From contig NZ_CP031727.1 of the NCBI RefSeq assembly GCF_008806955.1, positions 4,168,001 to 4,232,000 of the forward strand: DNA of 64,000 nucleotides, given 5' to 3'. Position numbers and translations under genes: made by a program. Below the pieces are notes generated by a model, which saw only the letters and a list, made by a program, of their open reading frames with translations, was not told where the DNA came from and did not search any database. The stretch comes from Cellvibrio sp. KY-YJ-3. Lineage in GTDB: Bacteria > Pseudomonadota > Gammaproteobacteria > Pseudomonadales > Cellvibrionaceae. This document shows, piece after piece, positions 1 to 64,000 of the stretch (the stretch's first letter is position 1; each line of letters begins with the position of its first letter).

Positions 1-691
1 TCTCACCATCAAACCGCTGTTTGATTTATGGGGTTTTAAAAATGATGTATTCACACCGCCGAGTGAAGATGCATTAGGTGTGGCGCTCGCCAGCATCGGT
101 TTGGATAATTTGGAAACCGTCAACACTACACAGCTGCGCAAACAACTTCCCAATTTGCGTATCGATGTTTCTTCCATCGGTCAGGGTTATGCAGTTGAAC
201 GCATGGTAAAAATTCTGGAGCAATTTGGCGTACAAAATTATCTGGTGGAAATCGGTGGCGAATTAAAAATTCAAGGTAAAAAAACCGACGACGAAGCATG
301 GCGTATTGCACTGGAAAAACCCCTGCCCAATGAGCGCAAAATGCATAAAATTGTGAGCTTCGATTCCGGCGAACCCATGTCACTGATCAGCTCGGGAACC
401 TATCGTCACTTTTTTGATGACAATGGCAAACGCTACAGCCATATTCTGGATGCGCGCAGTGGCAAACCCGTTGAACACAACACGGTGTCTGTCACCATTC
501 TCCACCCTGATGCCACACTGGGCGACGCCTGGTCTACTGCATTTTCCTGTCTGGGTAGCCGCGAAGGTTTAAAAGTGGCCAATGCACAAAATCTCGCGGT
601 ATTGTTTATCGATCAGGAAGGCGACCAGCTGATTGAAACCGAATCGGATGCTCTGAAAACAATGAGTGGAATTAGTTTTAAAAACCCTTAA
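1..691 (+). CDS. apbE: FAD:protein FMN transferase ApbE (5' end cut by window)
   Basis: The reading frame is open from base 2, so the gene starts outside the window; a GTG at 80 is only an internal codon. ApbE moves FMN from FAD onto Thr/Ser of target flavoproteins such as the NqrB and NqrC subunits of the Na+-pumping NADH:quinone reductase, on the periplasmic side of the inner membrane. The fragment begins with the ApbE segment TIKPLFDLWGF, then SSIGQGYAVERM (the glycine-rich FAD-binding stretch), LVEIGGEL, SHILDARSGKPV and the C-terminal DAWSTAFSCLG in which the Asp is expected to bind Mg2+. In related bacteria apbE follows the nqr genes; whether it does here lies off the left edge. It is followed after 21 bases by the DUF2007 gene. 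Confidence 0.93.
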   Translation, partial: LTIKPLFDLWGFKNDVFTPPSEDALGVALASIGLDNLETVNTTQLRKQLPNLRIDVSSIGQGYAVERMVKILEQFGVQNYLVEIGGELKIQGKKTDDEAWRIALEKPLPNERKMHKIVSFDSGEPMSLISSGTYRHFFDDNGKRYSHILDARSGKPVEHNTVSVTILHPDATLGDAWSTAFSCLGSREGLKVANAQNLAVLFIDQEGDQLIETESDALKTMSGISFKNP

Positions 692-712
692 TAGCCAACA
701 GGATTCTTCAGC

Positions 713-1018
713 ATGAAACTCGTCTACACCCACGAAAACCGTTTTCTAGTTGGTAATGCGCAGAACATTCTCGAACAAGCCGGAATTCGTGTGGTGTGGA
801 AAAATGAATTTTCCTCGGGCGCTATTGGCGAAATATCGCCCTTTGATACCTGGCCGGAACTGTGGGTGGTGGACGATACCAACTACGAACAAGCTATCGA
901 TATTCTGTCCAATGCGTTTAACACGCCCACTGCACCGGAATGGCAATGTGCACAATGCAATGAACAAAACGACGCTGCTTTTGAGACCTGTTGGAATTGC
1001 CAAACGGAGAAAATATAA
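713..1018 (+). CDS. DUF2007 protein with C-terminal zinc ribbon
   Basis: A 101-residue soluble protein. Residues 1-70 match the DUF2007 pattern (small, PII-like alpha/beta fold; starts MKLVYTHENRFLVGNAQN, with the acidic ELWVVDDTNYEQA segment). The C-terminus has four cysteines in two pairs, CAQC near residue 82 and CWNC near 94, which form a typical zinc ribbon. The molecular function of the family is unknown. It lies 21 bases downstream of apbE on the same strand, so co-transcription is likely. The stop falls just before the convergent LysR gene. Confidence 0.8.
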   Translation: MKLVYTHENRFLVGNAQNILEQAGIRVVWKNEFSSGAIGEISPFDTWPELWVVDDTNYEQAIDILSNAFNTPTAPEWQCAQCNEQNDAAFETCWNCQTEKI

Positions 1019-1036
1019 CAGCTGACCAAAGCATTA

Positions 1037-1984
1037 TTACTCCCCAGAGGTTAACCCCACCATATCAGGGCCGATATATTTCTCCTCCACCCATTCACGC
1101 AAATGCGCACTCATAAATTCAATAAAATTATGGGCGGTAACTGGTAAGCGGCGATCGCCGTGTTGCACCAAATACCAGTGACTGTGCAGCGGAAAATTGT
1201 GCAGTTTAATTTGCGCCACGCGCGCTTGTGATTGCGCCAAGGTATGCTCGGACAATACTGCCAAACCCAAACCATTTTCCACACTCATTCGAATCACTTC
1301 ATTGCTTTCAATTTGCATGGTGTTGTGTAACTGGAAATTCTGTTCACGCAAAAAATTTTCAAACACCATACGCGTTGCACTACCCGGCTCGCGCATTAAA
1401 AAACGTTCATCAACTAACTCTGCAAAATCTACGTCATCCCTTTGCGCTGCCCAATGATGAATGGGGGCAATCAATACCAGCGGGTTGCGTAAAAAACGGC
1501 GACTGACAACATGATCACCCGTAGGTGGATGACTGAATAAATACAAATCATCCAATTGATTTTCAAAGCGCTGCAATACACTACCGCGATTGCCAATATT
1601 AAACGTCACATCCACCGCCGGATATTGCTGCGCATAGGGGCTGAGCAAACGCGGCAATACATACTGCGCGGTAGTCACCACCCCAATACTGAAATAGCCT
1701 TTATTGCCGCGCGCAGCATCCGTTAAAAATCCATCAAAATCCTCAAAGCGCGTCAATGCATCCAGTGCCGCGTGGTACAGCTCATTGCCAACAAAGGTGG
1801 GTTTATAACGGCCATCGCACTGCTCCAATAGTGGTTCGCCCACGGCTTCGCTCAAGCGTTTGATTTGCAACGAAACCGTAGGCTGGGTGAGGTGCAATTG
1901 CTGCGCCGCTTGCGAGATGGAACCGCTGCGCACCACCGCGACATAGACCTGCAACAGGCGAAAGGTGAGATGGCGAATATTCAT
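1037..1984 (-). CDS. LysR-family transcriptional regulator (CbbR/CmpR-like)
   Basis: 315 residues, the usual LysR length. The N-terminal winged helix-turn-helix (about 3-62) contains SISQAAQQLHLTQPTVSLQI, and the rest is a periplasmic-binding-like effector domain with GNKGYFSIGVVTTAQYVLPRLL, as in CbbR/CmpR-type regulators of carbon fixation and bicarbonate uptake. I take the ATG at 1984, because AAGG lies 8 bases upstream; a GTG at 1990 is the longer option. It is divergent from the SbtA-like transporter gene, the classic arrangement of a LysR regulator and its target. The effector is unknown; CO2 or carbon-metabolite sensing is inferred from the neighbour. Confidence 0.88.
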   Translation of the reverse strand: MNIRHLTFRLLQVYVAVVRSGSISQAAQQLHLTQPTVSLQIKRLSEAVGEPLLEQCDGRYKPTFVGNELYHAALDALTRFEDFDGFLTDAARGNKGYFSIGVVTTAQYVLPRLLSPYAQQYPAVDVTFNIGNRGSVLQRFENQLDDLYLFSHPPTGDHVVSRRFLRNPLVLIAPIHHWAAQRDDVDFAELVDERFLMREPGSATRMVFENFLREQNFQLHNTMQIESNEVIRMSVENGLGLAVLSEHTLAQSQARVAQIKLHNFPLHSHWYLVQHGDRRLPVTAHNFIEFMSAHLREWVEEKYIGPDMVGLTSGE

Positions 1985-2041
1985 AAACACGCCCTTGGTT
2001 TAAATAACTATAGATAATCGTAAATATATATAAGTATAAAC

Positions 2042-2061
2042 ATTAATTATCGTCAATTAAT
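2042..2061. promoter_or_regulatory. Candidate LysR operator: perfect 7-6-7 inverted repeat
   Basis: ATTAATT-ATCGTC-AATTAAT is a perfect interrupted palindrome in the AT-rich divergent region between the LysR gene and the SbtA-like gene, 47-67 bases before the transporter start. LysR proteins bind interrupted dyads of about this size (T-N11-A type). A partial second copy (ATAATCGTAAATAT) lies nearer the regulator. The site is seen in the sequence; its use is inferred. Confidence 0.45.
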
Positions 2062-2108
2062 CAACTTGGCGACAATAGCGTCACTGTCATCACGCTGTGG
2101 AGCGAACC

Positions 2109-3044
2109 ATGCCCGATATCGTCATTATGTTTTTCCTGCTCGGTGTACTTGCCGGCCTCGCCAAGTCCGACCTTAAAGTACCCAAGGCGGCTTACGACAC
2201 CTTGAGCATCCTGCTGATGCTGACCCTTGGCCTTAAAGGCGGGCTGGCGCTGCATGGCCAGGTAAGCTGGCACTTACTGCCAGAAGTGATTACGGTGATT
2301 TTGCTGGGTATCGCCATCCCCCTGCTGCTCTACCCCCTACTGCGTAAATTCATTTTGCTTAACGCTGCCAATAGCGCCAGCATCGCCGCCCACTACGGCT
2401 CTGCCAGTGCGGGGACTTTTGCGGTGGCACTGGCGTTTGCCGAAGCCAACAACCTCAGCATCGCCCCACAAACCACGTTGTACTTGGTGCTGTTGGAATT
2501 ACCCGCGATTGTGGTGGCGATCCTGTTATACAAAAAAGCCACCGGTAGCACCGGCGGCATGAAAGGCATTTGGCATGAAGCGCTCACCAGTCGCGGCGTA
2601 GTCTTGCTCACCGGCGGGGTGATTATTGGTTACCTCTACGGCCCCGATGCAAGTAAAGATATTGCGCCATTATTTCTCGGCGCCTTCAAAGCCTTGCTCG
2701 CGCTATTTTTGTTAGAGATGGGCGTGTGTGCATCGCAACATTTAAATCCCTTCCCAAAACAACACTGGCGCTTAATCAGCTTCGCGCTTATCGCCCCCTT
2801 TGGTTTGGCCGTAATAGGTATTGCCGCTGGTATAGCGTTAGGCTTACCCGAAGGCAGCACACTAATCCTCGCTGCACTCACCGCCAGCGCCTCTTACATC
2901 GCCGCACCCGCTGCAATTCAAGCGGCGATTAAAGAAGCCGATGTGGGGCTCGCGATATTTGCGGCGCTGGGTGTGACCTTTCCGTTGAATGTGTTAGTGG
3001 GGATTCCGGTGTATTTTGAGATGATGCAGTGGTTGGCGATTTAA
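2109..3044 (+). CDS. sbtA: Sodium-dependent bicarbonate transporter, SbtA family
   Basis: An integral membrane protein of 311 residues with about ten hydrophobic helices in two similar halves, matching the Sbt_1 (DUF897) family that includes cyanobacterial SbtA, a high-affinity Na+/HCO3- symporter. Family features seen are KVPKAAYDTLSILLMLTLGLKGG near the N-terminus and AHYGSASAGTFAVAL at the end of the first half. The ATG at 2109 is chosen because GGAG lies 6 bases upstream; a GTG at 2097 would lack a site. It is divergent from a LysR regulator. In a heterotroph it would supply bicarbonate to carboxylases such as PEP carboxylase (present at 21-24 kb) or the purine route (PurE/PurK just downstream). 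No PII-like SbtB partner gene is visible beside it. Confidence 0.85.
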   Translation: MPDIVIMFFLLGVLAGLAKSDLKVPKAAYDTLSILLMLTLGLKGGLALHGQVSWHLLPEVITVILLGIAIPLLLYPLLRKFILLNAANSASIAAHYGSASAGTFAVALAFAEANNLSIAPQTTLYLVLLELPAIVVAILLYKKATGSTGGMKGIWHEALTSRGVVLLTGGVIIGYLYGPDASKDIAPLFLGAFKALLALFLLEMGVCASQHLNPFPKQHWRLISFALIAPFGLAVIGIAAGIALGLPEGSTLILAALTASASYIAAPAAIQAAIKEADVGLAIFAALGVTFPLNVLVGIPVYFEMMQWLAI

Positions 3045-3293
3045 AAATACCGCACCGCATCCGCCCTTGTTGCTTGGCATCACTTGCGGTTGAGGTTTCC
3101 ATTAGAGATCCTCACACTGATCGCTTTAATTAATTTAATCATTTTGATCGCCTTAGTCATGTGTTTATCTAGCAGTCAATATCAGGCAAAGAATGATGTC
3201 GGCATCACACCCGCATCGTGCTAATATGCGCGCCTTTTTTCCGTTTCCGGCTCATTTTTTGAGCGAATATTCATTCAGATTCAGGCAATAGCT

Positions 3294-3785
3294 ATGGCAA
3301 GAAAAGTCGCGGTGATTATGGGCTCCAAGAGTGATTGGGCCACTATGCAGGCTGCAGTGGAAATACTGGAGCAAATGGGCGTTGAATATCACACTGAAGT
3401 GGTGTCGGCGCATCGCACGCCGCAAAAACTGACTGAGTTTGCTGAACACGCGGTGGAGCAAGGCTACGCCGTGATTATCGCCGGTGCCGGTGGCGCGGCG
3501 CATTTGCCAGGTATGGTGGCAGCGCATACGCGCCTGCCAGTGCTGGGTGTGCCGGTGCAGAGCAAAGCGCTAAGCGGTGTGGATAGCCTGTATTCCATCG
3601 TACAAATGCCCAAAGGCGTGGCGGTGGGCACCTTGGCGATTGGTGTGGCAGGCGCGTTTAACGCCGGTTTGCTGGCCTGCCAGATTCTGGCGGTGACTGA
3701 CCCAGCACTGGCCATCAAGATCGAACAATTCCGCCATGACCAGACTCAAGCAGTGCTGGACAATCCCGATCCAAGAGATCAATAA
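3294..3785 (+). CDS. purE: N5-carboxyaminoimidazole ribonucleotide mutase PurE (class I)
   Basis: 163 residues. It converts N5-CAIR to CAIR in de novo purine synthesis. Class I signatures are all present: VIMGSKSDW (substrate phosphate loop), VSAHRTP with the catalytic histidine, [13 protein letters not shown], and [20 protein letters not shown] followed by [13 protein letters not shown]. It is followed 78 bases later by purK on the same strand, which marks the bacterial two-step class I pathway. There is no strong Shine-Dalgarno before the ATG. Confidence 0.97.
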
Positions 3786-3863
3786 AAGGCAAGAGACCAA
3801 CAATCAATTGGTGATGTTCGGTAGTTTCTTTTTGCAATCCGTAAGCGTGTTTTGAGGTTAGGC

Positions 3864-4940
3864 ATGAGTCAACGAATTTGGGTTTTAGGTGCAGGCCAAT
3901 TGGGTGCGATGCTCAAACACGCCGGCATGCCATTGGCGCTGGACGTGTGCCCGGTGGATATCAATGAAAGCAGTGCTCCCGCCCTGGCGGCCGATGACCT
4001 GGTCACCGCCGAGCGCGAGCAATGGCCGGAAACCCTCGTGACCCATGCCCTCGCCCAACACCCGCGTTTTATCAACCAAAACGTATTTGGCCGTTTGGCT
4101 GATCGCAAAACCCAGAAAGAACTGATCGATTCACTGGGTATAGCCACCGCTCCCTGGCGCAATGTGGCTAACGACATCACCGCTAACGAATTGCGCGATC
4201 AGCTGGGCGAACGTGTGCTGCTGAAACGTCGCACCGGCGGTTACGATGGTCGCGGCCAACATTGGCTGCGCACCGATGAAGACGAAGTGCCCGAGGATTG
4301 GCAGGGCGAAGCTATCGCCGAACAGGCCATCAACTTTGATGAAGAAGTGTCGCTGGTGGGTGTGCGCAATGCGGCAGGCGACTGTGTGTTTTATCCACTC
4401 ACCTTGAACCTGCATTTAAGCGGCATCCTCTATGCCTCTGTTGCACCACTGGCGCGTTTGCAACCGTTGCAAACACAGGCGGAGGAAATGCTGGGCAAGA
4501 TTTTGAACGCCCTCGATTACGTGGGTGTGATGGCGATGGAAACCTTCCGTGTGGGCGATCAGTTGCTTATTAATGAACTGGCGCCACGCGTACACAATTC
4601 CGGCCACTGGACCCAAGCGGGCGCGAGTATCAGCCAATTTGAATATCACCTGCGCGCGGTTGCCGGCATGGCGACACCGGCGCCACAAGTAGTCGGCCAG
4701 AATGTGATGATCAACCTCATAGGCACCGACTACAATCCAGCCTGGCGCGACCTGCCCTGTGCGCGCACCTACTGGTACGGCAAAGAGGTGCGCCCCGGTC
4801 GCAAGGTGGGCCATATCAATATAGTGAGTAACAACATCACCGAGGTGCGCGAAACATTGGTACTGCTGGGTGATTTACTACCGGAACACCACTACCGCGA
4901 TGCAATCGACTGGAGCCTAAAGTCAATAGAAGCACTTTAA
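3864..4940 (+). CDS. purK: N5-carboxyaminoimidazole ribonucleotide synthase PurK
   Basis: 358 residues, close to E. coli PurK (355). ATP-grasp enzyme that makes N5-CAIR from AIR, ATP and bicarbonate. It begins with the nucleotide-binding IWVLGAGQLGAML; the ATP-grasp core shows LLKRRTGGYDGRGQ, and NELAPRVHNSGHWTQAG is the Mg/ATP-binding segment. I choose the ATG at 3864 with GAGG 6 bases before it; a TTG at 3852 is upstream but has no site of its own. It forms an operon with purE and ends at a strong hairpin terminator. Confidence 0.97.
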   Translation: MSQRIWVLGAGQLGAMLKHAGMPLALDVCPVDINESSAPALAADDLVTAEREQWPETLVTHALAQHPRFINQNVFGRLADRKTQKELIDSLGIATAPWRNVANDITANELRDQLGERVLLKRRTGGYDGRGQHWLRTDEDEVPEDWQGEAIAEQAINFDEEVSLVGVRNAAGDCVFYPLTLNLHLSGILYASVAPLARLQPLQTQAEEMLGKILNALDYVGVMAMETFRVGDQLLINELAPRVHNSGHWTQAGASISQFEYHLRAVAGMATPAPQVVGQNVMINLIGTDYNPAWRDLPCARTYWYGKEVRPGRKVGHINIVSNNITEVRETLVLLGDLLPEHHYRDAIDWSLKSIEAL

Positions 4941-4971
4941 CAAAAAGCCGGACTTGCTCCGGCTTTTTGTT
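4939..4971 (+). terminator. Rho-independent terminator after purEK
   Basis: A 14-base perfect stem (4939-4952 pairing with 4958-4971) with a 5-base loop; the GC core GCCGGA/TCCGGC is followed by a run of T. The left arm overlaps the purK stop codon. Its A-rich left side would also allow it to work in reverse. Confidence 0.9.
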
Positions 4972-5205
4972 AGGTTTGGTTAATGTTTGCACCTTGTCAG
5001 CGCTGGAGTGTGATAGTTTTTGCAGTGTTTTCTGTTCGTATCCAGCTGTTTCTACCTAGCGAACACTATTCCTACTCCAAAAAGCCTCGATAATGCTCTG
5101 AAACACCTGCAAGCAACGTATGTAGTGTTATGCATATCTCAATTTACTTAACGCTAAAAAGCACAAACTGTTTTACAACTTAACCAATACCAGGAGTTAT
5201 TTAGC

Positions 5206-5583
5206 TTGACGGATCTCGATCTAAAAATTACACACCATGAGCAATACATTCACGTGAATGTGCGCGGCATGGGCAATTATGAAAATGCCCTGTTTATGTG
5301 GCAGAGCGTGGTGGATGCCTGTGAGCATCACCAATGTTTTAAAGTGCTCGGAGAGCAATATTTATTTGATTCGGTTTCCACCGCTGAAGCCTTTGATCAC
5401 CCCGCACTGTTTAAAAAAGTAGGCATTAGTAAAAAATACACATTTGCCTGGGTGGACAACAATCCACGCACCCGCGAAACCACACAATTTGTCCGCGATG
5501 TTCTCGCCAACCGCTCCATTGGTTATGGTCGTTTGTTTACCGATGTGGAAGCTGCCAAACGCTGGCTGCTGGAACAAAACTAA
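5206..5583 (+). CDS. SpoIIAA-like (STAS/SEC14-type) small protein
   Basis: 125 residues, no signal peptide. Starts at TTG with AGGAG 9 bases upstream; no ATG is available. The spacing of hydrophobic strands and helices, with a middle ALFKKVG...KYTFAWVDNN and a C-terminal RLFTDVEAAKRWLLEQ, fits the SpoIIAA-like fold: small STAS-type proteins of unknown partner whose C-terminus typically reads 'F-x-[DE]-x-x-x-A-x-x-W-L'. It precedes a chemoreceptor gene by 129 bases on the same strand, which may hint at a signalling role. The family assignment is by pattern only. Confidence 0.6.
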   Translation: MTDLDLKITHHEQYIHVNVRGMGNYENALFMWQSVVDACEHHQCFKVLGEQYLFDSVSTAEAFDHPALFKKVGISKKYTFAWVDNNPRTRETTQFVRDVLANRSIGYGRLFTDVEAAKRWLLEQN

Positions 5584-5712
5584 ATTCTCTAGCGTTCGCC
5601 ACACACACCATTCCACTGCCGCAATACAAGACTCCCCGAGTGCCCTTCTTTGACAAAGGCACTCGCGCTAACTAGGGTTAACACCAACCGGTGCGCAATA
5701 AGGGAGCCTCTA

Positions 5713-7218
5713 ATGTTCAAAACAATAAACGTAGCACTGCGATTAAGCTTATTAGCCAGCACCTTAATTGTCTTAATGACCATCATTGGTTATCTAGGCA
5801 TTAAAGGTATGGGCGCTGCCTATGATGGTATGCGCAGTGTTTACCTTGATCGGGTAATTCCGTTAAAAAATCTTAAACTCATTGCTGATATGTATGCGGT
5901 AAATATCGTGGATGTTGCGCACAAAGTGCGCAACGGCGGGATGAACTGGCAACGCGGTAGCGAGAGTGTTCAGCAGGCGCAGACCGTTATTCGCGAGCAA
6001 TGGCAAGCATATCTCGCCACCGAGTTGGTGACAGCAGAAACACAATTGGTAAGTGAACTGACGCCGCTCTTAGGCGAAGCAGACAGAACCACTGCAACAC
6101 TATTGGAAATATTTGCTGCGCAAGATGCAACCCGTCTCGATCAGTTTGTGCTACACAAACTCTACCCTAGCATTGAACCCGTCTCCGAGCGTTTCAACCA
6201 ATTAGTGGATGTGCAACTCAGTGTTGCTGCACAAGCCTATGAAACCACCAAAAATAATTATGAAAAAACTTTTCTGTTTAATATCGGGCTAATTCTTTTC
6301 AGCATCGTCATCAGTATTATTCTCGGGTTATTGATTACCCGCAGCTTGATTCAACAATTGGGCGGCGAACCTGATTACACCGCTGCCATTATTGATCGCA
6401 TCGCACAGGGAGATCTGTCGGTCGATGTGAAACTAAAACCGCGCGACGAGCACAGCATTCTGTTTGCCGTCTGGCAAATGGTGAATAAATTATCGAGCAT
6501 TATTGGCGATGTACGCTCCACCGCCGATTCGCTCTCCTCCGCGTCTGAAGAGCTGAGTGCAACAGCGCAATCACTCAGCCAGGCATCCACCGAGCAAGCG
6601 GCCAGCATTGAGGAGACCAGCGCTTCTATGGAGGAAATAAGTGCATCCATTGAGCAAAACAGTCACAACGCCAAAGTCACTGATAGCATTGCCAGCAATA
6701 GCGCCAAAGAAGCGCAACAAGGTGGCTCGGCGGTAATTAATACCGTAAGTGCCATGCGCGAAATTGCGCAAAAAATTAGTGTGATTGATGACATCGCCTA
6801 CCAGACCAATTTGCTGGCGTTAAATGCGGCGATTGAAGCGGGGCGTGCCGGTGAACATGGGCGCGGTTTTGCAGTAGTAGCAAGTGAGGTGCGCAAACTC
6901 GCCGCACGCAGTCAAACCGCAGCCAAAGAAATTGGCGAATTAGCAGGTCACTCGGTAGATCTGGCGGAAAGCGCGGGGCAATTGCTCGATCAGATAGTGC
7001 CCGCGATTCAAAAAACAGCAGATCTGGTGCAAGAAATCTCTGCAGCCAGCACTGAGCAAAATCTGGGGGCGGGTCAGATTACCCAGGCAATTACGCAAAT
7101 CAGTATTGCTACCCAACAAAACTCGTCCTCTGCCGAAGAGCTTTATTCCACCGCGGAAGAACTTACGGGACAAGCACTACAGCTGCAACAAATGATGGCA
7201 TTTTTTAAAATTAAATAA
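5713..7218 (+). CDS. Methyl-accepting chemotaxis protein, four-helix-bundle type
   Basis: 501 residues. The ATG at 5713 has AGGGAG 6-7 bases upstream; the open frame back to 5650 is not needed. Layout: TM1 about 8-30, a periplasmic helical sensor of about 155 residues, TM2 about 187-210, a HAMP segment containing [22 protein letters not shown], and the cytoplasmic signalling domain with the hairpin tip [20 protein letters not shown]. It ends MMAFFKIK with no CheR-tethering tail, unlike the two receptors at 12.9-16.2 kb. The ligand is unknown. It stands alone with the SpoIIAA-like gene, apart from the che operon. Confidence 0.93.
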
Positions 7219-7223
7219 TCAAG

Positions 7224-7275
7224 TTTCCCCTAACCGCTCTCTGTAAAAAGAGAGGTTAGGAGGGATTTGCTCCCC
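7224..7275. repeat. Dispersed GGGAGG-type mini-repeat with hairpin (copy a)
   Basis: Lies between two convergent genes. Contains the hairpin CCTAACC-g-CTCTCT...AGAGAGGTTAGG (7229-7260) followed by GGAGGGATTTGCTCCCC. Related text occurs at 48150-48240, 59384-59450 and 63190-63233, each time directly after a gene. It may serve as a transcription terminator, but a T-run is lacking. Confidence 0.55.
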
Positions 7276-9003
7276 CTACAAAATCCACACTTCCACCCGG
7301 CGATTCATGCGCCTTCCCTCTTCCGTTTTACTGCTTGCCAGCGGCGCCTCATCGCCCATACCGCGCGCCACCAGTGGATAAATCCCACGCGCAATCAATT
7401 GCTGCTCCACCACCTTGGCGCGGCGTAACGACAATTCGCGATTCTCTTCACTCGCGCCCTCGTCATCAGTAAAACCAAACAACTGTACGCGCTTGGGGGA
7501 ATTAGCTTCCATGTATTTTACTAGCCGCTGTAAATCGCTGATGGACTTGGTATCCAACTCATCACTGCCATCTTTAAAACGAAAGTTGATTGATAATCTC
7601 TGCGAGCGATTGGTGAGCTGACGCATTTCTTCGGGGTAAAAATTATTATTAAAGGGTTGACCGGTTTTAATATTCTGCGAAACCAGACCTATATCCTCTA
7701 CGATACTCTGCCCGCGCTCTGTTGCACTGAAACGAACAAACTCTTCCGCTTCACTGTTGGTGCTCTTTTGCGGTAAATAAAAATACAGGCGGCGCGCGAG
7801 AGGATAATCCTCAGTGCTGACGGTGAAATGGGTTGGTACTATCGCCTTGGAACTTTTGGTGGAAGAGATTGCCAATAATTTTGCGCGACGCACATAAGGT
7901 AAACCGATAAACCCTATAGCCCCTTCATCTTTTGCCACCGCGTCTGACAGCTCGGTACTGGATTCAAAGCGCTTGGCCGTTAACGAAATGCTCGCACTGG
8001 ATGGTTCCAGTACCATGCTTTTAAACGAATCCCAAGTGCCGGAATTTTCATCGCGAGCGTAAAGGTTAATAGGGCGATCAGCACCGCCCAAGGCTGACCA
8101 ATTAGTAATTTCACCGGAAAATATTTTCACCAATTGCGGGATGGACAAACTACCCAGTGAATTACTGCTATTCACAATTATTGCTAAACCATCCAAACCA
8201 ATAATATGTTCCGCGCCAGGCTCGGTAAGATCGCCTTGTTTGCTGAGCAATAATTCGCGCTCCTGCTCTTTTACCCGCCGCGATGACATGCCTAATTCCG
8301 CTTGGCCGCTAAGCAAATCAGCAAATGCAGTGCTGGAGCCATGCGCATGAATTTCTACAAATTCAACGCGCCCGTTAATTTCGGCACTAACAGCTTTTTC
8401 CACCGGTGTTTTGCCCTGCTCTGTTTTAATATTGGTGCCGCCACGGGCCATTAAATAGGACTCTACCAACCGCGGCGCCAACTTTTCGCCCACCGTATTG
8501 GAACCATGAACGCGAAATAGTGGAGTGGTTGCCCGCGTGAGCACTCCATTAGCCGTCGCAGCAGTTTGTGTTAAAGAGCTGGCGGGTTTGATGCGGGTTT
8601 CACTAATCGCCTGAATCACAAATACTTCGCCGGCATCCAGCGGTAAAAATGAGCGCAGTAAATAACCGCCCAGAACCAACAGGAGTGAACAGGTAATTGC
8701 CGTCAGGCGTGTGAGACGAATACCTTTTTTGGTTTTTTTGGCAGGTTTGAATTGTTCACCAGTATGGGAGGCGGAGGTGATGGAATCCTCCAGTTGGCGC
8801 ACTTCCCACACCAGCGAGGTGAGTTCATCGTCGTTTGCGGTGAGCGCCTTTTCCAGCAACTCACTGCGGTACTCTTCATCCTTTAATACCATATTGAGCG
8901 GAATATGCATTTTTAAATGCACTTCACACAGCCGCTTCAAATTCCATAATTTATCGACCAGAGCGACGTTGTAATGAATATGTTTATGGGATTTGGGGGA
9001 CAT
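7276..9003 (-). CDS. Membrane-anchored PstS-like phosphate-binding domain fused to OmpA domain
   Basis: 575 residues in three parts. Residues 1-100 are charged, helical and cytoplasmic with no recognised domain; a single membrane helix lies at about 104-122 (ITCSLLLVLGGYLL). The periplasmic part has a phosphate-binding-protein-like domain (about 160-435: FRVHGSNTVGEKLAPRL, HGSSTAFADLLSGQAELGMSS, ARDENSGTWDSFK, AIGFIGLPYV) that matches PstS phosphate-loop positions, and a C-terminal OmpA-type peptidoglycan-binding domain (about 455-575: LFGFTDDEGASEENRELSLRRA, MNRRVEVW). Inferred role: phosphate sensing or capture between inner membrane and cell wall. It sits behind a strong PhoB-type promoter, and no pst transporter genes are beside it. 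The first 100 residues have no match I can name. Confidence 0.85.
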   Translation of the reverse strand: MSPKSHKHIHYNVALVDKLWNLKRLCEVHLKMHIPLNMVLKDEEYRSELLEKALTANDDELTSLVWEVRQLEDSITSASHTGEQFKPAKKTKKGIRLTRLTAITCSLLLVLGGYLLRSFLPLDAGEVFVIQAISETRIKPASSLTQTAATANGVLTRATTPLFRVHGSNTVGEKLAPRLVESYLMARGGTNIKTEQGKTPVEKAVSAEINGRVEFVEIHAHGSSTAFADLLSGQAELGMSSRRVKEQERELLLSKQGDLTEPGAEHIIGLDGLAIIVNSSNSLGSLSIPQLVKIFSGEITNWSALGGADRPINLYARDENSGTWDSFKSMVLEPSSASISLTAKRFESSTELSDAVAKDEGAIGFIGLPYVRRAKLLAISSTKSSKAIVPTHFTVSTEDYPLARRLYFYLPQKSTNSEAEEFVRFSATERGQSIVEDIGLVSQNIKTGQPFNNNFYPEEMRQLTNRSQRLSINFRFKDGSDELDTKSISDLQRLVKYMEANSPKRVQLFGFTDDEGASEENRELSLRRAKVVEQQLIARGIYPLVARGMGDEAPLASSKTEEGRRMNRRVEVWIL

Positions 9004-9033
9004 GGCGCTTCTCTAACAATTACGGAAGCGCGC

Positions 9034-9127
9034 ACTATAGAAATGTCAGATGACAATTAGATGACAATCCAAATAACAATTCAATTGGCAATCTGCATGA
9101 AAGTCCAAATGAAAGCACAGTTGAAAC
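9034..9127 (-). promoter_or_regulatory. PhoB-dependent promoter with tandem Pho boxes
   Basis: Read on the minus strand, the core is TTGTCAT-CTAA-TTGTCAT (9067-9050), a 7-4-7 Pho box, then exactly 10 bases, then a -10 TATAGT (9039-9034), the layout of E. coli phoA. Upstream the half-site motif repeats with 12-base period (units starting on the plus strand at 9061, 9073, 9085, 9097, 9109, 9121), increasingly degenerate (TTGTTAT, TTGCCAA, CTTTCAT, CTTTCAT, GTTTCAA). The start codon of the PstS-OmpA gene is about 24 bases beyond the predicted start of transcription. Confidence 0.85.
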
Positions 9128-9152
9128 TCCGCAGGAATTCAACGCCGGTTTA

Positions 9153-10376
9153 TTATTTTGACTCGTGTTGACGGCGCAATTGTGTCAAACCGGTTTTAAT
9201 CCAGCTGAGCAAATCGTCGGCATAGAGCGGTTTGGAAAAATAAAAACCCTGTACTAAATCCACACCAAGTTCGACAATAATTTGAAAATCCTCTTGTGTT
9301 TCTACCCCCTCTGCCACAGTCGTGAGGTTGAGGTTTTTGGCCAGTTCCACGGTGCTGGAAAAAATGGTTTTCTGCTGTGGTCGCGCCGCAGCACGATGCA
9401 CCAAGGAGCGATCAATTTTTAATTCTGTCGCCGGTACCCGCGATAATTGTTGGGCGTTGGCAAAGCCGGTACCGTAATCATCAATCGCGATATGGAAACC
9501 TTTCAAGCGCAGCCGTGCGAGAGTGCGAATTGCACTGGCTAATTCCCCCAGCAATGCATTCTCGGTGATTTCAAAAGTCACTTCATTAAACGGCACTTCG
9601 TATTCATCGGCCATGGCGCAGAGCCAATCCACAATATCGATATCTGCTAGCGACAAGGGTGATAAATTAAATGCGAGATTAAACCGCAAACCATATTGCT
9701 GCCAGGTGCGTTTATGTTTAAACGCCTGCTCCAATAAATTGCGGGTCAGCGGGTCAATTAACCCATGGCGTTCCGCGAGCGGAATAAATACCCCCGGCGA
9801 GATCATGCCTTTTGTTGGGTGACGCCAGCGCGCCAGCGCCTCTACACCGCGCAACAACAAGCCCTGCACCGTTAATTTGGGCTGAAACGCCAAAGTCATT
9901 TCACCGTTGGTTAGAGCCGCACTCAATTCAACAGCTGTCACTTCTTGTTCGACATGATGCACTTGTTGCTGCGCCAGTTTCGCGTCGTGAATAAAGCGCA
10001 ACAGGCTGCACTCCAGAGCATCGGGTAACAGCGGTTTTTGAAAAGTGCCCAATACATGCAAGCCATCGGCTTCCGCCATGGTACCAACACTGGAAATTAA
10101 AATCGGATCTTTGGCACTGAGAATAATCACACTGGTCGTCAATTTTTTTTGCGCGATGGAGCGAATTAATTCCACACCATCCATCACCGGCATTTCCAAA
10201 TCAACCAGCACCACATCGATCTTGCGGGCCTCCAACGCTTGCAGTGCATCTACACCATTGGTGGCGCCATGCAAATCAGTAACACCCAAATCACGGCATA
10301 AATCCTGTGCGTACTGACGCTGCGTAATGCTGTCGTCAGTAACCAACACACTCAATTCCTGAATAGTGGATTTCAC
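9153..10376 (-). CDS. Response regulator with EAL (c-di-GMP phosphodiesterase) domain
   Basis: 407 residues. Residues 8-130 are a receiver domain: acidic pair DD, phospho-Asp in [12 protein letters not shown] and Lys in FQKP. Residues 150-400 are an EAL domain with the expected catalytic set: [37 protein letters not shown] and VQGFYFSKP, so hydrolysis of c-di-GMP to pGpG is predicted. The layout is that of PvrR/VieA-type regulators. Start GTG at 10376 overlaps the cheB stop (GTGA), so the two are translationally coupled. It is the last gene of the chemotaxis operon, which makes phosphorylation by the local CheA plausible. Confidence 0.93.
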
Positions 10377-11416
10377 ACTCTACCTCCCAACACTGCAGGA
10401 ATTTGTGCGAGCGACATAACCTCTTTCGCTGCCCCAAGATTAATCGCCTCTTTAGGCATTCCGAATACGACGCAGGAAGCTTCATCCTGTGCGATTGTAC
10501 GGCAGCCCGCCTGCCGCATTTCCAGTAACCCGCGCGCACCGTCATCCCCCATACCGGTGAGAATAATGCCCATGGCATTGCGCCCCGCTGCGCGTGCTGC
10601 CGAGCGAAATAATACATCCACGGAAGGACAATGGCGGTTCACACTCGGGCCGCGAAATACTTTTGCAATATATTGGGCGCCGGAGCGCTGCACTTCCAAA
10701 TGGTGACCTCCAGGCGCGATAAGCACACGTCCGGGAATTAAGCGATCTCCGGACTCTGCCTCTTTAATATCTACCTCGCATAAACCGTCCAGCCGTTTGG
10801 CAAAAGCGGCGGTGAATTTTTCCGGCATGTGTTGCACCACGGCAATACCGGGGCAAGTGCGGGGAATTTTGGCAAGAATTTGTTCCAGCGCCTGAGTGCC
10901 GCCGGTGGAAGTACCTATGACAATAATACTGTCAGTAGTGGCAGTCATCGCCACCAAATCCACCGCTGGAGAAGCAGCCAGGGGTTTGGACGGTGCACTG
11001 CTTCCGCGCCGCGCCACATGGGCTCCCGCGGCACCACGCACGGTTTGCCAGAGTAGATTTTTAGCATCCAGCAAAAAATCTTTCACGCCCAGTTGCGGTT
11101 TGGTAATGATGTCAATGGCACCCGCAGAGAGCGCCTGCAAGGACAGCTCCGCACCTTTTTCAGCAAGCGAGGAACAGATAATGACGGGTGTTGGCTGCTC
11201 ACTCATAATGCGCCGCAAGAACGTCAGGCCATCCATGCGTGGCATTTCTATATCGAGCACAATCACATCGGGCCATTTTTTTTGCATTTGCTGCTGTGCA
11301 AAAATCGGATCTGACGCGGTGGCATAGACATTAATATCCGGCGCCTCATTGAGCACTGCCGTCAATACCTGACGCACCACAGCCGAATCATCGACGACCA
11401 ACACATCAATAGTCAT
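10373..11416 (-). CDS. cheB: Chemotaxis response regulator / protein-glutamate methylesterase CheB
   Basis: 347 residues, normal CheB length. N-terminal receiver with [10 protein letters not shown] and phospho-Asp in [12 protein letters not shown]-terminal methylesterase with catalytic Ser in [11 protein letters not shown], His in VVQHMP and Asp in [11 protein letters not shown]. It removes methyl groups from chemoreceptor glutamates and deamidates glutamines when phosphorylated by CheA. It overlaps the downstream EAL regulator by four bases and lies 95 bases after cheD. Confidence 0.96.
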
Positions 11417-11511
11417 AGCAAGTTAGTATTCCACAGCAGTGAGAAGGCAAGCCGAAACGCATCATTTGATTGCTCACTAAGTATTGTCGATAGCGACCTG
11501 ATTACAAGATT

Positions 11512-12012
11512 TCAGCCGTTATTCATTTCGTAGTGTTTTACATGAATTTCGCCCGTTGCGATTACCAGGGTTAGCGAGCGGGATATAGCACCACCTACAT
11601 CCACCCTGTAAGGTTGTAAACGTTCTTTAACCAGCCATTGACGCGCGTAGGCAATATTGTCAAAACCAATCGAGGTGGTGCCGCTGTAGGAAAACATATC
11701 GCCGCCACCAAATACCGCAATATGAAATTCCTTTAGCTCCCCATAGCGCAACATCGCGGCTTTCATCGCCCCCAGAGCGTTATCGGCATAGCGCCCATCC
11801 GAAAGGGCGCGCAGTTGGTTGTCAGGGATGATGCGGTCATAGGGTGATGCAGGCAATAAATAATGGCAGAGCCCACCAATTTTTAATTCCGGGTGCCAGG
11901 CGGTAAGAGCCACGCAGGAACCCAACAAGGTGTGCAAGCGCGCATAGTCCGCGCCAAAATACCACTCCCCCGGATGGATCGAATACAACTCCTGGCTCTG
12001 CGGAATAGTCAT
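11512..12012 (-). CDS. cheD: Chemoreceptor glutamine deamidase CheD
   Basis: 166 residues. Recognised by LLGSCVALTAWHP with the catalytic cysteine and GGLCHYLLP with the catalytic histidine, plus VAVFGGGDMF-like text (HIAVFGGGDMFS) and VDVGGAISRSLTL near the C-terminus. CheD converts receptor glutamines to methylatable glutamates and in some species acts with CheC, which is absent here. The gene starts 4 bases after the cheR stop. A cheR-cheD-cheB order is the one I recall in the Pseudomonas aeruginosa Che2 cluster. Confidence 0.94.
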   Translation of the reverse strand: MTIPQSQELYSIHPGEWYFGADYARLHTLLGSCVALTAWHPELKIGGLCHYLLPASPYDRIIPDNQLRALSDGRYADNALGAMKAAMLRYGELKEFHIAVFGGGDMFSYSGTTSIGFDNIAYARQWLVKERLQPYRVDVGGAISRSLTLVIATGEIHVKHYEMNNG

Positions 12013-12016
12013 AGGC

Positions 12017-12838
12017 TCACCGCGCCGACAAACGATAAATAGCGGGTTTTACCGGTATAAAACGCGAGCTGATTCCATGCAAGCTTTCAGAGTGCCCCAC
12101 AAATAAAATCCCATTGGGTTTTAAGGTGGATGCAATACGCTCCAATATTTTGGTTTTATTTTCATTCTCAAAATAGATCAACACGTTGCGCAGGAATACC
12201 AAATCAAACTGGCCCAAATCCGGAAAATCTTCATGTAGGTTCAGCGTGAAAAATTGCACTGACTGACGCAGCTCCGCGTTCACCCGTGTATTCCCCTCCT
12301 GTGAGCCAACGCCTTTGCGGCAGAAACGGCGTAAATAGTCGGGGGGGATATTTTTAATACGCATCTCGGGGTAAATACCCACTTTTGCCTGCTCAATCAC
12401 TTTGCGGTTCACATCCGAACAGAGCAACTCCCAAGTAGTCGGGCAGCGATCAGTAAGCAGCATAGCAATACTATAAGGCTCTTCTCCCGTGGACGCCGCC
12501 GCGCTCCAGACACGAAAATTACTGCCGGCTTTTACACCCGGTAAAATGTCATCGCGCAAATAATCAAAATGTTTCTGTTCGCGAAAAAAATAAGTCTCGT
12601 TGGTAGTAATCAATTCAAGGGCGAGATTCAACTCACCCTTGCCCTGCGGGCTTTGGATATAACGATAATATTCATCAAAACCTTTGATGTCACAGGCAAT
12701 CAAGCGTTTCCACAGGCGATTACTTAACAGTGCTTTTTTTTGCGGCGGCAAAAAAATTCCCAATTTGTTTTCAATCAACTGCTGAAACAATTGAAATTCG
12801 CGATCAGTCGGAATCACACTCGACATATCAGTTGTCAT
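12017..12838 (-). CDS. cheR: Chemotaxis protein methyltransferase CheR
   Basis: S-adenosylmethionine-dependent methyltransferase for receptor glutamates. The N-terminal helical domain has KLGIFLPPQKKALLSNRL; the catalytic domain has TTNETYFFRE, the SAM-binding WSAAASTGEEPYSIAM, LCSDVNRKVIEQAKVGIYP and FLRNVLIYF. The start is uncertain: I take the ATG at 12838 (273 residues), but the frame is open to a TTG at 12856 that abuts the stop of the upstream receptor gene. No TPR extension. Gene order implies it methylates the two receptors encoded just upstream, which share an acidic-aromatic tail. Confidence 0.95.
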   Translation of the reverse strand: MTTDMSSVIPTDREFQLFQQLIENKLGIFLPPQKKALLSNRLWKRLIACDIKGFDEYYRYIQSPQGKGELNLALELITTNETYFFREQKHFDYLRDDILPGVKAGSNFRVWSAAASTGEEPYSIAMLLTDRCPTTWELLCSDVNRKVIEQAKVGIYPEMRIKNIPPDYLRRFCRKGVGSQEGNTRVNAELRQSVQFFTLNLHEDFPDLGQFDLVFLRNVLIYFENENKTKILERIASTLKPNGILFVGHSESLHGISSRFIPVKPAIYRLSAR

Positions 12839-12856
12839 AACACAGCACTCAGGCAA

Positions 12857-14491
12857 TTAGGTGTAGCGAACAAAATCCTTATCAAGTTCATCATCACTTA
12901 GTGTTTTATTCGGTGCGGACTTGCGTGGTTTTACTGCTGGTTGGCTGGGTGCCGGCTGCGGGCGAAAATGGCGCTGGCTATTTCTATGGTTATCCGCATT
13001 ACTCAAGGTGAAATAGCTAACCGATTCTTGCAGGCGCATAGCTTGTGAACTGAGTTCCTCCGAGGTTGAACTTAATTCCTCAGCCGCCGCCGCATTTTGC
13101 TGCATGGTTTGGCTGACTTGCCCAATCGCCGCATTAATTTGATTGACACCCGCCGATTGTTCAGTGGATGCCGCTGCAATTTCCTGCACCAGATCTGCGG
13201 TTTTGCGAATACTCGGCACCATATCTTGCAAGAGCTTACCGGCAGTATCGGCTTTATTAACCGTTTCGCCCGCGAGTGAGCCAATCTCCTGCGCCGCCAC
13301 CTGACTGCGCTCCGCCAATTTACGTACTTCCGACGCAACTACCGCAAAACCGCGCCCATGTTCACCGGCACGCCCCGCTTCAATCGCCGCATTGAGCGCC
13401 AACAAATTCGTTTGATAAGCGATGTCATCAATCACACTGATCCGCTCTGCAATTTTGCGCATTGCATCAACAGTACTGGACACTGCTGCACCGCCCGTTG
13501 CAGCATCCGCCGCTGCCTTTTGTGCCATGCCATCGGTCACACTGGCATTTTCATTATTTTGGATAATAGACGCTGACATTTCCTCCATAGAGGCAGAGGT
13601 TTCTTCCACACTGGCTGCTTGCACTGAAGCGCCTTTTGCCAAAGATTGTGCGGTTGCATTCACCTCTTCCGAGGCGGAGGCCAATGCATCGGCCGAGCTG
13701 CGCACTTCACTCAATACTTGTGACAAGGTGTTGGACATTTCACGAATCGCCGCGAGCATACTGGTGCTATCGCCTGGTTTAACATTGATTTGTTGGGTGA
13801 GATCGCCACTGGAAATACGTGCAACAACTGCAGCCGCGTAGTGTGGCTCACCGCCGAGCTGACGCAACAAACTGCGTGTAATAAAAAAGCCAATCAGTGC
13901 AATTGCTACCAAAGTGATGACGGCAATAACAATCGAAAACACTCGCGCATCACCCATAGTTTCCAAAGCAGTATTTTTAGCACTTTTCGCAATTTCTTGA
14001 TTGTGTAACGCCTGGTTATCCACTGCAACGGAGGCAGCCAGAGCATCGTCTTTAGCAACCTCTACCAAATCGCGTGCGAGATCAAACTGATTGTTTTTTG
14101 ATGCTGCTAAAATTGGTGGAATGTGCGTCAAATAAATATCAAAACGTTTTATCCCCTCAGCAAGTAATTCACGATCTTTATCATCTGAAATTGCAGATTC
14201 ATAATCCTTAAAACCTGCCTTCACTGCCGCAATCGCTTTATTGATATCCTCTTCCAACTTGGGGATCTCAGCTGGTTTGGTATTCAGGATAAAACGATTT
14301 AAACGGATTCTTACCCGATAAACATTGTTCTGGATATTCGCTAGCAGAATCAAACTCGGCACAACGTTTTCATTGGTATAGTTAGTTTGATTAAATACCG
14401 AATTCATCTGCACCTGGGATGAGCCTGCGAGGATAATAATACCCAGCAACGCAGTGGCAACCAGCAGCAACATTTTTTTGGCGACGGTCAT
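12857..14491 (-). CDS. Methyl-accepting chemotaxis protein with conserved C-terminal tail (first of pair)
   Basis: 544 residues. The ATG at 14491 is chosen because GGAG lies 6 bases before it. TM1 about 5-27, a periplasmic four-helix-type sensor about 28-190, TM2 about 192-212, HAMP with [22 protein letters not shown], and the signalling domain with [20 protein letters not shown]. After the last coiled coil comes a proline- and basic-rich linker and the terminal tail [12 protein letters not shown], nearly the same as that of the next receptor. It is embedded in the che operon between a second receptor gene and cheR, so it very likely signals through the local CheA/CheW. Confidence 0.94.
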
Positions 14492-14581
14492 TTTTGACTC
14501 CATTAAGTCCATTAATTACAACACTGTAAATTTGCTATTTCAGCCGTTTAAATTGGCTATTTACCTGAAACTTCTATTGGT

Positions 14582-16240
14582 TTAATTAAAGCGTACAAAA
14601 TTTTTATCTACATCATCCGCCCCTGCAGCAAGATTTTTTTTATTCCGGCCAGAGTTGTTACCGCTACGCACTGGTATTTCAACCCGTGCTGCGCGCGTGT
14701 TGGCGTCGGCATGTAACTTGAAATAAGTCATGGATTCCTGCAATCGAATAGCTTGGGAACTCATTTCTTCCGACGTTGAACTCAACTCCTCTGAGGCCGC
14801 TGCGTTTTGTTGCAAGGTTTGACTCACCTGCCCTATAGCACCGTTGATTTGTGCAACACCGGTGTTTTGCTCAGCAGAGGCAGCGGCAATTTCCTGCACC
14901 AAGTCAGCGGTTTTGCGAATCGCTGGCACCATTTGATTCAGCATAGTGCCCGCGTTTTCCGCACGTTTTACGGTATCCAACGCCAGTGCACCAATCTCTT
15001 GTGCGGCAACCTGACTACGCTCCGCGAGTTTGCGCACTTCCGATGCGACTACCGCAAAACCGCGCCCGTGCTCACCGGCGCGTCCCGCTTCAATCGCTGC
15101 GTTCAAGGCCAACAAATTCGTTTGGTAAGCAATGTCGTCAATCACGCCGATGCGCTCTGCAATTTTTTGCATTGCCTGCACAGTATTCATTACTGCTTCG
15201 CCGCCCGATGCCGCATCGCGCGCGGCACTTTGCGCCATACCGTCGGTAATTTTTGCGTTTTCCGTATTTTGTGCGATGGACGCCGACATTTGCTCCATGG
15301 ACGCCGAGGTTTCTTCCACACTCGCCGCCTGCACCGAGGCGCCTTTCGCGAGGGATTGCGCCGTCGCATTAACCTCTTCAGAGGCAGAGGAAAGTGCGTC
15401 CGCCGAACTGCGAACTTCGCTAATAATCTCTGCCAATTGTTTGCGCATATTTGCGACACTGGCCAGCAGGGATGTTTGGTCGCCCGGCTTTAAGGTTATA
15501 TCCAAATCCAAATAACCTTCGGCAACTTGCGACACAATGCCAGCGGTATAGGCAGGCTCACCACCCAAGGTGCGGAACATATCGCGAAAAATAAAGGTCA
15601 TCACTGCAATAATAATTACTGACGCAAGCACGCAAATGAGCGCGAGCAAATTGACGGTCGCGCGGTAAACCTCTCCGGTTTTTTGATCTGACTCAACGAG
15701 GTACTTGGAAAAGCCCGCCGAGGTCGCCGCCGATAACTCCTCCATTTGACGGCTGGTTTCACGATCCATACCACTCACTAATTTATCTACCACTTTTCCA
15801 GCTTCAGCATTTTCCTGATCAAATTTCTCCAGAGCAGCGCGATAATTTTTTCCCAACTGGCTGTGCTCAAGCACCAGCGCTTCTGCACTTTCCGTCGACA
15901 CACCCTCTTCTTTTTGCAGCGCAATTGCGGTTTTAAGCTGTTCCTGCACCACCGTTTCTGCTTTGGCAAAACCATCCACATAGCGCATAAACTGATCGGG
16001 ATTGTTGCCGCGAATTAAAATATTTTTCCATTCCTGTACCTGGGTTTTAAAACTGATAGCCGCCGCTTCAATTGCCGCTAAAATATCCGCGCGCCGCTGC
16101 ACATGCACCGCCGTCTCATCCACAATTGCATTGAACTGCCGCAACTGCATATAAGCAGAGAGGCCCAAGGTGCTCAGACCGAGTACGATGAGGGCGCTGA
16201 GCAGTAAAATTTTAAATTTCAAGCTGAGATTGTTTAGCAT
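14582..16240 (-). CDS. Methyl-accepting chemotaxis protein with conserved C-terminal tail (second of pair)
   Basis: 552 residues from the ATG at 16240, which has AAGG 8 bases upstream; the frame extends to a TTG at 16261. TM1 about 8-30, a long helical periplasmic domain, TM2 about 197-220, HAMP with [22 protein letters not shown], and the signalling domain with the standard tip [20 protein letters not shown]. From the end of the HAMP onwards it is very close to the neighbour at 12857-14491 (shared [29 protein letters not shown]), so the pair arose by duplication with a diverged sensor. It ends [11 protein letters not shown]. Lies 26 bases downstream of cheW. Confidence 0.94.
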
Positions 16241-16266
16241 ATTAATCGCCTTAAATAGCAATGAAC

Positions 16267-16776
16267 TTACTGCAGCTGCGCCTCAACCAAATGCGCCAGC
16301 TCACGAATGGAAAGCGCACTATTTGCATCCAGCAGCACAATAAATTCATCGTCACGTTTGGCGATTCCCTGAATAAAATCAGCACGAATATTGGCACCAA
16401 ATGATGGGGCGTCCTCGATGTTTTCGTCGTCCATTTCAATCACTTCACTGACCGCATCGGCCAGCAAACCCAGCACATGGTTCTGGTCATTATTTTCCAG
16501 CTCCACCACAATAATGCAGGTGCGTTTTTGCACTTCAATCGGTTTGCGGCCCAAACGCACCGCCAAATCAATTACCGGCACCACTTCACCGCGCAGATTA
16601 ATTACACCGCGCAAAAAATTGGGCATAAGTGGCACTTCGGTAATACCGCTGTATTCAATAATTTCCCGGGTTTGCGATAACTCCAAACCGTAGTGTTCAT
16701 GGCCAATATTGAAGGTGAGATATTGTTTAATCACTTCCGGCGCCTGATTTTTTTTTGCTTTACCTGGCTGATTCAT
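16267..16776 (-). CDS. cheW: Chemotaxis adaptor CheW
   Basis: 169 residues, a single CheW (SH3-like pair) domain that couples receptors to CheA. Key text: [43 protein letters not shown] (receptor/CheA-contact loop), [15 protein letters not shown]. It starts 2 bases after the cheA stop, so translation is coupled. It is the only cheW in the window. Confidence 0.95.
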
Positions 16777-16778
16777 AG

Positions 16779-18980
16779 CTATTGCTCCTGCGCGGTTAGA
16801 GGAAGCGCGCTAGTACGTAAATGTTCCCGATTAATGGCGTAGCTGATGAGTTGTTGAATATCCAAAATCAGCGCCACGGCGCCAGTTCCCAACAGACTCG
16901 AACCACCAATACCTTTTAATGCTTGAAAGATGGGCCCCATGGGTTTCACCACAGTTTGAATTTCACCGTGCAGCTCATCCACAACTATGCCTGCACGTTT
17001 TTCACCAAACTGCACCACTACAATTTTTTCGCGCTCTGCACCTGAACCTTGCAGTGAAAATATTTCGCGCAAGCGAATATAAGGCACTTGTTCTCCGCGC
17101 AGGTTTACGCAGTTTTGGCCATGGGAGTGATTGAGTGAATTTAAATCCACACATTCGAGAATGGCGTTTTGCGGCACAATAAAATCGATGGTGCCCGCCA
17201 CCACATGGAAGCCATCAATAATTGCAAGCGTAAGCGGTAGGCGAATATTCAGGCTGGTGCCAACGCCCATTTCACTTTCAATTTCAACGCCACCTTGCAG
17301 CTCTTCAATGTTGCGCTTCACCACATCCATCCCCACACCGCGACCGGAAAGATTGGTCACTTGTTCGGCTGTGGATAAGCCGGGATGAAAAATTAATTGA
17401 AACAATTCCTGGCGACTTAAATGAACGCTTTCATCCAGAATGCCGTTGGCGATTGCTTTTTTGCGAATTTTTTCCACATCCAATCCACCACCATCATCGT
17501 GAATACCAATCACGATATGACCCGCATCGTGGCAAGCGGTGAGTTTAATAGTGCCTTGCGCCGGTTTACCGCGCGCTTCACGCACCGCAATGGATTCAAT
17601 ACCGTGATCCATGGCGTTGCGCACAATGTGCATGAGTGGATCATTCAGTTTTTCCACCATGGAGCGATCCAATTCGGTTTCCGCGCCCTCAATTTCCAAT
17701 TCAATTTCTTTGTTCAAGGACTTGGCGGTATCGCGCACTACGCGTTTAAATTTTTGGAAAGTATCACCTACCGGTACCATACGCAGGGTTAATGCCGCAT
17801 CGCGAATGGCTTCAGTAAAATTACCCATGGAGGTGACAGCCTCCACCAATGTGGGGTTGCCCATTTTGGAGGCAAGTAAATCAATACGTTGGCGATTAAT
17901 GACCAATTCGCCAATTAAATTAATCAGCGTATCCAGTCGTTCGGCGTCCACCCGAATAAAACGATTTTCCGGGTTGGTTTTTCGCTCGCTATTTTTCTTT
18001 TGTTTATCCAGTGCGGCACTGACAATTTCCGGCGCTACAGCCTCACCTTCAATCAGAATATCGCCGAGCATGCTCACAGCACTTTGGCTTTTGGCTTGCT
18101 GCTTTTGCATGGTCAATGCAGCGTCCAATTCCTGATAACTGATGGCGTGGCTTTTCACCAGAATTTCGCCCAAACGTTTGCTATCTTCCGGCAGGGATTT
18201 AATTAAATTTACGTAGGCATCAATGTTGCTGCGCGGCGGAATAATGGTTAGTTCGGAGTCATCGCGCACAAACATAAATGCGTCTTCAATTTGTTGCTGA
18301 CTTGCAGAACTCATTAACGCGATTTCAAAACCGAGGTAGAGTTGTTCGGGATCATAATGTTCGTAATCCGGCAAGTGATCGGTAATGGTAGTGATGTGGG
18401 TAATATCACCGAGGCTGGCGAGAAAACGCATAATGGACAATGGGTCCATGCCGTTGCGCAATAAATCCGGCCCAAAGCGCACCGATATATGCCAGCACTC
18501 CCGCTCGCTTTCACTCACTAGCGATTTAATATAATCCGCTTGCATGGCCGGTGTTGGGTCCGCCAGCGCTACACCCTTAACTGCTGTTTCATCCTCCAGC
18601 CAGGGTTGTAGCGAGCTTAATAGCGCCTGACCTTTAGCCAGGCACTCTTCATCATTACTGTGATCATGCATCGCATGTTCAATAAGCACCGCAATATGGT
18701 CGCGACATGGCAGCAGTATGCTGAGCAAATCACCGGTAACCAGAATTTTATTGTCGCGCGCGCGATCCAACACATTTTCTACTATGTGGGTAAAAGCCAC
18801 TATGTCATTCAACCCAAACAAACCCGCCGAACCTTTGATGGTATGTGCCGCGCGAAATATTTCGTTGATCGTTTCCGGATCAGTATCGCCCTCGTCCAGG
18901 CGCAGCAACGCTGCCTCCATGGAATTGAGTAAATCCTCTGCTTCGGCAAAAAAAGTTTGTAAAGCCGCATCGAGATTCAT
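16779..18980 (-). CDS. cheA: Chemotaxis histidine kinase CheA with MshEN-like repeats
   Basis: 733 residues, longer than E. coli CheA (654). P1 phosphotransfer domain 1-125 with His46 in AAHTIKGSAGLF. Residues about 160-248 form an alpha/beta domain (CWHISVRFGPDLL...) in the place of P2. Residues 269-327 hold two imperfect repeats of the form [RM]LGxILxxxxxxxxxxxxxALxxQ, which recall the MshEN c-di-GMP-binding motif. Dimerisation P3 starts about 343; P4 ATPase has HIVRNAMDHGIE (N box), DDGGGLD (G1) and SGRGVGMDVV (G2); P5 CheW-like domain follows to about 720. Start ATG has GGAG 5 bases upstream. It phosphorylates CheY, CheB and probably the operon's REC-EAL protein. Confidence 0.95.
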   Translation of the reverse strand: MNLDAALQTFFAEAEDLLNSMEAALLRLDEGDTDPETINEIFRAAHTIKGSAGLFGLNDIVAFTHIVENVLDRARDNKILVTGDLLSILLPCRDHIAVLIEHAMHDHSNDEECLAKGQALLSSLQPWLEDETAVKGVALADPTPAMQADYIKSLVSESERECWHISVRFGPDLLRNGMDPLSIMRFLASLGDITHITTITDHLPDYEHYDPEQLYLGFEIALMSSASQQQIEDAFMFVRDDSELTIIPPRSNIDAYVNLIKSLPEDSKRLGEILVKSHAISYQELDAALTMQKQQAKSQSAVSMLGDILIEGEAVAPEIVSAALDKQKKNSERKTNPENRFIRVDAERLDTLINLIGELVINRQRIDLLASKMGNPTLVEAVTSMGNFTEAIRDAALTLRMVPVGDTFQKFKRVVRDTAKSLNKEIELEIEGAETELDRSMVEKLNDPLMHIVRNAMDHGIESIAVREARGKPAQGTIKLTACHDAGHIVIGIHDDGGGLDVEKIRKKAIANGILDESVHLSRQELFQLIFHPGLSTAEQVTNLSGRGVGMDVVKRNIEELQGGVEIESEMGVGTSLNIRLPLTLAIIDGFHVVAGTIDFIVPQNAILECVDLNSLNHSHGQNCVNLRGEQVPYIRLREIFSLQGSGAEREKIVVVQFGEKRAGIVVDELHGEIQTVVKPMGPIFQALKGIGGSSLLGTGAVALILDIQQLISYAINREHLRTSALPLTAQEQ

Positions 18981-18991
18981 AACAACTCCAC

Positions 18992-19297
18992 TCAGGACTC
19001 AAGGGAAAAATGGGATGTGAGATCGAGCTTGGTTAATACCGCATCGACCATTTCATTGCTCTTTACGATAAATACCGTTTTATCCAGCTTTGCAAAAAAA
19101 ACCTTGGCAAATAATAAGAGCTGTACACCTGCCGTATCTATTTCACTGACGCTGTGCAAGTCGAACGCAATTTTATCGGTCAGGCGCTCATGGTCAGCAA
19201 AGAGCTCTTCTTTGCTTTCAGTGACGTGATAAATAGTGAGGTCGCCCTCAAATGAAAGCGTAGTGGTGTCCTTAGTTTTTTTGCGTGTAATTTTCAT
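18992..19297 (-). CDS. STAS-domain protein in che operon
   Basis: 101 residues, a single STAS domain (anti-sigma-factor-antagonist fold). Strand ATLSFEGDLTIYHV-like text (TTLSFEGDLTIYHVTESKEEL), and the conserved loop HSVSEIDTAGVQLLLFAKVF, in which Ser or Thr beside the Asp would be the usual phosphorylation position. It sits 11 bases upstream of cheA and 182 bases downstream of cheY. Such STAS proteins occur in several chemosensory operons of the CheD-containing type; the partner is not known. A role as a switch partner of the kinase complex is inference. Confidence 0.85.
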   Translation of the reverse strand: MKITRKKTKDTTTLSFEGDLTIYHVTESKEELFADHERLTDKIAFDLHSVSEIDTAGVQLLLFAKVFFAKLDKTVFIVKSNEMVDAVLTKLDLTSHFSLES

Positions 19298-19357
19298 CGT
19301 TATAATCCATCAAGGGTACATCGAATATATGCTCAACCAAGAAACTTCTGAATGATT

Positions 19358-19426
19358 CGCCATTCCTGCAAAAGCAGTGATCCAAGGTATAGATTGTTAT
19401 GGATACCCGCGTTCGCGGACATGACG
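19358..19426. repeat. REP-like imperfect palindrome (CATTCC...GGACATGACG type)
   Basis: An imperfect inverted repeat of about 28-base arms: CGCCATTCCTGCAAAAGCAG on the left pairs with the complement of the right arm ending CCCGCGTTCGCGGACATGACG (19406-19426). It resembles the widespread 'CGTCATTCCCGCGAAGGCGGG' extragenic palindromes. Lies in the 182-base gap between cheY and the STAS gene. Left arm looks decayed. No T-run, so it is not a plain terminator. Confidence 0.55.
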
Positions 19427-19479
19427 ATAAATATATTTTCCAGAACTATCCCAAATCATTCACACACAAATGACTACCG

Positions 19480-19842
19480 TTAAATCAACATAGAAACCGC
19501 TTGTAGCATTTGCTCCGGACGGAAAGGTTTTACTATCCAGGCTTTGGCTCCCGCCGCTTGGCCTTCGCGTTTTTTTTCGTCGGCACCTTCGGTGGTGAGC
19601 ATAATCACCGGTGTAAATTTATAGGCCGGCTTTTGTTTCATCTCTTTTACAAAAGTGATGCCATCCATATTGGGCATATTCACATCGGAGATCACCAGAT
19701 TAATTTTTTGTCCATCGAGTTTATTCAGCGCATCCTTACCATCACTGGCCTCCACTACAGTGTAACCAGCCCCACGCAACGCAATCCCCACTACCTGACG
19801 CACACTGGCAGAATCATCAACCACTAAAATAACTTTGGACAT
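19480..19842 (-). CDS. cheY: Chemotaxis response regulator CheY
   Basis: 120-residue stand-alone receiver domain. Acidic pair VVDDSASVRQ, phospho-Asp in LVISDVNMPNMDG, Thr in VIMLTTEG and Lys in WIVKPF. It is one of the first genes of the che operon, 10 bases after the receptor-like gene at 19853. Because no flagellar genes are in the window, its output could be the flagellar motor or another target such as the EAL regulator's pathway; the sequence does not decide. Confidence 0.94.
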   Translation of the reverse strand: MSKVILVVDDSASVRQVVGIALRGAGYTVVEASDGKDALNKLDGQKINLVISDVNMPNMDGITFVKEMKQKPAYKFTPVIMLTTEGADEKKREGQAAGAKAWIVKPFRPEQMLQAVSMLI

Positions 19843-19852
19843 TCACGGCTCC

Positions 19853-21097
19853 CTAAAAAAACGTAATTTCAGAATTGTTTGGACTTTTGGAATGACCGGC
19901 ACCGCGATGCACATCAACCTGCTCCAAGGTGGTGTAGGTTTTTTGTACCGCGCGCAACCAGTCATTGATATCTATAGGCGCAACGGTTTCACCGTGGCGA
20001 ATGCGCGTTTCCTGCTCAGAAATAGCGCCCACCAATTTCTCCATATCATCGGTCACGTGACTGAGAATTTGGCTAACACGATCTTGAAATTGCAAATTGA
20101 CCAGCACCTCTTCCACACTGGCCTGCACGGCAGAACTTTCATGTTCCAATGTCTGCGCCGAGTGCATAATGCTTTCACTCGACTGTTGGAATTGTTCAAG
20201 CACTTGAGTGATTGACGCCTCTGATTTACTCAGGCGGGAGTTATCCTCCGCCGCGTATTCGGTGGTGCGTTCCAGTGTGGTTTGCAATACCGAATTAACC
20301 TGCTCAATGCGGCGCCCGATACGTGCACCGGTTTCACCCGAGCGCGTGGAGAGCGTGCGCACTTCATCCGCAACTACCGCAAAACCGCGCCCGTATTCAC
20401 CGGCACGCGCTGCTTCAATCGCCGCATTCAATGCCAACAAATTAGTTTGTGAGGCGATGCCCGCCACATCGGCACTCATGCCGCTAAGCTCTACGGTAAT
20501 TTTGGATAGCCCGGAAATTTCACCCAGCAATTCATCGCGCTGATTAATAGCCTGGCGCAAGGTTTGGGTAATTTCGTTCAATTCAGCATTGGCAAAATGG
20601 ATAACGCCCCCCAGACCTTTTTCACCACTCATGCTGTTCGCGGTGCTGGCAGAACTGGCCACTGCCGCCTGTAGCCGCTGATGAATATCAGAAAAACGCG
20701 TAACCAGCTCCGTAATGCTCGACTCTAATTGGTGGCGAGCCAAATCGGTTTGACGCTGCCAGAGCGGCAGCACTTCTTTGATTAGCTGCTGATAATTTTC
20801 CAATAATGGTTTGTAGTGTTGCGCGGTACCCAGCATGGCATTGGCCTGCTCCAAATCCGCGGTTAATTGACTCGCCTGTGCGGATAACTGATTAGCACTG
20901 TAAAAACCCACTGCCGCCGCTACCGCAATGGCCACCAGCGCAAGAAGCTTTAGCCAGCCGGCCGCACCAAAAAAAACCAGCAGTAACGCCACCAGAACTA
21001 CCAACGCCAAGCTCGCCAATAAGGGCAGGCGCGATTGAACGGGGGATGAATGTGAGTAAGCACCAGAGTTGGCACCATAGGATTGGTTATTGCGCAT
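19853..21097 (-). CDS. Methyl-accepting chemotaxis protein, N-terminal double TM, no HAMP
   Basis: 414 residues. Two adjacent membrane helices at about 24-46 and 47-66 with almost no periplasmic loop, then a long cytoplasmic coiled coil and a signalling tip [34 protein letters not shown]. No HAMP domain is evident. After the tip is [14 protein letters not shown], a motif shared by a class of such receptors, and the protein ends EITFF, a possible short C-terminal peptide. It is the first gene of the che operon. With no periplasmic domain it probably senses a membrane or cytoplasmic signal, or acts as an assembly partner. Confidence 0.9.
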
Positions 21098-21342
21098 CAG
21101 ATGTGTCCGTCAATGTGAAGAGCGAATGCGACTTTAGGCAATAGTTATTGCCGCACTAACAACAGTCGGGTAGGTGTTTAAGGTATAGACCTCGTTCATT
21201 GAGGTGTCAAAAGCGTTGCTTGAGTGGAATTACTCTGGACAAGGCTTCTGAAATCAGCCAGTTGTATAACCAAGGCGACACAAGAGAGCGAAAAATTAAT
21301 CGGTAAATTAATCAGAACGTTAAGCGAGAAATTACCAGGCAT
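21098..21342. other. Upstream region of che operon; no gene seen
   Basis: Region between the first che-operon gene and the ppc terminator. It should carry the che promoter (minus strand). I looked for a sigma-28 pattern (TAAA-N15-GCCGATAA) and found none that is convincing. A small dyad, GGCAATAGTTATTGCC (21135-21150), is perfect and could be a protein-binding site. Confidence 0.3.
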
Positions 21343-21379
21343 AAAAAAACGCCCAACTCTCACAGAGAATTGGGCGTTT
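21340..21379 (-). terminator. Rho-independent terminator of ppc
   Basis: Stem of 15 bp (21365-21379 with 21347-21361, one mismatch) and 3-base loop; in the minus-strand direction the hairpin AAACGCCCAA.../...TTGGGCGTTT runs into seven T. It lies about 65 bases beyond the ppc stop. Confidence 0.88.
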
Positions 21380-21443
21380 GATTGGCGATTAAGGCAGGTC
21401 GACTTAAAACAGCTAACCCCTTAGTGGATTAACCTGGACAGCA

Positions 21444-24059
21444 TCAACCCGTATTGCGCATACCGGCGGCAATACCGGCCATGGTCACTTTGAGCGCGCG
21501 TTCGAGGTCGGGGCTAATGGTCTCACTGCTGCGGTAACGCTTGAGCAACTCAGCTTGTAAATAGTTGAGCGGATCAACGTAGGGCTTACGCACTTCCAGC
21601 GACTGACGCAACATGGGTTCATCGGCAAGCAGTACATCTTGCTTCTTCATTTTGTTGATCAGGGTTTCCAAGGCTTTTAAATCGCCACGCAGCTCTTCAC
21701 CCAAACCGCGATATTCAACCGGCACCAATTGCTGTTCGTAATAGGTGCAGATTGGGCCATCGGCTTTACCAATTACCATTTCCAGCAAGTCGAGGAAACT
21801 GGAAAAAAACGGCCAGTTGCTGATCATGTCTTCCAGCAATTGCGGATCATTTTGCAGTGCATATTCAAATGCCTGACGGGTACCCAACCAGGCAGGCAAG
21901 TTCAAACGCACTTGCGTCCAGGCAAATACCCAGGGGATCGCACGCAGGCTTTCTACGCCACCGGTGGATTTACGTTTGGCCGGGCGGCTGCCCAGCGCCA
22001 GCAAACTCAATTCCTGTTCGGGAGTGAGGTTGCGGAAGTAAGGCACAAAATCCTTATGGCCACGCACTACTGCGCGATAAGCCTCAAGGCTGGACTTGCC
22101 CATGCGCTCGATCAGGTCGCGCCATTCTTGCTTGGGCGCAGCGTTGGGCGACATAGTGGCACGCAAGGTTGCGGTCACGTAGGACGACAAGCTGCTGAAA
22201 GCAACACGCGGCAAGCCAAACTTGTAGCGGATCATCTCGCCCTGCTCAGTGACACGGATACGACCTTTTACTGAGCCGGGAGGTTGCGATGCCATCGCTT
22301 TCTCTACCGGGCCGCCACCGCGACCAACGGTACCGCCACGACCATGGAACAGCACCAGCGATACCGCGAATTTGTCGGCAAGGGCAACCAGCTTTTCCTG
22401 TGCTTTGTATTGCGCCCAGGTAGCGGCAAGCTTGCCCGCATCTTTGGCGGAATCGGAATAGCCGATCATTACGGTTTGCTGTTGCGCTGAATACTGTTGA
22501 TACCACTCCAGATTCCACAAACGTTCCATCACAATCGGCGCGCGATCCAGGTCATCCAAGGTCTCAAACAGTGGCACAACAGGCATATTCCAGGTCATGC
22601 CAGACTCTTTCAACAAGAGTGCTACGGCAAGCACGTCAGACGGCTGCTGCGCCATGGAAATTACATAATGGGAGAGGATTTCACGGGGTTCTTGCGCCAC
22701 CACACGGCAGGTCGCGAGAACTTCAGCGGTGTCATCGCTCATTGGCCACGCAGCGGGCATCAATGGACGCTTGCTGGTTAGGGCTTCCAACAGGAAAGCT
22801 TGACGCTCCTCCTCTGACCAGGCGCGATAGTCGCCCAGCTCCAAATACTGCACCAGCTCATCAATCGCCTGCACATGGCGGTCGCCGTCCTGACGCACAT
22901 CCAGCGGCACCAGGTTGATGCCAAAACAATGCACGCGGCGAATGGTATCAACTAGCGGGCCGTTAGCAATATGCGGCAAGCCCACTTCATTTAAGGAGCG
23001 GAAGCAGAGCATCAAGGGCGCGAGCAAATCTTCACGGCTGGTGATCAAATCGGCGGGCGCTTCTACCGAGCGGCCTTGCAGACGAGCTTCAGCCCACTCC
23101 AGCGTAGCCTGGATGCGCTGGCGCAAATCGTACATCGCATCGCGATAAGGAGTAGCGGTATCAGGGTAGATTGCGCGCAGCTCATCGCTCGCCTCACTCA
23201 TACTCAAGTCGCCACCCAGACTGTAAATGTCGCGTGAATAAAGTTCAGCCGCCATCCAGCGGCCCAGCAACAATACTTCGCGGGTGATTTTGTGGGTTAC
23301 ATTGGGGTTGCCGTCGCGGTCGCCGCCCATCCATGAATAGAATTTGATGGGGCGAATATCTACCGGTAAATGACCGCCTAAATGACGCTGGGTCAGGCGA
23401 TCGAGGTGGCGGATAAAATCCGGCACGGCTTGCCACAGGCTGTTTTCGATAACGGCAAAGCCCCATTTGGCTTCGTCCACCGCGGTTGGGCGGGTGGTGC
23501 GGATTTCATCGGTGGCCCAAATCTCTTCCACCAAACGATGCAGGCGGCCACGCAATTTGTCTTGTTCAAATACCAGCAAGCTGGGGTTCTGGCGATCCGC
23601 CAGGGTGTCCACAATCTGGTCATACTTGCGGATCAGAGTGCGGCGCGTCACTTCAGTAGGGTGCGCAGTGAGTACCAACTCGATACGCAGCTTATTAATA
23701 AGCTCGGTGAGGGCGTCTTTGCCTTGCGCAGCCGCCAACTCAATGATCAATGCCTGCAGTTTGTCTTCCGCCTCGGCTTCGGCGCTGGAGAAGTATTCCT
23801 GATCGGCGATATTAGCCAAGTTCAGAAACTGGTTAAACGCGCGCACGATGGGCAGGATGCTCTGGTCATCCAGGCTGCTCAACATGGCAACCAGCGGCGC
23901 AGAATCGCCATTTTCGGCTTTGTTAATTGCCTTACCTAACTTGCGAATTCCTTCAACTTTGGAAAACAGCTCTTCACCCTCGTGGGCGTGAATCGTTTCA
24001 CCCAATAGCTCCCCTAGCAGGCGCACGTTTTCGCGCAGGGTTTCAGGTAGTTTTAACAT
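21444..24059 (-). CDS. ppc: Phosphoenolpyruvate carboxylase
   Basis: 871 residues, the usual bacterial length. Converts PEP and bicarbonate to oxaloacetate, the main anaplerotic step. Signatures: LVLTAHPTEVTRRTL with catalytic His, MIGYSDSAKDAGKLAA, VLFHGRGGTVGRGGGP (PEP-binding loop) and the C-terminal MRNTG. ATG at 24059 has GGAG 8 bases upstream; a GTG at 24065 is less likely. It is a single gene with its own terminator. The bicarbonate transporter at 2.1 kb could supply its substrate. Confidence 0.98.
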   Translation of the reverse strand: MLKLPETLRENVRLLGELLGETIHAHEGEELFSKVEGIRKLGKAINKAENGDSAPLVAMLSSLDDQSILPIVRAFNQFLNLANIADQEYFSSAEAEAEDKLQALIIELAAAQGKDALTELINKLRIELVLTAHPTEVTRRTLIRKYDQIVDTLADRQNPSLLVFEQDKLRGRLHRLVEEIWATDEIRTTRPTAVDEAKWGFAVIENSLWQAVPDFIRHLDRLTQRHLGGHLPVDIRPIKFYSWMGGDRDGNPNVTHKITREVLLLGRWMAAELYSRDIYSLGGDLSMSEASDELRAIYPDTATPYRDAMYDLRQRIQATLEWAEARLQGRSVEAPADLITSREDLLAPLMLCFRSLNEVGLPHIANGPLVDTIRRVHCFGINLVPLDVRQDGDRHVQAIDELVQYLELGDYRAWSEEERQAFLLEALTSKRPLMPAAWPMSDDTAEVLATCRVVAQEPREILSHYVISMAQQPSDVLAVALLLKESGMTWNMPVVPLFETLDDLDRAPIVMERLWNLEWYQQYSAQQQTVMIGYSDSAKDAGKLAATWAQYKAQEKLVALADKFAVSLVLFHGRGGTVGRGGGPVEKAMASQPPGSVKGRIRVTEQGEMIRYKFGLPRVAFSSLSSYVTATLRATMSPNAAPKQEWRDLIERMGKSSLEAYRAVVRGHKDFVPYFRNLTPEQELSLLALGSRPAKRKSTGGVESLRAIPWVFAWTQVRLNLPAWLGTRQAFEYALQNDPQLLEDMISNWPFFSSFLDLLEMVIGKADGPICTYYEQQLVPVEYRGLGEELRGDLKALETLINKMKKQDVLLADEPMLRQSLEVRKPYVDPLNYLQAELLKRYRSSETISPDLERALKVTMAGIAAGMRNTG

Positions 24060-24065
24060 GAGCAC

Positions 24066-24780
24066 TTCTCCAACAATCGATAAGAGGAAGATAAACAGAG
24101 AATCAAACAGTGACGGGATTAACCATCGCCGGTCAGATTGTCAGCCAATGGGCGCAGCAAAAGGTATGAAAGCTGCGAAATCTGTGCCTAATTATAAAAA
24201 GACGCAGGGCTAAACACCGCGTGCCACAACGGCGGCCGCGCAGATTACAAAGACACCCTCATGGATGCAATAGCCAGCTGAAAAACGATTAGGGATGCGC
24301 TTAAAAAATGCGCATTATTTACGCGCAATCTGCCGCAAAAAACGCTAGGGGGACAGCAACCAAGCCTGAAGACCGGGCACACCCTGCCCCACAACGGATC
24401 ACCCTTTCAATGAGGCAGCGGCAATACTGGTCAACTTGCCTGAATCCCAAGCCTAATGCCACAAAAAACACGCCGGCAGAGTACAAAATATCCACAACGA
24501 AGTATCCACAGAAGCTGTGAATAACTCTGTGTATAGCTCTTTAGCAAAAACCCCCGACCACTATATTTATTGGCTCCGGCCAGAAAGCTCAATAGATGAG
24601 CACCATCAAAACAGATGTATACCCGTCAACAAATGAAGCAACTGATAGTAAAAAGGAGCGCGGATCACCCGTAGCTGGACTATTCTGATTCTTCCACAGC
24701 AGGAATAGTGGATACCAAGCCACCACCATCTTTAAATAGTACCCCTACTCTGTAGGAGAGCCTTAAAAGGAGTGAGCGCT
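24066..24780. other. 715-base intergenic region between divergent ppc and TonB receptor
   Basis: No convincing gene. It must hold the ppc promoter (left) and the receptor-operon promoter (right). It contains ATGCGCAT, a perfect 8-base palindrome in the TTAAAAAATGCGCATTATT stretch near 24310, and a cluster of DnaA-box-like 9-mers at 24488-24536 described separately. Just before the receptor gene is AAGGAG at 24767-24772. Confidence 0.5.
24488..24536. repeat. DnaA-box-like cluster, copy 1 of a 29-base direct repeat
   Basis: Four 9-mers close to the DnaA box TTATNCACA: ATATCCACA (24488-24496), GTATCCACA (24502-24510), then inverted TGTGAATAA (24516-24524) and TGTGTATAG (24528-24536). Bases 24503-24531 are identical to 29701-29729. 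Includes the small dyad CACAG-AAG-CTGTG. Confidence 0.75.
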
Positions 24781-26754
24781 ATGCAAAGACCTGCGTTATT
24801 ACAGCACCCCGGTTTGATCACCGCATGGAGCATGCTTCTTCTTAGCCAGTCCGCTCTCGCCAACGTAGATTACTTCGACCTCACCCCCGAACAGCTTTTG
24901 AGTGCTGAAGTGCTCAGCGTGTCCAAAAAGGCAGAATCCATCGCCACTGCCCCCGCTGCGGTTTATATCGTCACCAGTGAAGACATCCAGCGCTCTGGCG
25001 TTACCACCATCCCCGATGCGCTGCGAATGGTTCCCGGTATGCAGGTTGCGCGCGTGGACTCCAACAGCTGGGCCATCAGCATTCGAGGTTTCAATACGGT
25101 TTTTGCAAACAAACTGCTGGTGCTGATTGATGGCCGGACGGTCTATAACCCGGTGTTTGGCGGTGTCTTCTGGGAAACCCATGATTTGATGCTGGAGGAT
25201 ATTGAGCGGATTGAAGTGATTCGTGGTCCGGGGGGCACACTCTGGGGCGCAAACGCGGTGAATGGCGTGATCAATATTCGCACCAAACACACGCGCAATA
25301 CCCAAGGCACTGTAGTCAGTGCGCTCTACGGCGACGAAGAGCAAGGCACCCTGAATGTTCGCCAGGGTGGAACCTTTGGCGATGCCGGAACATATCGGGT
25401 TTATGCCAAAGGATTTCAACGCGATGCCTCCCACAACCCTATGGGTGGCGACACCTATGATGAATGGGAGGGTTTCCGCACCGGGTTCCGCGCGGACTGG
25501 GGCGATGAATTTACCGTGCAGGGCGATGCCTACCGCACCAACGCTGAACAACTCCGCCGCCATTTTTCGTTTATTGCCCCTTTTGACCCCATAGAAGAAC
25601 AAACCATTGTTTATGAGGGCGTCAACCTTCTCGGGCGCTGGACGGATAGCCGCGCAGATGGATCGCAATTCAGTATCCAAAGTTATGTGGATTGGGCGCA
25701 GCGCGATGAGCCAATTAATTTCATCGATAACCGAATTATTTATGACCTGGAGGCGCAATATAATTTTGCGCCACTGGGTGCACATGAAGTGACTACCGGC
25801 GCAGGATTCCGCTTCCTCGCGGACGATCAGGAAGGCGATAACAACACCGCATTTTCGCCACAGAAACGTCGCAACAACCTTTATAGCGCGTTCATCCAGG
25901 ACAAAATTACCCTAGCGCCCGACGCCTGGTTTTTAACGCTGGGGTCAAAGTTTGAACATAACGAATTTTCAGGCTACGAAACACAGCCAAACATCCGCTT
26001 GCAATGGCACGCGAGCCAAACCCAAACCGTCTGGTCATCAATATCGCGCGCCGTACGCACCCCAACCCCGCTCGAAACTGACCTAACCAGCACACTGTTA
26101 AAAACGGCGACGGTAAGGGCGGCTTTTGTCCCCAATGATGATTTCAAATCAGAAAAATTAACCGCCTATGAGCTGGGGTATCGCCAGCAACTTACATCGC
26201 TTTTGTCGATGGATCTTGCCGTTTTTTATAACGACTACGATTACTTGCAAACGGTAAGTATTCTGGCCCCTGTCCCGGTAATCAACGGCATTGATCCTCC
26301 GCATTTACTTGTTCCGGTCAAATTTACCAATGATATGACAGGAAAAACTGACGGTTTTGAAGCGGTGCTTAACTGGTCGGCAAATGAGGATTTAAAAATA
26401 GCCGTCAACTACAGTTTCCTTCACATCAACCTTGATGCACTGCTTCCCACACAAGAAGGCGGTGAAAGCCTTTACCCCAGACACCAGGCGGGTACAAAAA
26501 TATTCTGGAATATTAACGATGATTGGACGCTGGATACCTCAGCCACTTATGTCGATAAATTACCGGCGGGCAATGTCGATAGCTATATACGCCTGGACAT
26601 CAACCTGGGTGGGTACATCAGCAAAAACCTGCGCTTTAATCTGGTCGGACAAAACCTCACCGCCAGCCATCACCGCGAATTCGGCGCAGCAACCGATCTC
26701 AATGCCGGGGAGATTGAGCGCAGTATTTTTGGAAAGTTGACATGGCAATTTTAA
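24781..26754 (+). CDS. TonB-dependent outer-membrane receptor (YfiR-associated type)
   Basis: 657 residues. Signal peptide to about residue 28 (LLLSQSALA|NVDYF). The mature N-terminus LTPEQLLSAEVLSVSKKAE contains a TonB-box-like VLSVS and is typical of receptors paired with YfiR/DUF4154 proteins. Plug domain about 45-160 (IPDALRMVPGMQVARVDSN, SIRGFNTVFANKLLVLIDGR, IERIEVIRGPGGTLWGANAVNGVINI), then a beta-barrel ending in LTWQF with the terminal Phe expected for outer-membrane insertion. ATG at 24781 has AAGGAG 8 bases upstream. The ligand is unknown. The stop overlaps the YfiR gene by 13 bases, so they form an operon. Confidence 0.93.
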   Translation: MQRPALLQHPGLITAWSMLLLSQSALANVDYFDLTPEQLLSAEVLSVSKKAESIATAPAAVYIVTSEDIQRSGVTTIPDALRMVPGMQVARVDSNSWAISIRGFNTVFANKLLVLIDGRTVYNPVFGGVFWETHDLMLEDIERIEVIRGPGGTLWGANAVNGVINIRTKHTRNTQGTVVSALYGDEEQGTLNVRQGGTFGDAGTYRVYAKGFQRDASHNPMGGDTYDEWEGFRTGFRADWGDEFTVQGDAYRTNAEQLRRHFSFIAPFDPIEEQTIVYEGVNLLGRWTDSRADGSQFSIQSYVDWAQRDEPINFIDNRIIYDLEAQYNFAPLGAHEVTTGAGFRFLADDQEGDNNTAFSPQKRRNNLYSAFIQDKITLAPDAWFLTLGSKFEHNEFSGYETQPNIRLQWHASQTQTVWSSISRAVRTPTPLETDLTSTLLKTATVRAAFVPNDDFKSEKLTAYELGYRQQLTSLLSMDLAVFYNDYDYLQTVSILAPVPVINGIDPPHLLVPVKFTNDMTGKTDGFEAVLNWSANEDLKIAVNYSFLHINLDALLPTQEGGESLYPRHQAGTKIFWNINDDWTLDTSATYVDKLPAGNVDSYIRLDINLGGYISKNLRFNLVGQNLTASHHREFGAATDLNAGEIERSIFGKLTWQF

Positions 26755-27305
26755 CGCTGGGCAAAAAAATGGGAGCGGTAATCAGTACAGGAATAATTCT
26801 GTGCTTGCTTCCATTTTTTGTCTGCGCCGAAGAAAAAACCCTGCAATTATATGAACACAAAATCAAGGCCGGGCTGGTTTATAACCTGCTCAAATACACT
26901 ACATGGTCAAAAGAATCACCCGCGCAAACAAGCGGGAAATTACAAATATGCCTGTTTGGGGAGGACCCTTTTGACGGCTACCTTTCCCCCCTTAAAGGGC
27001 GCACTGCGCAACAGGCACTCATTTCAATAACCCACATCAATAAAGTGGAAAACACCACCGGGTGCAGCGTGGTTATTATTCATCGCGATCAGGAAAAAAA
27101 TCTCTCTGCATTGCTGCAATTTCTGCAGAATAAAAACGTGCTCACCATTAGTGATATCGCGCAATTCGCGCAGCGCGGCGGCATGGTCGAGATGAGCAAA
27201 GAAGACGAAAAAATTAATTTGTATATCAATAAAAACGCGGTAAATCACGCAGGGCTCAATATTCAGGAGCCTATGCTTAAACTAGCAAAAATAGTTGCCA
27301 GTTAA
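26742..27305 (+). CDS. YfiR family (DUF4154) periplasmic protein
   Basis: 187 residues with an N-terminal signal segment (GAVISTGIILCLLPFFVCA|EE). The mature part matches DUF4154: EHKIKAGLVYNLLKYTTWSKE at the N-terminus, LQICLFGEDPF, VVIIHRDQEKNL, NVLTISDIAQFAQRGGMVEM and INLYINKNAVNHAGLNIQEPMLKLAKIV at the end. In Pseudomonas/E. coli, YfiR holds the diguanylate cyclase YfiN inactive in the periplasm. No YfiN-type cyclase is adjacent here; the following gene is a membrane histidine kinase, so YfiR may regulate that instead (inference). GGAAAG lies 6 bases before the ATG. Confidence 0.92.
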   Translation: MAILTLGKKMGAVISTGIILCLLPFFVCAEEKTLQLYEHKIKAGLVYNLLKYTTWSKESPAQTSGKLQICLFGEDPFDGYLSPLKGRTAQQALISITHINKVENTTGCSVVIIHRDQEKNLSALLQFLQNKNVLTISDIAQFAQRGGMVEMSKEDEKINLYINKNAVNHAGLNIQEPMLKLAKIVAS

Positions 27306-27312
27306 AAAATTC

Positions 27313-29244
27313 ATGAAAAAACCGACGCCTAGTATTCGCACCATACTCTTATTAATTGTAGGAGCTCTCAACATCCTCATAGCGGTGCTGGTGGGCAATG
27401 GTGTGTATGAATCATGGGAAAACTATAAACAAGCACAGCGCCTCAAATTGGGTGCAAGTGTTATTGATGCGCTCTATGGCGCCACCAAAAGTTGGTCGTT
27501 AGAGCGCGCCTCATCCCTCTCCATTCTCCATGCCCCACCCGAATCGACGGAATCCATGCATCAGGATTTACTGAAAAATCGCCTGGAAGCTGATAAGGCA
27601 CTGGAGCTTGCCCTCACCAATTTAGCCACCAGCAACTTCAGCGCGGCCATTAATACAGAAACAATTAATGAACATTATCAACAATTACTGCAACAGCGAA
27701 CCGCTATAGACCAGGCACTTACACTACCCATTGCGCAACGCGACCCGCTGATTGCCAGGCAATATTTTGACCTTAGTACAGCGCTTATTACTGCCACACA
27801 AAATTTTATCCTTGTGTATTCCCGCACTTACCAACGAATCGACGCCACCATCGGCCAGCAAATGACCTTTAAATATTTTGTCTGGGAGCTGGCAGAACAC
27901 TCAGGTGAGGAGTATGCAATCATCGGCCAAATGATTGCTGAAAATAAAAAGCCCACGCCGGAACAACAGAAAAAACTCGTGTCACTGCGCGGCAATATCG
28001 AATATGGCTGGGAAATATTGCGGAAATTCGCCAAAAATAATGAGCTTGCAGAACAACTCCTCCCCTTAATGGAAGAGGCATACACCCATTACTTTTTTAC
28101 GTTTGATCAAATCAACGATCTGTTTTATTCCGGCTCTTCACTATCGGCTGATACGGCATACCCAATTAGCGCCGAAATGTGGCTAGGCATGTCTGCCCAG
28201 GCAGTTGAATCACTCTTGCTCTTGCAAGATAAAATTTTAACGGAAACCCAATTGCGGGTTGATCGTATTGAAGACAAGGCCAAGCAAGAAATTATGCTAA
28301 GCACCATCATATTTTTATTTGCATTGATATTAAGTTTGTATTGCTGGAGCATTATTGTATTCCGCATTGCACGCCCGGTGAATGCGATGGTGAATGCACT
28401 CTACACGGCAACCAAAGACAACACTTTCGAAGCGCCTAAAATTCGTCACCACAATGACGAAATTGGCAAGTTAGCAAAAGTATTGGAGGTGTTTCAAAGT
28501 AATACCCACAAAATACAACAGTCCAACGAGGCACTTGAGCGTTTTGCTTATATTGCTGCTCATGATTTAAAAACACCACTCAGGGCGGTGGATACTATTT
28601 CGCAATGGTTGGAAGAAGACCTGGAAGATTTACTGCCAGAAAAAAGTAAACAACACCTGGACGAACTACGCAGGCGCGTCAAATTTATGGATAAACTACT
28701 CGATGACACGCTGGAATATGCGCGTATAGATGCAACAATGGAATCGAAGCCCACCGAAATAATTAGCGGCCAACAACTTATCGATGAGATCACTACACTG
28801 TTAAATCCTCCTGCGGGTTTTAACATAAACATTGCCGAGCAATTAGCGCAAATCAATCTAAAAAAATTTCCCCTGCAGCAAATTCTATACAACCTGATTA
28901 ACAACGCGATTAAACACCACGACAAGGAATGTGGCACTGTCGACATACATATTGAGGAAAATGCATCAGGATACATTTTTTCAGTGCGTGACGATGGGCC
29001 GGGTATTGACCCGCGCTACCATCACAAAATATTTGAGATGTTCCAAACCTTGCAGCCACGCGATAAAAGTAAAGGTCGGGGCATGGGGCTGGCAATTGTC
29101 AGAAAGATTATTGCAACCACCGGGGGAGCTATTACAATTGAATCAGATATTGGAAAAGGGGCAATATTTCGTTTTACATGGCCCAAGTTAGAACCGGAAA
29201 ATACAGGAGACGCTTGTGCTAATGCTCGGAGACGATATGCGTGA
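27313..29244 (+). CDS. Membrane sensor histidine kinase with large periplasmic domain
   Basis: 643 residues from the ATG at 27313; a TTG at 27295 overlapping the yfiR-like stop is the alternative, and neither has a clear ribosome site. TM1 about 9-30, helical periplasmic sensor of about 295 residues (nitrate-/chemoreceptor-like helix content, no named domain), TM2 about 328-352 (STIIFLFALILSLYCWSIIVF), HAMP, coiled coil, HisKA with AAHDLKTPLRAV, ATPase with NLINNAIKHH (N box), VRDDGPGID (G1) and GRGMGLAIVRKI (G2). Third gene of the TonB-receptor/YfiR operon, overlapping the response regulator. Confidence 0.92.
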   Translation: MKKPTPSIRTILLLIVGALNILIAVLVGNGVYESWENYKQAQRLKLGASVIDALYGATKSWSLERASSLSILHAPPESTESMHQDLLKNRLEADKALELALTNLATSNFSAAINTETINEHYQQLLQQRTAIDQALTLPIAQRDPLIARQYFDLSTALITATQNFILVYSRTYQRIDATIGQQMTFKYFVWELAEHSGEEYAIIGQMIAENKKPTPEQQKKLVSLRGNIEYGWEILRKFAKNNELAEQLLPLMEEAYTHYFFTFDQINDLFYSGSSLSADTAYPISAEMWLGMSAQAVESLLLLQDKILTETQLRVDRIEDKAKQEIMLSTIIFLFALILSLYCWSIIVFRIARPVNAMVNALYTATKDNTFEAPKIRHHNDEIGKLAKVLEVFQSNTHKIQQSNEALERFAYIAAHDLKTPLRAVDTISQWLEEDLEDLLPEKSKQHLDELRRRVKFMDKLLDDTLEYARIDATMESKPTEIISGQQLIDEITTLLNPPAGFNINIAEQLAQINLKKFPLQQILYNLINNAIKHHDKECGTVDIHIEENASGYIFSVRDDGPGIDPRYHHKIFEMFQTLQPRDKSKGRGMGLAIVRKIIATTGGAITIESDIGKGAIFRFTWPKLEPENTGDACANARRRYA

Positions 29245-29653
29245 AGTGGTGAACATTCTCATAGTAGAAGATGACGAGGTAGATGTTGAATCACTCAAAC
29301 GTTTGTTTGATAAAAAAGGCATCAAAAACCCTGTGTATCGCGCTGCCAATGGCGTAGAAGCCCTTGAAATTATGCGCGGCGAAAATAACAGGAGCAAAGT
29401 CCCCAAACCCTACGTTGTATTGCTGGACATTAATATGCCGCTGATGAATGGCATAGAAATGCTAAAAGAAATGCGCAATGACGAACAACTAAAAGACAGC
29501 ATTGTTTTTATTTTAACCACCTCACCCCGCGATGAAGACAAAAGCATCAGTTATCAATTAAATGTTGCCGGATATTTTCTTAAACAAGACATTAAAGAGC
29601 TGGTGAATTTGCTCAGCCTTTACTGGCAACTCAATGAATTTCCTGAAGGCTAA
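29237..29653 (+). CDS. Rcp1-like single-domain response regulator
   Basis: A single receiver domain of about 138 residues, of the Rcp1 type found beside phytochrome-like kinases: ILIVEDDEVDVESLKRLFDK, YVVLLDINMPLMNGIEMLKEMR with the phospho-Asp, FILTTSPRDEDKSISYQLNVAGYFLK with the conserved Lys. No output domain. The start is uncertain: the ATG at 29237 has GGAG 5 bases before it, but the GTG at 29216 also has GGAG 6 bases upstream. The gene overlaps the kinase stop and so is probably its phosphotransfer partner. Confidence 0.9.
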   Translation: MREVVNILIVEDDEVDVESLKRLFDKKGIKNPVYRAANGVEALEIMRGENNRSKVPKPYVVLLDINMPLMNGIEMLKEMRNDEQLKDSIVFILTTSPRDEDKSISYQLNVAGYFLKQDIKELVNLLSLYWQLNEFPEG

Positions 29654-29699
29654 AGCAACAATTCACACAAAGTTGCACAACAGCCGAGCCCCCCCGGCC

Positions 29700-29745
29700 T
29701 TATCCACAGAAGCTGTGAATAACTCTGTGCATGACCCTTTGGTAA
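29700..29745. repeat. DnaA-box-like cluster, copy 2 of a 29-base direct repeat
   Basis: TTATCCACA (29700-29708) is an exact DnaA R1 box, followed after 5 bases by an inverted TGTGAATAA (29714-29722). Bases 29701-29729 are identical to 24503-24531, and looser similarity runs on for about 15 bases (CTTTGGTAA versus CTTTAGCAA). It lies directly after the four-gene TonB/YfiR/kinase/regulator module. Confidence 0.75.
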
Positions 29746-29815
29746 TGGAGTGCAGGGCCGATTATTACTGGCGTCGCACAGAGTGTTCAATTCCTGCACG
29801 CTGCAATTTCACTGT

Positions 29816-30703
29816 TCAGGAAAGGCTCAACATGGCCTTAAAGCGTTCGCGGTAACGGCGCGACAGGGTGAGTTTTTGGTCATTGCGCAAGCGAATTTCA
29901 TAATCACCCGTATCCAACGCTGTTATTTCCTGCACCTGCTCCAGGTTGATAATGGTGGAGCGATGAATGCGCGCAAAGTTGGGAGGCAAGAGCTTTTCCA
30001 ACTTATCCATGGTGATGCGCATAGGGTACACACTGCCTTTGATATGCAAATTGGCGTAGTTGCCAGAGGCTTCAACCCATTCAATAGCAGCGGTTTGAAC
30101 CAGAAACTCACGCCCCAGCTTTTTAATTAACAACCGCTCGGGGGGCGACGCGGGTTCATTTGTCTCGCTCTCTGCACTATCGGCCAGGTAACTCGCCTCG
30201 CCCTGCAAGCGCCGGGCTATAAACCGGTAGCCCGCAATCACCAGTGCCAGGGTCAAATAGGCTTGGGCATCCTTGCGGTACTCATAAAAAAACTCCACTG
30301 GCCAATCGCCAAAGTCATAGTGCGCCCCCATCAGGCGGTACCACAGTTGGCGAATCGCCACCATGCCAGTGACATGCACAAACGAAAAAGGCAGAGTCGC
30401 CAACAGGTGCGCAAGCAAACCCAGTTTTAGCCCCAACCGACTGATCCAGCGATCATTCAACCAAAGCCCTATCGGAATCAGTAACAGCAGCACAAGGCAG
30501 CTGGATATCTCCCAACAAAACGGCTCCCAAGTAGGAATAGTCCCGCCATTGCGGCGCACTTCCATCAAGGTTGTTGTCGCCAGCACCAGCACGTTAAGCC
30601 CAAACCACGCCGCCAGCAGCACAGCCCCCCAGGTCCATTGGTGAGCTAAAAAATGCCGGATTAACAAGGGCTGCTGGTGTGGTAGCGGGTGGCTCTGGTT
30701 CAT
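29816..30703 (-). CDS. Membrane-bound LytTR-family transcriptional regulator
   Basis: 295 residues from the ATG at 30703. The N-terminal half has four predicted membrane helices (for example WGAVLLAAWFGLNVLVLATT, ISSCLVLLLLIPIGLWL, LLAHLLATLPFSFVHVTGMVAI, YLTLALVIAGYRF). The C-terminal 100 residues are a LytTR DNA-binding domain: FLVQTAAIEWVEASGNYANLHI, NFARIHRSTIINLEQVQEI, LTLSRRYRERFKAML. Unlike AlgR/LytR there is no receiver domain, so the membrane part is probably the sensor. It is divergent from an acyltransferase gene, its likely target. The N-terminal extension to 30760 has no support. Confidence 0.88.
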   Translation of the reverse strand: MNQSHPLPHQQPLLIRHFLAHQWTWGAVLLAAWFGLNVLVLATTTLMEVRRNGGTIPTWEPFCWEISSCLVLLLLIPIGLWLNDRWISRLGLKLGLLAHLLATLPFSFVHVTGMVAIRQLWYRLMGAHYDFGDWPVEFFYEYRKDAQAYLTLALVIAGYRFIARRLQGEASYLADSAESETNEPASPPERLLIKKLGREFLVQTAAIEWVEASGNYANLHIKGSVYPMRITMDKLEKLLPPNFARIHRSTIINLEQVQEITALDTGDYEIRLRNDQKLTLSRRYRERFKAMLSLS

Positions 30704-30883
30704 AGTGGTCACAGTTATTGGTGGTGCGCGGACTATCGGGTAGCGCAAGCGACATGCCAAGCCCAGCCCGTCACAACGGGCGTCCGCTGGTCACATTTTG
30801 TTGTAGAACAATCACTTAACAACCCTGCAAGGCATTGCGTTTACCTAGCATAGCGCTTTCATCTTCTCGCGGGGAACCCGGTC

Positions 30884-32089
30884 ATGACACAAGCACAAAC
30901 CTTTTCACCATCAGCGGTAGCCCCGCTCCAGCCGGAATTTCACCGGCACAGACTGGTTGAGCTGGACTGGCTCAGGGTACTGGTGTTTGGTTTATTGATT
31001 CTGTATCACACCGGCATGCTTTACGCCGAAGGTTGGGACTGGCACTACAAAAGTACCTACACCAGCAGCTTGCTCACCAACATTATGCTCTGGTCAAACC
31101 AGTGGCGCATGTCACTGCTGTTTTTAATCAGCGGTGCAGCGATCTCTTTTTTAATCGCCAGGCAACCTGCGGGGCAATTTATTCGCGGGCGCATACCCCT
31201 ACTTTTACTGCCGCTGCTGTTTGGCATGTTGGTGGTAGTGGTGCCGCAAGTTTATGTGGAGGCGCACAGCAAAGGCCTGATCAACAGCCCGAATTATTGG
31301 CATTTTTGGTACCTCTACCTGGATCAAACCAGCGCCGAATTTGCGCCACATAAAACCCTGGGACAGCTGCACCTCACCTGGAACCACCTGTGGTTTCTAC
31401 CCTACATTCTCGCCTATAGCCTTATTTTCTGGGCGATTTACCCGCTGCTGAATTCCCGCGTTTGTGCACCGGTTTGGCAATGGTTGAGTAAAACCCTATC
31501 GATCCGCGTGGTGATTCTTGCCCCCATCGCCTTGTTTTACCTTATTGGCTGGTGGCTCTACGACAAATACCCAACCACCCATAATTTTGTGCAGGACTGG
31601 TATAACCATGCGCGTTCGTTTTTATGTTTTGCGATGGGTTTTGCTCTAGTACGCCTGCCGCTGTTATGGAATCAATTGGCGTCGCTGCGCTGGTATTTAT
31701 TACCCGGCGCATTATTAACCTACGCCTACGCATTATTTGCCTTTAACGGCGGTTCGCTGGGTGATAGTGACCTGGCCGATGAAATCAATGGCGTTATCTG
31801 GTCCGCCAATGGTTGGTTGTGGATAGTGGCAATCATCGCCTGGGCGCAATATTGGTTCAAGTTTAGCAATCCATTACTGAAATATTTAAACCGCGGCGTT
31901 TATTGTTTTTATATTTTGCACCAGACGCTGATTATTGTTATCGCCTATTTTGTCGTGCCACATAAATTGGGGAGTGTGTTAGAGCCACTACTAATTATCT
32001 GCGCCGTTGCAGTGAGTTGTGTGGTTTTATTTGAGTTGATTAAGCGATTGCCAATCATTCGAGTGTTATTCGGAATCCAGCACCGCTAA
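30884..32089 (+). CDS. Acyltransferase-3 family membrane protein
   Basis: 401 residues with about ten membrane helices. Starts with the family's RLVELDWLRVLVFGLLILYHTG, which carries the conserved His of the Acyltransferase_3 (PF01757) fold, and has RMSLLFLISGAAISFLIARQ and NHLWFLPYILAYSL. Members such as MdoC/OpgC and exopolysaccharide O-acetylases transfer acyl groups to glycans or lipids at the inner membrane; the substrate here is unknown. Divergent from the membrane LytTR regulator, a pairing that recurs in related bacteria, so regulation by it is likely. Confidence 0.85.
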   Translation: MTQAQTFSPSAVAPLQPEFHRHRLVELDWLRVLVFGLLILYHTGMLYAEGWDWHYKSTYTSSLLTNIMLWSNQWRMSLLFLISGAAISFLIARQPAGQFIRGRIPLLLLPLLFGMLVVVVPQVYVEAHSKGLINSPNYWHFWYLYLDQTSAEFAPHKTLGQLHLTWNHLWFLPYILAYSLIFWAIYPLLNSRVCAPVWQWLSKTLSIRVVILAPIALFYLIGWWLYDKYPTTHNFVQDWYNHARSFLCFAMGFALVRLPLLWNQLASLRWYLLPGALLTYAYALFAFNGGSLGDSDLADEINGVIWSANGWLWIVAIIAWAQYWFKFSNPLLKYLNRGVYCFYILHQTLIIVIAYFVVPHKLGSVLEPLLIICAVAVSCVVLFELIKRLPIIRVLFGIQHR

Positions 32090-32132
32090 ATCGCGCTGAC
32101 CACGGCAGCATAGCCTTTCCCGGTGGCCACAC

Positions 32133-32597
32133 TTATTCCAAGGGTCGCTCAAGAATACGCGGCCCAGCCCCCTGCTCGGCCAGCACATCATCCGGGTTGC
32201 GCAAAGGGCAATCATGCAGCGATAAACATCCGCAGCCGATGCAGCTATTTAATTCATCGCGCAAGCGCTGTAGTTTTTGGATGCGCTCATCCAGATTTTC
32301 TCGCCATTTTGCGGCAGCAGCACCCCATTGGGTTTTCCCCAGCTTGGCATCTGGTTGATATCGCCCCAGCACCGCTTCTATTTCACCGAGCGGAATACCG
32401 ACACGCTGTGCGACTTTAATAATCGCGATATAACGTAAAACACCGGGTGTATATCGCCGCTGATTACCTGCATTGCGAACACTGACAATCAAGCCTTTTG
32501 CTTCGTAAAAATGCACAGTCGACACCGCAATACCACTGCGCGCAGCCACCTCCCCCACACTTAGCTCGCGCACCGGTGTTGATCTAGTTTTTGCCAT
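32133..32597 (-). CDS. soxR: Redox-sensitive MerR-family activator SoxR
   Basis: 154 residues from the ATG at 32597, the same length as E. coli SoxR. MerR helix-turn-helix at the N-terminus (LSVGEVAARSGIAVSTVHFYEAKGLI), dimerisation helix, and the four [2Fe-2S] cluster cysteines in SCIGCGCLSLHDCPLRNPDD (C-x2-C-x-C-x5-C). SoxR is activated by oxidation of the cluster by redox-cycling compounds. The frame extends to 32642 but that would run through its own operator. The divergent gene at 32707 is the predicted target. Confidence 0.95.
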   Translation of the reverse strand: MAKTRSTPVRELSVGEVAARSGIAVSTVHFYEAKGLIVSVRNAGNQRRYTPGVLRYIAIIKVAQRVGIPLGEIEAVLGRYQPDAKLGKTQWGAAAAKWRENLDERIQKLQRLRDELNSCIGCGCLSLHDCPLRNPDDVLAEQGAGPRILERPLE

Positions 32598-32602
32598 GAC
32601 TA

Positions 32603-32633
32603 TTGACCTAAAGTTAACTTGAGGTTTTATAGT
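32603..32633 (+). promoter_or_regulatory. SoxR-dependent promoter (sox box with 19-bp spacer)
   Basis: -35 TTGACC (32603-32608), a 19-base spacer, and -10 TATAGT (32628-32633). The spacer holds CCTAAAGTTAACTTGAGG (32607-32624), one mismatch from the perfect 18-base sox box dyad. The overlong 19-bp spacer is the hallmark of MerR-family activated promoters. It points rightwards at the SnoaL-like gene and also overlaps the soxR control region. Confidence 0.9.
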
Positions 32634-32677
32634 TGCACGCACGTCAGCTTATGACAAGTACCGCAGGCATTAATTAG

Positions 32678-32695
32678 CCCAAGCTCAACTCGAGG
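32678..32695 (+). promoter_or_regulatory. Degenerate second sox box
   Basis: CCCAAGCTCAACTCGAGG matches 12 of 18 positions of the sox box and is followed by the same GGTTTT as the first. Its position relative to TTAGCC (32675) and TATTAG (about 32700) copies the first promoter, 72 bases on. A start here would fall after the ATG at 32707, so it is more likely a relic or an auxiliary binding site. Confidence 0.45.
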
Positions 32696-32706
32696 TTTTT
32701 ATTAGT

Positions 32707-33186
32707 ATGTTGAATCAACACGAAAAACAGCACCCCAGTGCACTATTAATAACGCATTTCCTCGCCACGCTTTTTCAATCTAAGATTACACCCATCACCA
32801 AAACAGAACTACTTGCCCAAACCTTGGCAGAAGAGTTGAGGTGCGAGGGGTTTCCTGAATTTAATCCACAGAACCGGATTGAATTCAGCGGTTTTTTAAA
32901 TTACTTGTTGGATGTATTCCAGCAACCGGATGTCAAAATAGAACTGCTCCTCACTGACAACACCAAAGTGCTGATCCATTTCCAAATACAGGGTAATCAT
33001 CACGAAGAATTTATGGGGCTTGCACCAGCCAACGGCTTGCTACTATTCAACACCAACATTCTTTTTAAATTACAAAACAATCGTATCAGCGAAATTGTGA
33101 TGGGCGATAAAAAAGTCACGCTCACAACCAACAAGGGTGCGATCTATAAATTCACGGGTTTCAATAACGCCTCTACTTCAGCGTGA
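32707..33186 (+). CDS. SnoaL-like (NTF2-fold) protein, predicted SoxR target
   Basis: 159 residues, cytoplasmic. Helical start, then FSGFLNYLLDVFQQPDVKIELLLTDNTKVLIHFQIQGNHHEEFMG and ILFKLQNNRISEIVM, a pattern typical of SnoaL/ester-cyclase-like NTF2-fold proteins. Catalytic function cannot be assigned. It is divergent from soxR with a SoxR-type promoter between them, so induction by redox-active compounds is expected. Its last 43 bases overlap the 3' end of the convergent gene at 33144. Confidence 0.65.
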   Translation: MLNQHEKQHPSALLITHFLATLFQSKITPITKTELLAQTLAEELRCEGFPEFNPQNRIEFSGFLNYLLDVFQQPDVKIELLLTDNTKVLIHFQIQGNHHEEFMGLAPANGLLLFNTNILFKLQNNRISEIVMGDKKVTLTTNKGAIYKFTGFNNASTSA

Positions 33187-34238
33187 ATATCCGCTGCGTT
33201 TTGTAATTGCACAAACCAATCCTGCAGGCCATCGCCGCTTGCCAAGCCGAGTATCACACCCAGCACCGCACCCCGGTGGCAATTATCGCCACCGAGATTG
33301 GCATTGGCGATAAGTGCCTGCCGTGGATCATCACAATATTTCCATGCGAGATAGAGCAGGCTCGGCCAGGAGTCCTCTATGTAACAGGCGCGCGAAAACT
33401 TTCCGCCAACGACCTGATTATCATCCGCATATTTTTGTACCAATAACGGCACATCAATAGCCGCTGACTGTTTAGCCGTAGCAGCTATAAATTGGCGCGC
33501 ATCACCTTCGGTGCGAAATAACAGCGCCTCAATCAGAGCGACATAAGCATCGCAAATTTTTGCCAGGTTATCGTCGGGATGCGTTAAGAATAAATGCATA
33601 CGGCAAAGCCTTTGCACGCGCTCAAGGGAGCGATCAAACAACAGTTCCGCGATTGCCAGCGGTGCTATGCCAACCAAACCACCTACCGAAGCAGTATCGT
33701 GAGTTTTTGCCGCTGCCTTTTCCGGTGGCAAGCCTTTGGCAAGGTTGGCAAAAAATCCACGGTGATAAGATTCCGCATAGGTATCCGGGTGCTGCGGAAT
33801 ACCTGCCGTCATAAACTGAATGTAATCTTGCAAAAAATGAGCGGCATAATAGCGCCCATTATTATTTGCCATAGCCCGCATCAGTACCCGCATACAATGC
33901 AAGTTCAAGGTATTGTCGCCCGCGCGCATGGCGCGGTGATAATGCTGGTTAGCAATACCCCAATACTGGCGTTTGTCTTTTAAAATAATATCACCCACCA
34001 CCTGCGGCCCATTATTCGCTTGTTGCACACCACGGCCACCGGCAGTGGTTGAATGCAAATTCATAATCGACGAGGGGTGAAACCTGGGTGCCGCTTCAAA
34101 TTGTTGAATACCACCGGGGAATGCAGCATAAATATCAAATGGGTTGTAAAACCAATGTACGGGCATGGCCAGGGCATCAGCGATAAAACTATTGCACAGC
34201 GCGGCGCGCGCACGCATTTGTGGGGAGTCATTGGTCAT
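33144..34238 (-). CDS. ADP-ribosylglycohydrolase-family protein
   Basis: 364 residues. The start MRARAALCNSFIADALAMPVHW corresponds to the usual 'RA.G.l.G.A.GDALG.P' of the family (PF03747), and the C-terminal GGDNCHRGAVLGVILGLASGDG to the 'GGDTDT.A...G...GA..G' metal site. The first motif lacks the typical GD pair and the second has Asn-Cys-His where two metal-binding residues (Asp-Thr/Asp) are expected, so dinuclear Mg binding may be altered. The substrate is unknown. Likely co-transcribed with the DUF3429 gene 13 bases upstream. Confidence 0.82.
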   Translation of the reverse strand: MTNDSPQMRARAALCNSFIADALAMPVHWFYNPFDIYAAFPGGIQQFEAAPRFHPSSIMNLHSTTAGGRGVQQANNGPQVVGDIILKDKRQYWGIANQHYHRAMRAGDNTLNLHCMRVLMRAMANNNGRYYAAHFLQDYIQFMTAGIPQHPDTYAESYHRGFFANLAKGLPPEKAAAKTHDTASVGGLVGIAPLAIAELLFDRSLERVQRLCRMHLFLTHPDDNLAKICDAYVALIEALLFRTEGDARQFIAATAKQSAAIDVPLLVQKYADDNQVVGGKFSRACYIEDSWPSLLYLAWKYCDDPRQALIANANLGGDNCHRGAVLGVILGLASGDGLQDWFVQLQNAADIHAEVEALLKPVNL

Positions 34239-34251
34239 TTATTTTTCCTGA

Positions 34252-34728
34252 TTAACTAAGCCGGAGCGCCGCTAATAGCAGCGCTGGCACTGCACCGAGC
34301 GTAAGCACGACTCGCAACTGCCAAAACCATTGAGCAATTAACTGGGTGCGCCACAAAAAAATAAAATCCAATAACCATTGCAGCAACAACAAAGAGGCTA
34401 TGGCTATCAAAGCGATTGCAGGATCAAGCAGTAATAAAAACCACGCCAACAAACAGGGCACCAAGCTCCAACCAAACAAAAAACTTCGCGCTATGCCACC
34501 AAGCGAATCTTGCGAAGCCGTCAACGCAATACCCCACCAAATCGCGCCCACAAAGGTGAGAATCAGCGCTGCGTAATTGACCAGGTAAGTCGACGCAGAA
34601 ACAACCTGCTCCCCGCTTTCCCAAAGCTCCGCCAAAGCCAAGCCCCAAAAAGGTAGTAATCCAAGTAAACCGCCAATGACGGCCAGCTTATTGGCGTTGG
34701 GTTTATTAAAAGAATGTTGTGTGTTCAC
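34252..34728 (-). CDS. DUF3429 membrane protein
   Basis: 158 residues with four to five membrane helices: LAVIGGLLGLLPFWGLALAEL, YLVNYAALILTFVGAIWWGIALT (the family's conserved YaA.IltFlGaiwWG region), FGWSLVPCLLAWFLLLL, ALIAIASLLLLQWLLDFIFLW. The function of DUF3429 is unknown. First gene of a probable two-gene unit with the ADP-ribosylglycohydrolase-like gene. Confidence 0.8.
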   Translation of the reverse strand: MNTQHSFNKPNANKLAVIGGLLGLLPFWGLALAELWESGEQVVSASTYLVNYAALILTFVGAIWWGIALTASQDSLGGIARSFLFGWSLVPCLLAWFLLLLDPAIALIAIASLLLLQWLLDFIFLWRTQLIAQWFWQLRVVLTLGAVPALLLAALRLS

Positions 34729-35108
34729 CGCCCCACCTGATAACCGGCCTGAGATGGTTCTTTATTCGGCAAACAGAAGCATTAAGATCATGGCGATAGG
34801 CAATACGCCTAAACCGCAGAAGGGATGTGTTGGTAACGCGCGGCACCAGCAATCACTATTTAATTGAGCAGACGCTAGTGTTTAATTTTAAATTCACACA
34901 GAAAAATGACAGAGATTTTCCCTTGGTGCTTTCATTTCGGTGATTTCGTCAAGAAAAGTAAAAACGTGTTGTAATCTGTGTATCGGTACGCCTGAGCCCC
35001 CAGGTATGTTGATAGTATGTTTTCACCGGCTCGGGGCAATTTCAGGGCCAGCTTTTTTGAACACCATTATGCTGAGTTTTCCCTTTCAACACACAGGCCA
35101 CAATTCCT
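34729..35108. other. 380-base intergenic region; no gene seen
   Basis: Divergent control region between the DUF3429 gene (left) and the NIPSNAP gene (right). AT-rich towards the right (TTTAATTTTAAATTCACAC near 34880). No promoter or structure I can defend. Confidence 0.3.
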
Positions 35109-35513
35109 ATGAAAAAAATAATCTTTACCTTGATCACCTTATTCAGTTTTTTTGCGCTTACACCCGCTCTCGCAGCCGACGAATCTCCAGTATTTGAGTT
35201 GCGTGTTTACACTACACATCCAGGTAAAATGCCGGATCTGCTGGCACGCTTTAAAAATCACACCACCAAACTTTTTGAGCGCCACGGCATGGTAAATGTC
35301 GGCTATTGGTTGCCGGTCGAGCAAAAAGGCGGTGACAAACTTCATTATATTTTGAAATACAAAAACCGTGCTGCAGCAGAAGCGGCGTGGAAGGCATTTG
35401 CTGCCGATCCAGAATGGATCAAAGTTCAAAAAGAAAGCGAAGCCAATGGCCCTATAGTTGCCGGGGTTGAATCCACTTTCTTAGTATCTACCGATTTTTC
35501 AAAAATCCAGTAA
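35109..35513 (+). CDS. Secreted NIPSNAP-family protein
   Basis: 134 residues with a signal peptide (FTLITLFSFFALTPALA|ADE), so it is exported. The mature part is a NIPSNAP dimeric alpha-beta barrel: FELRVYTTHPGKMPDLLARF, HGMVNVGYWLPV, LHYILKYKNRAAAEAAWKAF, DPEWIKVQKESEANGPIV. Bacterial NIPSNAP proteins have no settled function. No operon partner. Confidence 0.85.
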   Translation: MKKIIFTLITLFSFFALTPALAADESPVFELRVYTTHPGKMPDLLARFKNHTTKLFERHGMVNVGYWLPVEQKGGDKLHYILKYKNRAAAEAAWKAFAADPEWIKVQKESEANGPIVAGVESTFLVSTDFSKIQ

Positions 35514-35544
35514 TGGAAATGTATAGAGTGCGCTTAATGCGCAC

Positions 35545-36147
35545 TCATTTAATTGAGCTGTACCTGTTTAAAATAAAAATGATATTCAGACGACGAATTG
35601 CCATACTCAACAAGCCAATCAGAAACAAAATCAATACCTCAGGCTCTGGCACTTCAGTTGCGTAGTGAAACACCAGATCATCCAGATAAGGAGTTGTTTG
35701 GCTTGCAACATGAACGTAGGAAATACCAAATTCGGCCTGAAGTGTGATTTTCTGGTTAGGCATGTAGGGAGTGCTATTTTCAGCGCCCACTCCCCATACC
35801 CCACCTTCGGTGGAAAGTATTTCAAGAAAATTATTTGGACCCGTAGCTAAAACACTATTTTTTAATTCATCTAAGTTATTCAAAACAAAACTGACATAAA
35901 CTGGCAGTTCACCTACAAATGAAAAGCTAAAACCGGGGCCAGTGATACTATTTTCTGATGGCCAGCTTGCTAAATAAGCATTATCGAAAATAACACCTTT
36001 GTTTGCATATTGATCGGTTAATTGCATTACCTGATCTGGATAATCCCGCTCCAAATCGTCAAAATCAATAACAACTGCCTGACTACAAGCACTGGCGAAT
36101 AAACAGAAAATAAAAACGAAATATAAAACGATTTTTTTGTTACACAT
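35545..36147 (-). CDS. PEP-CTERM sorting-domain protein
   Basis: 200 residues from the ATG at 36147, with GGAGG 8 bases upstream. Signal peptide (VLYFVFIFCLFASACSQA|VV), then a beta-rich region of about 150 residues with an opening VIDFDDLERDYPDQ as in many PEP-CTERM proteins of unknown role. C-terminal sorting signal: VPEPEVLILFLIGLLSMAIRR, i.e. a PEP motif, a membrane helix and an arginine pair; an extra 14-residue tail follows. Export and processing would need an exosortase (EpsH/XrtA) encoded elsewhere. The gene is visibly richer in A and T than its neighbours, which suggests transfer. Confidence 0.85.
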   Translation of the reverse strand: MCNKKIVLYFVFIFCLFASACSQAVVIDFDDLERDYPDQVMQLTDQYANKGVIFDNAYLASWPSENSITGPGFSFSFVGELPVYVSFVLNNLDELKNSVLATGPNNFLEILSTEGGVWGVGAENSTPYMPNQKITLQAEFGISYVHVASQTTPYLDDLVFHYATEVPEPEVLILFLIGLLSMAIRRLNIIFILNRYSSIK

Positions 36148-36256
36148 TTTAAAATCCTCCCTTTTTACCAATTGAAAGACGCTGATCTACTCCATCGCTC
36201 ACATAAGCAGCTTCGAAATAGAAACTCAAGGCCTTTAGGCGACACCCCAAAAAACT

Positions 36257-36673
36257 TCACAAGTGTCTGGTCTCTGCCGGGCAAGATTCATAATCGTCGT
36301 TGCGACCATCTTGATACTGAACTGGAGCGGCAGCGACGTCCTGTTCTGCATTATCCAGACAGGTAAGGTAGACGGCGTGAAACTCTCCACCAAAATCCGC
36401 TAACCAGCCTCTGGAGAATGGCCTGACACCGCAATGCTTGCAAAAGAAGTGGTGAAGTATGGGGGAAGACTCTATTGGGGATGTCCACTGGTAGTCCGAC
36501 AAACTTTCAGAGCCTTGCAACAGACGGAAAGCGTCGCCCTTGGCAAAGGCTTTCCAAAATCGCGTTTTACTGCAGAAGGAACAATTGCAACGACTTGTAC
36601 CCGCAGACAAATCAAGGTCGCATTCAAACTGGAGTGCACCACAGTGACAACTGCCTTTGTATGTTTTCAGCAT
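36257..36673 (-). CDS. GFA-family zinc protein
   Basis: 138 residues. Zinc ligands of the GFA (glutathione-dependent formaldehyde-activating enzyme-like, CENP-V) fold: CHCGALQFEC, CNCSFCSKTRFW and FFCKHCGVRPF. Most bacterial members have no proven substrate. It lies 41 bases after the gene at 36715 on the same strand and may be co-transcribed with it. Confidence 0.87.
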   Translation of the reverse strand: MLKTYKGSCHCGALQFECDLDLSAGTSRCNCSFCSKTRFWKAFAKGDAFRLLQGSESLSDYQWTSPIESSPILHHFFCKHCGVRPFSRGWLADFGGEFHAVYLTCLDNAEQDVAAAPVQYQDGRNDDYESCPAETRHL

Positions 36674-36714
36674 TTTTTAATTTTCTCCGCGTTAAATTCC
36701 AAAGCACGACCAAA

Positions 36715-37221
36715 CTATTCATTCCAGGATCTCGCCAAAAACCGTCCTTTACCACCTGCTAATACATGTATTGCCAATTGCGTATTTCGGCTTTGCGCTT
36801 CAATTGATTTCAATCGAGTCATGTAGCGTAAGATTTCCTTTTGAAGGCTCGGAATAAGTTCATCCCAGCCTTGCTGGGCAAGTTGATTTTGCGCTAAAGC
36901 CTCACTAAACCAAGTAGGCATTGGATGAACGGGCCCCGGTTTATAATCTGCGTCAAATTGCAGCTTTACGTCCACAACACTTCCAACCTTGGTATTGGAT
37001 GCTTTGAGTACTTCACCACTCAAATATAAATAAAAACTTCCATCACCAGCAGGCATAATATTGATACGCCACGGTGGCTCCGGTTTACTGTTTACCTGCA
37101 CCAGTACGGGAAGGGGCTTACGCCAATTTTCTTTTAGTTGTGCAGCCAGTGTTGCACTGACCAGCACATAAGGATTGATTCCACGCTTTTTGATCGTGGA
37201 GGTAAAACAAATACTATCCAT
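36715..37221 (-). CDS. DUF1905 + YdeI/OmpD-associated domain protein
   Basis: 168 residues. Residues 1-95 fit DUF1905 (KKRGINPYVLVSATLAAQLK, VQVNSKPEPPWRINIMPAGDGSFYLYLSGEVLKA), and residues about 105-165 fit the YdeI/OmpD-associated family (WFSEALAQNQLAQQGWDELIPSLQKEILRYMTRLKS). Fusions of the two domains are common; their function is unknown. First gene of a probable pair with the GFA gene. Confidence 0.82.
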   Translation of the reverse strand: MDSICFTSTIKKRGINPYVLVSATLAAQLKENWRKPLPVLVQVNSKPEPPWRINIMPAGDGSFYLYLSGEVLKASNTKVGSVVDVKLQFDADYKPGPVHPMPTWFSEALAQNQLAQQGWDELIPSLQKEILRYMTRLKSIEAQSRNTQLAIHVLAGGKGRFLARSWNE

Positions 37222-37345
37222 AGCGCATTCATCTCGCTGGGTGAAAGAGCATGAGAAGTTTTGGGCGTAGCAATAAGCTTAACGAGAGTACCCTGCCCAT
37301 AAAATAGCAAATTTATATGCACCAAGAATAGTGCGATATTTGAGC

Positions 37346-37390
37346 AAAAAAAAATCCCCCGCCAACATTCACTGACGAGGGATTTTTTAA
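37346..37390 (-). terminator. Terminator downstream of the nitrate reductase gene
   Basis: Inverted repeat AAAAAATCCC (37349-37358) and GGGATTTTTT (37379-37388), with the inner part partly pairing. On the minus strand the stem runs into nine T. It lies 27 bases beyond the stop of the reductase gene. Confidence 0.75.
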
Positions 37391-37416
37391 TAACCAAAGA
37401 AGTTACTAGCTATGTG

Positions 37417-40400
37417 TTAATACACATCGCGCAAATAGCGTTTATCCATATTTAATTTGCGGATGTAGTTAACGGTTTCGGCCTCATCAAATTTTCCGTA
37501 TTGCTGGATGATGTCGCGCAGGGCCTGGTCTACGTCTTTTGCCATGCGGCTGGCGTCGCCGCAGACACAGAAGTAAGCACCCTGCTCTAACCATTCCCAC
37601 AATTCGGCGCCGCGTTCGAGCATGCGGTCTTGCACATAGATTTTTTGTGTTTGATCGCGCGAGAAGGCGAGACTTAATTCATTCAGCACACCGTCTTTTT
37701 GGAATTGTTGGATTTCATCCTGATAATAAAAATCGCTGGCGGCGTGTTGCTCACCGAAGAACAACCAATTTTTACCCGCATCACCGCGTGCCTGGCGCTC
37801 TTGTAAAAATCCACGGAAGGGAGCAACACCGGTGCCGGGGCCGACCATGATCAACGGTGTATCACCATTTTCCGGCACATGGAAATGTTTGCTGGGTTGT
37901 ACGAAGATGGGAACATCAACGCCTTCGGCACGATCCGCTAAAAATGTTGATGCAACACCTTTGCGAATTTTTTTGCTGTCGCGGAAACGACTATAGCGCA
38001 CCGCCGAAACCGTAAGGTCAATTCGGGTTGGTTGCGCTTTTGAACTTGAGGCGATGGAATATAAACGCGGTTGCATGCGTTTTAGTAGCGGTAAAAATTC
38101 ATCCACACCCGCGCGAATGGGGAACTCTTGCAAAATATCCGCAAGTTGACGACCGTAAAGCCATTCTTGTAATTCAGCTTTGTGTTCTGCGTCGAGTAAC
38201 TTTTTTAATTCGCTGCTATTGCTGCGCTGCGCAATAAAATTCAGCGCCTCCAAACTGGGGCGGCAAATTTCATAATTTTCCAGCAGCGCTTGATGCAGCG
38301 GTTTTTCGTGGGTGTCCACCACCACAGGCGCTTCTGCATTAAAGTTCAGCGCTTGCTCAAGCTCAAAGACATAGTCAGGGCAATTTTTTGGCCAAACACC
38401 CAGCGCATCACCCGCTTCATAAGTAATGCCTGAATCGCCCAAATCAAAACCAAATTGGCGAACATCCTTACCGGAACCTTCGCGATTTAAACGTTGATTG
38501 AGAACCAGGCGCGAAGCATAGGGATTGGCTTTGCTATAAGCAGCCGATAAAGAAGGCACGGTGGATGCTGGATGGGTAGTTGCAGTCATGGATGGTAATG
38601 AATTCGCCGCAGATGCTGTGATAACAGAAGTTAGGGGTGCTAATTGCTCGCTGAGCTTAGCAAACCATTCTGCTGCTGGCGACTCAAAATCGCTATCGCA
38701 ATCCACCCGCTCTACCAATGCGCTAGCACCCAATGCCTGCAAACGCGCAAATAATTTTTTTCCATGACCACAGAATTGGTCGTAATTGGAATCACCCAAC
38801 GCCAACAAGGCAAATTGCACAGCACTTAAATCCGGTGCGGTATCGCTGGTTAACTGACCCCAGAAATCGCCGCCGTTATCAGGCGCATCGCCATCGCCAA
38901 AGGTGCTGGTAACGAATACCACAACTTTATTCTTTGCTAGTTTCTCTACCGAATAATCATTCATGGATTGGAGATTAACCGCCCAACCCTGCACCGATAA
39001 TTGCTGCGCGAATTTTTCGGCGAGCGCTTCTGCATTACCGGTTTGTGATGCCCAAAGCAGCACCAATTCCGGTTTGGCTTGCGCAGGTGCAACCACCCCC
39101 ATGGCGGCAACACCTGCAGGCAACACACGGCTAAACATTCCAGCGAGCAAACCATTTACCCAGGTGCGATGCGGCGGTGCGATGGGCGCATCAGCAGGTA
39201 GCGCAGGCACGGCGGAAATCGCCTTGGCACTGGCTTGCAGGCCGCTCACATAACCGCCCAAATAAATCAGCTCAGCATCGGAAAATTCGGGTGCTACGGC
39301 TTCCACTACACCGATTTTGCTAGCGAAGGTTTTAATCAAGGTCATGCTGGTTTCCTCGCTCACTGCAGCAAAGGCCATGGGCATTTCATAGTCGTACTCA
39401 TGGTTATTGGCGTTTTGTGCGGAGTCGTCGGTGGAATCGCTTGCTTCGGCAAACACTTCTACGCGTTTTAATGCGACCGCAGCCACTTTTAATTCTGGCT
39501 GCTGGGAAATTGCATCGATTTTATCGCTGGTCACCGCATTGATGCAGAGGTTATCGCCGTAAACATCGTTCCAGTGAATCGGTGCAAAACAGCAACCGGG
39601 TTGTACCCGATCAGTCACCACTGCAGGCAAAATGGCGTAGCCGCGACGCGAGCGGATTTCCACTTTGTCTTTGTTTTTAATGCCCAACTCGGTTGCATCC
39701 TGCGGATTAATTTCCACAAACGTGCCGGGGTTTAATTTATTGAGCGTGGCGATTTTTCCGGTTTTGGTAAGCGTGTGCCATTGGTGTTGCACACGGCCAG
39801 TATTCAGAATAATGGGGAATTCAGCACTCGGCATTTCTGCCGCATCCACATGGGGGCGCGCGTGAAAAATTGCTTTGCCGGAATCAGTCGCAAATTGAAT
39901 AAAGGGTTTGCTGCCGTCCTCCGCGATTTTAAGCGGTTGATTGATGCCGGTATTTAAATAACGAATAGGATTGCGCGTAGAAGTTTCATCGGCGCAGGGC
40001 CATTGCAGCGGCGCTTCGCGCAAACGCGTGTAATTTACGCCGCGCAAATCGTAACCGGTTTTTGGGTTGTAACTTTGTTTGATTTCTTCAAATACTTCGG
40101 CGGCAGAATTAAAACTGAATCCCTCACTAAAACCCATTTCGCAGGCAACGCGCGCAATAATTTCCCAATCAGCCATGGCTTCGCCGGGTGGGTTCACCGC
40201 TTCTTGCATAAGCGTGATATTGCGCTCGGAGTTGATCATCACCCCTTCCGCTTCTGCCCATAAAGCACCGGGCAATAAAATATCGGCGTAGCGATTGGTT
40301 TCGGTATCAAGGAACGCATCCTGCGCGATAACCAGCTCCGCTTTTTGCAAACCTTCAATCACAATTTTGCGGTTGGGCACAGACGCTACCGGATTGGTGC

Positions 40401-41649
40401 AAATTACCCAGCAGGCTTTTACTTCACCGGCAGCCATTCGCTCAAATAAATCGACGGTGCCTTTGCCGAGTTTGGTGCTGATGCTGCCTGGTTCAACGCC
40501 CCACATTTGCTCGATAAATTCACGATCTTTTTCCACTAATAATGTGCGCTGCCCTGGCAGACCCGGGCCCATATAACCCATCTCGCGACCACCCATGGCA
40601 TTGGGTTGGCCGGTAAGCGAAAAAGGGCCGCTACCCAAACGACAAATTTTTCCTGTCGCTAAATGCAAATTGCAAATTGCGTTGGTATTCCAGGTGCCGT
40701 GGGTGCTTTGGTTTAAGCCCATAGTCCAGCAGGTCATAAACTCGGGCGCATTGCCGATCATGTCGGCCGTTTTAATTAATTGTTCAACAGAAAGACCGGT
40801 AATTTCACTCACATTTTCGGGTGTGTAATCCGCTAAAAATTCCGGAAAACTTTCCCAGCCTTGCGTGTACTGCGCAATAAATTCTGCATCGGTTTTGCCA
40901 TTTTTGTGCAACAAAAATAACAGGCCGTTTAACAATGCGAGATCTGTACCGGGTTTGATCGGCAAATACAGATCCGCTTTGTCTGCAGTTGTAGTGCGGC
41001 GCGGATCAACCACAATTAATTTTGCACCGGCTTTGACGCGATCCATCATGCGCAAATACAAAATCGGGTGGCAGTCCGCCATGTTCGCGCCTATCACCAA
41101 AAACAAATCGCTGTGATCAAAATCCTGATAGGAACCGGGTGGCGCATCGGAGCCGAGGGAGAGTTTGTAACCCGCGCCCGCGCTCGCCATACACAGGCGC
41201 GAGTTGGACTCGATATTGTTGGTGCGCAAAAAACCCTTAGCGAGTTTGTTGGCGAGGTACTGGGATTCAATCGACATCTGCCCCGACACATAAAAGCTGA
41301 TGGCATCGGGGCCGTGAGTATCCAGAATCTCGCGCAGGCGTTTGGCGGTAGTACTGATCGCCTGCGCCATGGAGGTTTTTACTGGGTCGCGGTTGCGTTC
41401 ACTGCGCACAAAGGCGGATTCCATCCGGCCGGAGTTGGTGAGCGCCTGGGCGCTGGTCTGACCTTTGGTACACAAGCGGCCAAAATTGGCAGGATGGTTT
41501 TTATCGCCACTGACTTTGGTGATTTTTTTACCGTCGGTTTCCAGCACCATGCCGCAACCAACGCCGCAGTAGGGGCATACCGAACGCACGGATTTGTTTT
41601 CGTTTTTCGTCTCGGTTTTGCTATCGATTTTAACAATGGATTCAGACAT
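37417..41649 (-). CDS. Assimilatory nitrate reductase fused to sulfite-reductase-type flavoprotein
   Basis: 1410 residues, two enzymes in one chain. Residues about 20-720: molybdopterin nitrate reductase of the NasA/NapA type, with an N-terminal [4Fe-4S] motif (CPYCGVGCGM ... GRLCTKG), CWTMGLNQSTHGT, and the C-terminal cofactor-binding FPIILNTGRVQHQWHTLT. A linker of about 120 residues follows. Residues about 860-1005: flavodoxin domain (LLWASQTGNAEALAEKF, LLALGDSNYDQFCGHG). Residues about 1070-1410: CysJ-type FAD/NADPH reductase (RLYSIASS, GPGTGVAPFRGFL, FFGEQ, YFCVCGDASRMAKDVD). Electrons thus pass NADPH-FAD-FMN-[FeS]-Mo to nitrate, all in the cytoplasm. ATG at 41649 has GGAG 10 bases upstream. 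A sigma-54 promoter lies just ahead. No nitrite reductase or transporter is in the window. Confidence 0.94.
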   Translation of the reverse strand: MSESIVKIDSKTETKNENKSVRSVCPYCGVGCGMVLETDGKKITKVSGDKNHPANFGRLCTKGQTSAQALTNSGRMESAFVRSERNRDPVKTSMAQAISTTAKRLREILDTHGPDAISFYVSGQMSIESQYLANKLAKGFLRTNNIESNSRLCMASAGAGYKLSLGSDAPPGSYQDFDHSDLFLVIGANMADCHPILYLRMMDRVKAGAKLIVVDPRRTTTADKADLYLPIKPGTDLALLNGLLFLLHKNGKTDAEFIAQYTQGWESFPEFLADYTPENVSEITGLSVEQLIKTADMIGNAPEFMTCWTMGLNQSTHGTWNTNAICNLHLATGKICRLGSGPFSLTGQPNAMGGREMGYMGPGLPGQRTLLVEKDREFIEQMWGVEPGSISTKLGKGTVDLFERMAAGEVKACWVICTNPVASVPNRKIVIEGLQKAELVIAQDAFLDTETNRYADILLPGALWAEAEGVMINSERNITLMQEAVNPPGEAMADWEIIARVACEMGFSEGFSFNSAAEVFEEIKQSYNPKTGYDLRGVNYTRLREAPLQWPCADETSTRNPIRYLNTGINQPLKIAEDGSKPFIQFATDSGKAIFHARPHVDAAEMPSAEFPIILNTGRVQHQWHTLTKTGKIATLNKLNPGTFVEINPQDATELGIKNKDKVEIRSRRGYAILPAVVTDRVQPGCCFAPIHWNDVYGDNLCINAVTSDKIDAISQQPELKVAAVALKRVEVFAEASDSTDDSAQNANNHEYDYEMPMAFAAVSEETSMTLIKTFASKIGVVEAVAPEFSDAELIYLGGYVSGLQASAKAISAVPALPADAPIAPPHRTWVNGLLAGMFSRVLPAGVAAMGVVAPAQAKPELVLLWASQTGNAEALAEKFAQQLSVQGWAVNLQSMNDYSVEKLAKNKVVVFVTSTFGDGDAPDNGGDFWGQLTSDTAPDLSAVQFALLALGDSNYDQFCGHGKKLFARLQALGASALVERVDCDSDFESPAAEWFAKLSEQLAPLTSVITASAANSLPSMTATTHPASTVPSLSAAYSKANPYASRLVLNQRLNREGSGKDVRQFGFDLGDSGITYEAGDALGVWPKNCPDYVFELEQALNFNAEAPVVVDTHEKPLHQALLENYEICRPSLEALNFIAQRSNSSELKKLLDAEHKAELQEWLYGRQLADILQEFPIRAGVDEFLPLLKRMQPRLYSIASSSKAQPTRIDLTVSAVRYSRFRDSKKIRKGVASTFLADRAEGVDVPIFVQPSKHFHVPENGDTPLIMVGPGTGVAPFRGFLQERQARGDAGKNWLFFGEQHAASDFYYQDEIQQFQKDGVLNELSLAFSRDQTQKIYVQDRMLERGAELWEWLEQGAYFCVCGDASRMAKDVDQALRDIIQQYGKFDEAETVNYIRKLNMDKRYLRDVY

Positions 41650-41679
41650 AGGTTTGCAACTCCTCATTAAGAGGGGTTT

Positions 41680-41696
41680 AGCAAGCGCTATGCCAG
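41680..41696 (-). promoter_or_regulatory. Sigma-54 (-24/-12) promoter of the nitrate reductase gene
   Basis: Minus strand: CTGGCATAGCGCTTGCT. GG and GC are 10 bases apart, and the text matches TGGCACG-N4-TTGCW at all but two positions. The predicted start of transcription, near 41669, is about 20 bases before the ATG. Sigma-54/NtrC control is expected for nitrate assimilation. Confidence 0.82.
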
Positions 41697-41846
41697 TGGC
41701 TGATAAGGTGTGGCGCTTTAGGTAATTTCGTGCAAACGAATCCCAAAAAAACGCTCAACAGACTGATTTTTATAGCATTTTTAAATACATCAACCCCACC
41801 CACTCACTGCGGCAAGCAAGAGGGAACTGGGGTATCGACTATTTTT

Positions 41847-41863
41847 TGCATCATCTAAATGCA
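41847..41863. promoter_or_regulatory. Candidate NtrC-type enhancer site
   Basis: TGCATCATCTAAATGCA is a 17-base dyad (TGCAT-N7-ATGCA) with the geometry of NtrC sites (TGCAC-N7-GTGCA) but with C/G replaced by T/A. It lies about 180 bases upstream of the sigma-54 promoter, a normal enhancer distance. A GGTGCACC palindrome at 41900-41907 could be a further half-site pair. The rest of 41697-41973 shows no gene. Confidence 0.45.
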
Positions 41864-41973
41864 TATTTTTGGGGTTCGGGCACCGGTTTGTTATTGAATG
41901 GTGCACCGAGCAGATAGATGTCTCATAAACAGGAAAGAGCGTCACTCACTTTACGCACCAAAAGTGATCAAAA

Positions 41974-43659
41974 TTAGGTCTTAAACTGCCCTACCAACTG
42001 CTGCAGCTCCGTACCAACACTCGCCAATTCATTGCCTGACTGCTGGGAGCGGGCAGCGTAGCGACTGGCGGATTCTGTGGCATCAGCAATGGCGTGCATG
42101 TTGCGGTTGATAGACTCAATCACCTGGGTCTGCTCCTCGGCGGCGGTGGCGATTTGCAAACCGCGCTGACTAATAGTGCTAACCTGTTGATCAATAGCGC
42201 CGAGCGCATCCGATGTTGCACACACCATTTGCACCGAGACATCACCCTTCACCAAACTGCGTTTGATTGAATCGCTCGCTGCCGTGGTACTGGCTTGCAG
42301 GCGTTGGATCATCTGTTGGATTTCTTCGGTAGAGGCTTGGGTGCGGGCTGCCAAAGCGCGTACTTCGTCGGCCACCACCGCAAAACCGCGCCCCTGTTCG
42401 CCAGCACGCGCCGCTTCGATAGAGGCATTGAGTGCGAGCAAGTTGGTCTGCTCGGCGATGCCGCGAATCACATCCGACACAGCGCCAATGCCGTTTACTT
42501 CTTTCTGCAGCTGCTGCAAACCATCGGTATTGAGTTTGACTTCCGACGACAGCGCCTGAATGTTATCGATAGATTTGGCCGCCGTTGTTTGCGCATCTTT
42601 GGTGGTGGATTCCGCTACATTGGCTGCCGTTGCTGCGTCCTGGGTACTGCGCGCCACTTCTACCGCCGACGCTGCCATCTCATTAATAGCGCTGGCGACT
42701 TGCAGGGTTTGTTCGCGCTGGTTATCCAGGGTTTGGTGGGTAGCGCGGGTGTCTTGCGATACCTGCTGGCCGATGCTGGCAACCTGCAAGGTGAGCTGCT
42801 GGATGCGTTGGATCATGCCGTGGATGGAATCGACAAAGCTGTTAAAGGCACTGATTACCGCGCCGATTTCGTCGTCGCTGGTACGGGTTAAACGGCGGGT
42901 TAAATCGCCACCGCCGCGCGCAATATCTTCAAGGCTGCGCACCAAACCATTGAGTGGTGCCAGAGTTTTATTGGCGATATACACCGCAAGCAGCGCTATC
43001 GCCCCGAGCAATACCAACGCTGCCGCAAACACCCACATCAGGGTCGCGGTAATATGCTCATCGGCCACGGCGCGCGCCGAAGCGACAGCTTCATCAATAT
43101 TGTCGATGTAAAAACCGGTGCCCAGCATCAGGTTCCATTTATCGAGCCAAATGGCATAGCTTAATTTTGGGTAGGCGGTATCGCCCTGCCCCAAACGCGG
43201 GAAGTGATAGGTCACAAAGCCACCGCCTGCCTGCCCTTGTTTGACCAACTCGTTGATCAGGAACACACCATTAACGTCTTTGTAGTCGCGAAAGCTGTCG
43301 CCAATACGTGCGCTGTCGCTACCGGAAAATACCCGCACTGAATTGCCGTCGTAGCCAAAGTAATAGCCATCCTTACCGTATTTAAGCTGCTTCAGCAGGG
43401 CGATGGCCTGATCTTTTTGCGCGGAGTCGCCCGCGGGAGCGGCATCGTATAAGGGCTTAACGAGGGAGCTGGCGATATCCAGCGAATTGCGCAGTTCGTT
43501 TTTATGCGCGCTGAGCAGGGTGTCGCGCAATATGTCCATATCTCTATCAACTACGCCTTGCATGCGCGAACTAACTAACACCAAGAGCACGATAAGAATA
43601 GCGATACCGGGCAGTAGCCCAAGCAAAATCAATTTGAGTTTCATTGACATGGAACCCAT
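41974..43659 (-). CDS. Methyl-accepting chemotaxis protein with Cache sensor
   Basis: 561 residues from the ATG at 43659 (GGAGG 6 bases upstream). TM1 about 8-30; periplasmic single-Cache (sCache_2-like) domain with [21 protein letters not shown] and [14 protein letters not shown]2 about 195-217; HAMP ([28 protein letters not shown]); signalling domain with tip [37 protein letters not shown]. sCache_2 receptors commonly bind small carboxylates; the ligand here is unknown. No tethering tail. Differs from the receptors of the che operon and may use another CheA. Confidence 0.93.
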
Positions 43660-43810
43660 TCCCCACCTCCGATTCTTGTTATTGTCAGGGCAGATGTAGC
43701 CATCCGCCATATGGTTATTTCGACCAATTGTAACCAGTTTGGCTTGAACAGCCAGCAATTCAGACTAAAAGATCTAAAATCGTCTATATTCAATTACATA
43801 GTTATAACCG

Positions 43811-45673
43811 ATGACCCGTAATGGCACTGCGATGACCCAGGAAACAGAGATTCACTTACTGCTTAAAAAACTGGCCGTGCCAACACAGGATCTGGCGCAG
43901 TTGAGTTTTTGTCGCGGCGCCAAAGAGGCTCAGGTAAAAGAATGGCTGCAAACCTTGCCGCTCACACAAGTACAGCAAGTCAGCGCCCAGCTCTATCAAG
44001 CCGTGCATGAAATCAGCCGCGCGGAGATGAACAGCGAGCAGCGCCTGGCGATTCTGGAGCTCCTGCGGATTCCGGTACACCACACCCTCAATGGCCTCGC
44101 ACGCAAGTACCTGAACCAACCGCTGATTCTGCCAGAGGCGGCGCTGAAAACGGCCACTATTGCCCAAGCGATCCAGAAGCATTTTCTCAACGGCTACCTG
44201 ATATTGGTGCGCCAACTGTGCCAAAAACCCGGCCTCAAAAAAGAAGCCCATGACCTGCAAGCACTGGTGATTGCTCGCGCGCTAACGGCGCTTGGCTTGT
44301 TGGTATTGCGCTCCTACCAACTTTATTTACCCATCGCCAGCCAGGTGTGGAGTGAAGTTCATGCGCTCTACCAAATCGCCTGCGCGCTGGGTGTTGCGCA
44401 AGTTCCGGTCGATGACCGCCTGCCGCACCAACACGATGTAAAAACCATCCATAACCAGTATTTACGTGTGTTGTTGCTTGCCTCGGCACGCCCTAACCAA
44501 CTGCGTCAGGACGAGATTGAAAATACCTACAACCTGCTGGAAACCTTGGCCGCCAGCGCGGAACTGGACGATTACGACCCCAAGGGTAAAGAAAACCTGT
44601 TTGTGGTACTGACCAACAGTAACCGCTCACCTTTTTATAAATCCCACTGGCGCCCTGCCACCGCTGCAGAAACAACGACGGCACTGGAACTGCGCACCCA
44701 TCAACTAGTTACCAAACTGGATGAACTCGCCAAAAATACTGGCGAGAGCAATTGCGATCACAAGCCGGTCGCACTCAGCGCGGCGCTGGTTAAACATTTG
44801 GAGCAGGCCTGGAGCCATTTGGCACTGCGCAGCTTTGAGCGGCAGGATGTAAATGCCGAGATCGAAGTCACTGTGGGGCTGAGTAACATCCATTTTCACC
44901 TCGCGGACGAACAAGCATTCAATGTGTTCTTAAATCGCAGCAGCGGAGTCGCGGTGGCTCCGGAGAAAGGCGACATCTTCCAAAAACGCGGCGTTCAGCT
45001 TAAAAAAAATACCCCCCAGAATAACGATGACCCCTGGGGCGATGCATTTGATGTGCGCGGCACTCCGCTGGAGGGGAAAGCCTTATCCACCTTTAATATT
45101 GAGAAAAAACTGCTGGAGCGGGAACAAGTGGACTATCAGGGGCTGCACCCGATTTACAAGGTACCGCTGGTGGATCGCAGCCTGGGTGGTTACGGCCTGG
45201 AATGGCGCAGTGAAATTCCGGTGCAGGTGCGTGCAGGTGAATTGCTCGGGCTACGTGAGTATGGGCGCAACAAATGGGCGATTGGGGTGGTGCGCTGGGC
45301 GCATCAAATCAAGGGCGCTACCCAGCTGGGCATTCAAATACTGGCGCCCCAAGCCGTGCCGGTGGCTATCGCGATAGTCCACAAAACCGGTGCCCTCTCT
45401 GAATACTTGCGCGCACTGCAGATCCCTGAGTTGCGCGCGGTTAATCAACCAGCCAGCGTGATTACCAATGCGGTTTCCTTCCACGAATACAACAAGGCGC
45501 GGCTCTATAGCCAACCGGCACCGGGGAATCAAACAGCGGGAGATAAATCGATCCAGCTGACCCAGCGGTTATTTGCCACGGGCGCCTTTAGCCAATTTGC
45601 CTTCCGCGAATTGATGAGCACCAGCGGCGAACCCACCAGCGCCAAAGACGATTTTAATTCCGTATGGGAATAA
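43811..45673 (+). CDS. Atypical PilZ-like protein beside FimX
   Basis: About 620 residues, cytoplasmic, mainly helical. The C-terminal third has a beta-rich domain with PLVDRSLGGYGLEW, which fits the PilZ signature D-x-S-x-x-G-G, followed by RAGELLGLREYGRNKWAIGVVRWAHQ. The usual RxxxR arm is not obvious. I recall a large conserved protein of this kind next to fimX in Pseudomonas aeruginosa (PA4958), and the same order is seen here. Inferred role: c-di-GMP-linked partner in type IV pilus or twitching control. The start may be 43811 or the ATG at 43832; neither has a ribosome site. Confidence 0.65.
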   Translation: MTRNGTAMTQETEIHLLLKKLAVPTQDLAQLSFCRGAKEAQVKEWLQTLPLTQVQQVSAQLYQAVHEISRAEMNSEQRLAILELLRIPVHHTLNGLARKYLNQPLILPEAALKTATIAQAIQKHFLNGYLILVRQLCQKPGLKKEAHDLQALVIARALTALGLLVLRSYQLYLPIASQVWSEVHALYQIACALGVAQVPVDDRLPHQHDVKTIHNQYLRVLLLASARPNQLRQDEIENTYNLLETLAASAELDDYDPKGKENLFVVLTNSNRSPFYKSHWRPATAAETTTALELRTHQLVTKLDELAKNTGESNCDHKPVALSAALVKHLEQAWSHLALRSFERQDVNAEIEVTVGLSNIHFHLADEQAFNVFLNRSSGVAVAPEKGDIFQKRGVQLKKNTPQNNDDPWGDAFDVRGTPLEGKALSTFNIEKKLLEREQVDYQGLHPIYKVPLVDRSLGGYGLEWRSEIPVQVRAGELLGLREYGRNKWAIGVVRWAHQIKGATQLGIQILAPQAVPVAIAIVHKTGALSEYLRALQIPELRAVNQPASVITNAVSFHEYNKARLYSQPAPGNQTAGDKSIQLTQRLFATGAFSQFAFRELMSTSGEPTSAKDDFNSVWE

Positions 45674-46031
45674 AGGCCTAACAGGGTTGGCGGGTGAAAC
45701 CAGCTGTAATGCGCTGTAGTTGTTGCAACCCGGGGCACAGTGCATCATCCACCCCATATAACCAAAAGGCTCGACCAGATCCCATAAACCGATGATGAAG
45801 TTGAGCAAGTTCCTGATTTCAGTAATATAGCCACCCAAGTAGCGCCGGTCGACGCAAGCAATTCGCGACACAAGGTAGAGTTTTTCGACTTATCGGCACA
45901 AATTGGTCACATCACTCAAAAAATGCACTGCCGCACAGCGGAAAACGGCTGGATCCGGCGCGTATTAACTAAAACGCGCTATAGTCAGATTCAGGCCGCC
46001 CCGTCAGTTCGACAGACAATAGAATGGACAT
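45674..46031. other. 358-base intergenic region; no gene called
   Basis: Separates the PilZ-like gene from the FimX-like gene. A minus-strand open frame runs from 45871 into the PilZ-like gene, but I recognise nothing in it and it lacks a ribosome site. No terminator with T-run is seen. Confidence 0.3.
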
Positions 46032-48137
46032 ATGACTAGTAACGATACGATTCGATTGCTGATTCTGAACAACCAGCGTTCAGAGGCAGAGCGCCTGATA
46101 AGTATGCTGCATGCATCCGGTCACCCCTGCCGCGCACAACACGTGGAAAGCGAAGAGGCATTGGTAAAATTGCTGCAAGAGCAGAGCTGGGATCTGCTTA
46201 TCGGCAATATGAACAGCACCGCTCCTACTCCCGCGATTGCCATCAAACAAATCCGCCGCCTTAACAAAGACGTACCGGTAATTCTGCAATATGAAGCAGA
46301 CGAGGATGAAAGCCCATTTGCAGTCGTAGAAGGCCTGCGTTTGGGCGCTGCGGATGTTATCGACCTGGATGACGACCAACATCTGTTGCTGGTCATTGAT
46401 CGCGAGTTGCAAAACCGCGAACAGCGCCAGGCACGCCGCAATACTGACCGCCGTTTTCGCGAAGCCGAGCGCCGCAGCCAGCAATTGTTAGATAGCTCGC
46501 GCGATGCCATTGCCTTTATTCAGGATGGCCTCTACCTCTACGCCAATGAATCCTTTGCCGAACTTTTTGGCTATGAAGACAAAGACGAAATCGAAGCCAT
46601 GCCGATTATGGATATGGTGGCCAAAGCCGATCAGGCGCGGCTTAAAACCTTCCTCAAAGATTTTGTCTTCAAAGGCGATGATGCGGAATCCAGCAGCGTT
46701 GGTTTCACTGGCTTAAAAGAAGATGGCAGCGAAACCCATATTGATTTGGAAGTGTCGCTAGTCACCTATGACGAAGAGCCATGCATTCAGTTTTTGGCAC
46801 GCGCGGCATCCGCACACATCGCCCACAGCAACAACGAAGAACTGGAAGCGCAGCTCAAACAAATCAAATGGCAGGATGTGGTTACCGGCACTTACAACCG
46901 CCAATACCTACTCAACCACCTTGAACACATCATTGATAACGTGGATGAAAAACAGCATTCCTGCCTGTTTTATATCGAACTGGATGAATTCAGCGAACGC
47001 ATCAAAAACAGTTTTGGTGTAGCCGGGGCAGACTTGGCGCTGGTGGACATTGCCACCCTGCTGCGCGGTAAGGCCCACACCAGTGACACTATCGCCCGTC
47101 TGGGCGATTCCACGTTTGCCATCATCACCCACAACCTCAAAGCGGATGCGGCGGTGAATCGCGCCCAACAGCTGTGTAAAGACATCGAAGGTCATATTAT
47201 CGAGATCGACCATAAAACCCTGCAGGTGACCTGCAGCATTGGTATCTCCTTAATTAATGAAACCACCACCAGCACCAACACGGTGATTGAACAAGCGCGA
47301 CAGGCGATGGAGAAAGTCAGGGCTAACAAGGGCAATGGCGCCATGTTGTTTGAGCCCGACTCACCCAAGGGTGAGATCAAGATCGACATCAACGCCACGC
47401 TGCAACAAGCTTTGGCCAATGACCGTTTCCGCCTATTGTTCCAACCCATCATCAGCCTGCGCGGTTCCGACGAGGAATATTACGAAGTTTATCTGCGTAT
47501 GATTGATGAAAGTGGTGCGGAAATTTCGCCAAATATCTTTTTTGAGGCGGCATCCAACATCAGTGCCTGTACCAAGATAGATCGCTGGGTGATTTTGGAA
47601 TCTATCAAAATGCTGTCGCAGCATCGCGCCAAGGGCAATAAAACCAAACTTATCGTCAATATCAGCCGCCAGTCGCTGTGCGATGAATCACTGCTACCCT
47701 GGCTCGCCGTTGCCTTCAAAGCTGCCAAGCTATCGCCCGATGCGGTGGTATTCCAGGCGCAGGAAATTGATGTCACCAATCACTTGAATGCCGCCAAGAA
47801 TTTTGCTGATGGGATTAAGAAATTAAATACACAATTCTCCATCAGCAATTTTGGCTGCTCACTGAATCCGTTTAATGCACTTACCCATGTAGCAGCAGGC
47901 ATGATTAAAGTGGACGGCTCGTTTACCAGTGACATTCAAAACAACAATGAAAGCCCCGAAACCCTGATTCAGCTAATTGAAAAGTTAAACGAAGAAAGCA
48001 AAATTACGCTGGTGCCCTTTGTGGAAAATGCCAGTGTGCTCTCCACCTTGTGGCAAGCGGGCGCGCACTATATTCAAGGGCATTATTTGCAGGAGCCGAG
48101 TTCGGGCATGAATTACGATTTTAATATGGAGTCGTAA
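46032..48137 (+). CDS. fimX: FimX-like REC-PAS-GGDEF-EAL c-di-GMP receptor
   Basis: 701 residues (P. aeruginosa FimX is about 690). Residues 8-125: receiver-like domain without phospho-Asp (LLIGNMNSTAP). Residues 145-270: PAS domain (LLDSSRDAIAFIQDGLYLYANESFAELFGYED). Residues 285-440: GGDEF domain with the signature degraded to RLGDSTFAI. Residues 455-700: EAL domain with the signature EVYLR and other catalytic acids missing (FVENAS for AEGVE). So neither synthesis nor hydrolysis is expected; c-di-GMP binding and control of type IV pili, as known for FimX, is. GGA lies 5 bases before the ATG. It stands next to serB as in Pseudomonas. Confidence 0.87.
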   Translation: MTSNDTIRLLILNNQRSEAERLISMLHASGHPCRAQHVESEEALVKLLQEQSWDLLIGNMNSTAPTPAIAIKQIRRLNKDVPVILQYEADEDESPFAVVEGLRLGAADVIDLDDDQHLLLVIDRELQNREQRQARRNTDRRFREAERRSQQLLDSSRDAIAFIQDGLYLYANESFAELFGYEDKDEIEAMPIMDMVAKADQARLKTFLKDFVFKGDDAESSSVGFTGLKEDGSETHIDLEVSLVTYDEEPCIQFLARAASAHIAHSNNEELEAQLKQIKWQDVVTGTYNRQYLLNHLEHIIDNVDEKQHSCLFYIELDEFSERIKNSFGVAGADLALVDIATLLRGKAHTSDTIARLGDSTFAIITHNLKADAAVNRAQQLCKDIEGHIIEIDHKTLQVTCSIGISLINETTTSTNTVIEQARQAMEKVRANKGNGAMLFEPDSPKGEIKIDINATLQQALANDRFRLLFQPIISLRGSDEEYYEVYLRMIDESGAEISPNIFFEAASNISACTKIDRWVILESIKMLSQHRAKGNKTKLIVNISRQSLCDESLLPWLAVAFKAAKLSPDAVVFQAQEIDVTNHLNAAKNFADGIKKLNTQFSISNFGCSLNPFNALTHVAAGMIKVDGSFTSDIQNNNESPETLIQLIEKLNEESKITLVPFVENASVLSTLWQAGAHYIQGHYLQEPSSGMNYDFNMES

Positions 48138-48149
48138 ACTCTTTCTGTT

Positions 48150-48240
48150 CATCTCCCTTGCTAATCCCCTAGCCCCTTTTTTCAAAGGGAGGGGGGAATT
48201 TAGCTACTCCCTTTAACAAAGGGAGGTTTGGAGGGATTCT
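48150..48240. repeat. Dispersed GGGAGG-type mini-repeat (copy b)
   Basis: Between the convergent fimX-like and serB genes. Contains two hairpins, CCCCTTTTTTCAAAGGGAGGGG and the perfect CTCCCTTT-AAC-AAAGGGAG, then GGTTTGGAGGGATTC. Its reverse complement aligns well with 59384-59450. Probably also acts as a bidirectional stop for transcription. Confidence 0.6.
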
Positions 48241-49469
48241 TAAAGCAGTCTGTCGCGCTCGCGAAAACCGAGCAAATACAAAATAGCATCCAGTCCCAAA
48301 TTGGAAATATTGTGCTCCGCCGAGGCTTTCACCAGCGGTTTTGCGCGGAAAGCGACACCCAAGCCAGCAACACTCAGCATCGGCAAATCGTTCGCACCAT
48401 CGCCAACGGCAATGACTTGCTCCAGGGCTATGCCTTCTTGCTTGGCCAGCATGGCGAGTAATTCGGCTTTGCGCTGACCATCCACCACTATGCCTTTTAC
48501 TTCACCGGTGACTTTACCGTCGACTATATCCAGCTCGTTGGCGTAGACATAATCGATACCCAATTTGTTTTGCAGATAGCGGCCAAAATAATTAAATCCA
48601 CCCGACAAAATAGCAGTTTTGTAACCCAGTTTTTTCAATGACGAGATCAGTTTTTCCGCGCCTTCGTTCAAGCGCAACTCGGCGGCAATACCCGCCAGCA
48701 CCGATTCGTCCAAACCTTTGAGCAAGGCCATGCGACGGGCAAAACTCTGCTTGAAATCCAGCTCACCGCGCATTGCCGCTTCAGTGATCTCGGCCACTTG
48801 CTCACCCACACCAGCGGCCTTGGCCAACTCATCAATCACCTCTGCATCAATCAGCGTCGAGTCCATATCAAAACAGACCAAGCGGCGATTGCGACGATAA
48901 ACGGTATCGCGCTGGAACGCGACATCCACATTCAATTGCGCCGAGAGATCCATAAAGTCCGCGCGCAAGGCGGCCATATCCGCCGGAGTTCCGCGCACAG
49001 AAAATTCAACACAAGCGCTGCCTTGTGCCAAATCCTCAGCCTTTAACTCCGCCAATGAAACACGGCCAGAGAGACGGCTGATCATGTCGATATTCAACCC
49101 ATGTTTAGAGGTCACCGCCGTCAACTCGGCAATCATGGTGGCATCAATCTGACGCGCCAATAGAGTGACTATGTGGCGGGTTTTACCCTGCTGCTCCGCC
49201 CAATGCTCGTAACTTTCGGGGCTGATGGTTTGGAAGCGGACTTGAATATCCTTGGCCGTGGCAGCCTGTTGAATCGCCGCCAATAATTGGGTGCGAGCAT
49301 CAGCGGAAATGCGCAGCTCCACCAAAATGCCAAGCGCCAGGGTATCGTGAATAACCGCTTGGCCTATGTCCAATACGCGCGCGCCGACGTGGGTAAGCAC
49401 TTGGGTTAACGCGTGGGTGACACCGGGTTTGTCTTGACCCGATGCATTAATTAAGAGAATTTCGTTCAC
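48240..49469 (-). CDS. serB: Phosphoserine phosphatase SerB
   Basis: 409 residues, the long Pseudomonas/Mycobacterium type. Two ACT-like domains (about 1-170; ILLINASGQDKPGVTHALTQVL) followed by the HAD phosphatase: nucleophile in VCFDMDSTLIDAEVIDEL, AILSGGFNYF, and AVGDGANDLPML. Last step of L-serine synthesis. Start is GTG at 49469 with GAGG 4 bases upstream. It is divergent from the ytjB-like gene, the same arrangement as in E. coli and Pseudomonas. Confidence 0.96.
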   Translation of the reverse strand: MNEILLINASGQDKPGVTHALTQVLTHVGARVLDIGQAVIHDTLALGILVELRISADARTQLLAAIQQAATAKDIQVRFQTISPESYEHWAEQQGKTRHIVTLLARQIDATMIAELTAVTSKHGLNIDMISRLSGRVSLAELKAEDLAQGSACVEFSVRGTPADMAALRADFMDLSAQLNVDVAFQRDTVYRRNRRLVCFDMDSTLIDAEVIDELAKAAGVGEQVAEITEAAMRGELDFKQSFARRMALLKGLDESVLAGIAAELRLNEGAEKLISSLKKLGYKTAILSGGFNYFGRYLQNKLGIDYVYANELDIVDGKVTGEVKGIVVDGQRKAELLAMLAKQEGIALEQVIAVGDGANDLPMLSVAGLGVAFRAKPLVKASAEHNISNLGLDAILYLLGFRERDRLL

Positions 49470-49755
49470 AATGCCTCACTACAATAGGAGCCAGACAGCA
49501 TCTGGCCGGGGCGCCGGGATAAAGCGCGCATTCTAGCGGAATTACTCGCAGCTCACAGCAGCTTCTGTGCAGCCTGCTGCGTTCATCAAGACATTGGGCA
49601 GATTTCGCCAAGGTGGGGCAACTTAGGCTAGAATGCGATTCTGCACGACAGAGAGCGACAAGATACTTGCAACTATTCGTCAATTCGCCACTCTTATTTG
49701 ACTGACCCTGGCAGGACCCGGGGTTAAACCTTGAACACACGGACTTAACCATAAA

Positions 49756-50898
49756 ATGGCTTTCATAAATACCTACAAAACCTATCCACAACTCACCCTC
49801 TGCAGCCTGTTGCTTATAGCGCTGGGGCTATTGGGTGCCTGGTCTTACCACAGCAACGGCGAACACAATCAGCGCGAGCAAATTGGCCTTTATGGTCAGG
49901 TGCTGGCGAACAGTGCGGCGCGCCAAGCGGTCAACGCTACATTGCAGCAGGATCTGGTCAGCCTGCAGGCAATTTTGCTGGAAGTGGGCCAATATCCGAA
50001 TGTTATCGGCGCGACCATTCACAATGTGGAAAATAAACTGCTGGTGCAAAGCGGCTTTAAACCCAATCAGGTAATTAACGGGCGGCGCTACGATTTCTCG
50101 GCGCCCATTGCACTGCACAATAATGTCGCCGGCTATTTGGAAGTCTCGCTGGATGTGCCCCGTCACACCGAACGTGATTACCGTTTTTATCTGTTATGGA
50201 TGGCCGGTGTTTGTATTTCCCTGTTAATCATTTGGTGGTCGATTCAACGCCAGTGGTGGGCACAGTTAAAAGACAAGCTGCCCAGCACCAGCGAGATAGT
50301 CACGGCGGTGGTGGAAAAAATGCCCACCATCGAAGACATTCCCGAGCCAGAGCCGGAAGCCCCCAAACAAGTGTCCGTGCGCTTGAGTTTGGACATCACC
50401 AACATGAGCAAACTCTACCAACAGCTCAACAGCGAAAGTTTCGCGAGCGTGCTGCGCCGTTTTGAAAAGCAATTGCAAGGCGTGTTGAATTTGTACGATG
50501 GCCAGCGCCAGATGCTCTCGGGCGAAACACTCATTATCGATTTCACCGGTGAAGCCTTTTACGAGTGCAGTTTTCGCGCCGTCTGCGCTGCGCAATTGCT
50601 GAGCAACCTCGCGGGCAAAAACCCCAGCCCGCGTTTGCATTTGGCTGCCGCTGTACATGAATTATCAGCGCCAGTGAGTTCCCATAAATCACTGCTGAAA
50701 GATTTTGTGGTGCAACACAACAACTATTTAAAACCCGATAAGGGCGAAATTCTAATAAGCCAGCGCTTGATTGATGCCGACCTGCAAGAGCATTTGGACA
50801 TCATCAGCGACAGCGGCAAATTGGTTGGCTTAAAAGCACCCTATGCGTCATTGCTTGCCAAACAGGAAGAGCAGCTGACCCAAGCAGCCGCACAATAA
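49756..50898 (+). CDS. AhpA/YtjB (Smp) family inner-membrane protein
   Basis: 380 residues. TM1 about 13-30, a periplasmic PAS/Cache-like region (SAARQAVNATLQQDLVSLQAILLEVGQYPNVIGATIHN) that is characteristic of the Smp/YtjB family, TM2 about 147-166, and a cytoplasmic C-terminal domain (205-370) reminiscent of nucleotide-cyclase folds but without catalytic residues. The divergent serB neighbour supports the call, since ytjB adjoins serB in E. coli. The function is unclear. Confidence 0.82.
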   Translation: MAFINTYKTYPQLTLCSLLLIALGLLGAWSYHSNGEHNQREQIGLYGQVLANSAARQAVNATLQQDLVSLQAILLEVGQYPNVIGATIHNVENKLLVQSGFKPNQVINGRRYDFSAPIALHNNVAGYLEVSLDVPRHTERDYRFYLLWMAGVCISLLIIWWSIQRQWWAQLKDKLPSTSEIVTAVVEKMPTIEDIPEPEPEAPKQVSVRLSLDITNMSKLYQQLNSESFASVLRRFEKQLQGVLNLYDGQRQMLSGETLIIDFTGEAFYECSFRAVCAAQLLSNLAGKNPSPRLHLAAAVHELSAPVSSHKSLLKDFVVQHNNYLKPDKGEILISQRLIDADLQEHLDIISDSGKLVGLKAPYASLLAKQEEQLTQAAAQ

Positions 50899-50915
50899 AC
50901 CCTGCTCAATCATAA

Positions 50916-50966
50916 CAGTCACAGATTTGTCATGATTTCATCACCTAAGTGTCACAGCACAGTCAT
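50916..50966 (+). promoter_or_regulatory. Tandem Pho-box array upstream of OlsF-like gene
   Basis: Five 7-base half-sites at an exact 11-base period: CAGTCAC (50916), TTGTCAT (50927), TCATCAC (50938), GTGTCAC (50949), CAGTCAT (50960). Each is close to the PhoB half-site CTGTCAT/C, with 4-base AT-rich or mixed spacers. A clear -10 is not visible at the ideal distance (CAACAG after the last unit, TAACCT after the fourth). The array begins 18 bases after the ytjB stop. Confidence 0.8.
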
Positions 50967-51004
50967 AACCTCAGAGCAACAGTCCTGCTCAGGTTATGAC
51001 TATC

Positions 51005-52780
51005 ATGCTGAATATCGAACAATCCATTACCAATAAATTCCCCGGTTTTACCCAACAAGCGCCCATAGTGCGCAACTCCACCCTCAATATATTGCGCAAG
51101 CTCACCCATGAGCGTGAGATCAACGCGTTTTTGCGCGAGCATCAGGGCAATCGCGGTATCGATTTTATCGACCGCATTTTTGACTATTTTAACTTCAGTT
51201 ACAGCGTCTCCCAGCGCGAGCGTAATAATATTCCTGCGCAGGGGCGCGTGGTGATTATTGCCAACCACCCTATTGGTTCGCTCGATGGTTTAGCGCTGGT
51301 ACGTTTGGTAAGCGAAGTGCGCAAGGATGTAAAAATTATTGCCAACGATATGCTCATGACCTTTGAGCCACTACACGATTTATTACTGCCGCTCGATAAT
51401 ATGACGCGCGCGGCGTACAAGCAGAGTTATAAAAATATCCTGCAGGCACTGAACGACGAGCAAGCAGTTATTATCTTCCCCGCGGGCGAAGTCTCCCGCG
51501 CGAGCCCAAAAGGGATTCGCGATGGAAAATGGCAGGCGGGCTTTCTGCATTTTGCGCGCAAAACCCAGGCGCCCATTTTGCCGATTTTTGTTTCAGCGAA
51601 AAACTCACTGCTGTTTTACAGCGCCTCAATGATTTTCAAACCGCTCGCCACCGCGCTGCTCGCGCACGAAATGTTTAACAAACAATCGGCGGAAATTAAA
51701 TTCCGTATTGGTGAGGTGATTCCCTACCAATCACTGGAATCCGATCAGCTGGCCGACAAGGCACTGATCAAACGTCTTAAAAAACATCTCTATAAAATTG
51801 GCAAAGGCAAAAACAAAAATAATCAGCCAACGCCATTTATTACCGAAAAAACCATCGCCCACCCGGAAGACCGCGCCGCGTTAAAAAAGGAATTCAAAAA
51901 CGCCCAATTAATTGGCAGCACCCGCGACAATCACCAGATTTTTTTATGCGACTACAAACAGCATCCCGTGGTGTTGCGCGAAGTGGGCCGCTTGCGCGAA
52001 CAAACCTTCCGCTTGGTAGGTGAAGGCACTGGTAGCCGCCGCGATTTGGACAAATACGATCACTACTATCGCCACCTGGTATTGTGGGATGAAGAAAAAC
52101 TGTGCATCGCGGGCGCTTACCGCTTGGGTGAAGCCCATAAATTAATGCTGAAAAAAGGCGCTGAAGCACTCTACACCAACGAGCTATTTGACTTTCATCC
52201 AGCGCTTACGCCCTACCTGGAACAAGGGCTGGAATTAGGCCGCAGTTTTGTGCACCCGGATTACTGGGGCAAAGCCAGTTTGGATTATTTATGGCAGGGT
52301 TTAGGCGCTTATTTAAATCATACCCCCGAAGTTCGCTATGTATTTGGCCCGGTGAGCATGAGCGCGCACTACCCCAAACCATTGCGCGATTTATTGGTGT
52401 TTTATTACGAGCGCTACTATCAAAAATATGCCGATGAGAAAAGTGAAACACTGGCAGAAGGTAAACACCCACACCATATCGATGAAGATGCCTTAATCGA
52501 TTTGCAACAGCGTTTTGCCAGCCTTAATGCTGAGCAAGGTTTTGCGGTATTGCAGGAAGCGTTTAATCAAGCGGACTGTAAAATTCCAGTATTGTTTAAA
52601 CAATATGCCGCACTTTACGACGAAGGCGGCTACCACCTGCTAGCGTTCAGTGTTGACTCAGAATTTGGCAATTGTGTAGATGGTTTATTTATTGGTGACC
52701 TGCAATTTATGAAAGCCGCCAAACGCGCCCGCTATTTAGGCACTACCAATTCAACCGCTGCCGAAAAGTCTGAAGGTTGA
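51005..52780 (+). CDS. OlsF-like bifunctional O-/N-acyltransferase (ornithine lipid type)
   Basis: 591 residues. N-terminal half: PlsC-like lysophospholipid acyltransferase with IIANHPIGSLDGLAL (block I His/Asp), DNMTRAAYKQS and VIIFPAGEVSR. C-terminal half (about 290-575): GNAT-type N-acyltransferase of the hemolysin/OlsB kind (LREVGRLREQTFRLVGEG, LELGRSFVHPDYWGKASLDYLWQG, YVFGPVSMSA). This order is that described for OlsF, which makes ornithine lipid by N-acylating ornithine and then adding the second acyl chain; ornithine lipids replace phospholipids under phosphate limitation. The Pho-box array upstream fits. Start may also be 50996; AGG lies 9-12 bases before 51005. The 3' end overlaps the next convergent gene by 49 bases. 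Confidence 0.75.
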   Translation: MLNIEQSITNKFPGFTQQAPIVRNSTLNILRKLTHEREINAFLREHQGNRGIDFIDRIFDYFNFSYSVSQRERNNIPAQGRVVIIANHPIGSLDGLALVRLVSEVRKDVKIIANDMLMTFEPLHDLLLPLDNMTRAAYKQSYKNILQALNDEQAVIIFPAGEVSRASPKGIRDGKWQAGFLHFARKTQAPILPIFVSAKNSLLFYSASMIFKPLATALLAHEMFNKQSAEIKFRIGEVIPYQSLESDQLADKALIKRLKKHLYKIGKGKNKNNQPTPFITEKTIAHPEDRAALKKEFKNAQLIGSTRDNHQIFLCDYKQHPVVLREVGRLREQTFRLVGEGTGSRRDLDKYDHYYRHLVLWDEEKLCIAGAYRLGEAHKLMLKKGAEALYTNELFDFHPALTPYLEQGLELGRSFVHPDYWGKASLDYLWQGLGAYLNHTPEVRYVFGPVSMSAHYPKPLRDLLVFYYERYYQKYADEKSETLAEGKHPHHIDEDALIDLQQRFASLNAEQGFAVLQEAFNQADCKIPVLFKQYAALYDEGGYHLLAFSVDSEFGNCVDGLFIGDLQFMKAAKRARYLGTTNSTAAEKSEG

Positions 52781-53643
52781 AACCAGTAACGCGGATTGGT
52801 GTGATCGGTATCAGGGGAAAGTTGTGGGTTGGGAATGTTAATTATATAGCGTGGTGAATCCTTTTTATTCAACGGAAAAACATGCGCTGTAAGTGGATGA
52901 TTTGTCATGAACTCAATCATCTCGCCACTATCAATTATTTTTTCCAAACCATCCTCAATCCACTTGGCCAAGTACTCGTTATCGTGTTTGACAAAAAAAT
53001 AAACGGCAAAGGGGTAATGCAGCACTAAGGTTTTCTGTAGCTGTAAGTCTGGATAAATATCACTACGCTGACTTAGCTCTGCCTGTGCCTCAAAATAACC
53101 ACGCGAAAAAAAGTCGCAGCGTTTGGCGACCACTTGTTGAAACAGCCCTTCAAATAACGCAACCTCTGTCACACGCAAGGACGCGGCGCGCATAATGTGA
53201 ACATCAGGCCAATTTATGCCCTGACAGCCGAGATATTTTTTTAGCTGTTCATATTCAACAATAGCATCAAACTTTTCCTGATTATCACGATGAATGATAA
53301 ACCGGCGATAACCCAACAACCCACGATCCAGCGGGATACGAATGGCCCGAAGTTGACGTTCACGCTCAAGGCTAGTCCCCATCCAGTAGACATCCACCAA
53401 ACCGCCACGATTTAGTTCAGAGATGGCTCGCTCCTGCTCCATCAAGGTAGTTTCCCGCAATTCGGGCACGGCGCGCCCGGCAGCGCCATTAATCAAGGTC
53501 ATGTGTAAAAGCTGCACGTAATAATCCCGTGCTATATCCATATTTGGCTGCTGGCGAGGTATTTTTATCACGGACAACTCAGCCGCCGCCAGATTGACGG
53601 CAACCGCTAGCAGTAAAATGCCCAACCCGGCGCTCGCCCTCAT
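52732..53643 (-). CDS. Solitary periplasmic substrate-binding-like protein (paralogue 1)
   Basis: 303 residues from the ATG at 53643 (GGGG 6 bases upstream), with a signal peptide ending about LAAA. Fold pattern of a type II periplasmic binding protein: ARDYYVQLLHMTLINGAAGR, MEQERAISELNRGGLVDVYWMGTS, RAIRIPLDRGLLGYRRFII, CDFFSRGYFEAQAEL, TLVLHYPFAVYFFVKHDN, terminal NPRYWFQPSDF. No transport or chemotaxis gene is adjacent. One of three tandem paralogues; it is closer to number 2 than to number 3. Substrate unknown. Confidence 0.8.
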   Translation of the reverse strand: MRASAGLGILLLAVAVNLAAAELSVIKIPRQQPNMDIARDYYVQLLHMTLINGAAGRAVPELRETTLMEQERAISELNRGGLVDVYWMGTSLERERQLRAIRIPLDRGLLGYRRFIIHRDNQEKFDAIVEYEQLKKYLGCQGINWPDVHIMRAASLRVTEVALFEGLFQQVVAKRCDFFSRGYFEAQAELSQRSDIYPDLQLQKTLVLHYPFAVYFFVKHDNEYLAKWIEDGLEKIIDSGEMIEFMTNHPLTAHVFPLNKKDSPRYIINIPNPQLSPDTDHTNPRYWFQPSDFSAAVELVVPK

Positions 53644-53770
53644 GCCCTTCCCCACACCACTAACCTGGATTAATTAAATCGATGGTTGTCATAAAATCCC
53701 AATACTATTTTTAAGTATAGGCTAGCCCGGCAATATCCAAATGATCCACGCGAAAGCACTGTGTCAATGG

Positions 53771-54652
53771 CTACTCAAAATCACTGGGCTGAAACCAGTA
53801 ACGCGAATTGGAGTAGTTTGTATCGACAGGTAAAAAAGAATTGGGGATGTGAATGGTATGTCGGGGCGCGAGGGTTTTATTGAGCGGAAAAACATGGCTG
53901 GTGAGCGGATGGTTTTTCATATAAGCGAGAAATTCACCTTTCTCGATCATTTTCTCCAAGCCCTGCTCAATCCAGCGCGCTAATTCTTCGTTGTCGCGCC
54001 CCACAAAAAAGTACACGGCAAAGGGATAATGCAATACCAGGGTTTTGTGCTCAATTAATTCAGGGTAGGAGTTTTTGCGCTGGGTTAATTCGGGTAAGGC
54101 TTCGTAATAACCACGAGGAAAATAATCGCAGCGTTTGGCTACCACTTGTTGATACAGCCCTTCCAACACCGCCACCTCAGTCACGCGCAAGGCAGCGGCG
54201 CGCATAATATCCACATCCGGCCAATCCAGCCCCTGACAAGCGAGCAGGCGTTTTAAATCCGCACCACTTTTCACGGCGTCAAATTCCCGATGGCGATCAG
54301 CGCGAATGATAAAACGGCGATAACCAATTAAACCGCGATCCACCGGGATACGAATTGCACGCAGTTTTTGTTCGCGCTCAGTGCTGGTGCCCATCCAGTA
54401 GACATCAATACTGGCTCCGCGATTTAATTCATAAATCGCACGTCCCTGCTCCATAACGCTGGTCTCGCGCAATTCCGGAATGTCACGCCCGGCAGCGCCG
54501 TTAACAAGCGCGAGACGTAATAACTGGGTGTAATAGTCCTGTGCTACCTGCGAGTCGGGTTGTGGTTTAGGGATATTTAACACCGACGGCAAGGCTAATG
54601 CGGGTAGCGCAAGCAGCAGCAAAAGTGCCAGACCAAAGCGCTGAACCGTCAT
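53771..54652 (-). CDS. Solitary periplasmic substrate-binding-like protein (paralogue 2)
   Basis: 293 residues from the ATG at 54652, with GGAG 6 bases before it. Signal peptide (FGLALLLLLALPALALP). Shares with paralogue 1 nearly the whole framework: VNGAAGRDIPELRETSVMEQ, IDVYWMGTSTEREQKLRAI, DRGLIGYRRFII, ALRVTEVAVLEGLYQQVVAK, CDYFPRGYYEALPEL and the terminal NSRYWFQPSDF. The intergenic gaps of 127 and 169 bases suggest that each copy may have its own promoter. Confidence 0.8.
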   Translation of the reverse strand: MTVQRFGLALLLLLALPALALPSVLNIPKPQPDSQVAQDYYTQLLRLALVNGAAGRDIPELRETSVMEQGRAIYELNRGASIDVYWMGTSTEREQKLRAIRIPVDRGLIGYRRFIIRADRHREFDAVKSGADLKRLLACQGLDWPDVDIMRAAALRVTEVAVLEGLYQQVVAKRCDYFPRGYYEALPELTQRKNSYPELIEHKTLVLHYPFAVYFFVGRDNEELARWIEQGLEKMIEKGEFLAYMKNHPLTSHVFPLNKTLAPRHTIHIPNSFLPVDTNYSNSRYWFQPSDFE

Positions 54653-54821
54653 TAGCCACTCCCTATAAACAAACATGCCATGATTAACGTTTAACCAGTA
54701 TAGGCCAGCGCCCTCAGTGCGCTAGGCAATCTTAAATCACACAGTACAAACATCACTGTTTTTTATAAAATCAGGCTCAACCAAACGCGCGCTACACAAG
54801 CAGGCGCGGTTATTGTTTAGG

Positions 54822-55724
54822 TTATTGCGCCTTGGCAGAGGGAATAAAATCGGCGGGTTGAAACCAATAACGCGCGTCGAACTGATCGGCACTATCGGGC
54901 AAACTGTCGTTGGGAATATGGATGATGCGCCGCTCGGCGAGGCGCGCCAATGGAAAAGCGCGGCGGGTATGCGGGTGCTGTTGTATATGCGCAAGCAATT
55001 CACCATCGTCAATCATTTGCTCCAAACCTTCCTGCACCCAGGCCGCCAATGCGTGATTATCCTGACGCACAAAAAAGTAGACTGCAAAAGGGTAATGTAA
55101 AATCAGTGGTTCGTAGGCAACCAACTCGGGAAATTCACCCGCCCGCTTGTTCATTTCAATGCGAATTTCATGAAACCCGCGCGGAAAATAATCACAGCGC
55201 CCGGCAGCAATTTGTTTAAATAAATTTTCGTAACCAGTACTGGTTTTTACTTTCAAATCGGCAGCGCGCAGAATGCCGGTGTCCGGCCAATGAGTACCCT
55301 GACAAGCGGTAAATTTTTGCAGCTCGGCAAGGCTGTGCACCTGTTCAAATTCAGCCACACGCTTGCGGTGTACCACAAATTGGCGATAGCCCATCAACCC
55401 GCGCTCCAGTGGAATCGGGATAGCTCGCAGCGCCGCATTGCGATTTTTATCCGTCCCCATCCAATAAATATCGATTGTGCGGCCGCGCATTAATTCTTGT
55501 ACCGCACGATCCTGTTCCATATCCATCGTCGGCAACAATGCCGGTACAGGCCGCCCTTTCGCGGCTTTGGTCAAGGCTTTGTGTAGCAGTTCGGTGTAAT
55601 AGCCATAGGAGGTATCCAAATCCGACCTGGGCTTGGGAATACGCAATTCCGCCGTGCTGGCAACCGCGAGCCCACACCAAAGCCACAAGCAGCTGGCAAC
55701 AATAAAAAACGCGCGTAATTTCAT
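54822..55724 (-). CDS. Solitary periplasmic substrate-binding-like protein (paralogue 3)
   Basis: 300 residues from the ATG at 55724; the longer open frame upstream runs into the mpl region and is spurious. Signal peptide (FFIVASCLWLWCGLAVAS). Same framework as its two neighbours but more diverged: DLDTSYGYYTELLHKALTKA, MEQDRAVQELMRGRTIDIYWMGTD, LERGLMGYRQFVVHRKR, CDYFPRGFHEIRIEM, LILHYPFAVYFFVRQDN and terminal DARYWFQPADF followed by IPSAKAQ. Divergent from mpl. Substrate unknown. Confidence 0.8.
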   Translation of the reverse strand: MKLRAFFIVASCLWLWCGLAVASTAELRIPKPRSDLDTSYGYYTELLHKALTKAAKGRPVPALLPTMDMEQDRAVQELMRGRTIDIYWMGTDKNRNAALRAIPIPLERGLMGYRQFVVHRKRVAEFEQVHSLAELQKFTACQGTHWPDTGILRAADLKVKTSTGYENLFKQIAAGRCDYFPRGFHEIRIEMNKRAGEFPELVAYEPLILHYPFAVYFFVRQDNHALAAWVQEGLEQMIDDGELLAHIQQHPHTRRAFPLARLAERRIIHIPNDSLPDSADQFDARYWFQPADFIPSAKAQ

Positions 55725-55856
55725 ACTCTTATTATCACTGTTGTATGAACATTGATCGGCGCAACTGCTCGCCCATGCGAGAGTTGCAATCACAGGAAAA
55801 GTATAGGTTAATCCCCACCAATATCCTGTCCCTTTCTCCAACAAACAGAGCTTGTT

Positions 55857-57296
55857 ATGCATATTCATATTCTCGGCATTTGCGGTACCTTTATGGGCAG
55901 CCTCGCCCAACTGGCCAAAGCGCTTGGCCACCGTGTTACCGGCAGCGACGCCAATGTTTACCCGCCAATGAGCACCCAACTGGAACAAGCGGGCATAGAA
56001 CTGATTCAGGGTTTTGACCCGATGTATTTGCAGCCACCGCATATGGCGCAGGCGCCGGATCTGGTGATTATCGGCAATGCCATGAGCCGCGGTAATGCCA
56101 GCGTGGAGTATGTACTCAACCAAGGCATAGCCTACACCTCCGGCCCGCAGTGGCTGCGCGATCATGTATTGCAAGGCAAATGGGTGATGGCGGTTGCAGG
56201 CACCCACGGCAAAACCACCACCTCGTCGATGCTCGCGTGGATTTTGGAGTACGCCGGTATGGAGCCAGGTTATTTAATTGGTGGCGTCACCAAGAATTTT
56301 CCTACCTCAGCACGTTTGGGCAATACACCGTTTTTTGTAGTGGAAGCCGATGAATACGACAGCGCTTTTTTTGACAAGCGCTCCAAGTTTGTTCACTACA
56401 ATGCACGCACGGTGATTTTAAATAACCTCGAATTTGACCACGCCGATATCTTCCCCGATCTCGCCGCGATCCAAAAACAATTCCACCATTTGATACGCAC
56501 GGTTCCCAGCAATGGTTTAATTATTTCCCCCAGCAATGACAAAGCCCTCGCCGAAGTAATCCAACAAGGCTGTTGGACACCGCAGCAACAATTTGCAGTC
56601 ATCAATGAAAACTCGAACGATGAAAGTTCACCGGTAGAAAACAAAGCGGAATGGCAAGCCCCTACTCCTGAATGGCAAGCCAAACTGTTAGCAGCGGACG
56701 GCTCCTCATTTGCCGTGCTGCACAACGGCGAAGAAGTGGCGCAAGTGAATTGGGAACAAACCGGTATTCACAATGTGAATAACGGTTTAGCTGCAATCAT
56801 CGCCGCGCGCCATGTAGGTGTAACACCGGAACACGGCGCAAAAGCATTGGAACAATTTGCCGGTGTAAAACGCCGCATGGAAATTCTTGCGGACGTTCAC
56901 AGCATAAAAGTCTACGACGACTTCGCCCACCACCCGACCGCGATTAAAACCACACTCGCCGGTTTACGCGCAAAAGTCGGCGACCAAAAAATTATTGCCA
57001 TCATCGAACCCCGCTCCAACACCATGCGTATGGGTGTACACAAAAACGCCCTCAACCAAAGCGTTACCGACGCCGACGATGTTCTTTGGTATCAACCCGC
57101 CAATGTCGATTGGGCAATGGACGAAGTAGTCAACAAAAGCCCCGTGCCCGCAAAACTCTTGCGCGATTTGGATGAATTAATTCACTGCGCCATTTCGCTG
57201 AGCGAACCAGACACTCATATTGTAATTATGAGTAATGGCGGGTTTGGGGGAGTGCATCAAAAATTAATTGATCATTTAACTAAGCACGCGTTGTGA
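55857..57296 (+). CDS. mpl: UDP-MurNAc:L-Ala-gamma-D-Glu-meso-DAP ligase Mpl
   Basis: 479 residues. Murein-recycling ligase that joins the salvaged tripeptide to UDP-MurNAc in the cytoplasm. Mur-ligase features: MHIHILGICGTFMGSLAQLA, P-loop VAGTHGKTTTSSML, FFVVEADEYDSAFFDKRSKF, LNNLEFDHADIF, and the C-terminal EPRSNTMRMGVH and VYDDFAHHPTAIKTTL. It stands in the neighbourhood of ubiX, as in Pseudomonas, with three extra genes in between. Confidence 0.97.
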   Translation: MHIHILGICGTFMGSLAQLAKALGHRVTGSDANVYPPMSTQLEQAGIELIQGFDPMYLQPPHMAQAPDLVIIGNAMSRGNASVEYVLNQGIAYTSGPQWLRDHVLQGKWVMAVAGTHGKTTTSSMLAWILEYAGMEPGYLIGGVTKNFPTSARLGNTPFFVVEADEYDSAFFDKRSKFVHYNARTVILNNLEFDHADIFPDLAAIQKQFHHLIRTVPSNGLIISPSNDKALAEVIQQGCWTPQQQFAVINENSNDESSPVENKAEWQAPTPEWQAKLLAADGSSFAVLHNGEEVAQVNWEQTGIHNVNNGLAAIIAARHVGVTPEHGAKALEQFAGVKRRMEILADVHSIKVYDDFAHHPTAIKTTLAGLRAKVGDQKIIAIIEPRSNTMRMGVHKNALNQSVTDADDVLWYQPANVDWAMDEVVNKSPVPAKLLRDLDELIHCAISLSEPDTHIVIMSNGGFGGVHQKLIDHLTKHAL

Positions 57297-57368
57297 TTAG
57301 ATGACAACAATAGAGTGGGTGAAGCGAAAGTGATATCCGCCAATAATTCATATGCGACACTCTGAAAA

Positions 57369-58037
57369 ATGACTCACAAAAAGAAAACTGTTTATCTGGG
57401 CACAATAATCGTCACCATCCTAACCCTAGCCTGCTTCCAAATGGCTTTTGTAATGACTGACGGGCTAGCTGCCTCCGGCAATAGCATCGCCGAACGCCAC
57501 GAGTTTATTCAAAACAACCTAGGCATTTGGCAGTTGGGCTGGCTTAATTGGATGCTGGCGGCACTAGGATTATTAACTTTTTGCTGCCTGTTATTGCCGT
57601 ACATACCTTCGTCTGAGTGGCGATTATTGGGTATTTTGCTGGTAGCACTGGGTATAGCACCCGATTTAAGTGCAGAGATTATTTTTGCTTTTATTATTCC
57701 CTACAGCCATCAAATCGATCCCTCGCTAGCGACTATGCAAATGCTGGAAACGCTAGCAATGCAATTGACCGGAACACTTGGCAATGGGCTTTATAACATT
57801 GGTGGATTTTTGCTAAATGCACTTTTGCTCAGCAACAAAAAGCTTCCGCGCAAGCTGGTGCTTATTGGTTTACCTGGATGGTGTTTTGGTTTTGGTTTGA
57901 GCATCGCTTGTGCAACCTACTCGATGGAAACTGCAAAGTTTTTTACAGCAGCAGGTATGGTGTGGAGCACAGTGTGGATGTTCGCCATTACGCTGATTGT
58001 ATTTCGCAAATCAGACAATTATCGGCTTGAACACTAA
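57369..58037 (+). CDS. Six-TM membrane protein (DUF4386-like)
   Basis: 222 residues with about six membrane helices (TIIVTILTLACFQMAFVMTDG, WMLAALGLLTFCCLLLPYI, LLGILLVALGIAPDLSAEIIFAFII, LYNIGGFLLNALLL, LVLIGLPGWCFGFGLSIACAT, VWSTVWMFAITLIVF). Resembles DUF4386-type proteins in size and helix layout, but this is weak. TAATG overlap with the next gene makes a coupled pair. No ribosome site seen before the ATG. Confidence 0.55.
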   Translation: MTHKKKTVYLGTIIVTILTLACFQMAFVMTDGLAASGNSIAERHEFIQNNLGIWQLGWLNWMLAALGLLTFCCLLLPYIPSSEWRLLGILLVALGIAPDLSAEIIFAFIIPYSHQIDPSLATMQMLETLAMQLTGTLGNGLYNIGGFLLNALLLSNKKLPRKLVLIGLPGWCFGFGLSIACATYSMETAKFFTAAGMVWSTVWMFAITLIVFRKSDNYRLEH

Positions 58038-58543
58038 TGACCACAATTGAATGGTTTTTTGCACTCAAGCTGATACATATTGGTTCACTAATATTCTGGC
58101 TTGGCCCGAGCTTGGGTGGTTGGTTGATGTTATTAGCCAACCGTAAACAACTTGGTGAGCACTCACCGGCAACACACTTGGCTTATACAATTTTTATCCG
58201 TTTATTAATTATTGAACACATTGCATTTTTTGTATTGTTGGGTACTGGCATTGCAATGGCTTCGCTTGTTTACACTTTGCAAATTCCATGGTTGCAATGG
58301 AAGTTATTAATTATTTTTACGCTCATTCTTCCGCTTGAAATAGCAGACATATGGTATGGCAACATCAAACTACCGCAGATTTTTTCACACTTGAATGAAT
58401 CGGGTTACGATACCAAACACGCCCGTACACTCCATATTTATCATGCCTATATAACTCGCATTGCTATCGTGATTATTCCGGTCAGTGTATTGGCAATAAT
58501 GTGGCTGGTGATTGCTAAACCGCATGCGATAAACCTGTGGTGA
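58037..58543 (+). CDS. DUF2269-like membrane protein
   Basis: 168 residues with four membrane helices. LKLIHIGSLIFWLGPSLGGWLMLL and LLIIEHIAFFVLLGTGIAMA place histidines within the first helices, as in DUF2269/CopD-like proteins. The start codon shares a base with the upstream stop (TAATG), so the two membrane proteins are probably made together and may interact. Function unknown. Confidence 0.65.
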   Translation: MTTIEWFFALKLIHIGSLIFWLGPSLGGWLMLLANRKQLGEHSPATHLAYTIFIRLLIIEHIAFFVLLGTGIAMASLVYTLQIPWLQWKLLIIFTLILPLEIADIWYGNIKLPQIFSHLNESGYDTKHARTLHIYHAYITRIAIVIIPVSVLAIMWLVIAKPHAINLW

Positions 58544-58742
58544 AAATTGTGGGTATAATTGAACTCCACCCGCACTGCGAAGCGACACCATCGCACTAAG
58601 CCACAAAAAGCACCCTGTCCCTTCAATTACCACCCTTCCCTCTATATCATTAACACCTCAGCAAAACATCGGTCATTACCAGCAAACAGTGCCAAAGAGC
58701 CTGTCAAAAAACCTTTTTTCCACTTTTGAGAGAGCTTCAACC

Positions 58743-59381
58743 ATGAAAATTGCATTAATGAACGAATTTAGTCAGGCCGCGAAGAACGCGATTGTGTTGC
58801 AGCAGCTGGAATCAGTCGCTGCCGAGCAACAACACAGCGTTTATAACGTGGGCATGAGCGATGACAATGATCATTACCTGACCTATATCCACCTCGGCAT
58901 CATGGCGAGCTTGCTGTTGAACTCCAAAGCGGTGGATTTTGTGGTGAGCGGCTGCGGTACTGGCCAAGGCGCGATGATGTCGCTGAACGCGCACCCAGGT
59001 GTATTCTGCGGTTACTGCATAGAGCCAACCGATGCCTACCTGTTTGCGCAAGTGAACAACGGCAATGCGCTGGCGCTGCCTTTTGCCAAGGGTTTTGGTT
59101 GGGGTGCTGAATTGAACATTCGCACTATTTTTGAGAAGGCCTTTACCGGCGTGCGCGGCCAAGGTTACCCCGCTGAGCGCCGCGAGTCGCAAGTGCGCAA
59201 TGCCGGTATCCTCACCAGCGTAAAAACCGCTACCGCCAAAGGTTATCTGGACGGCCTGCGTGCTATCGACCCGGAACTGGTAAAAACAGCAGTGACCGGC
59301 GAGCGCTTTCAGGCGTGTTTCTTTGAAAACTGCCAGGACGATAGCATCCGCGCCTTTGTGAAGGACGTATTGGGAAAATAA
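58743..59381 (+). CDS. RpiB/LacA/LacB-family sugar-phosphate isomerase-like protein
   Basis: 212 residues from the ATG at 58743; the frame extends to 58689 without support. N-terminal MKIALMNEFSQAAKNA, then VVSGCGTGQGAMMSLNAHPGVFCGYC, which matches the RpiB active-site loop with its cysteine, and NNGNALALPFAKGFGWGAELN. Longer than RpiB (about 150) because of a C-terminal extension (VKTATAKGYLDGLRAIDPELV) seen in a distinct subfamily of unknown sugar specificity. Confidence 0.8.
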   Translation: MKIALMNEFSQAAKNAIVLQQLESVAAEQQHSVYNVGMSDDNDHYLTYIHLGIMASLLLNSKAVDFVVSGCGTGQGAMMSLNAHPGVFCGYCIEPTDAYLFAQVNNGNALALPFAKGFGWGAELNIRTIFEKAFTGVRGQGYPAERRESQVRNAGILTSVKTATAKGYLDGLRAIDPELVKTAVTGERFQACFFENCQDDSIRAFVKDVLGK

Positions 59382-59383
59382 AT

Positions 59384-59450
59384 TCCTCCCCAACCCTCCC
59401 TTTTTCAAAGGGAGGGAGCTAATTTCCCCTTTGTAAAAGGGATTTGCTCC
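59384..59450. repeat. Dispersed GGGAGG-type mini-repeat (copy c)
   Basis: Directly after the RpiB-like gene: CCTCCCCAACCCTCCC, hairpin CCCTCCCTTT-TTC-AAAGGGAGGG, GAGCTAATTTCCCCTTTG and GGGATTTGCTCC. Aligns with the reverse complement of 48150-48240 and shares GGGATTTGCTCC with 7224-7275. Confidence 0.6.
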
Positions 59451-59481
59451 GCACCGATTCACCCACTCTGAGGCAGACCGA

Positions 59482-60102
59482 ATGACTCAAGTACTAACGC
59501 CACGCACTATTACCCTCGCGATTACCGGCGCTTCCGGCGCGCAGTATGGCCTGCGTTTATTGCAGTGTTTATTAGCCGCTGATTGCAAAGTGTATTTGAT
59601 GATCTCCAGTGCCGCCGAAGTGGTGATCCGCACTGAAACCGATTTGGATTTACCACGGGATTTGGAAGACCAGCAGGCGATGCTCTGTTCACTTTACGGC
59701 GCCGATGAAGACCAGCTACAACTACTCGCCAAAGACGATTGGTTTGCAGCCGTGGCATCGGGTTCCAGCTCGCCGGCCTCGATGGTCATTTGCCCCGCCA
59801 GTGGCGGCACCCTCTCTGCCATCGCCCACGGTGCCAGCAATAATTTGATTGAACGCGCGGCCGATGTTGCCCTGAAAGAGCGTCGCAAATTAATTGTGGT
59901 GCCGCGCGAGACACCCTACTCTGAAATCCATTTGGAGAATATGCTCAAGCTGACCCAAATGGGCGTGATTGTATTGCCCGCCAGCCCCGGCTTTTACATG
60001 CAACCGCAGTCGGTAGAAGAGCTGGTGGATTTTATTGTGGCTCGCATTTTGGATCAGCTCGGCGTCGCTCAGGATCTAATGCCGCGCTGGGGCGAGGATT
60101 AA
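59482..60102 (+). CDS. ubiX: Flavin prenyltransferase UbiX
   Basis: 206 residues. Makes prenylated FMN for the decarboxylase UbiD in ubiquinone synthesis. Motifs: [71 protein letters not shown], and [21 protein letters not shown]. It follows the mpl neighbourhood as in Pseudomonas. Confidence 0.96.
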
Positions 60103-60250
60103 CCCGTCTGCAGATCTGCCCTTAACCCAGCTCATTCCCGGGCTGGCAGCTACACAAACCCGCTTCCCCCACCCTTATTTGCCCACCACTGGCAACACCC
60201 TCGATTTAACCTAGACTTAAGCCAACACTCTGTAAAAATCGAGAGTACCA

Positions 60251-62230
60251 ATGCCCTTTGCGGAATCACTGCCTTGCATACTATTTACCTTTACTGCGGA
60301 AAATAGCGGTAAATGCACCATCTGTTTTTGCAACAACAATTTGGCAGACATTTTTGGTATTACCGCAGAATCGCTCATTGCCGACAGTGAGTTCCCCTTT
60401 AGAAATGTTGACCTGGAATGCCGCCCCGATATTTACACCCACTTAAATCAGTTGATGTATGGCGAGCGCACATTTATAGACCTGAGCTTCACCATTAGCC
60501 GCCCCGAAAAAAAACATTGGTTTTTGCTGCAGGCATCAGCACAAAAAGGCTCACCCAAACATACTTACGAAGGCCGTATTTTTGAAATTACCGAGCAGTA
60601 TGCGCGCCAACAACAGGTGCTGACCTCGGCCAATTATTTTATGCACCTGCTCGACCAACTGCCCGATCGTTTTTATTATAAAGATGCGCAGTCGCGTTAC
60701 CTCGGTGGCAACCGCGCCTGGCGCGAACAACACCACATTGAAAATATGGCCGATTGGGTCGGCAAAAGCGATTTGGACTCCCCGCGTTTTACACCGGAGT
60801 TAGCGCAAAAAATATTTCGCGAAGAGCAAACAATGTTGCAAAGCGGCATAGCACTACGCACCCGCGAAAAAGTCGAAAATGCCGACGGCAGCATACAATA
60901 TTCCGACTCAATCAAAACGCCGGTGTATGACAACCACAATCAACTAGTAGGGTTGGTGGGGCTAACACGAGACATCACCCAACTGGTGGAAACCGAACAG
61001 GCACTAGCGCACGCAAAAGAGCAAGCCGAGGAAGCAGCAAAAGCCAAAAGTGCATTTTTAGCAGTGATGAGCCATGAAATTCGCACCCCCATGAACGGCG
61101 TGATTGGCTGCGCATCACTTCTGGCCGACACTCAACTCACTGAAGAGCAGCGTCAACTGGTGCGCACTATTCAATCCTGCGGCGAAGGTTTGTTGGTAAT
61201 TATTAATGACATTCTCGATTACTCCAAAATAGAAGCAGGGCAAATCCAACTGGAAATGCGCCCTTTTCCTCTGCGGGAATTAATTGAAGATACACTCGAA
61301 CTTTTCAAAAAAAGTGCACAAAACAAAAATCTGGGATTACAGTATGTTTTGGCTGATGATGTACCGCTGCATGTAGAGGGAGACTCGGCGCGCATTCGCC
61401 AAGTACTGATTAATTTAATTGGCAATGCTATAAAATTTACCGACACAGGTGCAGTCACACTCACCATTAAGCTGCAAGAAAAACAGCACAACAAACACCG
61501 CTGTACCTTACTGTTTAAAGTCCAGGATACCGGCATAGGAATACCAGCGGCATTACAAGGCAACCTGTTTCAAGTATTTACCCAAGCCGATAACTCGATT
61601 ACACGAAAATATGGCGGTACAGGTCTAGGTTTAGCGATTTCCAAAAAAATTATCCAACAAATGGGCGGAACCATTTGGTTGGATAGCACGCCCGGGTTAG
61701 GCACCAGCTTTTTCTTTACCGCCCGTTTTATCTATCACGAAAAAGCTTACGAACCCTCTACAAAAATTTCACCAACATCAAATTCCTTGCTGTCGACAAC
61801 AGATGAAAACACCAACCTGCCTCTGGAAATAAAACCGCGCAATACACGCGTGCTGGTGGTAGAAGATAATAGTGTTAACAAAATGCTTATTATCAAAATG
61901 CTATCAAAATTGGGCTATAACAATATTACCGCCGTAGCCGATGGCTCAGAGGCCGTGGATATCTGCCGGGAAATGGCTATCGATATAATATTGATGGATA
62001 TTCAAATGCGGATTATGGATGGTTACACCGCTACCGAAAAAATCAGGGCGCAACAAAATGTTGCGGGCCAACCCTGGATCATCGCACTCACGGCGGGCGT
62101 ACAACAGGCGGATGCGGAACGCGCCTTTGCCTGTGGCATGAATGCTTTTGCTACCAAACCTATTCAACTGCTTGAATTAAATAATGCGCTTATCCAGGCA
62201 GAGACTGCTCTGCTCAGCACCAGCGCCTAA
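60251..62230 (+). CDS. Soluble hybrid histidine kinase, PAS-PAS-HisKA-HATPase-REC
   Basis: 659 residues without membrane helices. Two PAS-type domains (about 1-120 and 125-250; second with FYYKDAQSRYLGGNRAWREQ and the PAC-like LVGLVGLTRDITQ), coiled coil, HisKA with MSHEIRTPMNGVIG, ATPase with LINLIGNAIKFT, DTGIGIP and GGTGLGLAISKKI, and a C-terminal receiver (540-655) with VVEDNSVNKML, phospho-Asp in LMDIQMRIMDGYTA and Lys in ATKPIQ. Cytoplasmic sensing is implied. There is no phosphotransfer protein or output gene beside it. Confidence 0.93.
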   Translation: MPFAESLPCILFTFTAENSGKCTICFCNNNLADIFGITAESLIADSEFPFRNVDLECRPDIYTHLNQLMYGERTFIDLSFTISRPEKKHWFLLQASAQKGSPKHTYEGRIFEITEQYARQQQVLTSANYFMHLLDQLPDRFYYKDAQSRYLGGNRAWREQHHIENMADWVGKSDLDSPRFTPELAQKIFREEQTMLQSGIALRTREKVENADGSIQYSDSIKTPVYDNHNQLVGLVGLTRDITQLVETEQALAHAKEQAEEAAKAKSAFLAVMSHEIRTPMNGVIGCASLLADTQLTEEQRQLVRTIQSCGEGLLVIINDILDYSKIEAGQIQLEMRPFPLRELIEDTLELFKKSAQNKNLGLQYVLADDVPLHVEGDSARIRQVLINLIGNAIKFTDTGAVTLTIKLQEKQHNKHRCTLLFKVQDTGIGIPAALQGNLFQVFTQADNSITRKYGGTGLGLAISKKIIQQMGGTIWLDSTPGLGTSFFFTARFIYHEKAYEPSTKISPTSNSLLSTTDENTNLPLEIKPRNTRVLVVEDNSVNKMLIIKMLSKLGYNNITAVADGSEAVDICREMAIDIILMDIQMRIMDGYTATEKIRAQQNVAGQPWIIALTAGVQQADAERAFACGMNAFATKPIQLLELNNALIQAETALLSTSA

Positions 62231-62291
62231 GTGTTCAAGGCGTGAAAGGCATCTGTTAAACTGATGCTCCAATCATTATGACCACGTTGCT

Positions 62292-63194
62292 ATGACTCTC
62301 CCCAACCAGGTACGCATTGTTGAAGTAGGCCCGCGCGATGGTTTGCAAAACGAAAAGCAAACCATCACCACCGCCACCAAAATTCAATTAATCGAAAATT
62401 TAGTCGCTGCTGGTTTAACCTATATTGAAGCCGGTAGTTTTGTGAACTCGAAATGGGTGCCGCAAATGGCTGACAGTGGCGATGTATTTTCTGGCGTCGC
62501 ACGCAAACCCGGCGTAACTTACGCTGCACTCACCCCCAACCTGCAAGGTTATGAACGTGCGATTGCCGTTAACGCCAATGAAGTGGCCATTTTTGCGGCG
62601 GCATCGGAAGCCTTTAGTCAAAAGAATATTAATTGCTCCATTAGCGAAAGTATCCAACGTTTTGAAACCTTAATTAGCGCCGCCAAAGCGCAACAGATCC
62701 CGGTGCGCGGTTATATCTCCTGTGTTGCCGGCTGCCCCTATTCCGGCGCAGTAAATGCACAAACCGTTGCCAGTATCGCCAAAGAATTATTAGCCATGGG
62801 CTGCTACGAAATTTCGCTGGGCGACACCATCGGCGTCGGCACTGCCGGACAAATCAAACATTTAATTGAAACACTCGCGCGCGACATTCCCATCGAAAAA
62901 ATCGCTGCGCACATGCACGACACTTACGGACAGGCACTCGCTAACATTTATGCCGCATTGGAAATGGGCGTGAGTGTGATCGATTCATCCGTCGCTGGTT
63001 TAGGCGGCTGCCCCTACGCCGCCGGTGCAACCGGCAATGTCGCCACTGAAGATGTAGTCTATTTATTAAATGGCTTGGGTATTCAACACGGTGTTGATCT
63101 GGATAAATTAATTTATGCCGGCAATACCATCAGCGCAGCATTAAATAAACCAAGCAATTCAAAGGTTGCGAAGGCAAAAAGCAAATCCCTCTAA
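62292..63194 (+). CDS. mvaB: Hydroxymethylglutaryl-CoA lyase
   Basis: 300 residues, typical length. Cleaves HMG-CoA to acetoacetate and acetyl-CoA in leucine/isovalerate breakdown. Motifs: VEVGPRDGLQNE (substrate and metal Asp), IEAGSFVNSKWVPQMAD, SCVAGCPYSGAV, EISLGDTIGVG, AAHMHDTYGQALAN (metal His pair) and the active-site cysteine loop SVAGLGGCPYAAGATGNVATEDVVYLL. No other leucine-pathway genes are adjacent. Confidence 0.96.
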   Translation: MTLPNQVRIVEVGPRDGLQNEKQTITTATKIQLIENLVAAGLTYIEAGSFVNSKWVPQMADSGDVFSGVARKPGVTYAALTPNLQGYERAIAVNANEVAIFAAASEAFSQKNINCSISESIQRFETLISAAKAQQIPVRGYISCVAGCPYSGAVNAQTVASIAKELLAMGCYEISLGDTIGVGTAGQIKHLIETLARDIPIEKIAAHMHDTYGQALANIYAALEMGVSVIDSSVAGLGGCPYAAGATGNVATEDVVYLLNGLGIQHGVDLDKLIYAGNTISAALNKPSNSKVAKAKSKSL

Positions 63195-63233
63195 CCCCAT
63201 CTGAAAAAGCGAGCGTCGGGGAGGGATTAAAAT
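63190..63233. repeat. Dispersed GGGAGG-type mini-repeat (copy d, diverged)
   Basis: ATCCCTCTAACCCCATCTGAAAAAGCGAGCGTCGGGGAGGGAT directly at the 3' end of the HMG-CoA lyase gene: outer arms ATCCCTC/GAGGGAT and inner ACCCC/GGGGA as in the other copies. The most diverged of the four. Confidence 0.45.
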
Positions 63234-63245
63234 ATCGAGGAAAAA

Positions 63246-63536
63246 ATGACAAACGAAATCGAACAACAAATCAATTTGGAAACCGCGCAAATTCACTGGC
63301 ACGAACTGCAGCGTTTTTTCGCCAGCGGCAATGCCATCGCTGTAGATCCAACATTGGATCTAACTCACGTCGCCGCCCAAATTGTCGCTGACAATGCCGC
63401 GCAAATTAAAATCTGGATGGATGCGGGCTTGGTTGATGCAGTCAAAGATACCCAAGCCCAATCATGGTACGAACAAAATGCATTGGTATGGGCCGTGGTG
63501 ATAAAACCTTGGGTGTTGGTGCAGCCGATAATTTAA
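63246..63536 (+). CDS. DUF2288 family protein
   Basis: 96 residues. GAGG lies 5 bases before the ATG. The family pattern is clear: ETAQIHWHELQRFFASGNAIAVDPTLDLTHVAAQIVADNAAQIKIWMDAGLV, with C-terminal WYEQNALVWAVVIKPWVLVQP. Function unknown. Followed 14 bases later by a GNAT gene, so probably co-transcribed. Confidence 0.85.
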   Translation: MTNEIEQQINLETAQIHWHELQRFFASGNAIAVDPTLDLTHVAAQIVADNAAQIKIWMDAGLVDAVKDTQAQSWYEQNALVWAVVIKPWVLVQPII

Positions 63537-63550
63537 AAGGTAAACTAAGC

Positions 63551-63997
63551 ATGCGCCACATTCGCCGCGCCACAAAAGAAGATGCAGAAGCCGTAACTAA
63601 TTTATACCGCGAACTCAATACACTCTCACCCGTCTCAGTATTGCCAGAGCGAATTGACGCAGTAGCAAATAGCAGCAATACATTCTTGCTAGTGTGCGAT
63701 GATAGCGGCGAAATTATCGCCACCGCACTCCTCTGTCTATGCCAGGATGTGATGTTCGACAACCAACCTTTTGCAGTGGTTGAAAATGTAGTGGTCAGTG
63801 CCAACTATAAACGCGAAGGCAGCGGCAAAAGTATGATGGATTATATTGAAGCGTTTTGCTTGGCGCAGGATTGCTCCAAAATTATGTTGCAGACCAGCAG
63901 TGAAAACCGCGACGCACAGGATTTTTACACGGCGATGGGTTACGACCCGAACGCCAAAATCGGTTTTATAAAATATCGCCGCTACTTCTCACGATAG
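63551..63997 (+). CDS. GNAT-family N-acetyltransferase
   Basis: 148 residues from the ATG at 63551 with AAGG 10 bases upstream; the overlapping frame from 63464 is not needed. Standard GNAT layout: IRRATKEDAEAVTNLYRELN, FAVVENVVVSANYKREGSGKSMMDYIE (acetyl-CoA-binding V-V-x-x-x-x-R-x-x-G-x-G/S), CSKIMLQTSSENRDAQDFYTAMGY. The R-E-G-S-G-K variant retains the phosphate-binding turn. Substrate unknown. The stop lies three bases before the window end. Confidence 0.9.
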   Translation: MRHIRRATKEDAEAVTNLYRELNTLSPVSVLPERIDAVANSSNTFLLVCDDSGEIIATALLCLCQDVMFDNQPFAVVENVVVSANYKREGSGKSMMDYIEAFCLAQDCSKIMLQTSSENRDAQDFYTAMGYDPNAKIGFIKYRRYFSR

Positions 63998-64000
63998 GTC

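Follow-up and report, generated by a model that had tools for sequence, protein, structure and literature searches.

The olsF gene of Cellvibrio sp. KY-YJ-3 encodes, judging by its sequence, a bifunctional enzyme of the OlsF (ornithine lipid synthase) family, and the DNA in front of it suggests that the gene is controlled by two keys. We favor, with moderate confidence, a reading in which transcription depends on PhoB and an RNA hairpin locks the gene against read-through from upstream. The features on which this reading draws are listed below, with coordinates in the window, that is, the whole 64,000-nucleotide stretch analysed.

49756..50898, + strand: co-directional upstream gene between serB and olsF, encoding a 380-aa protein; proposed source of read-through RNA
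50917..50955, + strand: four PhoB-type half-sites in 11-bp steps (AGTCAC, TGTCAT, CATCAC, TGTCAC), equal to two tandem Pho boxes
50961..50966, + strand: fifth half-site-like sequence AGTCAT, within the spacer that precedes the −10 box; it also forms the outer portion of the 5′ arm of the hairpin
50961..50978, + strand: hairpin 5′ arm (end of the spacer, −10 box, discriminator); apart from its final base it lies ahead of the predicted start and would thus be missing from the predicted Pho transcript
50966..50971, + strand: −10 box TAACCT, separated from half-site 4 by exactly 10 nt
50978, + strand: predicted PhoB-dependent transcription start, the seventh base after the −10 box, placed by spacing
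50986..51001, + strand: hairpin 3′ arm, which holds the Shine-Dalgarno sequence
50991..50993, + strand: Shine-Dalgarno core AGG; in read-through RNA it is predicted to pair with the −10 box letters CCT
51005..52780, + strand: olsF, bifunctional ornithine lipid synthase, 591 aa, with the conserved start ATG 51005

The olsF frame encodes 594 aa from an in-frame ATG at 50996 and 591 aa from the ATG at 51005. Of 78 family loci outside genus g3, 76 have by rule a start matching 51005 (M-L/I-N/D-I-E and similar), and an ATG matching 50996 is present only in some family loci; the upstream ATG was rejected as the start since its position is unconserved compared with ATG 51005. The product scored 821.3 bits against the OlsF equivalog model NF052615 (cut-off 620, residues 4–581 of 594) and carries in one chain two PlsC-like matches (PF19576, residues 24–249, and PF01553, 74–199) and a GNAT domain (PF13444, 333–434), which bears out two claims of the preliminary description, namely a PlsC+GNAT bifunctional acyltransferase and its OlsF-like identity. 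Two OlsB models remained below their cut-offs, and a search of solved-structure sequences returned only weak, chance-like matches (best E 0.086). The gene is single-copy in this genome and occurs in 21/21 genomes of the genus. On the opposite strand, 3′ of olsF (52732–55700), lie three tandem proteins of about 300 aa that look alike by eye; none of the three has an NCBIfam match, and the one scanned against Pfam has none there either.

The Pho box consensus consists of TGTCA-type half-sites in direct repeats 11 bp apart, and the array upstream of olsF fits this arrangement. The five PhoB-type half-sites with exact 11-bp spacing that had been described earlier were all found between 50917 and 50966, with AGTCAC starting at 50917, TGTCAT at 50928, CATCAC at 50939, TGTCAC at 50950, and AGTCAT at 50961; all five are in register, but only four appear to act, as the fifth sits in the 10-nt spacer before the −10 box. 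It was rejected as an equal member of the array for this position and because it is mostly absent from other genera with the same promoter. Loose half-site pairs (≤2 mismatches) were not enriched in the window (37 found vs. 49 expected by chance), so the signal of the array is the run in register. The genome (4.49 Mb, single contig) contains three matches to TCAY repeated four times at 11 bp, two of them overlapping in the olsF array and one at 3574290, and the reversed control pattern gave 0 matches in the same 4.49 Mb. Five TCAY in 11-bp register occur nowhere else in the genome, and a genome search for GTCAY-GTCAY-TCAY at 11 bp likewise returned the olsF array only.

We then scored the array in relatives. 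OlsF matches were present in 119 genomes of the family; 78 loci outside g3 were fetched, and the 76 with a start assigned by rule were scored. The array and the −10 box precede olsF in 70/76 of these loci, own locus included (shuffle p ≤ 0.02; floor of the test p 0.005). This scoring leaves out g3, from which 20/39 homologues (37–40% identity) were fetched, and two other matches that were not fetched. The g3 homologues (L113–L132) have coding-looking sequence in front and no Pho array by eye. Beyond the family, loci were assigned to 23 of 63 matches; these homologues come from other families of the order, and 19 of them carry the array at p ≤ 0.02. From these sequences, PhoB control of olsF looks old in the order.

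The distance from the array to the −10 box is fixed as well. When the array was placed by half-sites alone to avoid bias, a TAnnnT hexamer stood at offset 10 in 68/93 homologues (76 family loci and 17 from other families) and at any other offset in three at most. In the earlier scoring of the 76 family loci, the best-scoring register took the spacer half-site as the fourth in L015, L018, and L020; for the analyses of the hairpin these three were manually given the register of their genus. In genus g9 the hexamer at offset 10 is CAATCT or CATCCT. The −10 box of E. coli phoA lies about 10 nt past the last acting half-site. In the KY-YJ-3 genome, pstS has TGTCAT + 10 nt + TAAAGT, the gene at 7.3–9.0 kb of the window (the 9-kb gene) has TGTCAT + 10 nt + TATAGT, and phoB has TGTAAC + 10 nt + TTAAAT, a weaker match whose hexamer is not TAnnnT. 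One PhoB of this genome exceeds the TIGR02154 cut-off (361.8 bits, cut-off 296.2). Control of olsF by PhoB is thus supported by the array, the fixed −10 distance, the similar layout at pstS, the 9-kb gene, and (less closely) phoB, and the one PhoB above its cut-off. The earlier prediction of membrane-lipid remodelling under phosphate stress is upheld, at the level of sequence, by the array, the −10 spacing, and the OlsF model, and once phosphate is exhausted, production of a phosphorus-free membrane lipid probably begins. As a side observation, the 9-kb gene (7276–9003, − strand, promoter near 9020–9070) encodes a PstS-like domain (below the family cut-off) fused to a C-terminal OmpA-like domain, and its promoter has two perfect half-sites 11 bp apart and degenerate earlier ones at 12-bp steps.

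The Pho-driven reading of the preliminary description therefore stands for the array, the enzyme, and the prediction, but it is incomplete: it overlooked a conserved inverted repeat (50961–50978/50986–51001) between the array and the gene, which links the promoter to the Shine-Dalgarno sequence. Folded as RNA, 50955–51010 reaches −25.4 kcal/mol vs. −10.2 ± 2.6 for shuffled sequences (z −5.8; 0/200 shuffles as good), and the predicted open fraction of the Shine-Dalgarno sequence at this locus is 0.03 in the long RNA vs. 0.41 in the short RNA. If transcription is taken to begin at the seventh base past the −10 box, the 5′ arm has its last paired base between −4 and +1 in 35/44 loci with pairing ≥0.5, most commonly at −1 (16 loci); the arm reaches +3 or further in 6/44 and stops at −7 or before in 3/44. 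Since the arm ends at about the predicted start, a transcript from the Pho promoter would lack it, and only read-through RNA would hide the Shine-Dalgarno sequence. This boundary is soft evidence, because short leaders partly force the place of the loop and the start is predicted from spacing.

The letters of the stem vary within the genus while the pairing stays (CTTGTAGG/CCTACAAG, CCTCTGCGG/CCGCAGAGG, CCTTGC/GCAAGG). When arms (−10 to −1) were exchanged among loci, own arms paired better than permuted ones in nine Cellvibrio clade representatives (−13.3 vs. −9.2 ± 0.9; z −4.6), in 30 loci outside the genus (−8.9 vs. −6.4 ± 0.4; z −6.6), and in all 39 together (z −9.5), with p at the floor of the test (5e-5) in each of the three sets; the 39 representatives were chosen by us from the 70 loci. 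Arms with eight extra upstream bases gave z −4.4 for the nine clades, −4.2 for the 30 loci outside (p 0.00035), and −8.0 for the 39. Compared with shuffled leaders, pairing reached p ≤ 0.05 in 38/70 loci (20/21 in the genus, 18/49 outside), and two neighbouring segments of the same promoters did so in 2/70 and 6/70; when loci are averaged by genus, a modest effect is left (z −1.1, p 0.007, 21 genera). In the inner stem, 92/119 cells are paired vs. 70.1 ± 4.3 after permutation (maximum 87 in 5000 permutations), and one position shows four Watson-Crick types. These counts cover 17 distinct arm pairs from 24 loci, three from another genus, with arms anchored at the last AGG (else AAG) because a MAFFT alignment of the leaders misplaced the 3′ arm of one clade; kinship among the sequences inflates them, and the cross-genus arm exchange agrees in direction.

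Nineteen of 30 named loci were also run, one of them without a start, and 8/18 reached p ≤ 0.05: Cellvibrio sp. UBA7671, C. mixtus J3-8, Gilvimarinus chinensis, Marinimicrobium agarilyticum, two Pseudoteredinibacter, and two Aestuariicella. Values above 0.05 were obtained for Cellvibrio sp. OA-2007 (0.15), Cellvibrio sp. 79 (0.065), Marinibactrum (0.085), Exilibacterium, two Pseudomaricurvus, Marinagarivorans, Thalassocella, and two Cycloclasticus; most of the named loci are apparently the same genomes as in the family set, so this sample is not independent. In other families of the order, pairing was seen in only 2/19 array-bearing homologues. The compensatory changes in the two arms indicate that the complementarity is kept by selection.

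A lock against read-through would act on RNA from the gene upstream. Its 380-aa protein has no Pfam or NCBIfam match, and a homologue lies upstream of olsF in 55/70 family loci, sometimes more than 700 bp away. There is no terminator-like site on the + strand between this gene and olsF. Mean pairing to the untranscribed arm was 0.64 in the 57 loci whose upstream gene is adjacent and co-directional, vs. 0.17 in the 11 loci with a separated upstream gene or an opposed gene (row p 2e-5). The same comparison gave 0.53 vs. 0.17 outside the genus (p 4e-4) and 0.46 (19) vs. 0.18 (8) by genus means (p 0.007). The comparison omits two loci that lie at contig ends; its orientation classes were drawn up once the values were already known, and its gene calls are simple open frames. 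The mere presence of the upstream homologue (55 vs. 15 loci) gave p 0.076 for pairing, and the co-directional genera g7, g40, g41, and g44 have mean pairing ≤0.11. The orientation of the neighbour backs the lock as support, not as proof.

Other Pho promoters served as controls. Two half-sites + 10 nt + TAnnnT occur at 63 places in 20/21 Cellvibrio genomes, of which some may be chance since the reversed pattern gives 7. Fifty-five of the 63 were examined, the other eight being pstS, olsF, or the 9-kb gene already covered; the 55 comprise 11 pstS promoters, eight without a downstream open frame, four that gave no row, and 32 in front of other genes, with guessed start codons. Pairing between the −10 region and the start region reached p ≤ 0.05 at 1/32 of these other promoters and at 0/11 of those that follow a co-directional open frame at a distance of up to 300 bp, so a co-directional neighbour alone brings no hairpin. 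In the KY-YJ-3 genome, such pairing gave p 0.61 and 0.69 at pstS, 0.84 at phoB, and 0.12 at the 9-kb gene.

The pstS gene, our intended negative control, reached p ≤ 0.05 in 10/21 Cellvibrio genomes and in 5/11 of the pattern-based set, an outcome that hinges on the chosen start codon and on which the two analyses disagree for one genome. All 11 pstS rows of the pattern-based set have a co-directional open frame upstream. At pstS of other Cellvibrio genomes (L218–L224), the −10/discriminator segment is complementary to the start region, as at olsF, and in one clade a ten-base stretch that runs up to −1 can pair with the region of the start codon, as seen in L220 and L223. Because pstS shows the pairing in part of Cellvibrio, the device is not confined to olsF; this weakens explanations specific to olsF and would be in line with a solution that recurs at some PhoB genes. 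There is about an even chance, in our estimate, that in Cellvibrio and some relatives certain PhoB genes behind a co-directional neighbour carry a two-key lock written in different letters for each gene, nearly genus-wide at olsF and partly at pstS. On that reading a single stretch of DNA would serve twice, as core promoter for the active message and, within the silent read-through message, as the inhibitory strand, a dual role to which we give equal odds of being right or wrong.

In the mechanism that we propose, phosphorylated PhoB would bind the four half-sites at low phosphate and recruit RNA polymerase to TAACCT; transcription beginning near 50978 would yield a leader of about 27 nt with a free Shine-Dalgarno sequence, and the olsF product would presumably be ornithine lipid. 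When phosphate is replete, any read-through RNA from the co-directional upstream gene would carry the −10 box and the discriminator, which would fold onto the Shine-Dalgarno sequence and block translation. The parts of this scheme that can be read directly from the letters are the array, the fixed −10 spacing, the OlsF membership, the compensatory complementarity, and the arm boundary near the predicted start. A simpler reading, in which olsF is plainly Pho-regulated and the inverted repeat serves no separate function, seems unlikely to us. In Vibrio cholerae, olsF is known to be under PhoB control (PMC12186959 and PMC13157583), and the array stands without significant pairing in 32/70 family loci and 17/19 from other families, both as this reading would have it; yet the pairing survives changes of stem letters, is concentrated in the −10/discriminator segment, and is missing at 31/32 other Pho promoters.

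The strong fold over the Shine-Dalgarno sequence would also suit a hairpin in the working mRNA, begun further upstream and acting as a translational switch responsive to temperature, a ligand, a small RNA, or a protein, as would the helix 6 nt beyond the predicted start in four loci (L065, L069, L092, and L099). We hold such a switch to be distinctly improbable, given the fixed −10 distance in 68/93 homologues and a 5′ arm that stops between −4 and +1 in 35/44 hairpins; moreover, no sigma-70-like promoter was found in 49700–51100, although the same scan misses the Pho promoter too. The inverted repeat covers the core promoter, and the palindrome might therefore be an operator in the DNA, overlapping the −10 box and bound by a dimeric repressor. 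Its inner half varies by clade while the symmetry is kept, a pattern more in keeping with base pairing than with a fixed protein site, and we rate the operator the least probable of these alternatives. It is only slightly more credible, and still very unlikely, that the protein makes a different aminolipid, such as a glycine lipid, instead of ornithine lipid: its two halves show similarity to GlsA and GlsB of glycine-lipid synthesis as well, but at 177 (cut-off 260) and 157 bits (cut-off 300), both below threshold, vs. 821 bits (cut-off 620) for OlsF.

A search confined to a library of open papers found no report of a promoter-in-hairpin lock in a Pho regulon and, by title and the beginning of the abstract, no study joining Cellvibrio with ornithine lipid synthesis. 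The new part is the conserved promoter-to-Shine-Dalgarno complementarity, phosphate-controlled OlsF itself being already known in V. cholerae. Bacterial genes are crowded, and a gene that is off can be crossed by its neighbour's RNA. If the proposed lock is real, a core promoter doubling as a silencing strand would explain how a stress gene is kept tightly off without a terminator, and one could search other regulons for such locks by complementarity between core promoter and start region.

Within the same genome, pstS, phoB, and the 9-kb gene resemble olsF in having a half-site, 10 nt, and a −10-like hexamer, but differ from it in showing no significant pairing between the −10 region and the start region. 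For the transposase of IS10/Tn10, read-through RNA folds over the start region and RNA from its own promoter does not; protection from outside transcription would be common to both systems, whereas IS10/Tn10 is a mobile element. The claim that OlsF responds to phosphate in some Vibrio agrees with published work: according to PMC12186959 and PMC13157583, V. cholerae VC0489 is a bifunctional OlsF induced by phosphate limitation via PhoB. It is comparable by enzyme and control, as a PhoB-controlled OlsF from another bacterial family. In phage T4, longer transcripts of the genes e, soc, 49, and I-TevI fold and hide the Shine-Dalgarno sequence (PMC3014915). The late promoters of gene e lie within the stretch encoding the 5′ strand, and their transcripts, without that strand, are translated well (PMC3014915). 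The lock proposed for olsF would follow the plan of gene e; in T4 this serves phage timing and was measured experimentally, whereas at olsF it would belong to a chromosomal stress regulon and is a prediction only.
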